Assembly: GCA_020050835.1 (NCBI GenBank)
Contig: JAGVKB010000070.1
Coordinates: 1-38,542 of the forward strand
Origin: Candidatus Obscuribacterales bacterium
Lineage (GTDB): Bacteria; Cyanobacteriota; Vampirovibrionia; Obscuribacterales; Obscuribacteraceae
Direction: 5' to 3'
DNA length: 38,542 nt
Numbering within the stretch: position 1 is the first letter of the stretch; the number at the start of each line of letters is the position of its first letter. Under the pieces are notes generated by a model. That model ran no database searches, was not told the DNA's origin, and worked only from the letters and a program-made list of their open reading frames with translations. This document shows positions 1-38,542 of the stretch, in pieces. The translations under genes were made by a program, and so were the position numbers.

Positions 1-808
1 GACGATTAGGTTCTCCATCAGTCACGACCGCCAACACCGCCGGGCGAGTAGCAGTCGGCGCCAACGCTTTCTTGACAAAATAGGAATCAATCGTACTCCT
101 CAGCGCATCGCCCGTATTTGTCATCCCTTCCGGGAAATTGACCGAGAAAATCTCCGGAACCTGTTGCGGAGAAACATTGCTGTAGACATTGAAATCATCG
201 GAAAAAACAATGACATTGATCCCTTGCTTCATTCCGCCAGGCCCAGCCGTCAGAGCGCTCAAATTGTGAGCTTGATCGGCACACCAGGCCCAGCGGCTAG
301 ACCCGCCTGGACAATCTCGGGTAGCCATCGAGCCCGATTTGTCGATCACCAAAAAGAGGTTGTGATCGCAAAGGATTGAAAGCTGCTGCTGCACGGAGGC
401 AGAGGCAGCAGGCACCGCTGTCGGTGCGGCAGGGGCCTGCGAAGCCGAGACTCTCAGATTGGCTTGATACCGTCTGCCAGCCCGCTCGACAGTCACAGCT
501 AACGCCTCGCCGGTCGCCCGCTCTTCTATCACCAGATCTCCCGGCTTGAGACCTCTCACCCAGGCTTCGCTGCCGCTTATCACTCTGGTAATAGTCGTCT
601 TGCCACCCGCCACAAGCGAATCGTAACCGAGCGGAGAGCATTTCGCCGACCCGGAGAAGCGAGCGGTCGAGCCGACCGCTCCTTTCAGCACTTGCCTCCC
701 ACTCTTAACGCTGGCACCGGGCGAGCCGGTTTGGGCATCAGACGGTAACTCGCTCAGACAGCAGATCAAACTTGCCACCATTGCCGCAGTGAGGTCTTTC
801 CAGCTCAT
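1..808 (-). CDS. Secreted VWA-domain protein, 3' end beyond the window
   Basis: I translated the minus strand from the ATG at 808: 269 codons stay open to the left edge, so the C-terminus is missing. A hydrophobic N-terminus (about residues 7-25) looks like a signal peptide. Residues 78-98 (GSEAWVRGLKPGDLVIEE) resemble a PDZ-like ligand loop. An Ala/Pro linker (124-140) leads into a von Willebrand A domain with a complete MIDAS: DKSGS at 156-160, Thr232 in NTGDAL, and Asp264 in VVTDGEP. VWA domains bind protein ligands through a divalent metal, so an envelope or extracellular adhesion or scaffold role is likely; the partner is unknown. GGGAGAG lies about 9 nt before the start. The upstream TPR gene ends 16 nt before this ATG, so the two are probably co-transcribed. 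Confidence 0.85.
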   Translation of the reverse strand, partial: MSWKDLTAAMVASLICCLSELPSDAQTGSPGASVKSGRQVLKGAVGSTARFSGSAKCSPLGYDSLVAGGKTTITRVISGSEAWVRGLKPGDLVIEERATGEALAVTVERAGRRYQANLRVSASQAPAAPTAVPAASASVQQQLSILCDHNLFLVIDKSGSMATRDCPGGSSRWAWCADQAHNLSALTAGPGGMKQGINVIVFSDDFNVYSNVSPQQVPEIFSVNFPEGMTNTGDALRSTIDSYFVKKALAPTATRPAVLAVVTDGEPNR

Positions 809-824
809 CGCGAAGGCTCTCCCA

Positions 825-1862
825 CTAGTGTTTGATCAGCTTGCCACGGACATCGACCGCAGTCTTGGCTGGCTCAGAACTCACTTCAGCACCAGCTGCC
901 GAACGGCTATGGTCAATGCGAATCCGGCGCGGATCGAACTTGAGCCGTTTTGCCTTTGCCACCAGCGTAACCGGCGGAGGCTCATCCGGACCGACTGCCG
1001 AGCTCTGACCAACCGCATAATTGCGCACATAAAGATTGGTGCCAAGCGCGCTCAAATTCACGCCACTGGCGCTGGGCCTCAGAAACTGGCTTTCCAGATT
1101 GCTGGCTGCTTTCTCCAACTCCATCTGCCGCCGAGCGGCTTCGTCGGCAAACTGTCCCGAACGCCGCTCCGCCCGCTCGCGGGCAAATCGTCTTTCCGAT
1201 CCTGCTCTCGCCCTGACTTCATTCATCTCATCGGTCCTCGGAATGAAATGAACACGCCTGCCCACGATGATGGGAATCGGATTGTTCTCGAGATCAGCCA
1301 AATCTCGTTCGGATTGCTCCCTGATTCGCGACTCGTCAAGCTCGCCTAGCTTGGCATGATGCCCGGAATTAGCTTGAGCCGATTGGATAATTGCCTGTTT
1401 GTGCCTGCCGAGCTGGGATTGGATCTGCGCAACCATCTGCCGCAACAGAATGCGATTGATCTGTTTGCCCTCCTCGGCAGCCTGCCTGGCCTCTCCTTGC
1501 AACAAGGCCATCATGCAATAGTCTGCCATCTGGCTGTGAGCCGGAGCCAGAGTGTAAGAGATTTTGTACTCCTCGGCCGCTTCGTCGAGCTCATTTAAAT
1601 GCATCAGTGTGTTGGCTCTATAGTAGTGAACAAGCGCACTATGGCGTTCAGCCGACACGGCCCGGTCAAACTCAGCGAGAGCCTTGATGTACGTGCCGGC
1701 GTGATAGGACCGGATCCCATCTTCAAGCACGCTCGCCCCAGCCGGCGAAAAGAGACTCTCTGCCACACAGACCAAGAAAAAGCCGGTATGGGTCGCCGCA
1801 GCGAGCCAGGACCGGCGCCACCGTAATTTTCTGCAGGCATGAGTTTCTATGCGCTCCACCAC
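825..1862 (-). CDS. Secreted TPR protein with conserved C-terminal signature
   Basis: 345 aa. The start is one of two consecutive GTG codons (1862 or 1859), 4-7 nt after GGAG. A basic N-terminus and hydrophobic stretch at about 18-43 suggest export. TPR-like helices cover about 46-125. Residues 125-260 are charged and probably coiled coil. The C-terminus carries ASNLESQ (253-259) and GTNLYVR (274-280). The same two motifs, and the same HYY...EY..SY.L.P TPR core, occur in the 342-aa protein at 33113-34141, so the two are paralogues. TPRs mediate protein-protein contacts; no enzymatic motif is visible. It follows rnpB on the same strand and precedes the VWA gene by 16 nt, which suggests the two products may work together at the envelope. 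Confidence 0.85.
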   Translation of the reverse strand: MVERIETHACRKLRWRRSWLAAATHTGFFLVCVAESLFSPAGASVLEDGIRSYHAGTYIKALAEFDRAVSAERHSALVHYYRANTLMHLNELDEAAEEYKISYTLAPAHSQMADYCMMALLQGEARQAAEEGKQINRILLRQMVAQIQSQLGRHKQAIIQSAQANSGHHAKLGELDESRIREQSERDLADLENNPIPIIVGRRVHFIPRTDEMNEVRARAGSERRFARERAERRSGQFADEAARRQMELEKAASNLESQFLRPSASGVNLSALGTNLYVRNYAVGQSSAVGPDEPPPVTLVAKAKRLKFDPRRIRIDHSRSAAGAEVSSEPAKTAVDVRGKLIKH

Positions 1863-1900
1863 GGAACTCCGATCTTCCTACTAATTTCCACTATAACAAC

Positions 1901-1925
1901 AGCGCCGCTTTGCAAGCGGAGCGCT
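1901..1925 (-). terminator. Hairpin just downstream of rnpB
   Basis: AGCGC-CGCTT and AAGCGG-GCGCT form a stem of about 11 bp around a 3-nt loop, with one mismatch, starting about 23 nt past the rnpB 3' end. On the minus strand it is followed by GTTGTTAT, a weak U-tract. It may end rnpB transcription or be a processing signal before the TPR gene. Confidence 0.45.
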
Positions 1926-1947
1926 TATTTGGTTTTGCTGAAAAAAT

Positions 1948-2306
1948 TGAAGTAACGCATAAGCCGGGTTCTATATTCGACTGTCATCTCTCTGGGAGCT
2001 CGATTACTCGAGCGCTCTAGCAGCATCAGCACCTTGAGATGGCGGGCCACCACTTCCTCAAGATATACCTTAGCCTTGCACCTTCAGCGGGGTTTACCTA
2101 GCCAAAGCCTCTCGACTTTGCTGGTGACGCTCTTACCGCACCGTTGCACCCTTACCCGGTCAGTCCCTTGCGGGATTGAGGCGGGCGGTTTTCATTTCTG
2201 TGGCACTATCCTCACGCTCACGCGCACTGGGAATTACCCAGCAACCAGCCCTGCGGTGCCCGGACTTTCCTCATCCTTTCGGACGCGACAGTCCGCGTTA
2301 CTTCAA
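1948..2306 (-). ncRNA. rnpB: RNase P RNA (bacterial type A)
   Basis: Catalytic RNA of RNase P, which cleaves 5' leaders from pre-tRNA. The minus strand shows the conserved blocks in order: the 5' strand GAAGTAACGCGGACTG, then GAGGAAAGTCCGGGC (P4 5' part), ACAGAA, AGGGTGCAACGGTGCGGTAAGAGC split over the specificity-domain region, and near the 3' end ATAGAACCCGGCTTA (P4 3' part). The ends are complementary (TTGAAGTAACGC at the 5' end against GCGTTACTTC at the 3' end), giving helix P1 and fixing the limits within a few bases. The length of about 359 nt is normal. A TATAAT box lies 7 nt upstream. Confidence 0.97.
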
Positions 2307-2312
2307 CCGCAT

Positions 2313-2318
2313 ATTATA
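2313..2318 (-). promoter_or_regulatory. -10 box of rnpB
   Basis: Consensus TATAAT on the minus strand, 7 nt before the first base of RNase P RNA. No good -35 hexamer is seen at 17 bp. Confidence 0.65.
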
Positions 2319-2325
2319 GCTCCCT

Positions 2326-2331
2326 TATAAT
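2326..2331 (+). promoter_or_regulatory. -10 box facing the 2367 gene
   Basis: Consensus TATAAT on the plus strand, 41 nt before the GTG start of the small secreted protein. It sits 7 bp from the oppositely oriented rnpB -10 box, so the two promoters overlap. The -35 is weak (TTCAAC at 2302, spacer 18). Confidence 0.5.
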
Positions 2332-2366
2332 ATGGTCGTGGCTTGAATCTAGAGCGGGAGCTTGAA

Positions 2367-2900
2367 GTGAGTACAAAACTAATAATCGCGGTTCTGCTGG
2401 TCGTTTCAGCCCAGTTAACTACGCTCTGCCGGCTGGAGGCTCAGCCGCAGACTTGGCCGGAATCCAAAGCTGTAATGCGCGAGCTCAAGTCTATTTACGT
2501 TAGAGCTACTTCGACCGAGGACGCCAAGCGAGCCTTAAAGAGTATCGGCGAAAATTCCGGACGAATCGAGTCTGAGAGCGTGGCCGCCATCAAGGAACGA
2601 CTAACCGATATCGGGTTGCAAGTCTCAGGAGATAAACCGACTGATACGAGTAAAAGCGATTCCGAGCTGCTCTTAACAATCTACACTGAGCTCACATCCG
2701 GTACTGTGAAGGTCGGCTTGAATCTCAATGAGCTCGTCGTTTTGCAGCGCTCGCCGGACAATAAGCTGATTCTTACCACCTGGCAGAGATGGCTCAATCC
2801 GCGCTCCGATGAGGCCGCACCGATCAAAAGAGCAGCGATCTCGCTGACCGATCAGTTTATCGATGCCTACCTCGAGGCCAACCCGCGAAAGGCAAAGTGA
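2367..2900 (+). CDS. Small secreted protein of unknown function
   Basis: 177 aa from GTG at 2367. I chose this over an upstream TTG because GGGAG lies 6 nt before it and the N-terminus then begins MSTKLIIAVLLVVSAQL, a clean signal peptide. The mature part has an amphipathic helical region (residues about 30-85), then predicted beta strands: SELLLTIYTEL, TVKVGLNLNELVVL and LILTTWQRW. It ends in a helix, AAISLTDQFIDAYLEANP. This helix-then-sheet layout resembles small envelope or lipid-binding modules, but I recognise no family. It is transcribed divergently from rnpB with overlapping promoters. Confidence 0.8.
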   Translation: MSTKLIIAVLLVVSAQLTTLCRLEAQPQTWPESKAVMRELKSIYVRATSTEDAKRALKSIGENSGRIESESVAAIKERLTDIGLQVSGDKPTDTSKSDSELLLTIYTELTSGTVKVGLNLNELVVLQRSPDNKLILTTWQRWLNPRSDEAAPIKRAAISLTDQFIDAYLEANPRKAK

Positions 2901-3494
2901 ACGGTATTCTCCTTTCCCTTGCGGCTCCGTCAACCTGGCCAGCCTAATCGAACAGTAGCAAGTAGCAAGGCTGGGCCAAGCTCTCGGATGCCAGATAACA
3001 TAAGAATTTGCCAAGAGAGTAGCAGCGGAAAGTTGTGTTGAGCTTGCTTTTGGGCGACTTCTCAGCGGTGATGACAGGACTGCTCGCATTACCGACGGTA
3101 TTATCGGCATAAAGTTCAGATTTGGACCGGCACCAACCAAAAGCAAACCTATTGCCTTTTGCTTGAAAGCTCTTGTAGGTTGGCCTTATCAATCCCTTCC
3201 CTGTAGATACGGAAAACCCAAGTACTACCGGCAAACCATTAGCCAGCAAAACATTTCAATCCAAGCCATTGCCAGAAGGAGTGGCTCGGAGAGGTTTGAC
3301 TTGCGGTTGATGGTTGATTCGGATTGACAATCGATCTCTTCGCTTCCGACCACAGCTCTCTGCGCTTCTCAAACTTACGGCTGATGATACGAGACTGCAA
3401 CCGCGCTCTCGTTTGTCATCTCAGAAGTCAGTTTGAAAGCGCAGCAAGAGCTTGCTTTGAAGCACATGCAGTACTACACAAAGAGGGCTATGCA
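2901..3494. other. Intergenic region, no convincing gene
   Basis: 594 bp with only poor frames lacking ribosome sites. It holds an inverted repeat at 2937-2977 (GGCCAGCCT / AGGCTGGGCC, one bulge, no T-run) that could close the 2367 transcript. TTGACT/TTGACA-like hexamers occur at 3297-3330, upstream of the S1 gene, without a good -10 at the right distance. Confidence 0.5.
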
Positions 3495-4544
3495 ATGAAA
3501 AACTTCCCAAATCAAGACCCATCGAGCCTTATGGGCCAATTGCTGGGCGAATTCAGACCAGGCAGACCGCTGCGCAATTCCATGGTGTTCGGCGAAGTGG
3601 TTATGACCACGGAAAAGTACGCCTGGGTAAACATCGGTCAAAAGGTCGAGTCGCTCGTCGATATCGAGGAAGCGATCCGGTTTAACTTGAAGGTCGGCGA
3701 TCGTCGCGAATTCTACATTCTCGGCGAACCCGATGAAGACGGATACGCAATGTTGTCCGTGGCCTGGGAGTCGGTGCTGATCGCGCAAAAGACCAACGCC
3801 ACGATTGAAGCACGCATCAAAGACGTCGCGAAGGAGAAGGGCAGCGACCACATCCCCGGTTTGAAAGCGGAGATCAACGGTCTACCGGCCTTTATCCCAT
3901 CTTCGAAGCTCGAAGTGCGTGGACCGGCGGTCAGGCGGCTGATTGGAACGGTAGTGCCGGTCAAGGTGCTGACCACCAACCTCGACTCGCGCAAGATCGT
4001 CCTCAGTCAAAAGGACGCCGCCGAGGAGCTTCGCGCTGCTCGTTTCGCCGCGCTCGCCCATGGCCAGACGGTCAACGGCACGGTCACAAATGTCACCGAC
4101 TTCGGAGTATTCGCGGCAATCGGCGATGGAGTAAGCGGTTTAATCCGCAAGCAAGAGATCTCCAACAATCGATCGATCACCAAAGATCAGCTCCAGAAGC
4201 TGTTCCCGATTGGCAAAGAGCTGGAGTTGTTCGTGACGGACGTCGATACCGAGAAGCAAAAGGTGTCGTTTAGACCGACCGAACAGCCACAGGTCAAACT
4301 GCTATCCGAACTCCAGGCAGGCATGATGCTGTCCGGTCGCGTCGCCCGCATCAAGAGCTTTGGTGCATTCATCGAGCTCGAGAACTCGCTTGAAGGCTTG
4401 GTGTTCAACTCCGAGCTCGGAGTGCCGGACAAGACCGCCGAGCAAGTACTCACGGTCGATCAGATCGTCCAAGTAGTGATTCGCACAGTTAATTGCGAGA
4501 CCGAAAAGGTTTCGCTGGCGCTCAAGCAACCTTCACTGGACTGA
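3495..4544 (+). CDS. rpsA: S1-domain RNA-binding protein, ribosomal protein S1-like
   Basis: 349 aa from ATG 3495. AGAGGG lies 7 nt upstream, and the extra residues of the longer frame from 3324 look non-coding. Four consecutive S1 (OB-fold) modules are visible: 28-92 (divergent), 100-173, 188-260 (GTVTNVTDFGVFAAI) and 274-344 (GRVARIKSFGAFIEL), each with the usual G.V..I..FGAF pattern and a closing V.LS.K/R. S1 proteins bind single-stranded mRNA and help load it on the 30S subunit. Four modules lie between the six of proteobacterial S1 and the shorter versions in other phyla, so it may be the real S1 or a second S1-type translation/RNA factor. Confidence 0.9.
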   Translation: MKNFPNQDPSSLMGQLLGEFRPGRPLRNSMVFGEVVMTTEKYAWVNIGQKVESLVDIEEAIRFNLKVGDRREFYILGEPDEDGYAMLSVAWESVLIAQKTNATIEARIKDVAKEKGSDHIPGLKAEINGLPAFIPSSKLEVRGPAVRRLIGTVVPVKVLTTNLDSRKIVLSQKDAAEELRAARFAALAHGQTVNGTVTNVTDFGVFAAIGDGVSGLIRKQEISNNRSITKDQLQKLFPIGKELELFVTDVDTEKQKVSFRPTEQPQVKLLSELQAGMMLSGRVARIKSFGAFIELENSLEGLVFNSELGVPDKTAEQVLTVDQIVQVVIRTVNCETEKVSLALKQPSLD

Positions 4545-4788
4545 TTGACGGCAAAACCGGTCGACTCTGGCGCGTTTAATCTCGCTGGCGTGGTCCGCAA
4601 CCGTTACATCATCCCTTAAACGGGGGCTTTCTCGATGTCTCAACAACATCCCAGCGCAGGAAAGGTAGACGCGGAAGGAGCATTTTTAATGCCAAACCCG
4701 CGCCTGCCATCCTGCATTTTTGCCGGCTTCTCCTATAAGAGACAGTATATTAAATTCACCCCAAGCCGTGGGGTCAGTGAATCAATTG

Positions 4789-4826
4789 CAAGATGCGGCA
4801 AGATTGAGATCTCCTGCCGCATCTTG
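4789..4826. terminator. Perfect 12-bp inverted repeat between convergent genes
   Basis: CAAGATGCGGCA (4789-4800) and TGCCGCATCTTG (4815-4826) pair perfectly around a 14-nt loop. It lies 18 nt beyond the stop of the glycine-zipper gene and 245 nt beyond the S1 gene, so it most likely ends the minus-strand transcript. Neither strand has a long T-run. Confidence 0.5.
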
Positions 4827-4843
4827 CCAGGACATTGCCCTGC

Positions 4844-5479
4844 TTACTTCTTCTTTTGCTCCGATTCGACAGCCCTTTTGACCGCCTCAGCTGCTCCGGC
4901 GGCGGCACCGCCACCGATTAGCCCGGCTTTCAATACGGCAGCACCAGCTTCCAGTGCGCCACCAGCGGCGGCCGCACCAACCATGCCAGCTTTAGCCCCG
5001 AGCGCCGCCCCCTCCGCTAGTCCCTTGCCGACCGTCTCGGCCACACCCTGGACGAGGCCACCACCCAACACTGATTTCAGACCGCCGACCGCGCCACCGA
5101 GCATCATACCCTCAGCGACCCCTTGTGCCAAGCCACCGCTGAACACTGATTTCAGACCACCGAGAGCACCGCCGAGCACTGCACCTTCGGCGATCTGCCG
5201 AATTGCGCTCTCATTGCTCAAGCCAGCCATGCCACCGATGGCACCGCCAAGCGCTGCCCCCTCCAACATCGCCTTCAAGGCACCGCTACCGGCTACAGCA
5301 GCTCCTCCGATCACAGCACCTTCGGCTGCAGCTCTACCGGCTTTCGCTCCAGCTACCGCACCGGCTGCACCGAAAGCCGCCCCGCGCATCAAGTCCAGAG
5401 CCGCATTGCTGAGCACTGTCGAAGCATCCTGATTCTCTTTGTGATCTTGTGGCTTCTCTGCATCCTTTTCATTCGACAT
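4844..5479 (-). CDS. Glycine-zipper, Ala/Gly-rich protein
   Basis: 211 aa. The start at 5479 is preferred over the ATG at 5488 because GAGGAG abuts the latter and stands 9 nt from the former. After a charged N-terminus (1-25), the rest is almost entirely Ala, Gly, Leu, Val and Met, with many GxxxG/AxxxG steps such as AEGAVLGGALGGLKSV and AEGMMLGGAVGGLKSV. The C-terminus is basic (EQKKK). Glycine-zipper helices pack tightly in membranes or oligomerise, so a membrane-inserted or pore-forming/structural role is possible. There is no cleavable signal peptide. The opposite strand has a Pro/Ala-rich open frame here, which is a shadow of this composition. Confidence 0.75.
   Translation of the reverse strand: MSNEKDAEKPQDHKENQDASTVLSNAALDLMRGAAFGAAGAVAGAKAGRAAAEGAVIGGAAVAGSGALKAMLEGAALGGAIGGMAGLSNESAIRQIAEGAVLGGALGGLKSVFSGGLAQGVAEGMMLGGAVGGLKSVLGGGLVQGVAETVGKGLAEGAALGAKAGMVGAAAAGGALEAGAAVLKAGLIGGGAAAGAAEAVKRAVESEQKKK
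5035..5190 (-). repeat. Two 75-bp tandem repeats in the glycine-zipper gene
   Basis: The sequence AACACTGATTTCAGAC and its flanks recur exactly 75 bp apart, encoding two 25-aa units of the form LKSVxxGGLxQGVAExxxxGGAxGG. The boundaries are approximate. Confidence 0.7.
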
Positions 5480-5816
5480 CGGCAGCATCTCCTCTAAAGT
5501 TTGCGGCGTTTAGTACCCTCCTTCGCCTGTATACGAAATCGGCATTACTCTCGACAGCCGGACAGCGAATTTATCTTTGGCTTGTCTCGGGATCAAGACT
5601 GTGCTGCAAACTGAACCTTGGCCGGTCTGCACAACCAGTAAGCAATTCAATCTGGCCACAGGACGCTGAAGGAATTGCGTTTAAATCTCAGTGCTCTGAC
5701 GGTGATTCAGAATCTACTACATCTGATAATAATACCATCAAAGAAAAAGAGCCTGAAGGCTCATACTTTGGTTTGGTTGGTCCGTTTTGTATCTTTTGAG
5801 ATATCACCGATCAAGA
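5480..5816. other. Intergenic region with one terminator
   Basis: 337 bp between the start of the glycine-zipper gene and the end of the protease gene. Apart from the ribosome site of the former (AGAGGAG, 5489-5495) and the terminator of the latter (5741-5762), I see no gene or repeat. A 116-aa plus frame here lacks a ribosome site. Confidence 0.55.
5741..5762 (-). terminator. Intrinsic terminator of the sedolisin gene
   Basis: On the minus strand GAGCC-TTCA-GGCTC is followed by TTTTTCTTT, a compact stem with a proper U-tract, 55 nt after the stop at 5817. Confidence 0.8.
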
Positions 5817-7505
5817 CTAAGTGCCTGTCTTGGGCATCTCACTCCTGAGCCTGTCGACGAGCGCACGGCCGTTAGGAACGCCTAAACCGGTCGGATGATC
5901 CCAACCCGGACCAGCTTTGTAGCCCGGTCCACGTCCACCGCCGTTGTCTCCTTCGCTAATGTCGTGAAAGACCTTCGAGCGATCGGACGAGCGTCCGATT
6001 CGATAAATCGTTGCGCCGGCGCTGCCGACTCTGGCACCGCACGCTTCCTGTCCGAGCGCCCAGAGCGCAGCCCAGTTGGGAGAAGCATAGGAAGTGCCGC
6101 CGTTGAGCCCGCGCCATTTGCCCTGGAAGTAAAAGCTGTGCCCGAGCCAGGGATCGGAGAACAATGCCACATCAGCGCTGACACGCTTGTCTCCGGAAAG
6201 CATGCCGGGAGCCGATTGCCAGGAGGGGCGAGCCCAATGAGCGGAAACACCGCCACCAGAGCCGCTCCAGGCGCGCTCTCGAACGCGAGCTCCGTTGTCG
6301 TCGAGCTTAAGATGTGTGCCACCAACTGCGATTACATACGGGTCGGCTGAAGGATAGTCCACAGCCAGCTCGTGCAGCTTGTTTTTGTTGCGTGCGTCAT
6401 AAGCACCGAAGTCACCGCTGGCACAAAAGATCGACATGCCCTGAGCGTTTGCCTGCATGAAGATCGCATGCATCGTCTTCATGGTGGCATTTTCCAGCTC
6501 GTCTTCAGCCGCTCCCCAGCTGAAGGAGATGATATCGGCGCGGTTGTCTGTGACTATCTTGTTGAAGACCCGGGCAAAATTGTAGTCCTCTGAATCCGGA
6601 GACAGATACATCAAGATATCCGCACCGGGAGCCTGAGCACCACATTGCTCGAGATCCAACGTCGTCTCGTCACATTCCTTGAGAGTCAAGCCGCCAACCG
6701 CAATGTTTTCCAACTTGCCTGTGCGCTTGATACCGTACTGCTGCCAGTAATGTTCGACGTCAGCCGGATTGTAGCTATACGCGCTGGCGATAGCGACAGT
6801 CACACCCTTTCCGCTGAAAGTCGCACCGGCATTGCGATTGTTGGCGTTGGGGAAGTTGTAGACGGTGGCTACCTCAGGAGGACCATAGCCGGACGGCTGA
6901 TCGGCTACGCGTGAATCCATTTGGGTGCGCTTGGGATGGAATTGTCCGAGATCGTTCAAGCCCATCACTGATTCAATTAAGTCGGTCAGCTCGGCAGGCA
7001 CCATTATCGGCCGGTCGACGCTGACAAACTTCTTGCCTTTCCAGCTGTAGCGATTCATGGTGACGCCGAAAGCCTTTTGAACCACGGCGACTTTACCACG
7101 AACAGTTACAACCAGACGATTGGGCGCGGTTTCGACAATCGTCAATCCTTCGCTTTTCAGGTAAGCGATTAAATTGTCGTACTCTTCTTGGGTCGGGCAG
7201 AAGCGAGCCGTAAACTGATCCGGGCTCAGATAGCGCCGGTATTCAGGAGAGGCCGGGTTGCCCTGATCGGCCAGCAACTGTTCGAGCTCGTCAATTTTTC
7301 GAAGTTTCAGACCGAAGGTCATGGTGACTTCCTGGTCCGGGTCGACTGGCTCGACGACCGTAGCCGACTTCATCGCCATCGGCAGCATACCGGAAAGCGA
7401 TTGTCTGTGAGCATAGTCTGGCTGCGAGCCGACTAGCCAGGATGCAGCCGAAACGACCGCGAAGAGAATTAGAAAACGGATGAAATTATGCTGAAAGGAC
7501 CTCAT
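5817..7505 (-). CDS. Secreted sedolisin (S53, kumamolisin-like) protease precursor
   Basis: 562 aa. A signal peptide spans about 1-27. A pro-kumamolisin activation domain (about 45-190) carries typical text such as YRRYLSPDQF and VVQKAFGV. The catalytic domain follows. The Ser-Glu-Asp triad is intact: Glu280 and Asp284 in DETTLDLE, Asp365 of the oxyanion hole in ASGDFGA, and Ser472 in NGGTSYASP. A Ca-binding C-terminus is visible (VFHDISEGDNGG, then GPGWDHPTGLG). These enzymes are acid-active endopeptidases that remove their own propeptide outside the cell. Length and order are standard for the family. AGGGGG stands about 8 nt before the ATG. It appears to be a single-gene unit with its own terminator. 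Confidence 0.95.
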   Translation of the reverse strand: MRSFQHNFIRFLILFAVVSAASWLVGSQPDYAHRQSLSGMLPMAMKSATVVEPVDPDQEVTMTFGLKLRKIDELEQLLADQGNPASPEYRRYLSPDQFTARFCPTQEEYDNLIAYLKSEGLTIVETAPNRLVVTVRGKVAVVQKAFGVTMNRYSWKGKKFVSVDRPIMVPAELTDLIESVMGLNDLGQFHPKRTQMDSRVADQPSGYGPPEVATVYNFPNANNRNAGATFSGKGVTVAIASAYSYNPADVEHYWQQYGIKRTGKLENIAVGGLTLKECDETTLDLEQCGAQAPGADILMYLSPDSEDYNFARVFNKIVTDNRADIISFSWGAAEDELENATMKTMHAIFMQANAQGMSIFCASGDFGAYDARNKNKLHELAVDYPSADPYVIAVGGTHLKLDDNGARVRERAWSGSGGGVSAHWARPSWQSAPGMLSGDKRVSADVALFSDPWLGHSFYFQGKWRGLNGGTSYASPNWAALWALGQEACGARVGSAGATIYRIGRSSDRSKVFHDISEGDNGGGRGPGYKAGPGWDHPTGLGVPNGRALVDRLRSEMPKTGT

Positions 7506-7537
7506 TTGAAGTCCCCCTTTCGAACTTACTTTTGAGC

Positions 7538-7576
7538 TGGCTCAGGCACACCACCCGCAAAGGCGGGTCTGAGCCA
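7538..7576. other. Stem-loop between fadB and the protease gene
   Basis: TGGCTCAG (7538-7545) pairs with CTGAGCCA (7569-7576), with an inner stem ACCCGC/GCGGGT. It lies in the sedolisin 5' leader or at the end of the fadB transcript. On the plus strand it is followed by AAAAAG, so it is not a plus-strand terminator. Confidence 0.5.
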
Positions 7577-7583
7577 AAAAGTA

Positions 7584-7620
7584 GAAAGAGGGATAGGTCC
7601 TACGACCGTATCCCTCTTTC
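7584..7620 (-). terminator. Strong hairpin, probable terminator of the fad operon
   Basis: GAAAGAGGGATA and TATCCCTCTTTC form a perfect 12-bp stem, extended by an inner GGTC/GACC over a 4-nt loop. On the minus strand TTTTT follows 3 nt after the stem. It lies about 85 nt past the fadB stop. Confidence 0.7.
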
Positions 7621-7647
7621 CAAATCGAGCGGACAACAAGCGGCCAG

Positions 7648-7699
7648 GCCGGCAGGCCCGGGCTGGTGCTTAACGCACCTAGCCCGAGCCCTAGCCGGC
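7648..7699 (-). other. Long GC-rich stem-loop right after fadB stop
   Basis: GCCGGC (7648-7653) to GCCGGC (7694-7699) closes a nearly continuous stem, including CCCGGGCTGGTGC against GCACCTAGCCCGAG, over a TTAA loop. It begins 6 nt from the stop codon and has no U-tract, so it may protect the mRNA 3' end. Confidence 0.55.
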
Positions 7700-7704
7700 T
7701 TTCG

Positions 7705-9840
7705 TTACTTGCTGTAGAAACGCTGACCGGAAGCAGCCTTCTGGCTCAGCAGGGCAGCCGGCTTGTAGTTGTCGCCGGCAACCTTCTGATGCCATTCCAG
7801 CTTCTGCCGAACGACCTCGAGCCCAGTCTGATCGGCGTAGCGAAGCGGACCGCCCACGAACGGCGGGAAGCCGGTACCGAAGATCATCGCCAGGTCGAGC
7901 TGCGAAGCATCGGCGACGACTCCTTCCTGCAGGCAGAGAGCCGCCTCGTTGACCATCGCGAGCACGAGTCGGTCCCGAATCGCGCCGCCATCCATCTTCT
8001 TGGGAGCCGCAGTGATAGCAGCGAGCACGTCCGGATTGACGTCTCCACGCTTGCCGGTCTGCGCGTCGTAGAGATAGATGCCTTTGCCGCCCTTCTTGCC
8101 GAGCAGTTTGAGCTGCTCGATCTTGGCGAGAATCTCCGGCGGGCTCAGACGATCGCCGAACGCAGCGCGTCCGACCCGAATGACCTCACCGGCGATATCG
8201 AGACCGACCGCATCCAGCAGCTCGCCGGGACCCATCGGCATGCCGAACTCCTTCATGGCGCGGTCGATGTCCGTTACCGGCACACCGTCGACCATGAGCA
8301 CCATCGCCTCCCGCAGGTACGGGAAGAGGATCCGGTTGACCAGGAAGCCGGCGGAATCCCCGGCCAAAGCCGTGGTCTTGCCGAGCTTCGCGCCGAATCC
8401 GATGGCGCAAGCCAGCGTTGCATCCGAGGTCTGCTTGCCGCGAATGACCTCAACCAGCGGCATCTTGTGCACCGGGTTGAAGAAGTGCACGCCGACCACG
8501 TTGGCCGGATTGCGCGCGCCGTCGGCCAACTCAGTGACGGAGAGCGAAGAGGTGTTGGTGGCGAAGATGAATCGGTCGTTCTTCACGGCCTTTTCGACCT
8601 CCGCCAAGGCCGACTTCTTGATCTTCATCTTCTCGACGATTGCTTCGATCACAAAGTCGCAGCCCTCGAAATCGGCGTAGCTGCCGGTGCCCTTGATGGC
8701 ACCGTACCGCTTGTCCGCCTCCTCACGAGTGAGCTTGCGCTTCTCGACCAGACCCTCGAACAAGCCGGCGATGTTCTTCATCCCTCGCTCCAACGCTTGC
8801 GCGTTGATGTCGAAGAGGACAACTTCATAGCCGGCGTATGCCGCAGCCTGTGCGATGCCCGAGCCCATCACGCCGGCGCCGAGCACGCCGACCTTCTTGA
8901 TCGGCATATGACAGGTCGCGCCGGCAGGAGCCTTCTTCGACTCCTGCTGCGCGAAGAAGATGCCGACCAGGTTCTTCGAGACGTCCGTGACCGCCAGTTT
9001 GGCGAACGCTTGCGACTCGGCTTCATAGGCTTTGTCGGCAGGCTGAGTGGCAGCCGTGAAGATCACTTTGACCGCCTCGAGCGGCGCCGGATACTTGCCG
9101 CGCGTCTCGGCCATGATCGCCTTCGTAGCCATGGCGCGAACGATCTTCCGACCGAACGGGTTACGTTCCAGAGCCCACTTCATCGCCGAGGCTTTGAACG
9201 GGGCGTTGAACCGCTTCGTCTTGGCGCCCAGCGCTACTTCTTCGGCGCGCTTCATGGCGCCTTCGACCGGCACCACTTCGGAGGCCAGGCCCATCTTCCA
9301 GGCCTTTTTCGCATCGACCGTCTTGCCGGTGGTGACCAGCTCGAGCGCGGCTTGAATGCCGAGCAACCGAGTCAGGCGAACGGTGCCGCCCCAACCCGGG
9401 ATAAAGCCCAGCTTCACCTCCGGCACACCAATCTGGGTCTTGGCGCTGTCGGTGACGAGACGCTCGTCGCAAGCGACGGCCAGCTCGGTGCCACCACCGA
9501 GGCAGGTGCCGTTGATCAAGCAGACCACCTTGTAGGGCAGCTGGTCGATCTCGGCGAAGAGCTCCTTACCGAGCTTGGAAGCACGATAAGCCAATTCCAT
9601 CGGCTGGCTCTGGAGCTCCTGGATTTCGTTGATGTTGGCGCCGGCCACGAAATTGTCGCTTTTGCCGGAGCAGATGATCAGCCCCTTGACCGCGGGGTTG
9701 GCCTTGACGTTGTCGACGGTGCCCTTGAGCTCCGTCAACACCTGCGAAGACAGCAGGTTGACCTTGCTGTCTTCCAGATCGATCGTGATGACCGCCACGC
9801 CGCTGCCGAGGACTTTCAGATGAACAGAGGTGTTTACCAT
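7705..9840 (-). CDS. fadB: Fused enoyl-CoA hydratase / 3-hydroxyacyl-CoA dehydrogenase
   Basis: 711 aa, the length of FadB/FadJ proteins. The N-terminal crotonase domain (about 1-190) has the oxyanion loop GANINEI and both acid/base glutamates, Glu119 in GGGTEL and Glu141 in GVPEV, so it should hydrate trans-2-enoyl-CoA. The Rossmann domain starts at 317 with GAGVMGSG (321-328, NAD binding). The catalytic His452 lies in VHFFNPVHKM with Glu464 following, and the C-terminal HAD domains are complete (about 495-711). It catalyses the second and third steps of fatty-acid beta-oxidation in the cytoplasm. AGAGGG precedes the ATG. The thiolase gene ends 36 nt upstream, so the two form an operon and probably a multienzyme complex. 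It could equally be named fadJ. Confidence 0.96.
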   Translation of the reverse strand: MVNTSVHLKVLGSGVAVITIDLEDSKVNLLSSQVLTELKGTVDNVKANPAVKGLIICSGKSDNFVAGANINEIQELQSQPMELAYRASKLGKELFAEIDQLPYKVVCLINGTCLGGGTELAVACDERLVTDSAKTQIGVPEVKLGFIPGWGGTVRLTRLLGIQAALELVTTGKTVDAKKAWKMGLASEVVPVEGAMKRAEEVALGAKTKRFNAPFKASAMKWALERNPFGRKIVRAMATKAIMAETRGKYPAPLEAVKVIFTAATQPADKAYEAESQAFAKLAVTDVSKNLVGIFFAQQESKKAPAGATCHMPIKKVGVLGAGVMGSGIAQAAAYAGYEVVLFDINAQALERGMKNIAGLFEGLVEKRKLTREEADKRYGAIKGTGSYADFEGCDFVIEAIVEKMKIKKSALAEVEKAVKNDRFIFATNTSSLSVTELADGARNPANVVGVHFFNPVHKMPLVEVIRGKQTSDATLACAIGFGAKLGKTTALAGDSAGFLVNRILFPYLREAMVLMVDGVPVTDIDRAMKEFGMPMGPGELLDAVGLDIAGEVIRVGRAAFGDRLSPPEILAKIEQLKLLGKKGGKGIYLYDAQTGKRGDVNPDVLAAITAAPKKMDGGAIRDRLVLAMVNEAALCLQEGVVADASQLDLAMIFGTGFPPFVGGPLRYADQTGLEVVRQKLEWHQKVAGDNYKPAALLSQKAASGQRFYSK

Positions 9841-9876
9841 GGGAATATCCCTCTTGGAGTACTTGGTTCGGGGAGG

Positions 9877-11187
9877 TTATCGCTGCTCCGGCGCTTCGAT
9901 CAGGACAGCAATGCCCTGACCGCCGCCGATGCAAAGCGCCGCAACGCCGCGCTTCTTGCCGCGCAGCCTGAGCTCATGAGCGAGCGAGAGAATGATTCGA
10001 GCGCCGGACATGCCGATCGGGTGACCGAGCGCAATGGCGCCGCCGTTGACGTTGACCTTGTTGCGATCGAGACCGAGGAGCTTTTCGCAGCCCACGTACT
10101 GAGCAGCAAAAGCTTCGTTGATTTCGAACAGGTCGATGTCGTTGACGGTCAAGTTGTTCTTGGCCAGGAGCTTCTGGATGGCGACCACCGGTCCCAAGCC
10201 CATCTGCTCCGGGTCGAGCCCGGCGTGTGCGAAGTCGACCAGCTGAGCCAGCCGCTCCAGACCGAGCGCGTCGGCCTTGGCGTCGGAGGCCAGGACGAGC
10301 GCGCAGGCACCATCATTGATACCAGACGCGTTGCCGGCCGTGATGTCCTTGGCCCGCTTGTCGGCCGGCTGAGGCTTGGTGCCGAGCAGGCGGGAGACGA
10401 AGCGCTCGACGATGCCGCCCAGTCCCTGCTTGGGCTTCTGATTGAAAGCCGAGCGCAAAGCGGCCAGCTTTTCGAGCGAGGTTTCGCGCGGGTGTTCGTC
10501 GACACCGAAGAAGCCCCGTCCCGGCACTTCAATCGGGTCGATTTCGCAGGCGAAACGGCCCTTCTTGATCGCTTCGGCCGCCAGCTGCTGCGAGCGCAGA
10601 GCGTACTCGTCCATCTCCGCCCGGCTGACGCCGTAGGCGTCGGCGACGCGCTGAGCGGTGTACGACATATACACCGATTTGGGGTCCCAGACGATGTCAC
10701 GCGGAGCCAAACCATCGTCGGCCACCTTGAAAGTGACCGGCAGCGGAGCGAACTTCGGCAGCCACTTCAGAAAGCGGCTCTTGAAGCGCTGCTTGCCCGA
10801 GATCAGATAAGGAACGGTTGACATCGACTCGGCACCGCCGGCCAGGTAAAGTTCGCCTTCACCGAGCGCGATGTCTTTCATCGCCTGAACCGCCGCTTCC
10901 ATGCCCGAACCGCATTCGCGGTGAACGGTCATGGCCGGGACGTGAGGAGGCAGTCCGGCATTAAGCGCCGCCAGGCGGGCCGGATTGACGAAGTAAGTGT
11001 TGCCCTGGTACTTCATTCCCAGGTAGACGCCATCGAGGTGATCGCCGGTGACACCGGCGCGCCGCAGGGCGTTCTTGAAAACGTGCTCGGCCATCTTCTC
11101 GACACCGACGTCACGCAGACTTCGCCCGTAAGAACCAATCGCAGTCCGGCTGCCAGAGACGAGCCAGACCTTTCTTCCTGTTTTCAT
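9877..11187 (-). CDS. fadA: Acetyl-CoA acyltransferase (3-ketoacyl-CoA thiolase)
   Basis: 436 aa from ATG 11187, chosen because GAGAGG lies just upstream and thiolases begin close to the KxWLVSGSRTAIG strand; 29 extra in-frame residues upstream do not fit the family. The nucleophile is Cys92 (HRECGSG). NEAFAAQ (357-363), His389 (ALGHPIGMSG) and Cys419 (LCIGGGQG) complete the active site. It cleaves 3-ketoacyl-CoA with CoA to acetyl-CoA and a shortened acyl-CoA, the last step of beta-oxidation. At 436 aa it is longer than most 390-aa thiolases, because of an extension in the loop domain around 210-300; this size matches FadI-type partners of FadJ. It is first gene of the pair with fadB. Confidence 0.95.
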   Translation of the reverse strand: MKTGRKVWLVSGSRTAIGSYGRSLRDVGVEKMAEHVFKNALRRAGVTGDHLDGVYLGMKYQGNTYFVNPARLAALNAGLPPHVPAMTVHRECGSGMEAAVQAMKDIALGEGELYLAGGAESMSTVPYLISGKQRFKSRFLKWLPKFAPLPVTFKVADDGLAPRDIVWDPKSVYMSYTAQRVADAYGVSRAEMDEYALRSQQLAAEAIKKGRFACEIDPIEVPGRGFFGVDEHPRETSLEKLAALRSAFNQKPKQGLGGIVERFVSRLLGTKPQPADKRAKDITAGNASGINDGACALVLASDAKADALGLERLAQLVDFAHAGLDPEQMGLGPVVAIQKLLAKNNLTVNDIDLFEINEAFAAQYVGCEKLLGLDRNKVNVNGGAIALGHPIGMSGARIILSLAHELRLRGKKRGVAALCIGGGQGIAVLIEAPEQR

Positions 11188-11283
11188 GGGAACCTCTCGG
11201 AAGTTGGGGGGCCGCACCTTCTTGGCACTAGCCCGCTGTTTGTGGAAAACAGAATGGATGAAGTTTAGCATCATTAGATGGGC

Positions 11284-11335
11284 GCCTCGGCTCGCTCACA
11301 CACGACTGTAAAGTCATGCGCGGACGAGCCGAGGC
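11284..11335 (-). terminator. Stem-loop after the third patatin gene
   Basis: GCCTCGGCTCG (11284-11294) pairs perfectly with CGAGCCGAGGC (11325-11335) over a 30-nt loop, about 70 nt past the stop at 11407. There is no U-tract. Confidence 0.5.
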
Positions 11336-11406
11336 CACCCCTACGCTACGCCGCGTAATGCAGAACGCGCCGAGCGTTCCGCCGATACATCTCATCCCGC
11401 CTGCTC

Positions 11407-12477
11407 TCAGTACAGTCCGTGTGACGCAAGCAACGCTTCCGTGCGGTCGGCGCGCTCACCCGGTTTGATAGCAGTGCGCTTGATCTCTTCGTACGCCTTG
11501 GCGATGGTCAGGGCCTTCTCCAGCTTTTCGCCGGTGAGCATCCCGGCATCTCGCAAGCTGTAGCACGTGGCGACAAAACCAGCCATCAGGCCCGCCCATT
11601 TGCGGTCGGGGTCGAGAGTAAACTCAAGTGCATCGAACTCCTTGATCTCCGGCCTGACCAGAATGGTCCCGTCGGAATTCAGAGGAGTTTTGCCCTCCAC
11701 CGGGCAGTGCTTGCCGCAGATGATGCGCCAGAACACCTTCCATAGGAAGAACATGACCACCGGTCGTTCGACCGTGCCCTCGCCGATGTCGACGCAGATC
11801 AACCGCTCGTGCTTCGCTCCCATATGCCTGGTGAGCGGCCCGACCGGAGTGCGTCCATCGATGCTGAGCGCGCCGTCGAAGAGGTAGTGACCGCGGTACT
11901 TGACCGCGTCGAAGACGCCCGGAATGGCCGCCGTCGCTCGCACAGCCAGCCCCACCGGCGGTGGCACCTTCGCAAGCTGCCGGCGGGTGCCGTTCAGTTT
12001 GTACTCGAAGACGCCGTCCTTGGTAAAGACGAACTGCGACGAACCATCGGCCGCCACCGTCCAGAAGTTTTCCGGCCAGGCGGGACAGTGCTCGTCGATG
12101 AACTTCCCGAGCAGGTACGAGCTGAACAGCCCTTTGCGAGGGCGAACCAGCAGATAGAAGTTGTCCTTAAGGAAGTACGTCACGATCACCTTCAGCAGGC
12201 TGGCGTGACGCGTAATCAGGTCGGAGAAGTTGGTCTTGACGGCCAGGTGCGCCAACTTGATCGGATGGAAACCGGCGGCCAGCAGAGCCGTGGGAATGGA
12301 CCCGCCGCTCGCGCCACCGATGTGCTTGAACTTGTTGAGATCAGCCAGGTGGCAAGCCAGAATCGCGCCCGCCCCAGCAAGTATCGCCCGCGAACCACCG
12401 CTGCCGATCAGAAGGCTAACTTCTGTATCGTGAGCGGCCGGAGTCGCAGACGAAACCGTGTCATCAGCAGGTTTCAT
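11407..12477 (-). CDS. Patatin-like acyl hydrolase, copy 3
   Basis: 356 aa, starting 5 nt after GGAGG. The glycine-rich oxyanion segment GSGGSR (25-30) is followed by the nucleophile Ser57 in GGASGGS (GxSxG), and the catalytic Asp201 lies in LFDGAL, so the Ser-Asp dyad of patatins is complete. ATAAIPGVFDA (181-191) matches the family's second core strand. There is no signal peptide, so it should act in the cytoplasm on acylglycerols, phospholipids or another acyl ester. It is one of three tandem paralogues of 352-356 aa and is separated from the others by stem-loops. The thiolase/fadB pair follows on the same strand, which suggests the released fatty acids feed beta-oxidation. Confidence 0.92.
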   Translation of the reverse strand: MKPADDTVSSATPAAHDTEVSLLIGSGGSRAILAGAGAILACHLADLNKFKHIGGASGGSIPTALLAAGFHPIKLAHLAVKTNFSDLITRHASLLKVIVTYFLKDNFYLLVRPRKGLFSSYLLGKFIDEHCPAWPENFWTVAADGSSQFVFTKDGVFEYKLNGTRRQLAKVPPPVGLAVRATAAIPGVFDAVKYRGHYLFDGALSIDGRTPVGPLTRHMGAKHERLICVDIGEGTVERPVVMFFLWKVFWRIICGKHCPVEGKTPLNSDGTILVRPEIKEFDALEFTLDPDRKWAGLMAGFVATCYSLRDAGMLTGEKLEKALTIAKAYEEIKRTAIKPGERADRTEALLASHGLY

Positions 12478-12537
12478 AGTAACCTCCAGAACTTCTGGCG
12501 AATGACAGCGCAGAGCAACGGGTCAGCCCCTCGGGGG

Positions 12538-12604
12538 CCGGCTCGTGGCGGGAGCTGCTTCGCTTGTCGAAACGCATGACAGCAGCCCCCGCGAGTGGAG
12601 CCGG
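12538..12604 (-). terminator. Stem-loop between patatin copies 2 and 3
   Basis: CCGGCTC (12538-12544) pairs with GAGCCGG (12598-12604), and GCGGGAGCTGCT with AGCAGCCCCCGC inside it, giving a long imperfect stem 70 nt after the copy-2 stop. There is no U-tract. Confidence 0.5.
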
Positions 12605-12673
12605 TAGTAGAACAGCAGAGAACAGGCGCGGTTGACACACAACCCGCCCGGCCAACCGCTCGCGAGAGTTTGG

Positions 12674-13732
12674 TTAGTACAGACCGAACCGTGCGACCAG
12701 CTCTTGCGTGCGGGCAGCCAGCTCGCCAGGACGCTTGGGTTCGCGCTCGATCTGGGCGTAAGACGAGACTACCTCGTTGACCAGATCCAGCTTGGCACCG
12801 GAGATGAGCGAGCGCTCCGAAAAACGGGCGACCGTGCTGGTGAAGCCGGACATGATCACCTGCCATTTTTGATCGTCGCTCAGCTTGAGATCGAGCGTTT
12901 GAATCGCCGCGGCCGGAGGTTGCACGAGCAGCACGCCTTCGGAATCGGTAGGTTCGAACGGCACCGGCTCGCAGCAATCGCCGCACACGAGCTGGCGAAG
13001 CACTCGCCAGAAGATGTGCTCGCGGCTGGCAGCCGTCGCGTCTTCCTCACCGACATCGCAAGCGACGATCGCTCCCGGCTTGGCATTGACATACTGCTTG
13101 GCGATTCGGGTCGGGCACGGCTCGCCGGTGAGCGCTCCGTCGAGCAGCAGCTCGCCGTCGAAATCCACACCGTCAATGATGCCAGGGACAGCACAGGTAG
13201 CTCGGATCGCCAGACCGACCGGAGCCGGCCGGTCGGAGATCATCACCAGCTGGCCTTTCGGCTTGAGCTCGTAGACACCATCAGCGGTGAACAAGAAGGA
13301 GCGCGAACCGGACACAGCCACCGTCCAGTAATTGGCCGGCCAGGTCGGCGCGAACTTCTCGACAAACTTTCCGAGCTTCTCGGAATCCAGAACGCCGCGT
13401 CCGTGACGGCGCTTCCAGAGGCAGTTCTTGACGAAGAATGCCCACCAGACTTTGACCAAACTCACCCTCGGGGTGAGCTGGCTGACGAAGTCGACTTCGA
13501 TCACGTTGTGGACGATCTCCTTGATCGGCACACCGGCGGCCAGCATCAAGGCCGGAATGGACCCGCCGCTAACACCACTGATAGTGCGCCAGCGAGTGCG
13601 GCCGGCCAGCTGGCTGGCCATGAGAAAACCGGTGCAAGCAAGAACAGCCCGGGAACCGCCGGCTCCCAGAATCAAGTCCGGCTGATCGGGGGTGTCCAAA
13701 AGGGTAATAGCAGGCTTTTGGTCAGGGCGCAT
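12674..13732 (-). CDS. Patatin-like acyl hydrolase, copy 2
   Basis: 352 aa from ATG 13732, 8 nt after GGAGG; in-frame sequence further upstream crosses a hairpin and is unlike its sisters. GAGGSR (23-28), Ser55 in GVSGGS and Asp198 in LLDGAL give the complete dyad. CAVPGIIDG (180-188) and the tail GELAARTQELVARFGLY are shared with the other copies. Cytosolic and probably an esterase, phospholipase or acylglycerol lipase; substrate unknown. The three copies differ widely outside the core, so the duplications look old rather than recent, and each may have its own substrate preference. Confidence 0.92.
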   Translation of the reverse strand: MRPDQKPAITLLDTPDQPDLILGAGGSRAVLACTGFLMASQLAGRTRWRTISGVSGGSIPALMLAAGVPIKEIVHNVIEVDFVSQLTPRVSLVKVWWAFFVKNCLWKRRHGRGVLDSEKLGKFVEKFAPTWPANYWTVAVSGSRSFLFTADGVYELKPKGQLVMISDRPAPVGLAIRATCAVPGIIDGVDFDGELLLDGALTGEPCPTRIAKQYVNAKPGAIVACDVGEEDATAASREHIFWRVLRQLVCGDCCEPVPFEPTDSEGVLLVQPPAAAIQTLDLKLSDDQKWQVIMSGFTSTVARFSERSLISGAKLDLVNEVVSSYAQIEREPKRPGELAARTQELVARFGLY

Positions 13733-13803
13733 GATTACGGCCTCCTTGTTAAGAGCGCGTATGTTTACCTTGACCCGCGTGACGGGCGCAGGAATTTCAG
13801 ATG

Positions 13804-13845
13804 CGCTCTCAGTGACCGGCGAAATTCGCCGGCTCGCCGAGAGCG
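13804..13845 (-). other. Stem-loop in the leader of patatin copy 2
   Basis: CGCTCTC (13804-13810) pairs with GAGAGCG (13839-13845), and inside it CCGGCGAA pairs with TTCGCCGG (13816-13832). It lies 70 nt upstream of the copy-2 start codon and just below the terminator-like hairpin of copy 1. Confidence 0.5.
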
Positions 13846-13901
13846 ATGTAAGCAACCTTGCCGAGCCGGGCGGGACAGGAAATGGCCGCCTTGCATGCGC
13901 T

Positions 13902-13935
13902 GGCAGAGAAGAGCTGCAAGCAGCTCTTCTCTGCC
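13902..13935 (-). terminator. Perfect 16-bp hairpin after patatin copy 1
   Basis: GGCAGAGAAGAGCTGC and GCAGCTCTTCTCTGCC pair without a mismatch over 2 nt, 14 nt past the copy-1 stop. It is followed by CATTTCC, not a U-tract. Confidence 0.6.
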
Positions 13936-13949
13936 TTTCGAGGCAACTA

Positions 13950-15011
13950 TTAGAACAAGCTGTAGCCTGTCAAAAGCTTCTCAGTTCGCGCTGCCAGCTC
14001 TCCTTCCGGAAGTTCCTCCTGCAAGATCGCCTGGAAGGACCGGCCGATCTCTTTGGCGCTGTCAAGCCGCGAGCCGCTCAAAAGCCCGACCTTTTCCAGC
14101 TCGGCAACCGCGCTTGCGAAGCCGGACATGACCGCTTCCCACTTTTGGTCGCGCGTCAGCGTGAACTGAAGCGAACGAACGCTCGTCGCCGGCGGCCGAA
14201 TCAAGATCGTTCCCTGCGAGTAGCGAGGGATGTCGGAGCCAGGCTCGGGCAAGCAGCCCTCACCACAGACCAGCTTCCACAAGCGGCGGATACGCCGGTC
14301 CATTTTGCCTTTCTTCTCTTCGCCCACGTCGCAGGCGATGATCCGTTCGGCCGGCTGCTTGAGGGTGCGTCTGACGATGCCCACCGGGCAACGACCGTCG
14401 ATGCCGAGCGCTCCGTCGAAAAGGTACAAGATCTTTCCGTCGAGCGTAAACGGCACGGCGTCGATAATGCCAGGAACCGCGCAACTGGCTCGAATAGCCA
14501 GTCCGACCGGCACCGGCCCGCTGACCTTGCGGCACGAGTCCTCACTGTACTCGTAGACACCGTCAGCCTTGAACAACCACTGGGTCTTGCCGACAGCGGC
14601 AACAGTCCAGTAATTGGCAGGCCAGGTCGGTGCCAGCGAGTCGATGAACTCGCCGAGCTTATCGGAAGCCAGCACACCCCTGCGGGGGCGGGTCTTCTCG
14701 TAGCGGTCTTTCATGATGTAAGCAAGGAGGACCTTTACCAGACTGCCGTGTCTGGTGAGCTTGCTGGCGAAATCCAGATCGATCGTCATGCGGACGATTT
14801 TGGTCGGATGGACACCGGCAGCGAGCATGACAGTGGGAATCGACCCACCGCTTGCACCGCCCAGGCTGTTCCAATTGGCCAGTCCCGCCTGATGACACGC
14901 CAGAATCGCGCCTGAGGTGGCTAGAATCGCTCGCGAGCCGCCAGCGCCGCCGACCAGGTTGTGGTCTTGCAGTGCAGCGGCTGGAGCCGGATTGCCCACG
15001 TTTTGCGACAT
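13950..15011 (-). CDS. Patatin-like acyl hydrolase, copy 1
   Basis: 353 aa from ATG 15011, 8 nt after GGAG. A longer reading up to 15101 would need a TTG start and adds residues absent from the sister proteins. GAGGSR (22-27), the nucleophile Ser54 in GGASGGS, and Asp199 in LFDGAL are all present, with CAVPGIIDA (177-185). The tail is GELAARTEKLLTGYSLF. It is the promoter-proximal gene of the trio and faces the 1-kb spacer shared with the acyl-CoA synthetase gene, where two similar palindromes lie 180-210 bp upstream. Like its sisters it lacks a signal peptide. Confidence 0.92.
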   Translation of the reverse strand: MSQNVGNPAPAAALQDHNLVGGAGGSRAILATSGAILACHQAGLANWNSLGGASGGSIPTVMLAAGVHPTKIVRMTIDLDFASKLTRHGSLVKVLLAYIMKDRYEKTRPRRGVLASDKLGEFIDSLAPTWPANYWTVAAVGKTQWLFKADGVYEYSEDSCRKVSGPVPVGLAIRASCAVPGIIDAVPFTLDGKILYLFDGALGIDGRCPVGIVRRTLKQPAERIIACDVGEEKKGKMDRRIRRLWKLVCGEGCLPEPGSDIPRYSQGTILIRPPATSVRSLQFTLTRDQKWEAVMSGFASAVAELEKVGLLSGSRLDSAKEIGRSFQAILQEELPEGELAARTEKLLTGYSLF

Positions 15012-15191
15012 GGTGTGCTCCAGTCCGGAGAATTTAAAGTCCGCGCGCCGCGCAGCTTTTACATCTCCTGGAAATTGAGGTTGTGATGCTTCTGTCTCCA
15101 AAACGTTGGAAACAGACGAGCTGTATACGAGTGCAGGATTGGTGTTGCTAGATCTTGTGAGGCTGACTCGTCATGGAATGTGAAGAAAAGT

Positions 15192-15222
15192 TGTGATCAC
15201 ATGGTATTAGGCTGTCATGACA
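15192..15222. promoter_or_regulatory. Paired 10-bp palindromes, candidate operator
   Basis: TGTGATCACA (15192-15201) and TGTCATGACA (15213-15222) are both perfect palindromes fitting TGTNATNACA, with centres 21 bp apart, i.e. on the same face of the helix. They lie 181 bp upstream of patatin copy 1. The regulator is not known. Confidence 0.5.
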
Positions 15223-15970
15223 AGTCTCAAGGATCACGAAGGCTGTACCTTCTACAAAATTTCTCACTCTGAGCGCTCAAGATTTATGCCGGTAGCTGAG
15301 ATAGCTTGGCCAAGCATGTTCAGAGGAGGACAACAGTTTCAGCTCAAACAACTTCTATTGACAACAAAGCAAGTTGCCTGACTGATGGCAAAAGGAAGCT
15401 TTTTTATTGGTATCGCAGACGCCACCAAAACGGACTGCAATTGGTAGTTGCAAAGCAGTGTGACAGGGGCCTTTCTGCTCGGATTTCTTACACCGGCATC
15501 ATCTTTCGTCGCCGGCGATTACAGCTCTCGACGCTTTGCTAGGGAAAACAAACCATCAGCTTAGTTGCGCTTCACATACAACTAAAAGTCAGTCCCGCTG
15601 CCACGGTCAACCTTACGACCCGATCTGCCGCTGTCTGCCTTGCTTGCTTTGAGCGATCAACAAAAGAGCTGCCGCAGTTCTGCTAAGCGTCAATACTTTG
15701 TTTGTTGACCGACCGGCACCTGCCTAACGATTTGACAGCAGCTCTCTTTAGAACCTAAAAGATTGCCAAGCTCATTGTTTGAAGCAATGAATCGCTTGTT
15801 TTCACTCAAGCGATTTAGCTAGCTTCAGCTTGTATTGATGTACCCCTACAAGCTCAGTTAGCAGAGTCAAATCTCTCTCAAGACCAACTCTTCTGTCACA
15901 GCCACTTCTCAATAACTCCACCCCGACAAGTAGGTCTGGCTGGTTGAGCTTGCTGTCGTGTGCCGACTTC

Positions 15971-15982
15971 ATTTCATGAAAT
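15971..15982. promoter_or_regulatory. 12-bp palindrome upstream of acyl-CoA synthetase
   Basis: ATTTCATGAAAT is a perfect palindrome 72 bp before the acyl-CoA synthetase start, a position suitable for a repressor site. Confidence 0.35.
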
Positions 15983-16054
15983 TAGCAGTGGACTGCCCTC
16001 GCGGTCTCACTGCAAGGGCCGGACGGCTTTCCGTCTGGTTGAAGGAGGAAAGGT

Positions 16055-17929
16055 ATGAAGACCAACGAAACTCTCGTGTACCGATTCTGGTCTCACGTTT
16101 TCAACACTCCCGACAAGCCCGGTGCTCTGATCAAGGACAACGCCTACCGGTACGACCCTGTCGGCTGGCTCCACCGCGACAAGAAGGAAGCTGAAGGCAA
16201 GTACTTCCCGATCGGTTGGGCGCAGTGCGGAGAACGAGTCGCGACCATCATGACCTTGCTCAGCCGCTCGGGCTGCAAGCAGGGTGACCGTGTAGCCATC
16301 CTGGCTTGGAACTCTCCGGAATGGGTCTGGTGCAATCTGGCCATTCAAAGCCTCGGCGCCACCACCGTGCCGATTTACCCGAACACGGCTGCCGAACAGG
16401 TCAATGAGCTGTTGGCCGACTCCGGTGCCTCGTTCATCATCTGCGACGACAAGGAGCAGAGCGACAAGGTGCGCGCCGACAGCCCGGTCAAAACGCTGTC
16501 TTTCGCCGACATCGATCCGCCGGCGCTGCTCACCAAGGGCTTCACCACCAATGACGAGCAGAAGTTCTGGACGCAGCGCAGCAACCGGCTCGAGAGCATC
16601 AAGAGCGAGCTGGCCAAAGGTCCGGAAGGATTCCTCGGAATCGACCCGAACGAACTGGCGAACTTCATCTACACCTCAGGCTCGACCGGTCGGCCAAAGG
16701 GCGTGATGATGAGCCACGGCAACATCGCCAGCGCCTGTGCTTCGCTCGGCCGCCACGGCTTGACGCTCTCGCCCAATGATGTCGCGTTGTCTTACCTACC
16801 GGCCGCACACGTCTACGAATTCGTCGACGGGCAGGCTGTCTGCATCTGGTACGGCGTGCCGGCGGCCTACTGCAAGACCGCTGACATGGCCGGCGAACTC
16901 CAGAAGGTGCGACCGACCATTCTGCTGGGCGTACCGGCCGTCTGGCGGAAGATGAAGGACAAGATCCAGAGCCAGCTCGACAGCGCCACCGGTGTGAAGA
17001 AGCTGGCTGTCAAGCTGGCTTTCGCCAACATTCCGCTGCTGTCGACTCTGGCCGGACTGCTCGTCTTCAAGACGATTCGAGCCGGGCTCGGGGGCAACCT
17101 GCGTCTTCTGATGTCGGGTGGCGCGCCGATCTCCAAGGACATTCTGGAGTTCTTCGGCCGCGTCGGTCTGCCGCTGCGCGAAGGCTACGGGCTGTCGGAG
17201 ACCGCCGGCGCGCTGTCGCTCAACACGCTCTCGGAGAACGTCTACGGCACGGTCGGCACGGTGCTCGACTGCTGCGAAGTGCGGATCGTTGCCCTCGAAG
17301 GCGCTGAAGATGCCGAATCCGGAGAAATCTGGGTGCGCGGCGACATCGTCTTCAAGGGCTACTGGAACATGCCCGAAGAGACTGCTAAGGCGATCACCGA
17401 CGATGGCTGGTTCAAGACCGGCGATCTCGGAAAGTTCGTCACCATCGGCGGCAAGCAGTTCCTCAAGATCACCGGTCGCAAGAAGCGGCTGCTCAAGACC
17501 GACGGCGGCAAGTACGTCGCCCCCGAGAAGATCGAGAAGGCCTTCGACGGTGAACCGTTGATCGGTTTCATCGTGCCGGTCGGCGACGGCAAGCCTTACA
17601 TCTCGGCGCTCGTCTTCGTAAACGAGATGACCTGCCAAGATCTTCTGAAGGCCAAGGGCATCGCACTGCCAGCCGGCACCACGGTGGCCGAGCAGTACGG
17701 CAGGCAGCCGGAAGTGAAAAAGACAATCGACGCCGCCCTCGATGCCGCGAAAAACGAGCGCAACGGCTCGCTCGAGCACTGGGAAACGGTCAAGTACCTG
17801 GTGATCGTTCCGCAGGAAGCGACGGTCGCCAACGGGCTTCTGACCGCCACTCTCAAGATCCGCACCGAAGAGGTGCTCAAGCGCTACAAGGATCTGATCG
17901 AGAGCATCTACAGCTCCAACAAGCGCTAG
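16055..17929 (+). CDS. fadD: Long-chain acyl-CoA synthetase (AMP-binding)
   Basis: 624 aa after GGAGGAAAGGT. It adenylates free fatty acids with ATP and transfers them to CoA, the entry step of beta-oxidation. The AMP-binding P-loop YTSGSTGRPKG lies at 207-217, the aromatic/adenine motif YGLSET at 378-383, and the hinge region GDLGKF...GRKKRLLKTDGGKYVAP follows near 460-490. The linker GGKYVAPEKIE and overall length match the long-chain (FAA/FadD15) branch rather than short-chain synthetases. Codon use is strongly G/C-ending, like the lipase and fadAB genes across the spacer. A 14-bp stem-loop follows the stop. Confidence 0.93.
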   Translation: MKTNETLVYRFWSHVFNTPDKPGALIKDNAYRYDPVGWLHRDKKEAEGKYFPIGWAQCGERVATIMTLLSRSGCKQGDRVAILAWNSPEWVWCNLAIQSLGATTVPIYPNTAAEQVNELLADSGASFIICDDKEQSDKVRADSPVKTLSFADIDPPALLTKGFTTNDEQKFWTQRSNRLESIKSELAKGPEGFLGIDPNELANFIYTSGSTGRPKGVMMSHGNIASACASLGRHGLTLSPNDVALSYLPAAHVYEFVDGQAVCIWYGVPAAYCKTADMAGELQKVRPTILLGVPAVWRKMKDKIQSQLDSATGVKKLAVKLAFANIPLLSTLAGLLVFKTIRAGLGGNLRLLMSGGAPISKDILEFFGRVGLPLREGYGLSETAGALSLNTLSENVYGTVGTVLDCCEVRIVALEGAEDAESGEIWVRGDIVFKGYWNMPEETAKAITDDGWFKTGDLGKFVTIGGKQFLKITGRKKRLLKTDGGKYVAPEKIEKAFDGEPLIGFIVPVGDGKPYISALVFVNEMTCQDLLKAKGIALPAGTTVAEQYGRQPEVKKTIDAALDAAKNERNGSLEHWETVKYLVIVPQEATVANGLLTATLKIRTEEVLKRYKDLIESIYSSNKR

Positions 17930-17951
17930 CCAACTCCGCCCGGCAACTACT

Positions 17952-17985
17952 GGCGGAGATCGAGCATTCGAGCTCGGTCTCCGCC
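17952..17985 (+). terminator. GC-rich stem-loop after acyl-CoA synthetase
   Basis: GGCGGAGATCGAGC and GCTCGGTCTCCGCC form a 14-bp stem with one G-U pair and a 6-nt loop, 22 nt past the stop. No U-tract follows. Confidence 0.55.
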
Positions 17986-18073
17986 TTCGGGCAACTCACC
18001 TTTTCGCGGTTCCCGCGCTCGGCACTCACTGCTGATTCTCCTGTTTCCTCTCAAACAGAGGAGGACTACCTCA

Positions 18074-18520
18074 ATGAACAACGGATATCGCGCGCTCATT
18101 CGCGTGCTTCTGACAGCGGGGGCTTTCATGGTCCTCCCGCAGATTTCGGTTCTCGGCTTCGCCTTTCACGGCTCATTTCTCTCGGCGCTCTGCCTGGCGC
18201 TGATCTTCGAAGTGACACTGTGGGTGGCGGTGGTCAGCTACAGCATCGGCGCCACAGCGCTCGGCTTCCATCCGCAGGAGCTGCCGGCCGTTCTCAACGC
18301 CGCCGCTTTCATGGCCTATGCAGCCGGCTTCTTGAAGCTGGCCGGCTTAACTTCCCCCGGGCTGCTCACGCTACCCGGCATCCTGCCGGTGCTGGCAGGA
18401 GCATTCGTGCTCTTGATCATCTCCGGCACCTCCCTGCTTCGCCGCAAGAGCGACTGCGGCTGCAGGCACGATAAGGATGACGAGTCCGAGGAAGACAGCT
18501 CCGGCGACGACTCCAAATGA
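18074..18520 (+). CDS. Small four-helix membrane protein, unknown function
   Basis: 148 aa, 9 nt after GAGGAGG. Four hydrophobic segments lie at about 8-30, 34-60, 70-92 and 95-121. They are followed by a short basic stretch (LLRRKSDCGCRHDK) and an acidic Ser/Asp/Glu tail, which by the positive-inside rule would be cytoplasmic. I recognise no family; the cluster of Cys-x-Cys and His in the tail might bind a metal. The gene lies 144 nt downstream of the acyl-CoA synthetase and has its own strong terminator, so a role connected with fatty-acid uptake or membrane lipid is only a guess. Confidence 0.8.
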   Translation: MNNGYRALIRVLLTAGAFMVLPQISVLGFAFHGSFLSALCLALIFEVTLWVAVVSYSIGATALGFHPQELPAVLNAAAFMAYAAGFLKLAGLTSPGLLTLPGILPVLAGAFVLLIISGTSLLRRKSDCGCRHDKDDESEEDSSGDDSK

Positions 18521-18532
18521 TCGCCTGCGGCG

Positions 18533-18585
18533 GGAGCAGGAGAAAGCGGCAGTAAAACGCGCTTTCTCTTGCTCCTGTTTTTTTT
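18533..18585 (+). terminator. Strong intrinsic terminator
   Basis: GGAGCAGGAGAAAGCG (18533-18548) pairs with CGCTTTCTCTTGCTCC (18560-18575), one G-U only, followed by TG and eight T. It ends the transcript of the membrane protein. Confidence 0.92.
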
Positions 18586-18681
18586 GAGCCTCTATTATCG
18601 CTTTTAGTACTAGTCGATTCAGGTTGAGATCGGCAGCTTACGATAAAATTCTCGACAATCTTGACTCGGAGGATTTTCAAA

Positions 18682-19029
18682 ATGGTACGCAAAGGACTCT
18701 TGTTTTTGGCAGCTCTGCTCGTCGCATCATCAGTCGGATTCTTGTCTAGTAATGTCGATGCGAAAACAGATAAGAAGTGGACGATTACCGAGCGCTCTGA
18801 AGCTTTGAAAAAGGAAGTCGACGCGGGTCAAAAGGCCGGCGAGCTCACCGCCAAAGAGAGTGAGTCGCTTAAAGAGCAAGCAGGCAAGATCGACGCCAAG
18901 ATAGTCAAGATGAAATCAAAGAACGACGGGAAGCTCTCCTACGACAACGAGAACAGCCTGGAAAAGGATCTCAATAAACTGAGCCTGCGCATTCAAAAAT
19001 TAAAGCTGGAGAAGCGCGTTCAAAAGTAA
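18682..19029 (+). CDS. Small secreted helical protein
   Basis: 115 aa from ATG 18682, 9 nt after GGAGG. A signal peptide (MVRKGLLFLAALLVASSVGF, cleaved near VDA) precedes an almost wholly charged alpha-helical domain rich in Lys and Glu. It contains a duplicated pattern: GELTAKESESLKEQAGKID and GKLSYDNENSLEKDLNKLS. Such G-x-L-[ST]...E..L repeats are frequent in small periplasmic proteins of unknown function. It should be a soluble helical hairpin outside the cytoplasmic membrane. It stands alone between a terminator and the cobalamin riboswitch. Confidence 0.8.
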   Translation: MVRKGLLFLAALLVASSVGFLSSNVDAKTDKKWTITERSEALKKEVDAGQKAGELTAKESESLKEQAGKIDAKIVKMKSKNDGKLSYDNENSLEKDLNKLSLRIQKLKLEKRVQK

Positions 19030-19147
19030 CCGGCAATGCCGATCTTAAGAGAATGACGTACAGTCTGGCTACTGGGGTCCGTCCGATCGAACAGTTAAAC
19101 CAAGCCAGATAAGCCAGGCTTCACATCCGGCCGCTGGACAATTGAGT

Positions 19148-19318
19148 TCAGCGGTGGTAAGTTCATTCGGCGCGCGGTTGCTCCGATTTGCTGCCGCGCA
19201 CCGCTAGGGATCGAGCTTCGGCTCGATTTGCTGGGGGAAGTGTGGTGAAACTCCACCGCTGTCCCGCAACTGTAAGCAGCTAACGCTGCGAGTCAGAGTA
19301 CCCGCCCCGAGCGCTCAC
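19148..19318 (+). promoter_or_regulatory. Cobalamin riboswitch
   Basis: The conserved core is readable: GGGGGAAGTGTGGTGAAACT, then CCACCGCTGTCCCGCAACTGTAAGC, then the B12 box AGTCAGAGTACCCGCC at about 19291-19306. Upstream arms GCGGTG/CACCGC and GCGCGG/CCGCGC form the long P2-type stem. Binding of a cobalamin normally shuts off the downstream gene. The expression platform is a large hairpin (19342-19390) that shares two bases with an intrinsic terminator (19389-19418), so control is probably at transcription elongation. The next gene is an amino-acid-oxidase-like enzyme, not a known B12 gene. Confidence 0.92.
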
Positions 19319-19388
19319 AACACATCCTCTTCGAGGCAAAGAGAGATGCTATAGCCATTGCAGCTCAGCCCGCAATGGATCAGCATTT

Positions 19389-19418
19389 CTCCTGGCTCAT
19401 AAGAACCAGGAGTTTTTT
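19389..19418 (+). terminator. Terminator in the riboswitch expression platform
   Basis: CTCCTGG and CCAGGAG form a 7-bp stem followed by six T. A preceding stem (AGAGATGCT...CCATTGC / GCAATGG...AGCATTTCT, 19342-19390) overlaps its 5' arm by two bases and may compete with it. Confidence 0.88.
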
Positions 19419-19870
19419 ATCGGCAGATAATCACAATCCTTAGAGATTCGTGCCGCAGGAAATTTCATTTTGCACCACATACAGTGGCAGATTCATTCTG
19501 TCCACTTTTTCTTTTTTGTACTGGACAATCGGCTGAAATGTACATCAACAGGGCATTTCAACATTCCAAGATGAATCAACCGCGCTAGCCGATGATCGCA
19601 AAAAAGACTGCCGGGCATTTGTAATCAGATCAAAGTTATCGCTAAAGTGGCAATCATCCCTTTAGATCTTTCAATTCGAGAAGTCACTCAAGAACTCACC
19701 TGCAATCCTTTCAGCAACCGCTAATAGCCAACTCGAGAAAGCATCATCCGGCGCTCGTTGAAGTTGGCCTCTCGGGATTGTTCGACCTCGTTGCCTGCCT
19801 GTGGCGGACAGCCAGCCAGACTGTACCGATTGAGCGTCTGCCTGATTTGATTCTGGAGACTGGAGAACTT
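19419..19870 (+). other. Leader between riboswitch terminator and oxidase gene
   Basis: About 450 nt without a supported gene; only a 16-codon frame at 19538 without ribosome site. The dyad TGTAC...GTACA (about 19515-19543) is visible. Either readthrough of the riboswitch or an internal promoter must express the next gene. Confidence 0.5.
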
Positions 19871-20839
19871 ATGAGCAACAAAAACATTCTCGTCCTGGGA
19901 GCAGGTGTGAGCGGGCTTACCACTGCCCTCAAACTCCTGGAGTCCGGGCACAAAGTCACCATCTGGTCGAAAGACCCAGCTGGCGAATCGCCAGCCACCT
20001 CCTTCAATGCTTATGCATTTTGGTTGCCTGTAAAGTCCGACCAGGACCTGCGCGTCGAGCGCTGGGCAAACGAGACTTATGCTGCCTTCGAGCAGCTCGC
20101 GCGCAACACCAGCAGCGGTGTCGTAATGCGCAAAGTTTTCGAGCTAAAGGTCTCGCAAGAGGAGCCCTGGTACGGACAGAAGCTGCCCTTCTTCCGGCAC
20201 GCTGCGCCCAACGAGGTGACCAACCAGTACAAGGACGCGCACATCCTGGACAGCGCGCCAGTAATCGATCCAGTTGTCTATCTGCCCTGGTTGCGAAGCA
20301 AGGTAGCCGCTTACGGTGCGATTTTCGCTCAAAAGGAGGTTTCGTCGCTGTCCGAATGCCCGGCCGAATTCGAGCTGATCGTCAACTGCACGGCGCTCGG
20401 CGCCCGACAACTGCTCGGCGACCAGGAGCTCTACCCGGCCAGACTGCAGGTGTTGAAGCTGAAGCATAACGGCTTCGATCAGGTTGTCTTCGACAGCGAA
20501 GGTCCAAACAAGCTGTGCTGCGTCGTTCCGCAGTCGGACTACATCAAAGTCGGAGCGGTCTACGATGAGCGCAACGAGTCGATGGAGGTCGATGACGAAG
20601 TCACCGCCGGCATTCTGGATCGCGTAACCAAGATGATCCCGGGCTTCAAAGCAGACCCCCAGGACGTCCTGAGCGTCACCCGCTGCTTGCGCCCCAAACG
20701 TGCCGCCACCAGGGTCGAACCGGAGAAGCTCGCCGACGGACGCTGGGTCGTTCACAACTACGGCCACAACGACACCGGCTATATCATCTCCTTCGGAGTG
20801 GCAGCCGAAGTCGCCGGGTATGCCGTCACTCTACAGTAG
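19871..20839 (+). CDS. FAD-dependent D-amino-acid-oxidase-like enzyme
   Basis: 322 aa from ATG 19871 with GGAGA 6 nt upstream; a longer frame from 19778 adds residues before the FAD strand that do not fit. The N-terminus NILVLGAGVSGLTTA is the FAD-binding Rossmann motif (GAGVSG at 9-14). Near the C-terminus CLRPKRAATRVE and HNYGHNDTGYIISFGVA match the substrate-arginine and FAD loops of D-amino-acid/D-aspartate oxidases. It should oxidatively deaminate an amino acid or related amine to a keto acid, ammonia and peroxide; substrate unknown. It is first of three genes behind the cobalamin riboswitch. Confidence 0.88.
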   Translation: MSNKNILVLGAGVSGLTTALKLLESGHKVTIWSKDPAGESPATSFNAYAFWLPVKSDQDLRVERWANETYAAFEQLARNTSSGVVMRKVFELKVSQEEPWYGQKLPFFRHAAPNEVTNQYKDAHILDSAPVIDPVVYLPWLRSKVAAYGAIFAQKEVSSLSECPAEFELIVNCTALGARQLLGDQELYPARLQVLKLKHNGFDQVVFDSEGPNKLCCVVPQSDYIKVGAVYDERNESMEVDDEVTAGILDRVTKMIPGFKADPQDVLSVTRCLRPKRAATRVEPEKLADGRWVVHNYGHNDTGYIISFGVAAEVAGYAVTLQ

Positions 20840-20906
20840 CGAGGATTCGATTCGGCAGCATCTTCCGCTGGCAACCCCAACCTCAATCAGAAGAATTGGA
20901 GCGGAC

Positions 20907-21425
20907 GTGAGCGTAAAGATTCGACCAGCCGTTGAGGCTGACCTTGAGCAGATCGCCCGCGTCAACCACGAAAGCTGGCAACATGTTTGCCAGGGTCGAG
21001 TGGAACAACGCTACCTGGACGCCTTCACGCTCGGGCAGTGCTTGTCTAACTGGCAATCACGCTTCGAGCAGCTAAAGGCGAAGTCCGAAATGCTGCTGGT
21101 CGCCGAGCGCAACAGCCTGATCACCGGCTTTTGCTATCACGGCCCCAACCGAGACAACGATGCCTGCGCGCCACCAACCGGTCAGATCTACTTGCTCTAT
21201 CTGAGCACTGATGCTATCGGAACCGGCACGGGAACCGCGCTTTTCAAGGCCGCACTGCTGGAGCTGTCCGCAAACGGCTTCGAACAAGCAACGCTCTGGG
21301 TGCTGGTTCTCAACGAACGCGCCCGCCAGTTTTACTCTCGTCACGGCTTTTCTCCAGACAACCGCACCGATCTCGACGAGCGCACCGGCAGCGCCCGCAT
21401 GCGCTACCGCCGCCTGCTGCCCTAA
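20907..21425 (+). CDS. GNAT-family N-acetyltransferase
   Basis: 172 aa from GTG 20907, 5 nt after GGAG. IRPAVEADLEQIARVNHESW is the typical beta1-alpha1 of the GNAT fold. A central strand IYLLYLST precedes the acetyl-CoA pyrophosphate loop IGTGTGTALF (about 110-119), an R/Q-x-x-G-x-G/A variant. WVLVLNERARQFYSRHGF is the conserved closing motif. It transfers acetyl from acetyl-CoA to an amine of a small molecule or protein. The gene starts 67 nt after the oxidase and ends 52 nt before the next gene, so the three are probably one operon. Confidence 0.88.
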   Translation: MSVKIRPAVEADLEQIARVNHESWQHVCQGRVEQRYLDAFTLGQCLSNWQSRFEQLKAKSEMLLVAERNSLITGFCYHGPNRDNDACAPPTGQIYLLYLSTDAIGTGTGTALFKAALLELSANGFEQATLWVLVLNERARQFYSRHGFSPDNRTDLDERTGSARMRYRRLLP

Positions 21426-21477
21426 GCGATCTGTGCGCCGACATCGCCTGAATTTCAGGTGTACAGGAGTACTACCA

Positions 21478-22065
21478 ATGAACACCCCCAATTCGCCTTC
21501 CCTGCCGAAGGTCGTTTACGAGCCCGGCATGGGCACGCTGGAAGTTTTCTCGCTCGACACCTCCGAGCAGTTCCTCTACAAGCTCTTGAAAGATCTGTTC
21601 GAGAATCACTGGTCCGAGGTGCAATTCGGCATCTTGATCCAGGGCTCGGTGCTCGAACTCTCCGCCCCGCAAAAGCCGGAGAAGGTGGCGTTGTTCGACG
21701 GTTACTTGACCGTCGAGTTCGGGCAGTGGCATCACATGCACGTCTGCCTCGGTGAAAGCGTCGGCACCGGCTGCGAGCCGACGCCGCCCGAAGTCACCGC
21801 TCACCGCCGTCCGGCCCGAGCCGAACTGTACCGCAAGCTCAACAAGCAAGGTCAGCCGACCTTCTGGGCTTTCCGCCTGTTCAACACCAAGGACGAACAG
21901 CTGTTGACCATTTTCCTGCCCAATCCGCTCCTGACGAAGGAGATGCAGTACCAGAAGGAGCCGGACTGGTCGCGCCTGGCGATCTGGGACTACCTGCGCA
22001 AGACCTACCTGGGACTCGAGCCAGATCCCAAAGATCGCACCGCCGGCAAGTTCAGCCACGACTAA
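21478..22065 (+). CDS. Conserved-looking 195-aa protein, unknown function
   Basis: 195 aa from ATG 21478, 9 nt after AGGAG. It is soluble, without signal peptide. Visible marks are VYEPGMGTLEVFSLDTSEQF (N-terminus), FGILIQGSVLELSAP, a central GQWHHMHVCLGES with two adjacent His, a further His and a Cys (possible metal site), and WSRLAIWDYLRKTYLGLEP near the end. I do not recognise a named family. It is the last gene of the riboswitch-preceded group, with a strong stem-loop behind it. Confidence 0.82.
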   Translation: MNTPNSPSLPKVVYEPGMGTLEVFSLDTSEQFLYKLLKDLFENHWSEVQFGILIQGSVLELSAPQKPEKVALFDGYLTVEFGQWHHMHVCLGESVGTGCEPTPPEVTAHRRPARAELYRKLNKQGQPTFWAFRLFNTKDEQLLTIFLPNPLLTKEMQYQKEPDWSRLAIWDYLRKTYLGLEPDPKDRTAGKFSHD

Positions 22066-22087
22066 GCCTGACTTTCGCTAAGTGAAC

Positions 22088-22131
22088 CCGGCGAGCCGCC
22101 GTAAGACCAACTCTTACGTGCGGCTCGCCGG
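22088..22131 (+). terminator. Very stable stem-loop ending the 19871-22065 operon
   Basis: CCGGCGAGCCGC (22088-22099) pairs with GCGGCTCGCCGG (22120-22131), continued by GTAAGA/TCTTAC over a 5-nt loop, with one bulged base. It lies 23 nt past the stop. No U-tract. Confidence 0.65.
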
Positions 22132-22228
22132 CTCTCACCGACGGCAGTTGAGGCTGAGCAGCAGATGCCTCAAGATCTTTTCTGTTGCGATTTTCACTAA
22201 TCTCTATAGTGTCTAGACAGCAAAAAGC

Positions 22229-22269
22229 ACCAGGAGAAAAGTCAGCTCTTTAGCAGCTTTTCTCCTGGT
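22229..22269 (-). terminator. Intrinsic terminator of the transporter gene
   Basis: ACCAGGAGAAAAG and CTTTTCTCCTGGT pair perfectly (13 bp, 15-nt loop). On the minus strand GCTTTTTG follows, and the stop at 22326 lies 57 nt upstream. Confidence 0.78.
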
Positions 22270-22325
22270 CGAGAGTCGCTAGTCTTTGCCGCCCAACCAA
22301 GCTTCGCGGGTCCATCGCCTGGAGC

Positions 22326-23600
22326 CTACGATTGAGACCGACCATCGTCTTGCGAACCGGTGGTCTCTTTCTTAGCCAGACGCAAGATGCCGATGCACAA
22401 CAGATTGGTGAGCGTAAACAGCGCCGCCGCCCAAAGCAATGGCGCCAGCTGGCTGTCAAAGACATGGACGTAAAGAATCGAGCCTAGATTGGATGAGACC
22501 TGGCTGGACAAGGTGCCGATCGACATCCAGAGCGAATAGGTAAAACCCTCAGAGCCTTCCGGACAGTACTCGGCCGCCAGGGTCAGCGAGGCAACGGTAG
22601 CAGCCGAGGAGACTACTCCAGCAAACAGATTTACCAGAATAGCGCTGGTTGAACCATGCAGCCCCAGATAGGAAAGCGTGCCCAGTGTCGCGAACACAAC
22701 TCCCAGCTTGAGCAGTCCGGTCAGATCAAACCGCTTAGCGAGCCAGGAATAGCCGACGGTTCCAGCGATCGCGCCGAGATACCAGACGGCGTGCAGAAAG
22801 CCGATGAAATCCTGACGAAAGTGCAGCTCGTCGGTCATGTGGTAGTAAAGCGGTGTGTAGAAAGCCGGATGCAGGTAATAGAAGAAGAGGAAGGCGGCCA
22901 CCACCCAGAAATTCCGGGATGACAGCGCCTTTTTGAGCTTCATTCCATCGCTCTTGAGCGTCGACAGGTCGACTTTCGACTTCGGCTCGTCGATCAACAA
23001 CCAGGCCCCAAGCATTACCACCAGCGGCGCGAAAGCAACAACGAAGGCGGAGACGTGAAAGGCTCGGTCAGGCGCGAACACCTGCGAAAGCCAGCCACCG
23101 GCCAGAGCGGTTGCCGCTGCCGCAACGCTGTACCACATCCACTGCTGGTTGAGAAAGACCCCGCTCAGCCCGCCCTTGCCGCTCTCAATCGTCAATGCAC
23201 CAGATACGGTGCTGGAGACAGCCATACCCAATGAGATCAGCATGAGACCAATTAGAATCTCACCCGGCTCATTCAGTCCGGTCAACCAGAAGTAAGCTAC
23301 AGCAGCCAGTCCGTTGGCCAGGATCAGGTACGACTTGCGACGATATCCAAAAACCGGCAGGAAATCGGAGAGCAGCCCGTACAACGGTCTTACCAACCAG
23401 GGAATCATCAAGGCGGAGAGATACTGGGTGATCCGGTCGGGAGCCCAGCCATAAACCGACTTCAGGTAATAGCTGAGCGGCTGCTGAATCAACCCGTTGG
23501 CGTCGCCCAATCCGTCAGCAAGGTTGAGAATCGCAAAAAAGAGGATCAGCCTGCGAATTTTGTCCTGCGCGCCACCGGATAACTGTGGAGAACCCGTCAT
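22326..23600 (-). CDS. MFS transporter of the BT1 (folate/biopterin) type
   Basis: 424 aa with about 12 hydrophobic segments, start preceded by GGAG at 7 nt. IPWLVRPLYGLLSD and FGYRRKSYLIL (about 66-95) match the BT1/FBT signature IPW..KPLYG.LSD....G.RR..Y, and the N-terminal QQPLSYYLK is also typical. FBT proteins import folates, biopterins or S-adenosylmethionine in plants, protists and cyanobacteria; other members are of unknown substrate. So transport of a pterin-like or other organic solute into the cell is a reasonable guess. The gene is a single unit with its own terminator, divergent from the GMC oxidoreductase. Confidence 0.85.
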   Translation of the reverse strand: MTGSPQLSGGAQDKIRRLILFFAILNLADGLGDANGLIQQPLSYYLKSVYGWAPDRITQYLSALMIPWLVRPLYGLLSDFLPVFGYRRKSYLILANGLAAVAYFWLTGLNEPGEILIGLMLISLGMAVSSTVSGALTIESGKGGLSGVFLNQQWMWYSVAAAATALAGGWLSQVFAPDRAFHVSAFVVAFAPLVVMLGAWLLIDEPKSKVDLSTLKSDGMKLKKALSSRNFWVVAAFLFFYYLHPAFYTPLYYHMTDELHFRQDFIGFLHAVWYLGAIAGTVGYSWLAKRFDLTGLLKLGVVFATLGTLSYLGLHGSTSAILVNLFAGVVSSAATVASLTLAAEYCPEGSEGFTYSLWMSIGTLSSQVSSNLGSILYVHVFDSQLAPLLWAAALFTLTNLLCIGILRLAKKETTGSQDDGRSQS

Positions 23601-24326
23601 GCGTTGACTCCGTTGAAGGCGCCGAAAGTGCGAGGTCTATGAATTCGAGAGATAATTCGAATCGCGCTTTCGACTGGTCAATGAATGTGAGGAGCTTGTG
23701 AAAGACGAGCGACAAGCCGGCTTCCGTCCTCCCCGTGCTAGTTAAGCGACTCAAGCGAATGCCACCAGCGAGTACACACACTCGGCTGGGTAAGCCGGTT
23801 GTGATTTAGTTGCTGGTCAAGATCGGTTAGTCGAGCAGATGTCCCTGTTACAGAGTCGCTTAATTACATAAATGCAAATCAACCTAGCGAATAGCTCGAA
23901 GCAGATTCAAGATTGCCGGCATTGTTTTTCCAGAGCAATAAATGACCTGGCTCTCAGATTCACCCACAAACTCATCGATACGGACTCGCTGCGCTAACGC
24001 TGCGAGTGGTAAGTGGCAGCAAATTAGATAACTTCAATATGTCAGGTTGCTCCGCGAAATCCTTATCCACTAGGTTTACGAGTGTACTTCTACTCAATAG
24101 ACAATCAGCCGGGATTTAGATCGCTCCAAACTGCTGACAGTTGACCATCACAAACGACTGCTTGGGAATCTGACCGATCCTCCGAGTTGTTAGAGCAGTT
24201 TCGCACCGGCATTAATTGCAAAAAACCAGCTCGCAACCTGCACCACAGGTAGTGGCACTTGCGAGCGTCTTTTCACAAGCAAATTTCCGCGCGGTTCGAA
24301 TCGCATTCGGGCCGGGGGAGGTAAAC
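23601..24326. other. Divergent intergenic region, nothing specific seen
   Basis: 726 bp between the transporter and the GMC oxidoreductase. AT content is higher than in the genes. I see no supported gene, RNA or repeat, and no promoter with both hexamers in register. Confidence 0.5.
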
Positions 24327-25916
24327 ATGGCAGACAAATTTGATTATGTAGTTGTCGGCTCTGGCTTCGGAGGCGGCACCGCGGCGCTTCGCCTTGCGCA
24401 AGCAGGCAAACGCGTCTGCGTGCTCGAGCGCGGTCGACGATGGCATGGAAAGAACCTGCCACCGGCACCAGGCGAAAAGCCCGCTTCAGCATTTCCAGAA
24501 CTTGGCGACACCAGCTTCTTCTGGGGCCGCCAGCTCTGGCGACCGACCAGGCAACGACTCGGACTCTACGAAATGAAGCAGATGATCAACCTGCAAGGGC
24601 TCGTCGGAGCAGGAGTAGGAGGCGGTTCCTTGATCTGGGCCAATGTGGTTGTGAAAGCTCCAGACTGGGTTTTCGAAAAGAACTGGCCAAAGGACATCAA
24701 CCGCCGGACGCTCGATTCTTACTATCACCGGGCCGATCCCTACCTGCGGCCCAAACTGATTCCGGGCATAGCGACCCAGATCAACTCCGGCGACGGCAAA
24801 TACAATCATCGCGCCGAAGCGCTCAGACTGTCCGCCGAAAAGGTAGGCCGCCCCTGGCGTCCTGTGCCGCTGGCCGTCAACTTCGGCGACCAGACAAACG
24901 CCCAACCAAACGGTCACGGCAACGCCAGACAGCTCGGTTGCAATCTGTGCGGGTTATGCACGGCAGGTTGCCCGCAAGGGGCCAAAAACACCGTCGACAA
25001 AACCTACATTGCCGAAGCCGAAGCGCTCGGTGCCGAGGTCTGGCCGCTTCATCTGGCGACCGGAATTGAGCCGACCGAAGGTGGCTATCGCGTTCATTTC
25101 AAGCGCTTCAACTTGGATGGTACGGTGGCCGAGACCGGATGTGTAGAAGCGAAACGGGTTGTTCTTTCAGCCGGCACGTTCGGTTCGACCGAACTGCTCT
25201 TGAATTGCCGTAAGAACGGCCTGCTGCCCAATTTGAGCAAGGCGCTCGGCACACGCTTCAGCATCAACGGAAACGTTTTGGGGGGAGCGCTCGCGGTCGG
25301 AAAGGCGAACGCACCGGTCAACACGAATTCCGGCCCGGCGATCGCCTCGATGATCGATTACGGTCGCTTCGCAATTGAGGATATCGCCAATCCAACCTGG
25401 ACCGCCGGCATTGTCGGAGAGACAAACATCAAACGCATAATTGCGTTCACACTGGCCCTTACCGGTTACAAACAAACCGCCAAAGTCTCGGCTCAAGCAG
25501 CTCGTGATCTCCTGCTCTACGTAGGTGTCGGCGACGACGGCGCGCGCGGACGGCTCGTGTTGAACAAACTCGGGCTGCTCGGTCTCAAATGGCCGGGCGG
25601 CATCAGTCGCGAGCCCGGGATTCAAGCGCTGCACAAAGCGATGGCGGAGCTCGCCAAGGCCCAGGGTCGCCGCTATGTTCCCAACGCAATGTCGATCTTC
25701 AACCGGCCGGTGACATATCACCCACTGGGAGGCTGTCCGATGGCAGATACCGTTGAAACCGGTGTGGTTGACTCCTACGGAAGAGTTTTCGGCTATCCCG
25801 GACTCTTCATCGCCGACGGCTCAGTCGTGCCGACTGCGCTGGGAAGCAACCCGTCCTACACAATCGCCGCACTGGCTGAGCGGATTGCCGAACGGCTGGC
25901 AAAGGAGCTTGACTGA
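24327..25916 (+). CDS. GMC-family oxidoreductase, cholesterol-oxidase-like
   Basis: 529 aa from ATG 24327 behind GGGGGAGG; 37 in-frame residues further upstream precede the FAD motif and lack a ribosome site. FAD binding: DYVVVGSGFGGGTAALRLA (GSGFGGG at 11-17) and the GMC signature GAGVGGGSLIWANV (94-107). The C-terminal HPLGGCPM and GLFIADGSVVPTALGSNPS hold the catalytic His/Asn pair region. A Cys cluster C-x2-C-x2-C-x3-C (205, 208, 211, 215) resembles the Fe-S-like motif of one clade of cholesterol/alcohol oxidoreductases. It should oxidise a hydrophobic alcohol such as a sterol, hopanoid or long-chain alcohol. No signal peptide. Confidence 0.88.
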   Translation: MADKFDYVVVGSGFGGGTAALRLAQAGKRVCVLERGRRWHGKNLPPAPGEKPASAFPELGDTSFFWGRQLWRPTRQRLGLYEMKQMINLQGLVGAGVGGGSLIWANVVVKAPDWVFEKNWPKDINRRTLDSYYHRADPYLRPKLIPGIATQINSGDGKYNHRAEALRLSAEKVGRPWRPVPLAVNFGDQTNAQPNGHGNARQLGCNLCGLCTAGCPQGAKNTVDKTYIAEAEALGAEVWPLHLATGIEPTEGGYRVHFKRFNLDGTVAETGCVEAKRVVLSAGTFGSTELLLNCRKNGLLPNLSKALGTRFSINGNVLGGALAVGKANAPVNTNSGPAIASMIDYGRFAIEDIANPTWTAGIVGETNIKRIIAFTLALTGYKQTAKVSAQAARDLLLYVGVGDDGARGRLVLNKLGLLGLKWPGGISREPGIQALHKAMAELAKAQGRRYVPNAMSIFNRPVTYHPLGGCPMADTVETGVVDSYGRVFGYPGLFIADGSVVPTALGSNPSYTIAALAERIAERLAKELD

Positions 25917-25973
25917 GGTTGAGACTTCGACTGGCTGGCTGATCAGCTGCCGGCAACCCCAACAATCACCTTG

Positions 25974-26047
25974 CAGCGATTCGACCCAGCCCGGAAAACT
26001 TGCTATAGGCACCGTTTTTCGAGTTGGGACTTCGAATCGCTGTTTTT
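25974..26047 (+). terminator. Terminator of the GMC oxidoreductase gene
   Basis: CAGCGATTCGA (25974-25984) pairs perfectly with TCGAATCGCTG (26032-26042), followed by TTTTT. CCCA/TGGG inside may extend it; the loop is long. Confidence 0.65.
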
Positions 26048-26113
26048 CTGATTTAGTACTCTATTCTATAGTACGACTTGAATGCACAACAATCAATACC
26101 CGTACCACTATCA

Positions 26114-26902
26114 TCATAGGGGAACATCTTTTTGCACGCTTGCGTCAGAGTTCTTCGCCACCTCGTACAGCTTCGTCAAACAAGCCACCATCGACAGCTG
26201 CACAGCGAAATATGAAGCGCCTTCGACCAACGCTTTGATCGCCAGAGCAGCAATCGAAACAGGCATAGATACGCCCTGTTGCCAGAGCAGATCATAACCG
26301 ACGTGCAGTGCAGACCAAAGCATGCACATCGGCAAAAAGAGCGAAAGAAATACTGGCGCGAGATAACGAAATGACAACCAAAACTTCTTGTCCATCAGCC
26401 TGTGACTTTCTCTCAAAGCAGCTACAGCACCGCGATCTTCAATGCAAACCAAAACAATTGCAAGGGCGGATTTCAGCGACCACCAAACGCCCGGTGGAAT
26501 GATCACAATGGCGATTGCAATCAAAGCAGAATTTTGTGTCAAGCTCATCGATTTGAGCAGCAAGATCAAGAATGACACAGGCAGCGCGATTGGAGCGTAG
26601 AACATAGCCTGCAAGAAGATCAGACTCAAGAGCGGAATACCACTATGTGAAATCTGAAAGTTTTTTCGGGAGTCTTCATCTAGTAAATCAGACCACGCTT
26701 GCCGCACCACTAAGCACGCCACAGCCAACAAGACTGCCTGGCCAGCCAGTTTCGCCCAGCTCTCAAATCCGGCGATAAATCCCGCACACAAAGAAAACAG
26801 AAGATAAACAACGAGCAACAACGGCTGCTCGTTGACTCCCTTGTCAGTGAAGCGGAACGACTCAATGATGTCGCCTTGCCACTTCAATTGGGACTTGTCC
26901 AT
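26114..26902 (-). CDS. Polytopic membrane protein coupled to clpC
   Basis: 262 aa with about six hydrophobic segments (about 27-47, 50-70, 90-118, 122-150, 175-200 and 208-235). The N-terminus (SQLKWQGDIIESFRFTDKGVN) is cytoplasmic in style. RGAVAALRESHRLMDKKFWLSF resembles a helix found in the membrane domain of glycerophosphodiester-phosphodiesterase-type proteins (D/G..AL..S..L....FW), a weak hint only. The start codon lies 3 nt after the clpC stop, so it is very likely translated from the clpC mRNA; its ribosome site is inside clpC. Confidence 0.82.
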   Translation of the reverse strand: MDKSQLKWQGDIIESFRFTDKGVNEQPLLLVVYLLFSLCAGFIAGFESWAKLAGQAVLLAVACLVVRQAWSDLLDEDSRKNFQISHSGIPLLSLIFLQAMFYAPIALPVSFLILLLKSMSLTQNSALIAIAIVIIPPGVWWSLKSALAIVLVCIEDRGAVAALRESHRLMDKKFWLSFRYLAPVFLSLFLPMCMLWSALHVGYDLLWQQGVSMPVSIAALAIKALVEGASYFAVQLSMVACLTKLYEVAKNSDASVQKDVPL

Positions 26903-26905
26903 TTG

Positions 26906-29446
26906 TTAGCCTTTGGTGGCCGACGCCTTTTCTTCCCCTGACTTGTCGTCTGAAGACTTCTCAGCCTTCTCGGCTTTTTCCGCCTTCGAAGCTTTTTTAG
27001 TAGCTTTGTCGAACTTCAAGATTTCGCCATCAAGAGTGGTATCAATCACGTCGCCTTCTTTGAAGCGGCCCTGCAATACTTGCTCGGCCAGAGCATCTTC
27101 AAGCAACCTTTGAATTGATCTGCGCAACGGACGGGCTCCGTAGGTCGGATTGTATCCATCGTTCGCGATGAAATCTTTCACTTCGTCCGTGATGTGAAGC
27201 TCCATACCTTGAGATTTTATGCGATTTTGCAGATCGGTCGTCATGAGATCGACTATCCTTCTGATCTCTTCTTTGGTCAGCTGCTGGAACACGATAATCT
27301 CGTCGATTCTGTTCAAGAACTCCGGACGGAAAGTCTTCTTCATCGAATCCATCACGAGATCTTTGATCTTCTTATAGCGCTGATTGTGCTCTTCGTTGTC
27401 ACCGGACGCCCGCTGGAAGCCAACTTGCAACGCGCTCTTATCAATGAATTGAGCACCAACGTTGGAGGTCATGATGATGATCGTATTCTTGAAATCGACC
27501 GTTCGGCCCTTGCTATCGGAGAGGCGCCCGTCATCGAGAATCTGGAGCAGGACGTTGAAGACATCAGGATGGGCCTTTTCGATTTCATCGAAGAGCACCA
27601 CACAATACGGTTTGCGGCGAACCGCCTCGGTCAACTGTCCGCCTTCCTGATAACCAACATAGCCTGGCGGCGAACCGATTAACTTTGAAGTTGTGTGTTG
27701 CTCCATCATTTCGGACATGTCGATCCGCACCAGCGCATCTTCCGAACCGAAAAAGTATCCCGCTAGAGCCTTAGCCAACTCGGTCTTGCCGACTCCGGTC
27801 GGTCCGGCGAAGATGAAGCTGCCGATCGGGCGCAACGGATTTTTCAAACCGACACGAGCCCGACGAATCGCTTTACAGACCGCTTCCACCGCCTCATCCT
27901 GCCCGATCACCCGTTGATGAAGGACATCTGACATATGCAGCAGTTTTTCAGACTCGCCTTCGGTCAGCTTCAACAACGGAATGCCGGTCCAGGACGAGAC
28001 GACATAAGCTACCTCTTCAGCAGTCACGACCGGTTTTTCGCTTTCTTGCTTGGCTTTCCACTGCGTTTGTATTTCTCGAATCTTCTCGGAAAGCTTGGTT
28101 TCTTGTTCGCGCAGCGAGGCCGCCTTCTCGAATTCCTGATTGCGGATCGCCATCTCTTTGTCGCGGCGCACCTTGCGCAATTCACGCTCTACTTCTTTCC
28201 CTTCCGGCGGTAGCGAACTTGCTCGCAAGCGGACTCTCGAAGACGCTTCATCGATCAAATCAATCGCTTTATCCGGCAGGTAGCGGTCACTGATATAGCG
28301 ATCAGAGAGCTTAGCCGCTTGATCGATCGCTTCTTCCGAAATGATCAATCTGTGATGCTCTTCATACTTCGGACGTAACCCGCGCAGAATTTCAATAGTT
28401 TCGTCGACCGACGGCGGATCGATGATTACCGGTTGAAATCGACGTTCTAAGGCAGCATCGCGCTCGATGTGCTTACGATATTCATCCATGGTGGTAGCGC
28501 CTATGCACTGCAACTCTCCGCGAGCGAGCGCCGGCTTCAAGATATTGGCAGCGTCAATCGCCCCTTCGGCAGCGCCTGCCCCGATCAGAGTATGCAGCTC
28601 GTCGATCACGAGCATCACATTGCCGGCAGCCCGGATTTCGTCCATGATCTTCTTAAGTCTTTCTTCGAATTCTCCGCGATATTTCGTTCCGGCGACGAGC
28701 AGACCGATGTCGAGCATGACGATTTTCTTGTCGGAAAGAATCTCCGGTACATCAGCGTTGGAAATTCTGATTGCAAGACCTTCGGCGATCGCCGTTTTAC
28801 CAACGCCTGGCTCGCCGATCAAGACCGGATTGTTTTTAGTACGTCGACCGAGAATTTGAATGACACGCTCGATCTCCTTTTCCCGCCCGACGACTGGATC
28901 CAGACGTCCTTCTTGGGCCGCTTGAGTTAGATTCAAGCCAAACTCATCAAGTGTTGGCGTCTTAGATCGTCCGGTTCCTGCCGATGTGGTGGCACCAGAA
29001 GTCGCCGCTCCGCTCTCTCCCAGCAATCTGATTACATGACTGCGCACTTTAGTCAGATCGACTCCGAGGTTCTCCAGCACTCTCGCTGCAACCCCTTCAC
29101 CTTCCCGAATCAGGCCTAGCAGCAGGTGCTCAGTTCCGATGTAATTGTGTCCAAGCTGTCTGGCTTCATCCCAGGACAGCTCGAGAACTCTTTTGGCGCG
29201 CGGCGTAAACGGAATCTCCACCGCCACGAATCCCGAACCACGACCGATGATTTTCTCGACTTCGACGCGCGCATCTTTCAGATTCACACCCATCGACTTC
29301 AGAGTTTTAGCGGCTATTCCTGTTCCTTCGCCAATCAACCCCAGTAGTATCTGCTCTGTACCGACGAAGTTGTGCCCAAGTCGGCGCGCTTCTTCCTGCG
29401 CCAACATAATCACCTTGATGGCTTTTTCGGTAAACCTCTCAAACAT
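26906..29446 (-). CDS. clpC: ClpC AAA+ unfoldase
   Basis: 846 aa. Two Clp-N repeats (1-70 and 78-145) beginning [13 protein letters not shown]. First AAA+ domain with Walker A GEPGVGKT (211-218) and Walker [14 protein letters not shown]-type coiled linker ([20 protein letters not shown], about 425-470) identifies ClpC rather than ClpA or ClpB. Second AAA+ with GPTGVGKT and a ClpP-binding-type loop region. It unfolds substrates for ClpP in the cytoplasm. The last 30 residues are an unusual Lys/Glu/Ala tail with AEK repeats ([20 protein letters not shown]). The ATG is preceded by GGGAGG at 11 nt. Confidence 0.97.
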
Positions 29447-29697
29447 TGCCGCCCAGGCCTCCCTAGAGTCCTTTAATGTGATTCCATTCTAACATCAAAA
29501 AATCGCGCTCCATTGCCCTCCTCCGTCAATTCCACCTGGTAATCGCGCGCCCCGCTGGGCATTCCCATTCGGAATCGATGGTTGCGCGCTATGCAAGCGC
29601 AATCACAATGAGTTTAGCTTTTTTCTGAGCGTTGCTTACTACTTCCGCCCTGTCAAGCGATTCTTGAAGCACCATAAAGAATACTAGAGCGTGCTTG

Positions 29698-32016
29698 TTA
29701 AGCGTGCTCCTCACCACCGGTGCACACCTGTGCAAAGATGCATTCCTTCGAGGAGCAGGCGATCTGGTCTCCCCGCTTCAGAGTTTTGTAAATGAGCAAG
29801 CTTTCGCACTGTGGACATTTTGTGCTGCCGTTTGGACCACCCTTGATTAGCGGTGGATACCAGAAGGCGGTAGTGCATTTCTTTTGCGTGTAGTGGCTGC
29901 AACCGTAGAAAATCTTTCCACGTCGCGACTTCTTGACTATGATCTCCCCACCACAATCTTCCCGGGGACAAGCAACTCCAGTCGATTTGACGATCGGGCG
30001 CTGTTCCTGACATGTCTCTGAGGAGCAGACGAGATAATCGCCATAGCGGCCATATCGAATGATCATCGGCGCAGTGCAAGTCTTGCACGATTCATCGGAT
30101 GGTCTGTCTGGCGGCACCGGATTACCATCTTTTGTAAGGGCAATCTTGGTGGTGCACGCCGGATAATTGACACAACCGAGGAATTGGCCAAATCTGGACG
30201 AGCGCACAGCCATCGCTTCACCGCAAGTCGGGCACTTGTGCTCAGACAAAATGACTATCTTGTCCATGCTGTCACGCGCTTTCTTGAGCGTCTCGCCGAA
30301 CGGCTGGTAGAACTCTTTCAACATGCCGTGCCATTCAATTTCGTCTTCTTCGATTTTGTCGAGCTTGGCTTCCATCTCGGCAGTAAATCGCACGTCGACA
30401 ATATCACCGAAATGTTCAACCAGAAGTGCATTGACTGCCTGGCCCAACTTCGTCGGGCAGAGCATCTTGCCTTGTTTCTCAACATACTTGCGATCGATAA
30501 TCGTCGCCACCGTAGTAGCGTACGTTGACGGTCTGCCGATGCCAAGCTCTTCCAGTGTTTTCACCAGGCTGGCTTCGTTGTAACGCGGAGGTGGCTGAGT
30601 GAAATGCTGTTTCGGATTGAGCGCCCGCAACTTTACTTCTTCTCCTTCCGAGAGCTCCGGCAAGTTGTTTGTAGCCTCATCATCCGCTTCGCTGGGGGAA
30701 TCACCATTTGCTGGACGATTGTAGACAATGGTGAAACCGGGGAATTTCGTATCAGTCGCTGAAGCTCTGAAAAGACCAATTCCGGCCGTCATCTCTACCG
30801 TCTTGGTTACGAGCTCGGCAGCCGCCATTTGGCTGGCCAAGAAGCGCTCCCAGATTAGCTTGTAAAGCTTGTTTTGATCGTTGTTGAGATATTGTTTGAT
30901 CGACTCCGGGGTGCGCTCGACGCTAGTTGGCCGAATCGCTTCGTGAGCGTCTTGCACGTTTTTGGCCTTGCGTGTGTAAACACGTGGCTTATCAGGACAG
31001 TACTGTTTGCCATAGCGAGTGGAGATATGACTGAGCGCTTCTTCCTGTGCTTGAGAAGAGATTCTAGTCGAGTCGGTTCTCATGTAGGTGATTAAACCGA
31101 CCGGTCCTTGCGGTCCCAGCTCGACCCCTTCATATAGACCTTGCGCCACCTGCATAGTCTTCTTGACAGCAAAACCTAGTTGCAACGCCGCTTCCCTTTG
31201 AAGCGTCGAAGTAATAAATGGCGGCTGCGGCTGCTTTTGACTGGTTTTGTCATTGACAGCTAAAACTTTGAAATCTTTGCTCTCGACCGCCTTTACAATC
31301 TGATTGGCGATCTTTTCGCTATCAATAATGAAGGAGCTGGACGACGGCTTCTCGGTAGCTGGGATTACACGCTTGCCATCGTACTTGACCAGAGCCGCAG
31401 TGAATGACTGCTTTGATTTCGCCTTAGAGAGATCTGCTTTGATAGACCAGTACTCTTGTGCGTCGAAACCTTCGATTTCGCTCTCGCGCTCACAGATTAG
31501 CCGGACAGCAACGCTCTGTACACGTCCTGCCGAACGACCATTTACCTTACGCCAGAGCAACGGACTTATCTTATATCCGACCAGGCGATCCAGAACTCGT
31601 CTGGCTTGTTGAGCATCAACCAGTCGTTTGTCTATCTGGCGAGGAGATTTGATCGCCGCCAGAACAGCTTCTTTGGTAATCTCGTTGAACTCGATACGAT
31701 GCAACTTGTTCTTCGGCAAGCCAAGCAGCTCGGCCAGGTGCCACGCAATTGCTTCGCCCTCGCGGTCAGGGTCGGGTGCGAGATAGACATGATCAGCCTC
31801 TTCCGCTGCTTCACGTAGCTCCTGCACGATTGGCTCCTTCTCACGAAGAATCTCGTACTGAGGCTCGAAGTTTTTCCGCACATTAACGCCAAGCTTTGTT
31901 CTCGGCAGATCTCTAATGTGGCCAATGCTGGCCTTAACCTGGAAATCTTTTCCAAGAATTTTGCTGATCGTTTTCGCCTTTGCGGGAGACTCAACGATTA
32001 CGAGTGACTTTCCCAT
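29698..32016 (-). CDS. topA: DNA topoisomerase I
   Basis: 772 aa from ATG 32016, at which the TOPRIM strand begins (MGKSLVIVESPAKAKT); a TTG 15 nt upstream is also possible as neither has a clear ribosome site. The TOPRIM acidic motif APDPDREGEA (80-89) and the active-site Tyr311 in GLITYMRTDS are intact. The C-terminus has four zinc-ribbon modules: CPTC...C, CKTC...C, CPREDC...C and CPQC...C. It relaxes negative supercoils by single-strand passage. It is unlinked in sequence from clpC (251-bp gap) and tsaE (257-bp gap), all on the minus strand. Confidence 0.97.
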   Translation of the reverse strand: MGKSLVIVESPAKAKTISKILGKDFQVKASIGHIRDLPRTKLGVNVRKNFEPQYEILREKEPIVQELREAAEEADHVYLAPDPDREGEAIAWHLAELLGLPKNKLHRIEFNEITKEAVLAAIKSPRQIDKRLVDAQQARRVLDRLVGYKISPLLWRKVNGRSAGRVQSVAVRLICERESEIEGFDAQEYWSIKADLSKAKSKQSFTAALVKYDGKRVIPATEKPSSSSFIIDSEKIANQIVKAVESKDFKVLAVNDKTSQKQPQPPFITSTLQREAALQLGFAVKKTMQVAQGLYEGVELGPQGPVGLITYMRTDSTRISSQAQEEALSHISTRYGKQYCPDKPRVYTRKAKNVQDAHEAIRPTSVERTPESIKQYLNNDQNKLYKLIWERFLASQMAAAELVTKTVEMTAGIGLFRASATDTKFPGFTIVYNRPANGDSPSEADDEATNNLPELSEGEEVKLRALNPKQHFTQPPPRYNEASLVKTLEELGIGRPSTYATTVATIIDRKYVEKQGKMLCPTKLGQAVNALLVEHFGDIVDVRFTAEMEAKLDKIEEDEIEWHGMLKEFYQPFGETLKKARDSMDKIVILSEHKCPTCGEAMAVRSSRFGQFLGCVNYPACTTKIALTKDGNPVPPDRPSDESCKTCTAPMIIRYGRYGDYLVCSSETCQEQRPIVKSTGVACPREDCGGEIIVKKSRRGKIFYGCSHYTQKKCTTAFWYPPLIKGGPNGSTKCPQCESLLIYKTLKRGDQIACSSKECIFAQVCTGGEEHA

Positions 32017-32273
32017 CTGAACTGCAACCAATTTTTCTGTAGTCCTGCCGTTTAATTTACACCTAAGTTACGCCGATCGAACGCGAAGCTGCCTTTTTAT
32101 ACCCCAGCTGAGCGTTCAGCGCTTATGCCTGTCAAGATACCGTGACGAAGGCTGAGTATAACACGGTCGTCAACCCCCACCAGAGAAACTCGACTCACTG
32201 GATGTCACTAGCCTAGTACAGACTACCAACGCTCAAGTCGAACTTTTCAGCCCAGCACAAGCGAAATGACATC

Positions 32274-32795
32274 TTATGTATATATAGCGCTACTATTAAT
32301 ATCTCGAATTAGACGAATCGATTTTGCGCCCACTCCGGAAACGGAAACGCTACGCCCCTGTTCGTTTTCAAAATAGTCAATCTCTATTAACAGGTAGTCG
32401 GTCAGGTACGTAAGTATGTGCTCGGCCCATTCAATTACTACCACTGCCGGTCCATAGATAAATTCATCGAGCTCGGTTCTCAGCAGCTCGAGCGATCGGC
32501 CGCCCACTGCGGCTTGCGTCACCGGGTCATCGGCGACTCTGTATAGGTCCAGGTGATAAAGCGGCAGTCGTCCCGAATGATACTCGTTCAACATCGTGAA
32601 GGTGGGGCTCACAATCGGCTCTGTAACTCCGAGCGCCTCCCCCACGCCCTGAACCAGACAAGTCTTTCCAGCTCCCAGCGGACCGGTGAGAGCAACTATT
32701 GCCGACTCGTCCACCGCCTGACCGATTGCCCGGCCAAACGCCTTTGTCTTGTCGGCACTTGAAAGAACCAGCTCCAGCTTGTCGATTTCACTCAT
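32274..32795 (-). CDS. tsaE: tRNA threonylcarbamoyladenosine ATPase TsaE
   Basis: 173 aa from ATG 32795; 13 more in-frame residues up to 32834 are possible, but family members start about 35 residues before the P-loop, as here. Walker A GPLGAGKT (38-45), SPTFTMLNEY (switch), YHLDLYRV, and VVVIEWAEH (Walker B-like) are all typical. TsaE works with TsaB and TsaD to make t6A37 in ANN-decoding tRNAs. The C-terminus is about 20 residues longer than in E. coli. It lies 84 nt below the probable 6S RNA terminator on the same strand. Confidence 0.94.
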   Translation of the reverse strand: MSEIDKLELVLSSADKTKAFGRAIGQAVDESAIVALTGPLGAGKTCLVQGVGEALGVTEPIVSPTFTMLNEYHSGRLPLYHLDLYRVADDPVTQAAVGGRSLELLRTELDEFIYGPAVVVIEWAEHILTYLTDYLLIEIDYFENEQGRSVSVSGVGAKSIRLIRDINSSAIYT

Positions 32796-32878
32796 GAATG
32801 ATGTGCTTGACTTTCCGACCGCAAAAAACTTCATCCGCAGTCGCGCGGGTTTAAGTCTTATTGCATTTTTCTTTGGCT

Positions 32879-33080
32879 AAAAATAGGTCTCAGCCAAGGA
32901 CCTGCCGCGAGTTTTGACCCGGATAAACCAGGTGGGGAACCTCCTTAACGACTTTTCGTTTCCTACTCCTTGCAACCAGAAGCGCAAGGTTCATAGGTAT
33001 ACGTCCGCGTTTCGAGACGGAACCCCTATTACTCGATGCTGTAGGACAAAACTTACTGTGCTCTGTCCCGGACCGAGACT
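32879..33080 (-). ncRNA. ssrS: Probable 6S RNA
   Basis: About 200 nt on the minus strand. A promoter (TTGACA-18-TATGAT) places the 5' end near 33080. The ends pair: GTCTC (33079-33075) with GAGAC (32891-32887), then GGAC with GTCC. A large open bubble follows (AGAGCACAGTA against CGCGGCAG). Then AGTTTTGxCC pairs with GGxxCAAAACT and GGGGttCC with GGttCCCC, giving a rod with a central bubble, as in 6S RNA, the RNA-polymerase-binding regulator. A terminator AGGTC-N9-GACCT-A-TTTTT gives the 3' end. The architecture, size and self-contained transcription unit all fit; the identity rests on structure, not on an alignment. Another structured leader upstream of tsaE is the alternative. Confidence 0.65.
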
Positions 33081-33086
33081 ACAAAG

Positions 33087-33116
33087 ATCATAACGGGGTG
33101 CATCGAACGATGTCAA
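33087..33116 (-). promoter_or_regulatory. Near-consensus promoter of the 6S-like RNA
   Basis: TTGACA (33116-33111) and TATGAT (33092-33087) with an 18-bp spacer, the best promoter in the window. The -35 overlaps the stop codon of the upstream TPR gene. Confidence 0.8.
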
Positions 33117-34141
33117 TGCAATACCGACCCTCTCACAACCTTTCGAGTGTGCGGCTTGTTATCATCGCCAGCACCAGCCGGTAAACATTCGCTGCCGGTT
33201 AAAACAGGCTGGTGATCAATAATTCTGGCCGCTGCCGGATGCACGTCCGGCAATTGGTTAGACAAGCGCAGCCCACCATAGAAGCGCGTGTATAGATCGG
33301 TCCCGATCGGCTGGAGCTTCACGCCACTTTGTCCGGTTGGCTGGTCGAGCTGGCTTTCAAGATTTGAAGCTACTTCATCGAGAGACTCCTGCCGTAGCCG
33401 TGACCACTGCTTGTACAAGTCGGCTCTAGCCTGGGCAGACTTCCTTGAAGCCTCCGTCTTTTCCTGTGCCCGCCGCTTGATCTCCTCGACCCTTGCTTTT
33501 GCTAACTCGGGATCCGGCGCCGCATACTGCACTATCTTGCCGACGGTTGCCGCTTGCGGCTGCGTAGCCAATTCAATTTCGTGCGCCGCCTCTTCCTGAA
33601 TCAATCTAGCTTCTGCTTCCGCCAGGCCAAGAGCACCGGATGCAAAAGTGTCTCCCATCATCTGATGCTTTACTTTCTCGAAGGTCAATTCTTGCCGAAT
33701 GTGAGATTTCGTCCTTGCTATCAACTCATCTTCGTTGGACGAGGGGATGACCGGTCCGGAATCGTCAAACGGCGTTGCACTACCGGTAGTATCAATCTTT
33801 GATAAGCTGAATTTCGGAGACGGCTGTTTATATGCCGCAAGAGCCTTCTTACAGTATGCTGAAACTTGGCCATGCGGATCGAGCCGATAGCTCAGTCCGT
33901 ACTCGACGATCGCCTGCTCATGGTGCCCAGTTCTGACGAGAGAATCAGCGAGATAGTAGTGTGCAAGCGCGTTCTGTGGGCTCTCCTCGACAGCCAGGCT
34001 AAAATAAATGACTGCATGCTGGTATCGGCCAAGAGCGTGATGCTTGAGTCCGTTCTCGAAAGTGCCGGCTGCCAGGCAGATCGAATAATCGCTGACGAGC
34101 AGAACTATGAGAAGAATAGAGATGCCTGTTTTGCTAAGCAT
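33113..34141 (-). CDS. Secreted TPR protein, paralogue of the left-edge TPR
   Basis: 342 aa, start 9 nt after GGAGCGGGG. Signal peptide 1-25 (ISILLIVLLVSDYSICLAAG). Two to three TPR motifs (27-105), containing ALAHYYLADSL and EYGLSYRLDPHGQVSAYC. A long charged, probably coiled-coil middle (135-255). A C-terminal part with ASNLESQ (258-264) and GTDLYTR (280-286). The same order and motifs occur in the 345-aa protein at 825-1862. No catalytic residues are evident. It probably acts as an envelope scaffold. The next gene on the same strand (34286-35779) is another secreted TPR protein. Confidence 0.85.
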   Translation of the reverse strand: MLSKTGISILLIVLLVSDYSICLAAGTFENGLKHHALGRYQHAVIYFSLAVEESPQNALAHYYLADSLVRTGHHEQAIVEYGLSYRLDPHGQVSAYCKKALAAYKQPSPKFSLSKIDTTGSATPFDDSGPVIPSSNEDELIARTKSHIRQELTFEKVKHQMMGDTFASGALGLAEAEARLIQEEAAHEIELATQPQAATVGKIVQYAAPDPELAKARVEEIKRRAQEKTEASRKSAQARADLYKQWSRLRQESLDEVASNLESQLDQPTGQSGVKLQPIGTDLYTRFYGGLRLSNQLPDVHPAAARIIDHQPVLTGSECLPAGAGDDNKPHTRKVVRGSVLH

Positions 34142-34285
34142 CGGCGTAAGCCCCGCTCCAAAATGCCTTCCCAGCTCAGGAATGTCTCACTATTAAGTTT
34201 AAGGGCTCTACAGCCGAGATGCAAGATTGAGTTCGCCAGCAACATGTAGCATCCGGGGCGTATCTGCCAGAAAGGACCGCAGAGC

Positions 34286-35779
34286 CTACTGGGTTAACTT
34301 CTTAAGCACGACCTCGGCTAGCTCTAGATGCGGATCGAGCTTTGTTGCTTCCTTGGCTTCTTTCAACGCTTCGTCGCGTTCGCCGCCGTTGCCGAGCGCA
34401 AGGCCTAGTCCGGCATGAGCGGTAGCGTTAGCTGGCTCCAGTTCGAGCGCTCGCTTAAACTCGGCTTTGGCCGCCTGAATGTCGCCGCTCCTGGTAAGCG
34501 CGAGTCCGAGTCCGATATGATTGTCTGTAGCAGCTGGACTGTTGCCTATCAAATCGCGGTAAAGCCTGGCAGATTCAGTCCAGTCACCCTTTTTCAACAT
34601 CAGGGCAGCCAGGCGCTGCATGCAGTCATGATTTCCCTGGTCGAGCAGTAAAGCTTTTTTCAATAGATCAATCGCCTGATCAATCTCTGCTTGATCGGCC
34701 ATCACTCCACCCAGCCCGATCAACGGTAGAGCGGATTGTGGTGCAGCTTCCGCCGCTTGTTGGAGAGTCTGCAAGGCGGCATTAGTCTTACCTGTCTTGG
34801 CAAGAGCCAGACCAAGACCTACTCTCGCTTCGATTGATTCGGAATCGAGCGCAACCGCTTTCCGGTAAGCTCCGGCCGCCTCCTCCCATTTGCCTTGCCT
34901 TGCCAGCGCCCACGCCAGGTTGGCATGCGCCGAAGCGTTTGAACTATCCAGCCTTAATGCCTGATTTTCTTCGCGCACCTGACCATCGAGATCACCAGCC
35001 GAACCAAGAATGACACCGAGATTTCCATGAGCAACGCTACTTGACGGGTCCATTGAAACGGCAGCTTCCGCTTCACCGCGGGCTCGGTCCAAATCACCCT
35101 TCTTAAAGAAAATCCAACCCAAATGCATATGCGCAACCGCATTGGCAGGATGCGCATTCAATTCCGCCAGGCAGCCCTTCATCGCGACTTCCAAATCGCC
35201 TGACTTAATCAACGCTTCTATCGCTTCGTCAGATCCAACGCGTTCTGCTTGGCGCGGTTCTTCATTTACGCTTGGCTTCGCGGGCTGGACGTCAACCGCA
35301 GCCGGAGTAGCAACCACAATTCCTGCTCGTCTAATTTTCGCTTGAATGACGGCAAGATTGCGACGGGCCGAGTGCAGGCCGGGGTCGATCTCTAATGCTT
35401 TCAGTTCAGCCTCTTGTGCACCGGCAAGATCTTGCGTCTGGGCCAGCGCAAGTCCCAGCTCTACATAAGCGGGCGCGTATCGATTATCAAGAGCTATTGC
35501 TTTGCGTTCGGCTGCGACCGATTGCTCGTTGAGCCCTCTATGAAGGTATGCGACTCCTAGGTCGAAAAACGCCACTGCATCGCCGGGATTGAGCGCCACC
35601 GCGTCCTCGAACTCCTTTTGTGCTTCAACCCAGCGACCCTGCTTAGCAAACTTCTCGCCTGCCAACACTCTGGCTCGAGCGGTCGTAGCGTCTACCTGGT
35701 TTTGCGCTTGCGCACTTGACTGAACAATTGAAAACAGGCTAAGTGACAGAGAAAGAGCGGGGACGATCAGTTTGCGCAT
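34286..35779 (-). CDS. Large secreted TPR-repeat protein
   Basis: 497 aa. Signal peptide 1-25 (ending SSAQAQ). Three TPR units lie at about 36-145, a Pro-rich break at about 155-180 (VVATPAAVDVQPAKPS), and then about eight more TPR units to the end, with the typical A.A..NLG..L...G....A...Y..A..L.P pattern. TPR arrays bind protein partners; location should be periplasmic or outer surface. It may function with the neighbouring 342-aa TPR protein (145-bp gap), but they have different repeat types. A weak ribosome site (GAGAAG) lies before the ATG. Confidence 0.88.
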   Translation of the reverse strand: MRKLIVPALSLSLSLFSIVQSSAQAQNQVDATTARARVLAGEKFAKQGRWVEAQKEFEDAVALNPGDAVAFFDLGVAYLHRGLNEQSVAAERKAIALDNRYAPAYVELGLALAQTQDLAGAQEAELKALEIDPGLHSARRNLAVIQAKIRRAGIVVATPAAVDVQPAKPSVNEEPRQAERVGSDEAIEALIKSGDLEVAMKGCLAELNAHPANAVAHMHLGWIFFKKGDLDRARGEAEAAVSMDPSSSVAHGNLGVILGSAGDLDGQVREENQALRLDSSNASAHANLAWALARQGKWEEAAGAYRKAVALDSESIEARVGLGLALAKTGKTNAALQTLQQAAEAAPQSALPLIGLGGVMADQAEIDQAIDLLKKALLLDQGNHDCMQRLAALMLKKGDWTESARLYRDLIGNSPAATDNHIGLGLALTRSGDIQAAKAEFKRALELEPANATAHAGLGLALGNGGERDEALKEAKEATKLDPHLELAEVVLKKLTQ

Positions 35780-35852
35780 GATTACTTCTCGGTTACCAAA
35801 ATAGACAACTAGTCAATGATAACTGCAAGAATCTTTCATCAGACATTCACTG

Positions 35853-35881
35853 TTGTTAGAACTATTTATGATTGCTATGCT
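35853..35881 (+). promoter_or_regulatory. Candidate promoter of the 35944-coaE operon
   Basis: TTGTTA (35853-35858) and TATGCT (35876-35881) with a 17-bp spacer, 62 bp before the ATG at 35944. Confidence 0.45.
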
Positions 35882-35943
35882 CAACATAACGAGTCAGCCC
35901 TGTGATCAATTGCGCATCAAGAACCAGCTCCGAGGGATTCTAA

Positions 35944-36582
35944 ATGATCGCTTTCAGCAATCAAACACTTTGGATGTCGATCTCTCTACTGATCATATAC
36001 GGGGGAGTCGTATCAACAGGCTCAATCGGGCAAGAAGCAGCAAGCACCGGCAGTGATTCCGCCAACAACGCCGGCGTAACACTCCGTTCTTCACCACTGG
36101 TAATACCAAGTACGCTACCTCCGCAACTCGCCCCGCGCCCGCCGATTCCTCGCCCCGAACCGATAACCGCACCAGCTCCAAAGCCTGGCAGTATTAAGCG
36201 GGAGCCGTTAGCCTGGCGAGCAAAAGCCAAGTTGCGGCCAATGGCGTCATCAGCAGCCCCGATTCAATCGCGAAAACTGAGCACAGAGCTAACCAGGACC
36301 TTTCATGCTGGACTGGACGACACGTTCTTGGCGGTAGTAGCTGCCTGCCCAATGGCCGGACTGACACTCAACGAAGTGAACTCCGCCGCCGGCATGCTTG
36401 CAGCCGGCATAGACAACAGCGCTGACCGCGATGCTCAAGTACAGATAAATCTCGAGGAGAGGATTTCCGGACAAACTACAGTACATCTCACCCTGCTTGG
36501 TCCGCACACACATCATCGGCTGCTGCAACCGAAAATTCTTGACCTGGTAGAAGCCAGCTTGGAGTCCAAACGCTTGCACTAG
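35944..36582 (+). CDS. Proline-rich exported or anchored protein, unknown function
   Basis: 212 aa, GAGGG 7 nt before the ATG. An N-terminal hydrophobic segment (about 9-30) acts as signal or anchor. A Pro-rich stretch follows (about 50-85, PQLAPRPPIPRPEPITAPAP), then a folded domain (about 105-212). The latter has the pattern helix - FLAVVAACPMAGLTLNEVNSAAGMLAAG - strand VQINLEERIS and TVHLTLLGPHT - helix LLQPKILDLVEASLES. I recognise no family. Its stop codon overlaps the ribosome site of coaE (TAGAGGAG), so the two are translationally coupled. Confidence 0.8.
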   Translation: MIAFSNQTLWMSISLLIIYGGVVSTGSIGQEAASTGSDSANNAGVTLRSSPLVIPSTLPPQLAPRPPIPRPEPITAPAPKPGSIKREPLAWRAKAKLRPMASSAAPIQSRKLSTELTRTFHAGLDDTFLAVVAACPMAGLTLNEVNSAAGMLAAGIDNSADRDAQVQINLEERISGQTTVHLTLLGPHTHHRLLQPKILDLVEASLESKRLH

Positions 36583-36595
36583 AGGAGTGATTGGG

Positions 36596-37201
36596 ATGTC
36601 GATAGTGCTTGGAATTACAGGGACGATTGGCTCTGGAAAGTCAGCGGTCGGAAAGATACTTGAAACACTTGGAGTACCAGTAATAGATACGGATGAAATC
36701 GTGCATGAGCTGTTGACCTGCTCGGGAAACGTTCGAACAGCAGCAATTGAACGATTTGGACAGGGCATCTTGCGAGACGATGGCAGCGGAGAGATCGACC
36801 GCAACAAACTTGGAGCAATCGTGTTTTCGGACCAACAAGCCAGACGCGATCTTGAATCAATCGTCCATCCAGCAGTGCTTGAACAATACAGGCTGCGCGC
36901 GCGCCGGCAATCCGACCAGCCCGTCGTAGCCGTTCTCGTACCTCTCCTATTTGAGGCCGGAATTGAATCCGAGTTCGATCAGATTTGGACAGTTATAGCT
37001 AGTGAACAGGTGCTGCGCGAACGCCTGGCCAGAAGGGATAACTTGAGCAACAATGATATTGAAAGGCGCTTGATGGCACAGCTACCTCAAGCCACCAAAG
37101 CAGAGCGCGCGCACCAAACAATTGACAACTCCAAATCACTGGATGAAACAAAACGGCAAGTAGAGCTTCTGTTAAACGGCTTGATTACAGACAAGCAGTA
37201 G
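36596..37201 (+). CDS. coaE: Dephospho-CoA kinase
   Basis: 201 aa from ATG 36596, 8 nt after GAGGAG; an in-frame GTG at 36587 lies inside that site. The P-loop GITGTIGSGKS (6-16), DTDEIVHEL (dephospho-CoA binding) and VLVPLLFEAG are standard, as is the lid RLARRDNLSNNDIERRLMAQ. It phosphorylates dephospho-CoA with ATP, the last step of CoA synthesis, in the cytoplasm. Length is normal. The gene ends 3 bp from the convergent zinc-ribbon gene. Confidence 0.96.
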   Translation: MSIVLGITGTIGSGKSAVGKILETLGVPVIDTDEIVHELLTCSGNVRTAAIERFGQGILRDDGSGEIDRNKLGAIVFSDQQARRDLESIVHPAVLEQYRLRARRQSDQPVVAVLVPLLFEAGIESEFDQIWTVIASEQVLRERLARRDNLSNNDIERRLMAQLPQATKAERAHQTIDNSKSLDETKRQVELLLNGLITDKQ

Positions 37202-37204
37202 TTT

Positions 37205-38542
37205 CTATTTTTCCAGTATTTTGAGAAATTTCACCAACCAACCATGTTGTGTAGGCGCTATACGGCCTGGCATTCCGCCTGGGCTTAGCGGCAACGGAGC
37301 ATGAGCTGGTGTTATATTGCTTCCGCATTCGCCACAGAACTTAGCTGACGGCTCCAACGGCGCACTGCAGAGTGGACACGATGGAATACGAATCCCAAGA
37401 TGGTAGCCGCACTCTCCACAAAAGCGCGCATTTGGCTCGAGAAAGACACTGCAGTTCGGACACTGAAATTCTGCCTCGCTCAAATGAAGTCCCGCATCTT
37501 GAACTTTCTCTTCATTCGCAAATTCAGTCGCCTCCATTTGTGCTGACTGCGAAATCACGCCGGACGCAGTAGGTAAACCCTCTTCAGCCGGGGAATCAGA
37601 TTGGATGTCCTGGGATTCAGCACGAACATAATCGATCTGCTCGAAATAATCGATTTGTTGATCTTCGTACCGAGTGGGAATAGTCTGCGCCTGCTCCAAG
37701 TAAGCCGACTCCATCGCAGGATGTACGTACTCGATGTGGGTCTGCTGTTGAGGGAAGACCTGAGCTTCTGAAGCCATTTCCGACTCGATCAGGGCCGGCA
37801 TTTGCTGAGACGACAACTCTTGTTGAGGCCATGCTGAAGACTCTGCTGACTGCGCAGCGTAATGCAATCCTTGGGGAGGCTCCGGCTGAACCACTGGTGC
37901 TGCTTCTTCATTACTCGGTCTAACAGGAGCAGCTTTGGAAGGCGGCGGAGCAGAAGCGGCCGAAACGGACTGCTCGCTGGGAGCTGCCGGTCCAACCTGT
38001 TTTCCCTGAGCCAAGGGGGTGCTCATGCGACTCGCCGTATCTTCGAGATATTGATCGAACGACGCCTTCGACGACTGCTTAAACCCACCAAGCGGCTTCT
38101 TCGCCGCCTCCACCGCCCATTCACTGTAGGGTAAGGATTGAGTCTTTCCAACCGAGTCTGATTGTGATTCTGAAACCGCCTCAGTCCGAACTGTTTCTTG
38201 TCCGGGCAATTGCGGTTGAGACGGATACTCCTGTGCAGCCTCTATTGGCACTACCGGTTTGCCAGCGGCCGGAGCGGCCGGTTGCATCTTTGATGGAAAC
38301 GGCGGTTTTTCCGCTCCAGGCTCCGGCGGCTGGGTCGGTGGCACTTGGGTTGGAGCCGGCGGTGGTACCGGTGCTTGAGCTGCTACTCTTGGCGCTGCCG
38401 GCGGCGGCGCTTGTACCGGCACCGGCGGCTGGGTCGGTGGCACTTGGGTTGGAGCAGGCGGTTGTGCCGGTGCCTGAGCCGCTACTCTTAGCGCTGCCGG
38501 CGGCGGCGCTTGTACCGGCACCGGCGGCTGGATCGGTGGCAC
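37205..38542 (-). CDS. Pro-rich repeat protein with C-terminal double zinc ribbon, 5' end beyond the window
   Basis: 445 aa visible; the start lies beyond the right edge. The visible N-terminal part is made of 33-aa Pro/Ala/Val/Gln-rich tandem repeats (VPPTQPPVPVQAPPPAAPRV...). A long low-complexity region rich in Ser, Gln, Glu and Pro follows. The end has two zinc ribbons of the DZR type: CPNCSVFLEPNARFCGECG and CPLCSAPLEPSAKFCGECG. Double zinc ribbons are docking modules found in bacterial signalling and scaffolding proteins. The protein is largely disordered and could be cytoplasmic with the missing N-terminus holding its catalytic or membrane part; function not assignable. Confidence 0.8.
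   Translation of the reverse strand: MPPIQPPVPVQAPPPAALRVAAQAPAQPPAPTQVPPTQPPVPVQAPPPAAPRVAAQAPVPPPAPTQVPPTQPPEPGAEKPPFPSKMQPAAPAAGKPVVPIEAAQEYPSQPQLPGQETVRTEAVSESQSDSVGKTQSLPYSEWAVEAAKKPLGGFKQSSKASFDQYLEDTASRMSTPLAQGKQVGPAAPSEQSVSAASAPPPSKAAPVRPSNEEAAPVVQPEPPQGLHYAAQSAESSAWPQQELSSQQMPALIESEMASEAQVFPQQQTHIEYVHPAMESAYLEQAQTIPTRYEDQQIDYFEQIDYVRAESQDIQSDSPAEEGLPTASGVISQSAQMEATEFANEEKVQDAGLHLSEAEFQCPNCSVFLEPNARFCGECGYHLGIRIPSCPLCSAPLEPSAKFCGECGSNITPAHAPLPLSPGGMPGRIAPTQHGWLVKFLKILEK
38328..38542 (-). repeat. 99-bp tandem repeats in the zinc-ribbon protein gene
   Basis: GGCTGG[GA]TCGGTGGCAC starts at 38328, 38427 and 38526, each 99 bp apart, with only a few substitutions between copies. They code for 33-aa Pro-rich units and continue beyond the right edge. 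Confidence 0.93.

Follow-up and report, generated by a model that had tools for sequence, protein, structure and literature searches.

The riboswitch locus and its genes

The window, a stretch of 38,542 nucleotides from a Candidatus Obscuribacterales bacterium, carries a cobalamin riboswitch in front of three genes, which code for a D-amino-acid-oxidase-like flavoprotein, a GNAT acetyltransferase and a DUF7676 protein (Table 1). Intergenic gaps are short (67 bp between the oxidase and GNAT genes, 52 bp between GNAT and DUF7676), and these are the only genes of the operon: no BtuB, BtuFCD, DUF1636 or [2Fe-2S] gene was found in it. An initial annotation, made from the sequence alone, had described a canonical cobalamin aptamer, a competing hairpin with a terminator, and downstream oxidase-like, GNAT and WHHMHVCLG proteins, and each of these elements was recovered here by covariance model, folding or domain search.

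Table 1. Features of the riboswitch operon (positions in the window)
Feature	Position	Strand	Basis
Cobalamin riboswitch aptamer	19160..19323	+	RF00174 match 19191-19323 plus P2 duplex
P13-like hairpin CATCCTCTTCGAGGCAAAGAGAGATG, with the CCTCTTCGAGGCAAGGAGG element conserved among cobalamin riboswitches of the clade	19323..19347	+	Comparison of ~27 family riboswitches
Antiterminator 19341-19349 / 19383-19391 (9 bp), around hairpin 19356-19361 / 19372-19377	19341..19391	+	Folding; hairpin -23.7 kcal/mol
Intrinsic terminator, stem 19389-19395 / 19406-19412, U6 19413-19418	19389..19418	+	Folding, -13.1 kcal/mol
Second hairpin of terminator type, with U-tract and no known control by a ligand	19484..19516	+	Folding, -10.5 kcal/mol
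D-amino-acid-oxidase-like FAD oxidoreductase	19871..20839	+	PF01266, 101.9 bits; best PDB match D-amino-acid oxidase 7ct4
GNAT acetyltransferase, GTG start	20907..21425	+	Domain search
DUF7676 (PF24724), WHHMHVCLG protein; candidate corrinoid or cobalt carrier	21478..22065	+	219 bits, E 2.7e-65
Strong hairpin after DUF7676, likely operon end	22080..22140	+	-41.5 kcal/mol
BT1-family MFS transporter, convergent neighbour	22326..23600	-	Domain search

Aptamer and expression platform

The aptamer scores 44.2 bits against the Rfam covariance model RF00174 (gathering cut-off 31.5, E 4.6e-8), and the riboswitch is genuine. Pairing by hand placed the 5' arm of P2 at 19166-19170 (UUCGG), facing 19307-19311 (CCGAG); because this arm lies further upstream than the RF00174 match, the whole element spans approximately 19160-19418. 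P2 shows compatible base changes with respect to relatives, in which the corresponding strands read UUCAG/CUGAA.

The 3' half of the P13-like hairpin is also the antiterminator strand, so that 19341-19349 has two possible partners, one within that hairpin and the other at 19383-19391. The latter strand overlaps the 5' arm of the terminator, making the antiterminator and terminator helices mutually exclusive. Most relatives in the family have the same platform with the CCTCTTCGAGGCAAGGAGG element, and in those with a close terminator, pairing between the terminator's 5' arm and the equivalent upstream strand is predicted in nearly every case. Folding and comparison thus agree on an exchangeable terminator/antiterminator platform, whose response to the ligand is predicted. 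At high cobamide, the ligand-bound aptamer would favour the P13-like hairpin, removing the antiterminator strand, and transcription would stop at 19418; at low cobamide, the antiterminator would form and the three genes would be transcribed.

The region between riboswitch and operon

About 450 bp separate the riboswitch from the oxidase gene, and this gap contains the second terminator-like hairpin, which was missed in the initial annotation. A pattern scan found 4 terminator-like sites in the region against 3.3 in shuffled sequences, and the class of the 19484-19516 hairpin is not above expectation. A gene remnant was considered for 19426-19875 and rejected, as blastn aligned this segment with none of the relatives' loci and no notable open frame lies in it. 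Since the second hairpin precedes the oxidase gene, coupling of the riboswitch to the operon, with read-through past 19516, is something that we infer.

The riboswitch could instead be uncoupled and produce a short RNA with its 3' end at 19418 (or ~19516), with the three genes expressed from their own promoter inside the gap. Such an arrangement would account for the second hairpin and its U-tract and for the gap, which is unusually long and without match in relatives, whereas in an Obscuribacterales relative the first ORF lies closely behind the terminator. We regard it as rather unlikely, however, given that a scan of 18900-22400 gave no sigma-70-like promoter match (the clade's own promoters may differ), that no RNA target is known, and that DUF7676 lies 2.15 kb downstream of the riboswitch, a distance that fits the 1.7-3.8 kb of the 26 other loci described below.

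Cobalamin riboswitches in the clade

The compared family genomes include Candidatus Obscuribacterales, Obscuribacter and Melainabacteria. The organism's own genome (7.0 Mb, with the window as its contig 84) has three cobalamin riboswitches, that of the window included. The second precedes a NicO-like gene and CobN (both weak Pfam matches), with CbiJ on the same strand ~15 kb beyond this locus, and the third precedes nrdA; the organism therefore probably makes B12. A MetH-type domain is also present in this genome. DUF1636 gave no match in it, and the control genomes were equally without signal. In relatives, as read from translations, the riboswitches precede nrdA, metE, CobN, cobalamin-synthesis and cbiM-like genes, and a methylcitrate-type operon.

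The flavoprotein and the acetyltransferase

The flavoprotein has the fold and FAD site of D-amino-acid oxidases and, in the alignment, the arginine that binds the substrate carboxylate (RPxR). The active-site tyrosines Y224 and Y228 of human D-amino-acid oxidase (DAAO), whose roles are well established, are replaced by N and C. An oxidase-like enzyme could in principle take the place of a B12-dependent catabolic step (for example, D-ornithine or lysine aminomutase) under B12 scarcity, and both the retained arginine and the presence of B12-independent isozymes (nrdA, metE) and the methylcitrate-type operon behind other riboswitches of the clade would suit such a bypass. The loss of both tyrosines speaks against it, as does the fact that the window is the only place where a riboswitch precedes this oxidase, its relatives lying beside [2Fe-2S] and NicO-like genes, and we consider it very improbable.

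The closest relatives of the oxidase share 49-62% identity with it, and one of them is a paralogue in its own genome (contig 73). [2Fe-2S] ferredoxin-like genes stand beside oxidase relatives in its own genome and in genomes G034, G011 and G026, and BT1 transporter and NicO-like genes adjoin them as well (at locus L064 the NicO-like gene was recognized by eye and has no Pfam match). Judging by these neighbours, the oxidase may be part of the same metal/corrinoid neighbourhood, though as evidence they are weak. A riboswitch was absent from all six oxidase loci that we examined, and in no relative did a B12 gene separate the aptamer from the oxidase; the idea of a local deletion, raised in the initial annotation, was accordingly abandoned. 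BT1-like genes flank oxidase relatives, one other DUF7676 locus and the operon of the window.

The GNAT protein was rejected as a conserved operon member, since the 49 other genomes of the family contain no orthologue (34% identity at best). Neither gene is linked to DUF7676 at other loci, and the flavoprotein and GNAT are best explained as local additions.

Linkage of DUF7676 to cobalamin riboswitches

The third gene product belongs to DUF7676 by a wide score (219 bits against a curated cut-off of 27). Other loci of this family were picked by the protein alone, 10 from species genomes, 20 from cyanobacteria and 7 from plasmids (37 in total), and a cobalamin riboswitch above the gathering score was found at 26 of them, in every case 1.7-3.8 kb upstream on the gene's own strand; for comparison, the 7.0 Mb of the window's genome contain three such riboswitches. 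These 26 are not all independent, as 18 come from the cyanobacterial genome set, and one of the 11 loci lacking a riboswitch (Rhodospira, L074) offered just 1.5 kb of upstream sequence. The combination was seen again in Roseospira, Azospirillum, Paracoccus, Methylocella, Diaphorobacter, Rhodococcus and an Obscuribacterales relative. The linkage spans Cyanobacteria, Alpha- and Betaproteobacteria and Actinobacteria.

The typical order is riboswitch, DUF1636 (often present), TonB-B12-like receptor, DUF7676, BtuF-like substrate-binding protein (SBP), permease and ATPase; the two receptors tested have TonB-B12 as their best match, with scores under the curated cut-off. In Rhodococcus, the riboswitch is followed by SBP, permease, ATPase, an FhuF_C [2Fe-2S] protein and DUF7676, and in the Obscuribacterales relative (G011) by a 267-aa ORF without Pfam match, a 152-aa [2Fe-2S]-like ORF and DUF7676. 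A BtuB-BtuFCD uptake operon is found at most other DUF7676 loci and is lacking in the window. Among the copies without riboswitch, one lies directly behind a NicO Co/Ni transporter, and that of Nitrosomonas behind a CobW GTPase and a Co-type nitrile hydratase.

From this conserved context, the third gene of the window can be assigned to the B12 regulon, which overturns the earlier description of the operon as having no known B12 role. The riboswitch itself is ordinary, and the operon arranges a known regulon in a new way. As to the functions suggested in the initial annotation, cofactor salvage, one of the options offered there, was along the right lines, while no positive evidence was obtained for a B12-independent route.

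A link to experiment comes from Anabaena PCC 7120, where alr4027-btuB2-alr4030-btuFCD form a single transcript controlled by a cobalamin riboswitch; the operon is low with cobalt, and alr4027 rises ~100-fold without it (PMC10878165). Mutants in btuB2 and btuD take up cobalamin more slowly, and uptake depends, according to the authors, on BtuB2, TonB3 and BtuD, alr4030 being described as ferredoxin-like and left unnamed (PMC10878165). A Trichormus plasmid operon has the same gene order with DUF7676 in the alr4030 slot, and this order, together with the ferredoxin similarity, suggests that alr4030 is of the DUF7676 type. A literature search found no binding, expression or phenotype results for any DUF7676 protein alone.

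Predicted fold and putative redox partner of DUF7676

An HxHxC motif (H86/H88/C90 in the window protein) is invariant in all 37 full-length DUF7676 copies, that of the window included. An AlphaFold2 model of the window protein with 10 relatives reached pLDDT 89 and pTM 0.85, and a second, with the Roseospira protein as lead sequence, pLDDT 84; because the two alignments share members, the latter is a partial replicate. In Foldseek, the only significant PDB matches of both models were ChuX, HutX, HemS, PhuS and ChuS (probability ~1.0; E from 2.6e-5 for the first model), with TM-scores mostly of 0.41-0.48, which are moderate. The predicted fold is thus that of ChuX/HutX/HemS. Alignment of DUF7676 with cyanobacterial ChuX_HutX by hhalign gave a probability of 8% and E 0.0045 (control 0.76), with equivalent strands aligned; it stayed weak with small and larger alignments, and kinship with haem carriers was not accepted on sequence grounds. 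The window protein does not match the PF06228 profile, and sequence searches of the PDB gave no match.

A putative [2Fe-2S] partner accompanies the family in several forms. The cyanobacterial proteins (20 of 20) have ~290 aa or more, and those inspected end in a [2Fe-2S] thioredoxin-like part; in Rhodococcus and Streptomyces, an FhuF_C [2Fe-2S] protein is encoded next to DUF7676; and the stand-alone [2Fe-2S]-like ORF of G011 has weak Pfam scores and cysteines that align with those of the cyanobacterial domain.

A candidate handler of imported B12

The explanation that we favour, with some confidence, is that this is a cobalamin-repressed termination riboswitch and that DUF7676 is a cytoplasmic corrinoid (or cobalt) carrier/reductase component induced by B12 scarcity. 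The riboswitch with its platform, the gene families, the conserved linkage and the fold match are computational results; the function is deduced from context and fold, and ligand response, corrinoid binding and a redox role are predicted. DUF7676 would be the functional heart of the operon, binding a corrinoid, or cobalt obtained from a corrinoid, through HxHxC, and together with a [2Fe-2S] reductase protein it would act on incoming or recycled corrinoids by receiving, reducing or stripping them. In the window species, this partner is probably encoded elsewhere, for instance beside the oxidase paralogue on contig 73.

Because some riboswitch-less copies adjoin cobalt functions (NicO; CobW with nitrile hydratase), the ligand may be cobalt and not the corrin. 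DUF7676 could then be a cytoplasmic cobalt chaperone or reductase, or might release cobalt from imported corrinoids, and would be induced when B12, and hence cobalt, is short. In favour of this, some HemS/ChuS relatives degrade haem and so free its metal. HxHxC resembles a metal site, oxidase relatives adjoin NicO-like genes, and cobalt starvation induces the Anabaena operon (PMC10878165). Most DUF7676 copies, however, accompany receptors and importers of the corrinoid type and stand under cobalamin riboswitches, and the predicted fold is that of tetrapyrrole binders, so a cobalt handler seems to us unlikely, if worth keeping in mind.

More broadly, and tentatively, DUF7676 may be a widespread, hitherto unassigned cytoplasmic B12 counterpart of ChuX/HutX/HemS, recruited from their fold, and with [2Fe-2S] proteins would reduce, decyanate or dechelate imported corrinoids under riboswitch control across cyanobacteria, Obscuribacterales, proteobacteria and actinobacteria. 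How B12, once imported by BtuCD, is handed over to enzymes of the cytoplasm, and how its upper ligand is removed, is poorly known in bacteria; in humans, CblC performs both tasks. For this handover, a family that is tagged by riboswitches, has a tetrapyrrole-carrier fold and comes with a [2Fe-2S] partner, either built in or encoded nearby, offers a concrete candidate open to testing, and may supply the missing intracellular handler of imported B12. The useful outcome is thus a testable function for DUF7676, which gives meaning to this family and to the Anabaena gene alr4030, and the locus illustrates that an operon can belong to the B12 regulon even when the first gene after its B12 riboswitch seems unrelated.

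Comparison with known systems

The window operon resembles that of Anabaena in that a cobalamin riboswitch controls an operon with a (putatively, in alr4030) DUF7676-type gene; it differs in having an oxidase and GNAT instead of btuB/btuFCD and DUF1636, and in that its DUF7676 lacks a fused [2Fe-2S] domain. With FhuF-type [2Fe-2S] siderophore reductases the relation would be one of partnership, FhuF_C being a putative partner of DUF7676 and not DUF7676 itself, and it is absent from the window. By analogy with the B12 decyanating proteins CblC (MMACHC) and BtuM, DUF7676 is proposed to accept B12 after import and to strip off its upper ligand, with Cys/His coordination as a possibility; in BtuM a Cys serves as ligand (PMC6072759). 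The folds of CblC and BtuM are unrelated to that of DUF7676, and BtuM is a membrane protein. The haem carriers ChuX, HutX, HemS and PhuS share with DUF7676 the predicted fold, a presumed cytoplasmic location and, for the family, a place in TonB-receptor/ABC-importer operons. Unlike them, DUF7676 has no PF06228 match, carries the HxHxC motif, has a [2Fe-2S] partner, and is found under a cobalamin riboswitch and linked to BtuB/BtuFCD-like genes.

Expression platform and genes behind the riboswitches of relatives

The GGAGG strand of the P13-like hairpin, which lies downstream of the cobalamin aptamer, is conserved when the loci L005, L008 and L012 are compared with the window and with other loci. 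Judging from sequence, this strand seems to act in some relatives as a Shine-Dalgarno sequence immediately 5' of an ATG and in others as the antiterminator strand, and a single riboswitch platform appears to underlie both translational and transcriptional control among them.

A short ORF is found downstream of a cobalamin riboswitch at L007, L008, L012, L018, L025 and L028, and at L018 it precedes metE. This ORF reads like a putative hotdog acyl-CoA thioesterase, a protein with, to our knowledge, no known B12 role. The riboswitch of L006 is located upstream of ORFs resembling methylisocitrate lyase and citrate/methylcitrate synthase, which could plausibly constitute a B12-independent propionate route. 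In the Obscuribacterales relative G011 (L060), the 267-aa ORF immediately 3' of the riboswitch terminator has no Pfam match.

Table. Coordinates of further features in the window and at compared loci
Feature	Location	Positions	Strand	Remark
Bacterial RNase P RNA class A	window	1945-2304	-	232 bits
GMC oxidoreductase	window	24216-25916		best match cholesterol oxidase family, score below cut-off
Acyl-CoA ligase-like gene	window	16055-17929		
267-aa ORF	G011 (L060)	2342-3145	-	
Oxidase-relative locus	L064, own genome, contig 73	231000-246000		

Oxidase relatives and DUF7676 in other contexts

Relatives of the D-amino-acid-oxidase-like gene also occur at L064, L065, L066 and L068, grouped with genes for [2Fe-2S] thioredoxin-like, BT1-family MFS and NicO-like proteins. 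No riboswitch was found at these four loci, which possibly represent a second metal/corrinoid cluster. BT1-like and CobW genes are neighbours of DUF7676 at L072, whose DUF7676 is 56% identical to that of the window; its source, named Cryomorphaceae bacterium, may be a mislabelled Obscuribacterales bin. In a Nitrosomonas MAG (L079), DUF7676 follows CobW, the beta and alpha subunits of nitrile hydratase and its accessory gene, and the alpha subunit carries CTLCSC, the Co-type motif; the surroundings of DUF7676 are here a non-corrin cobalt context.
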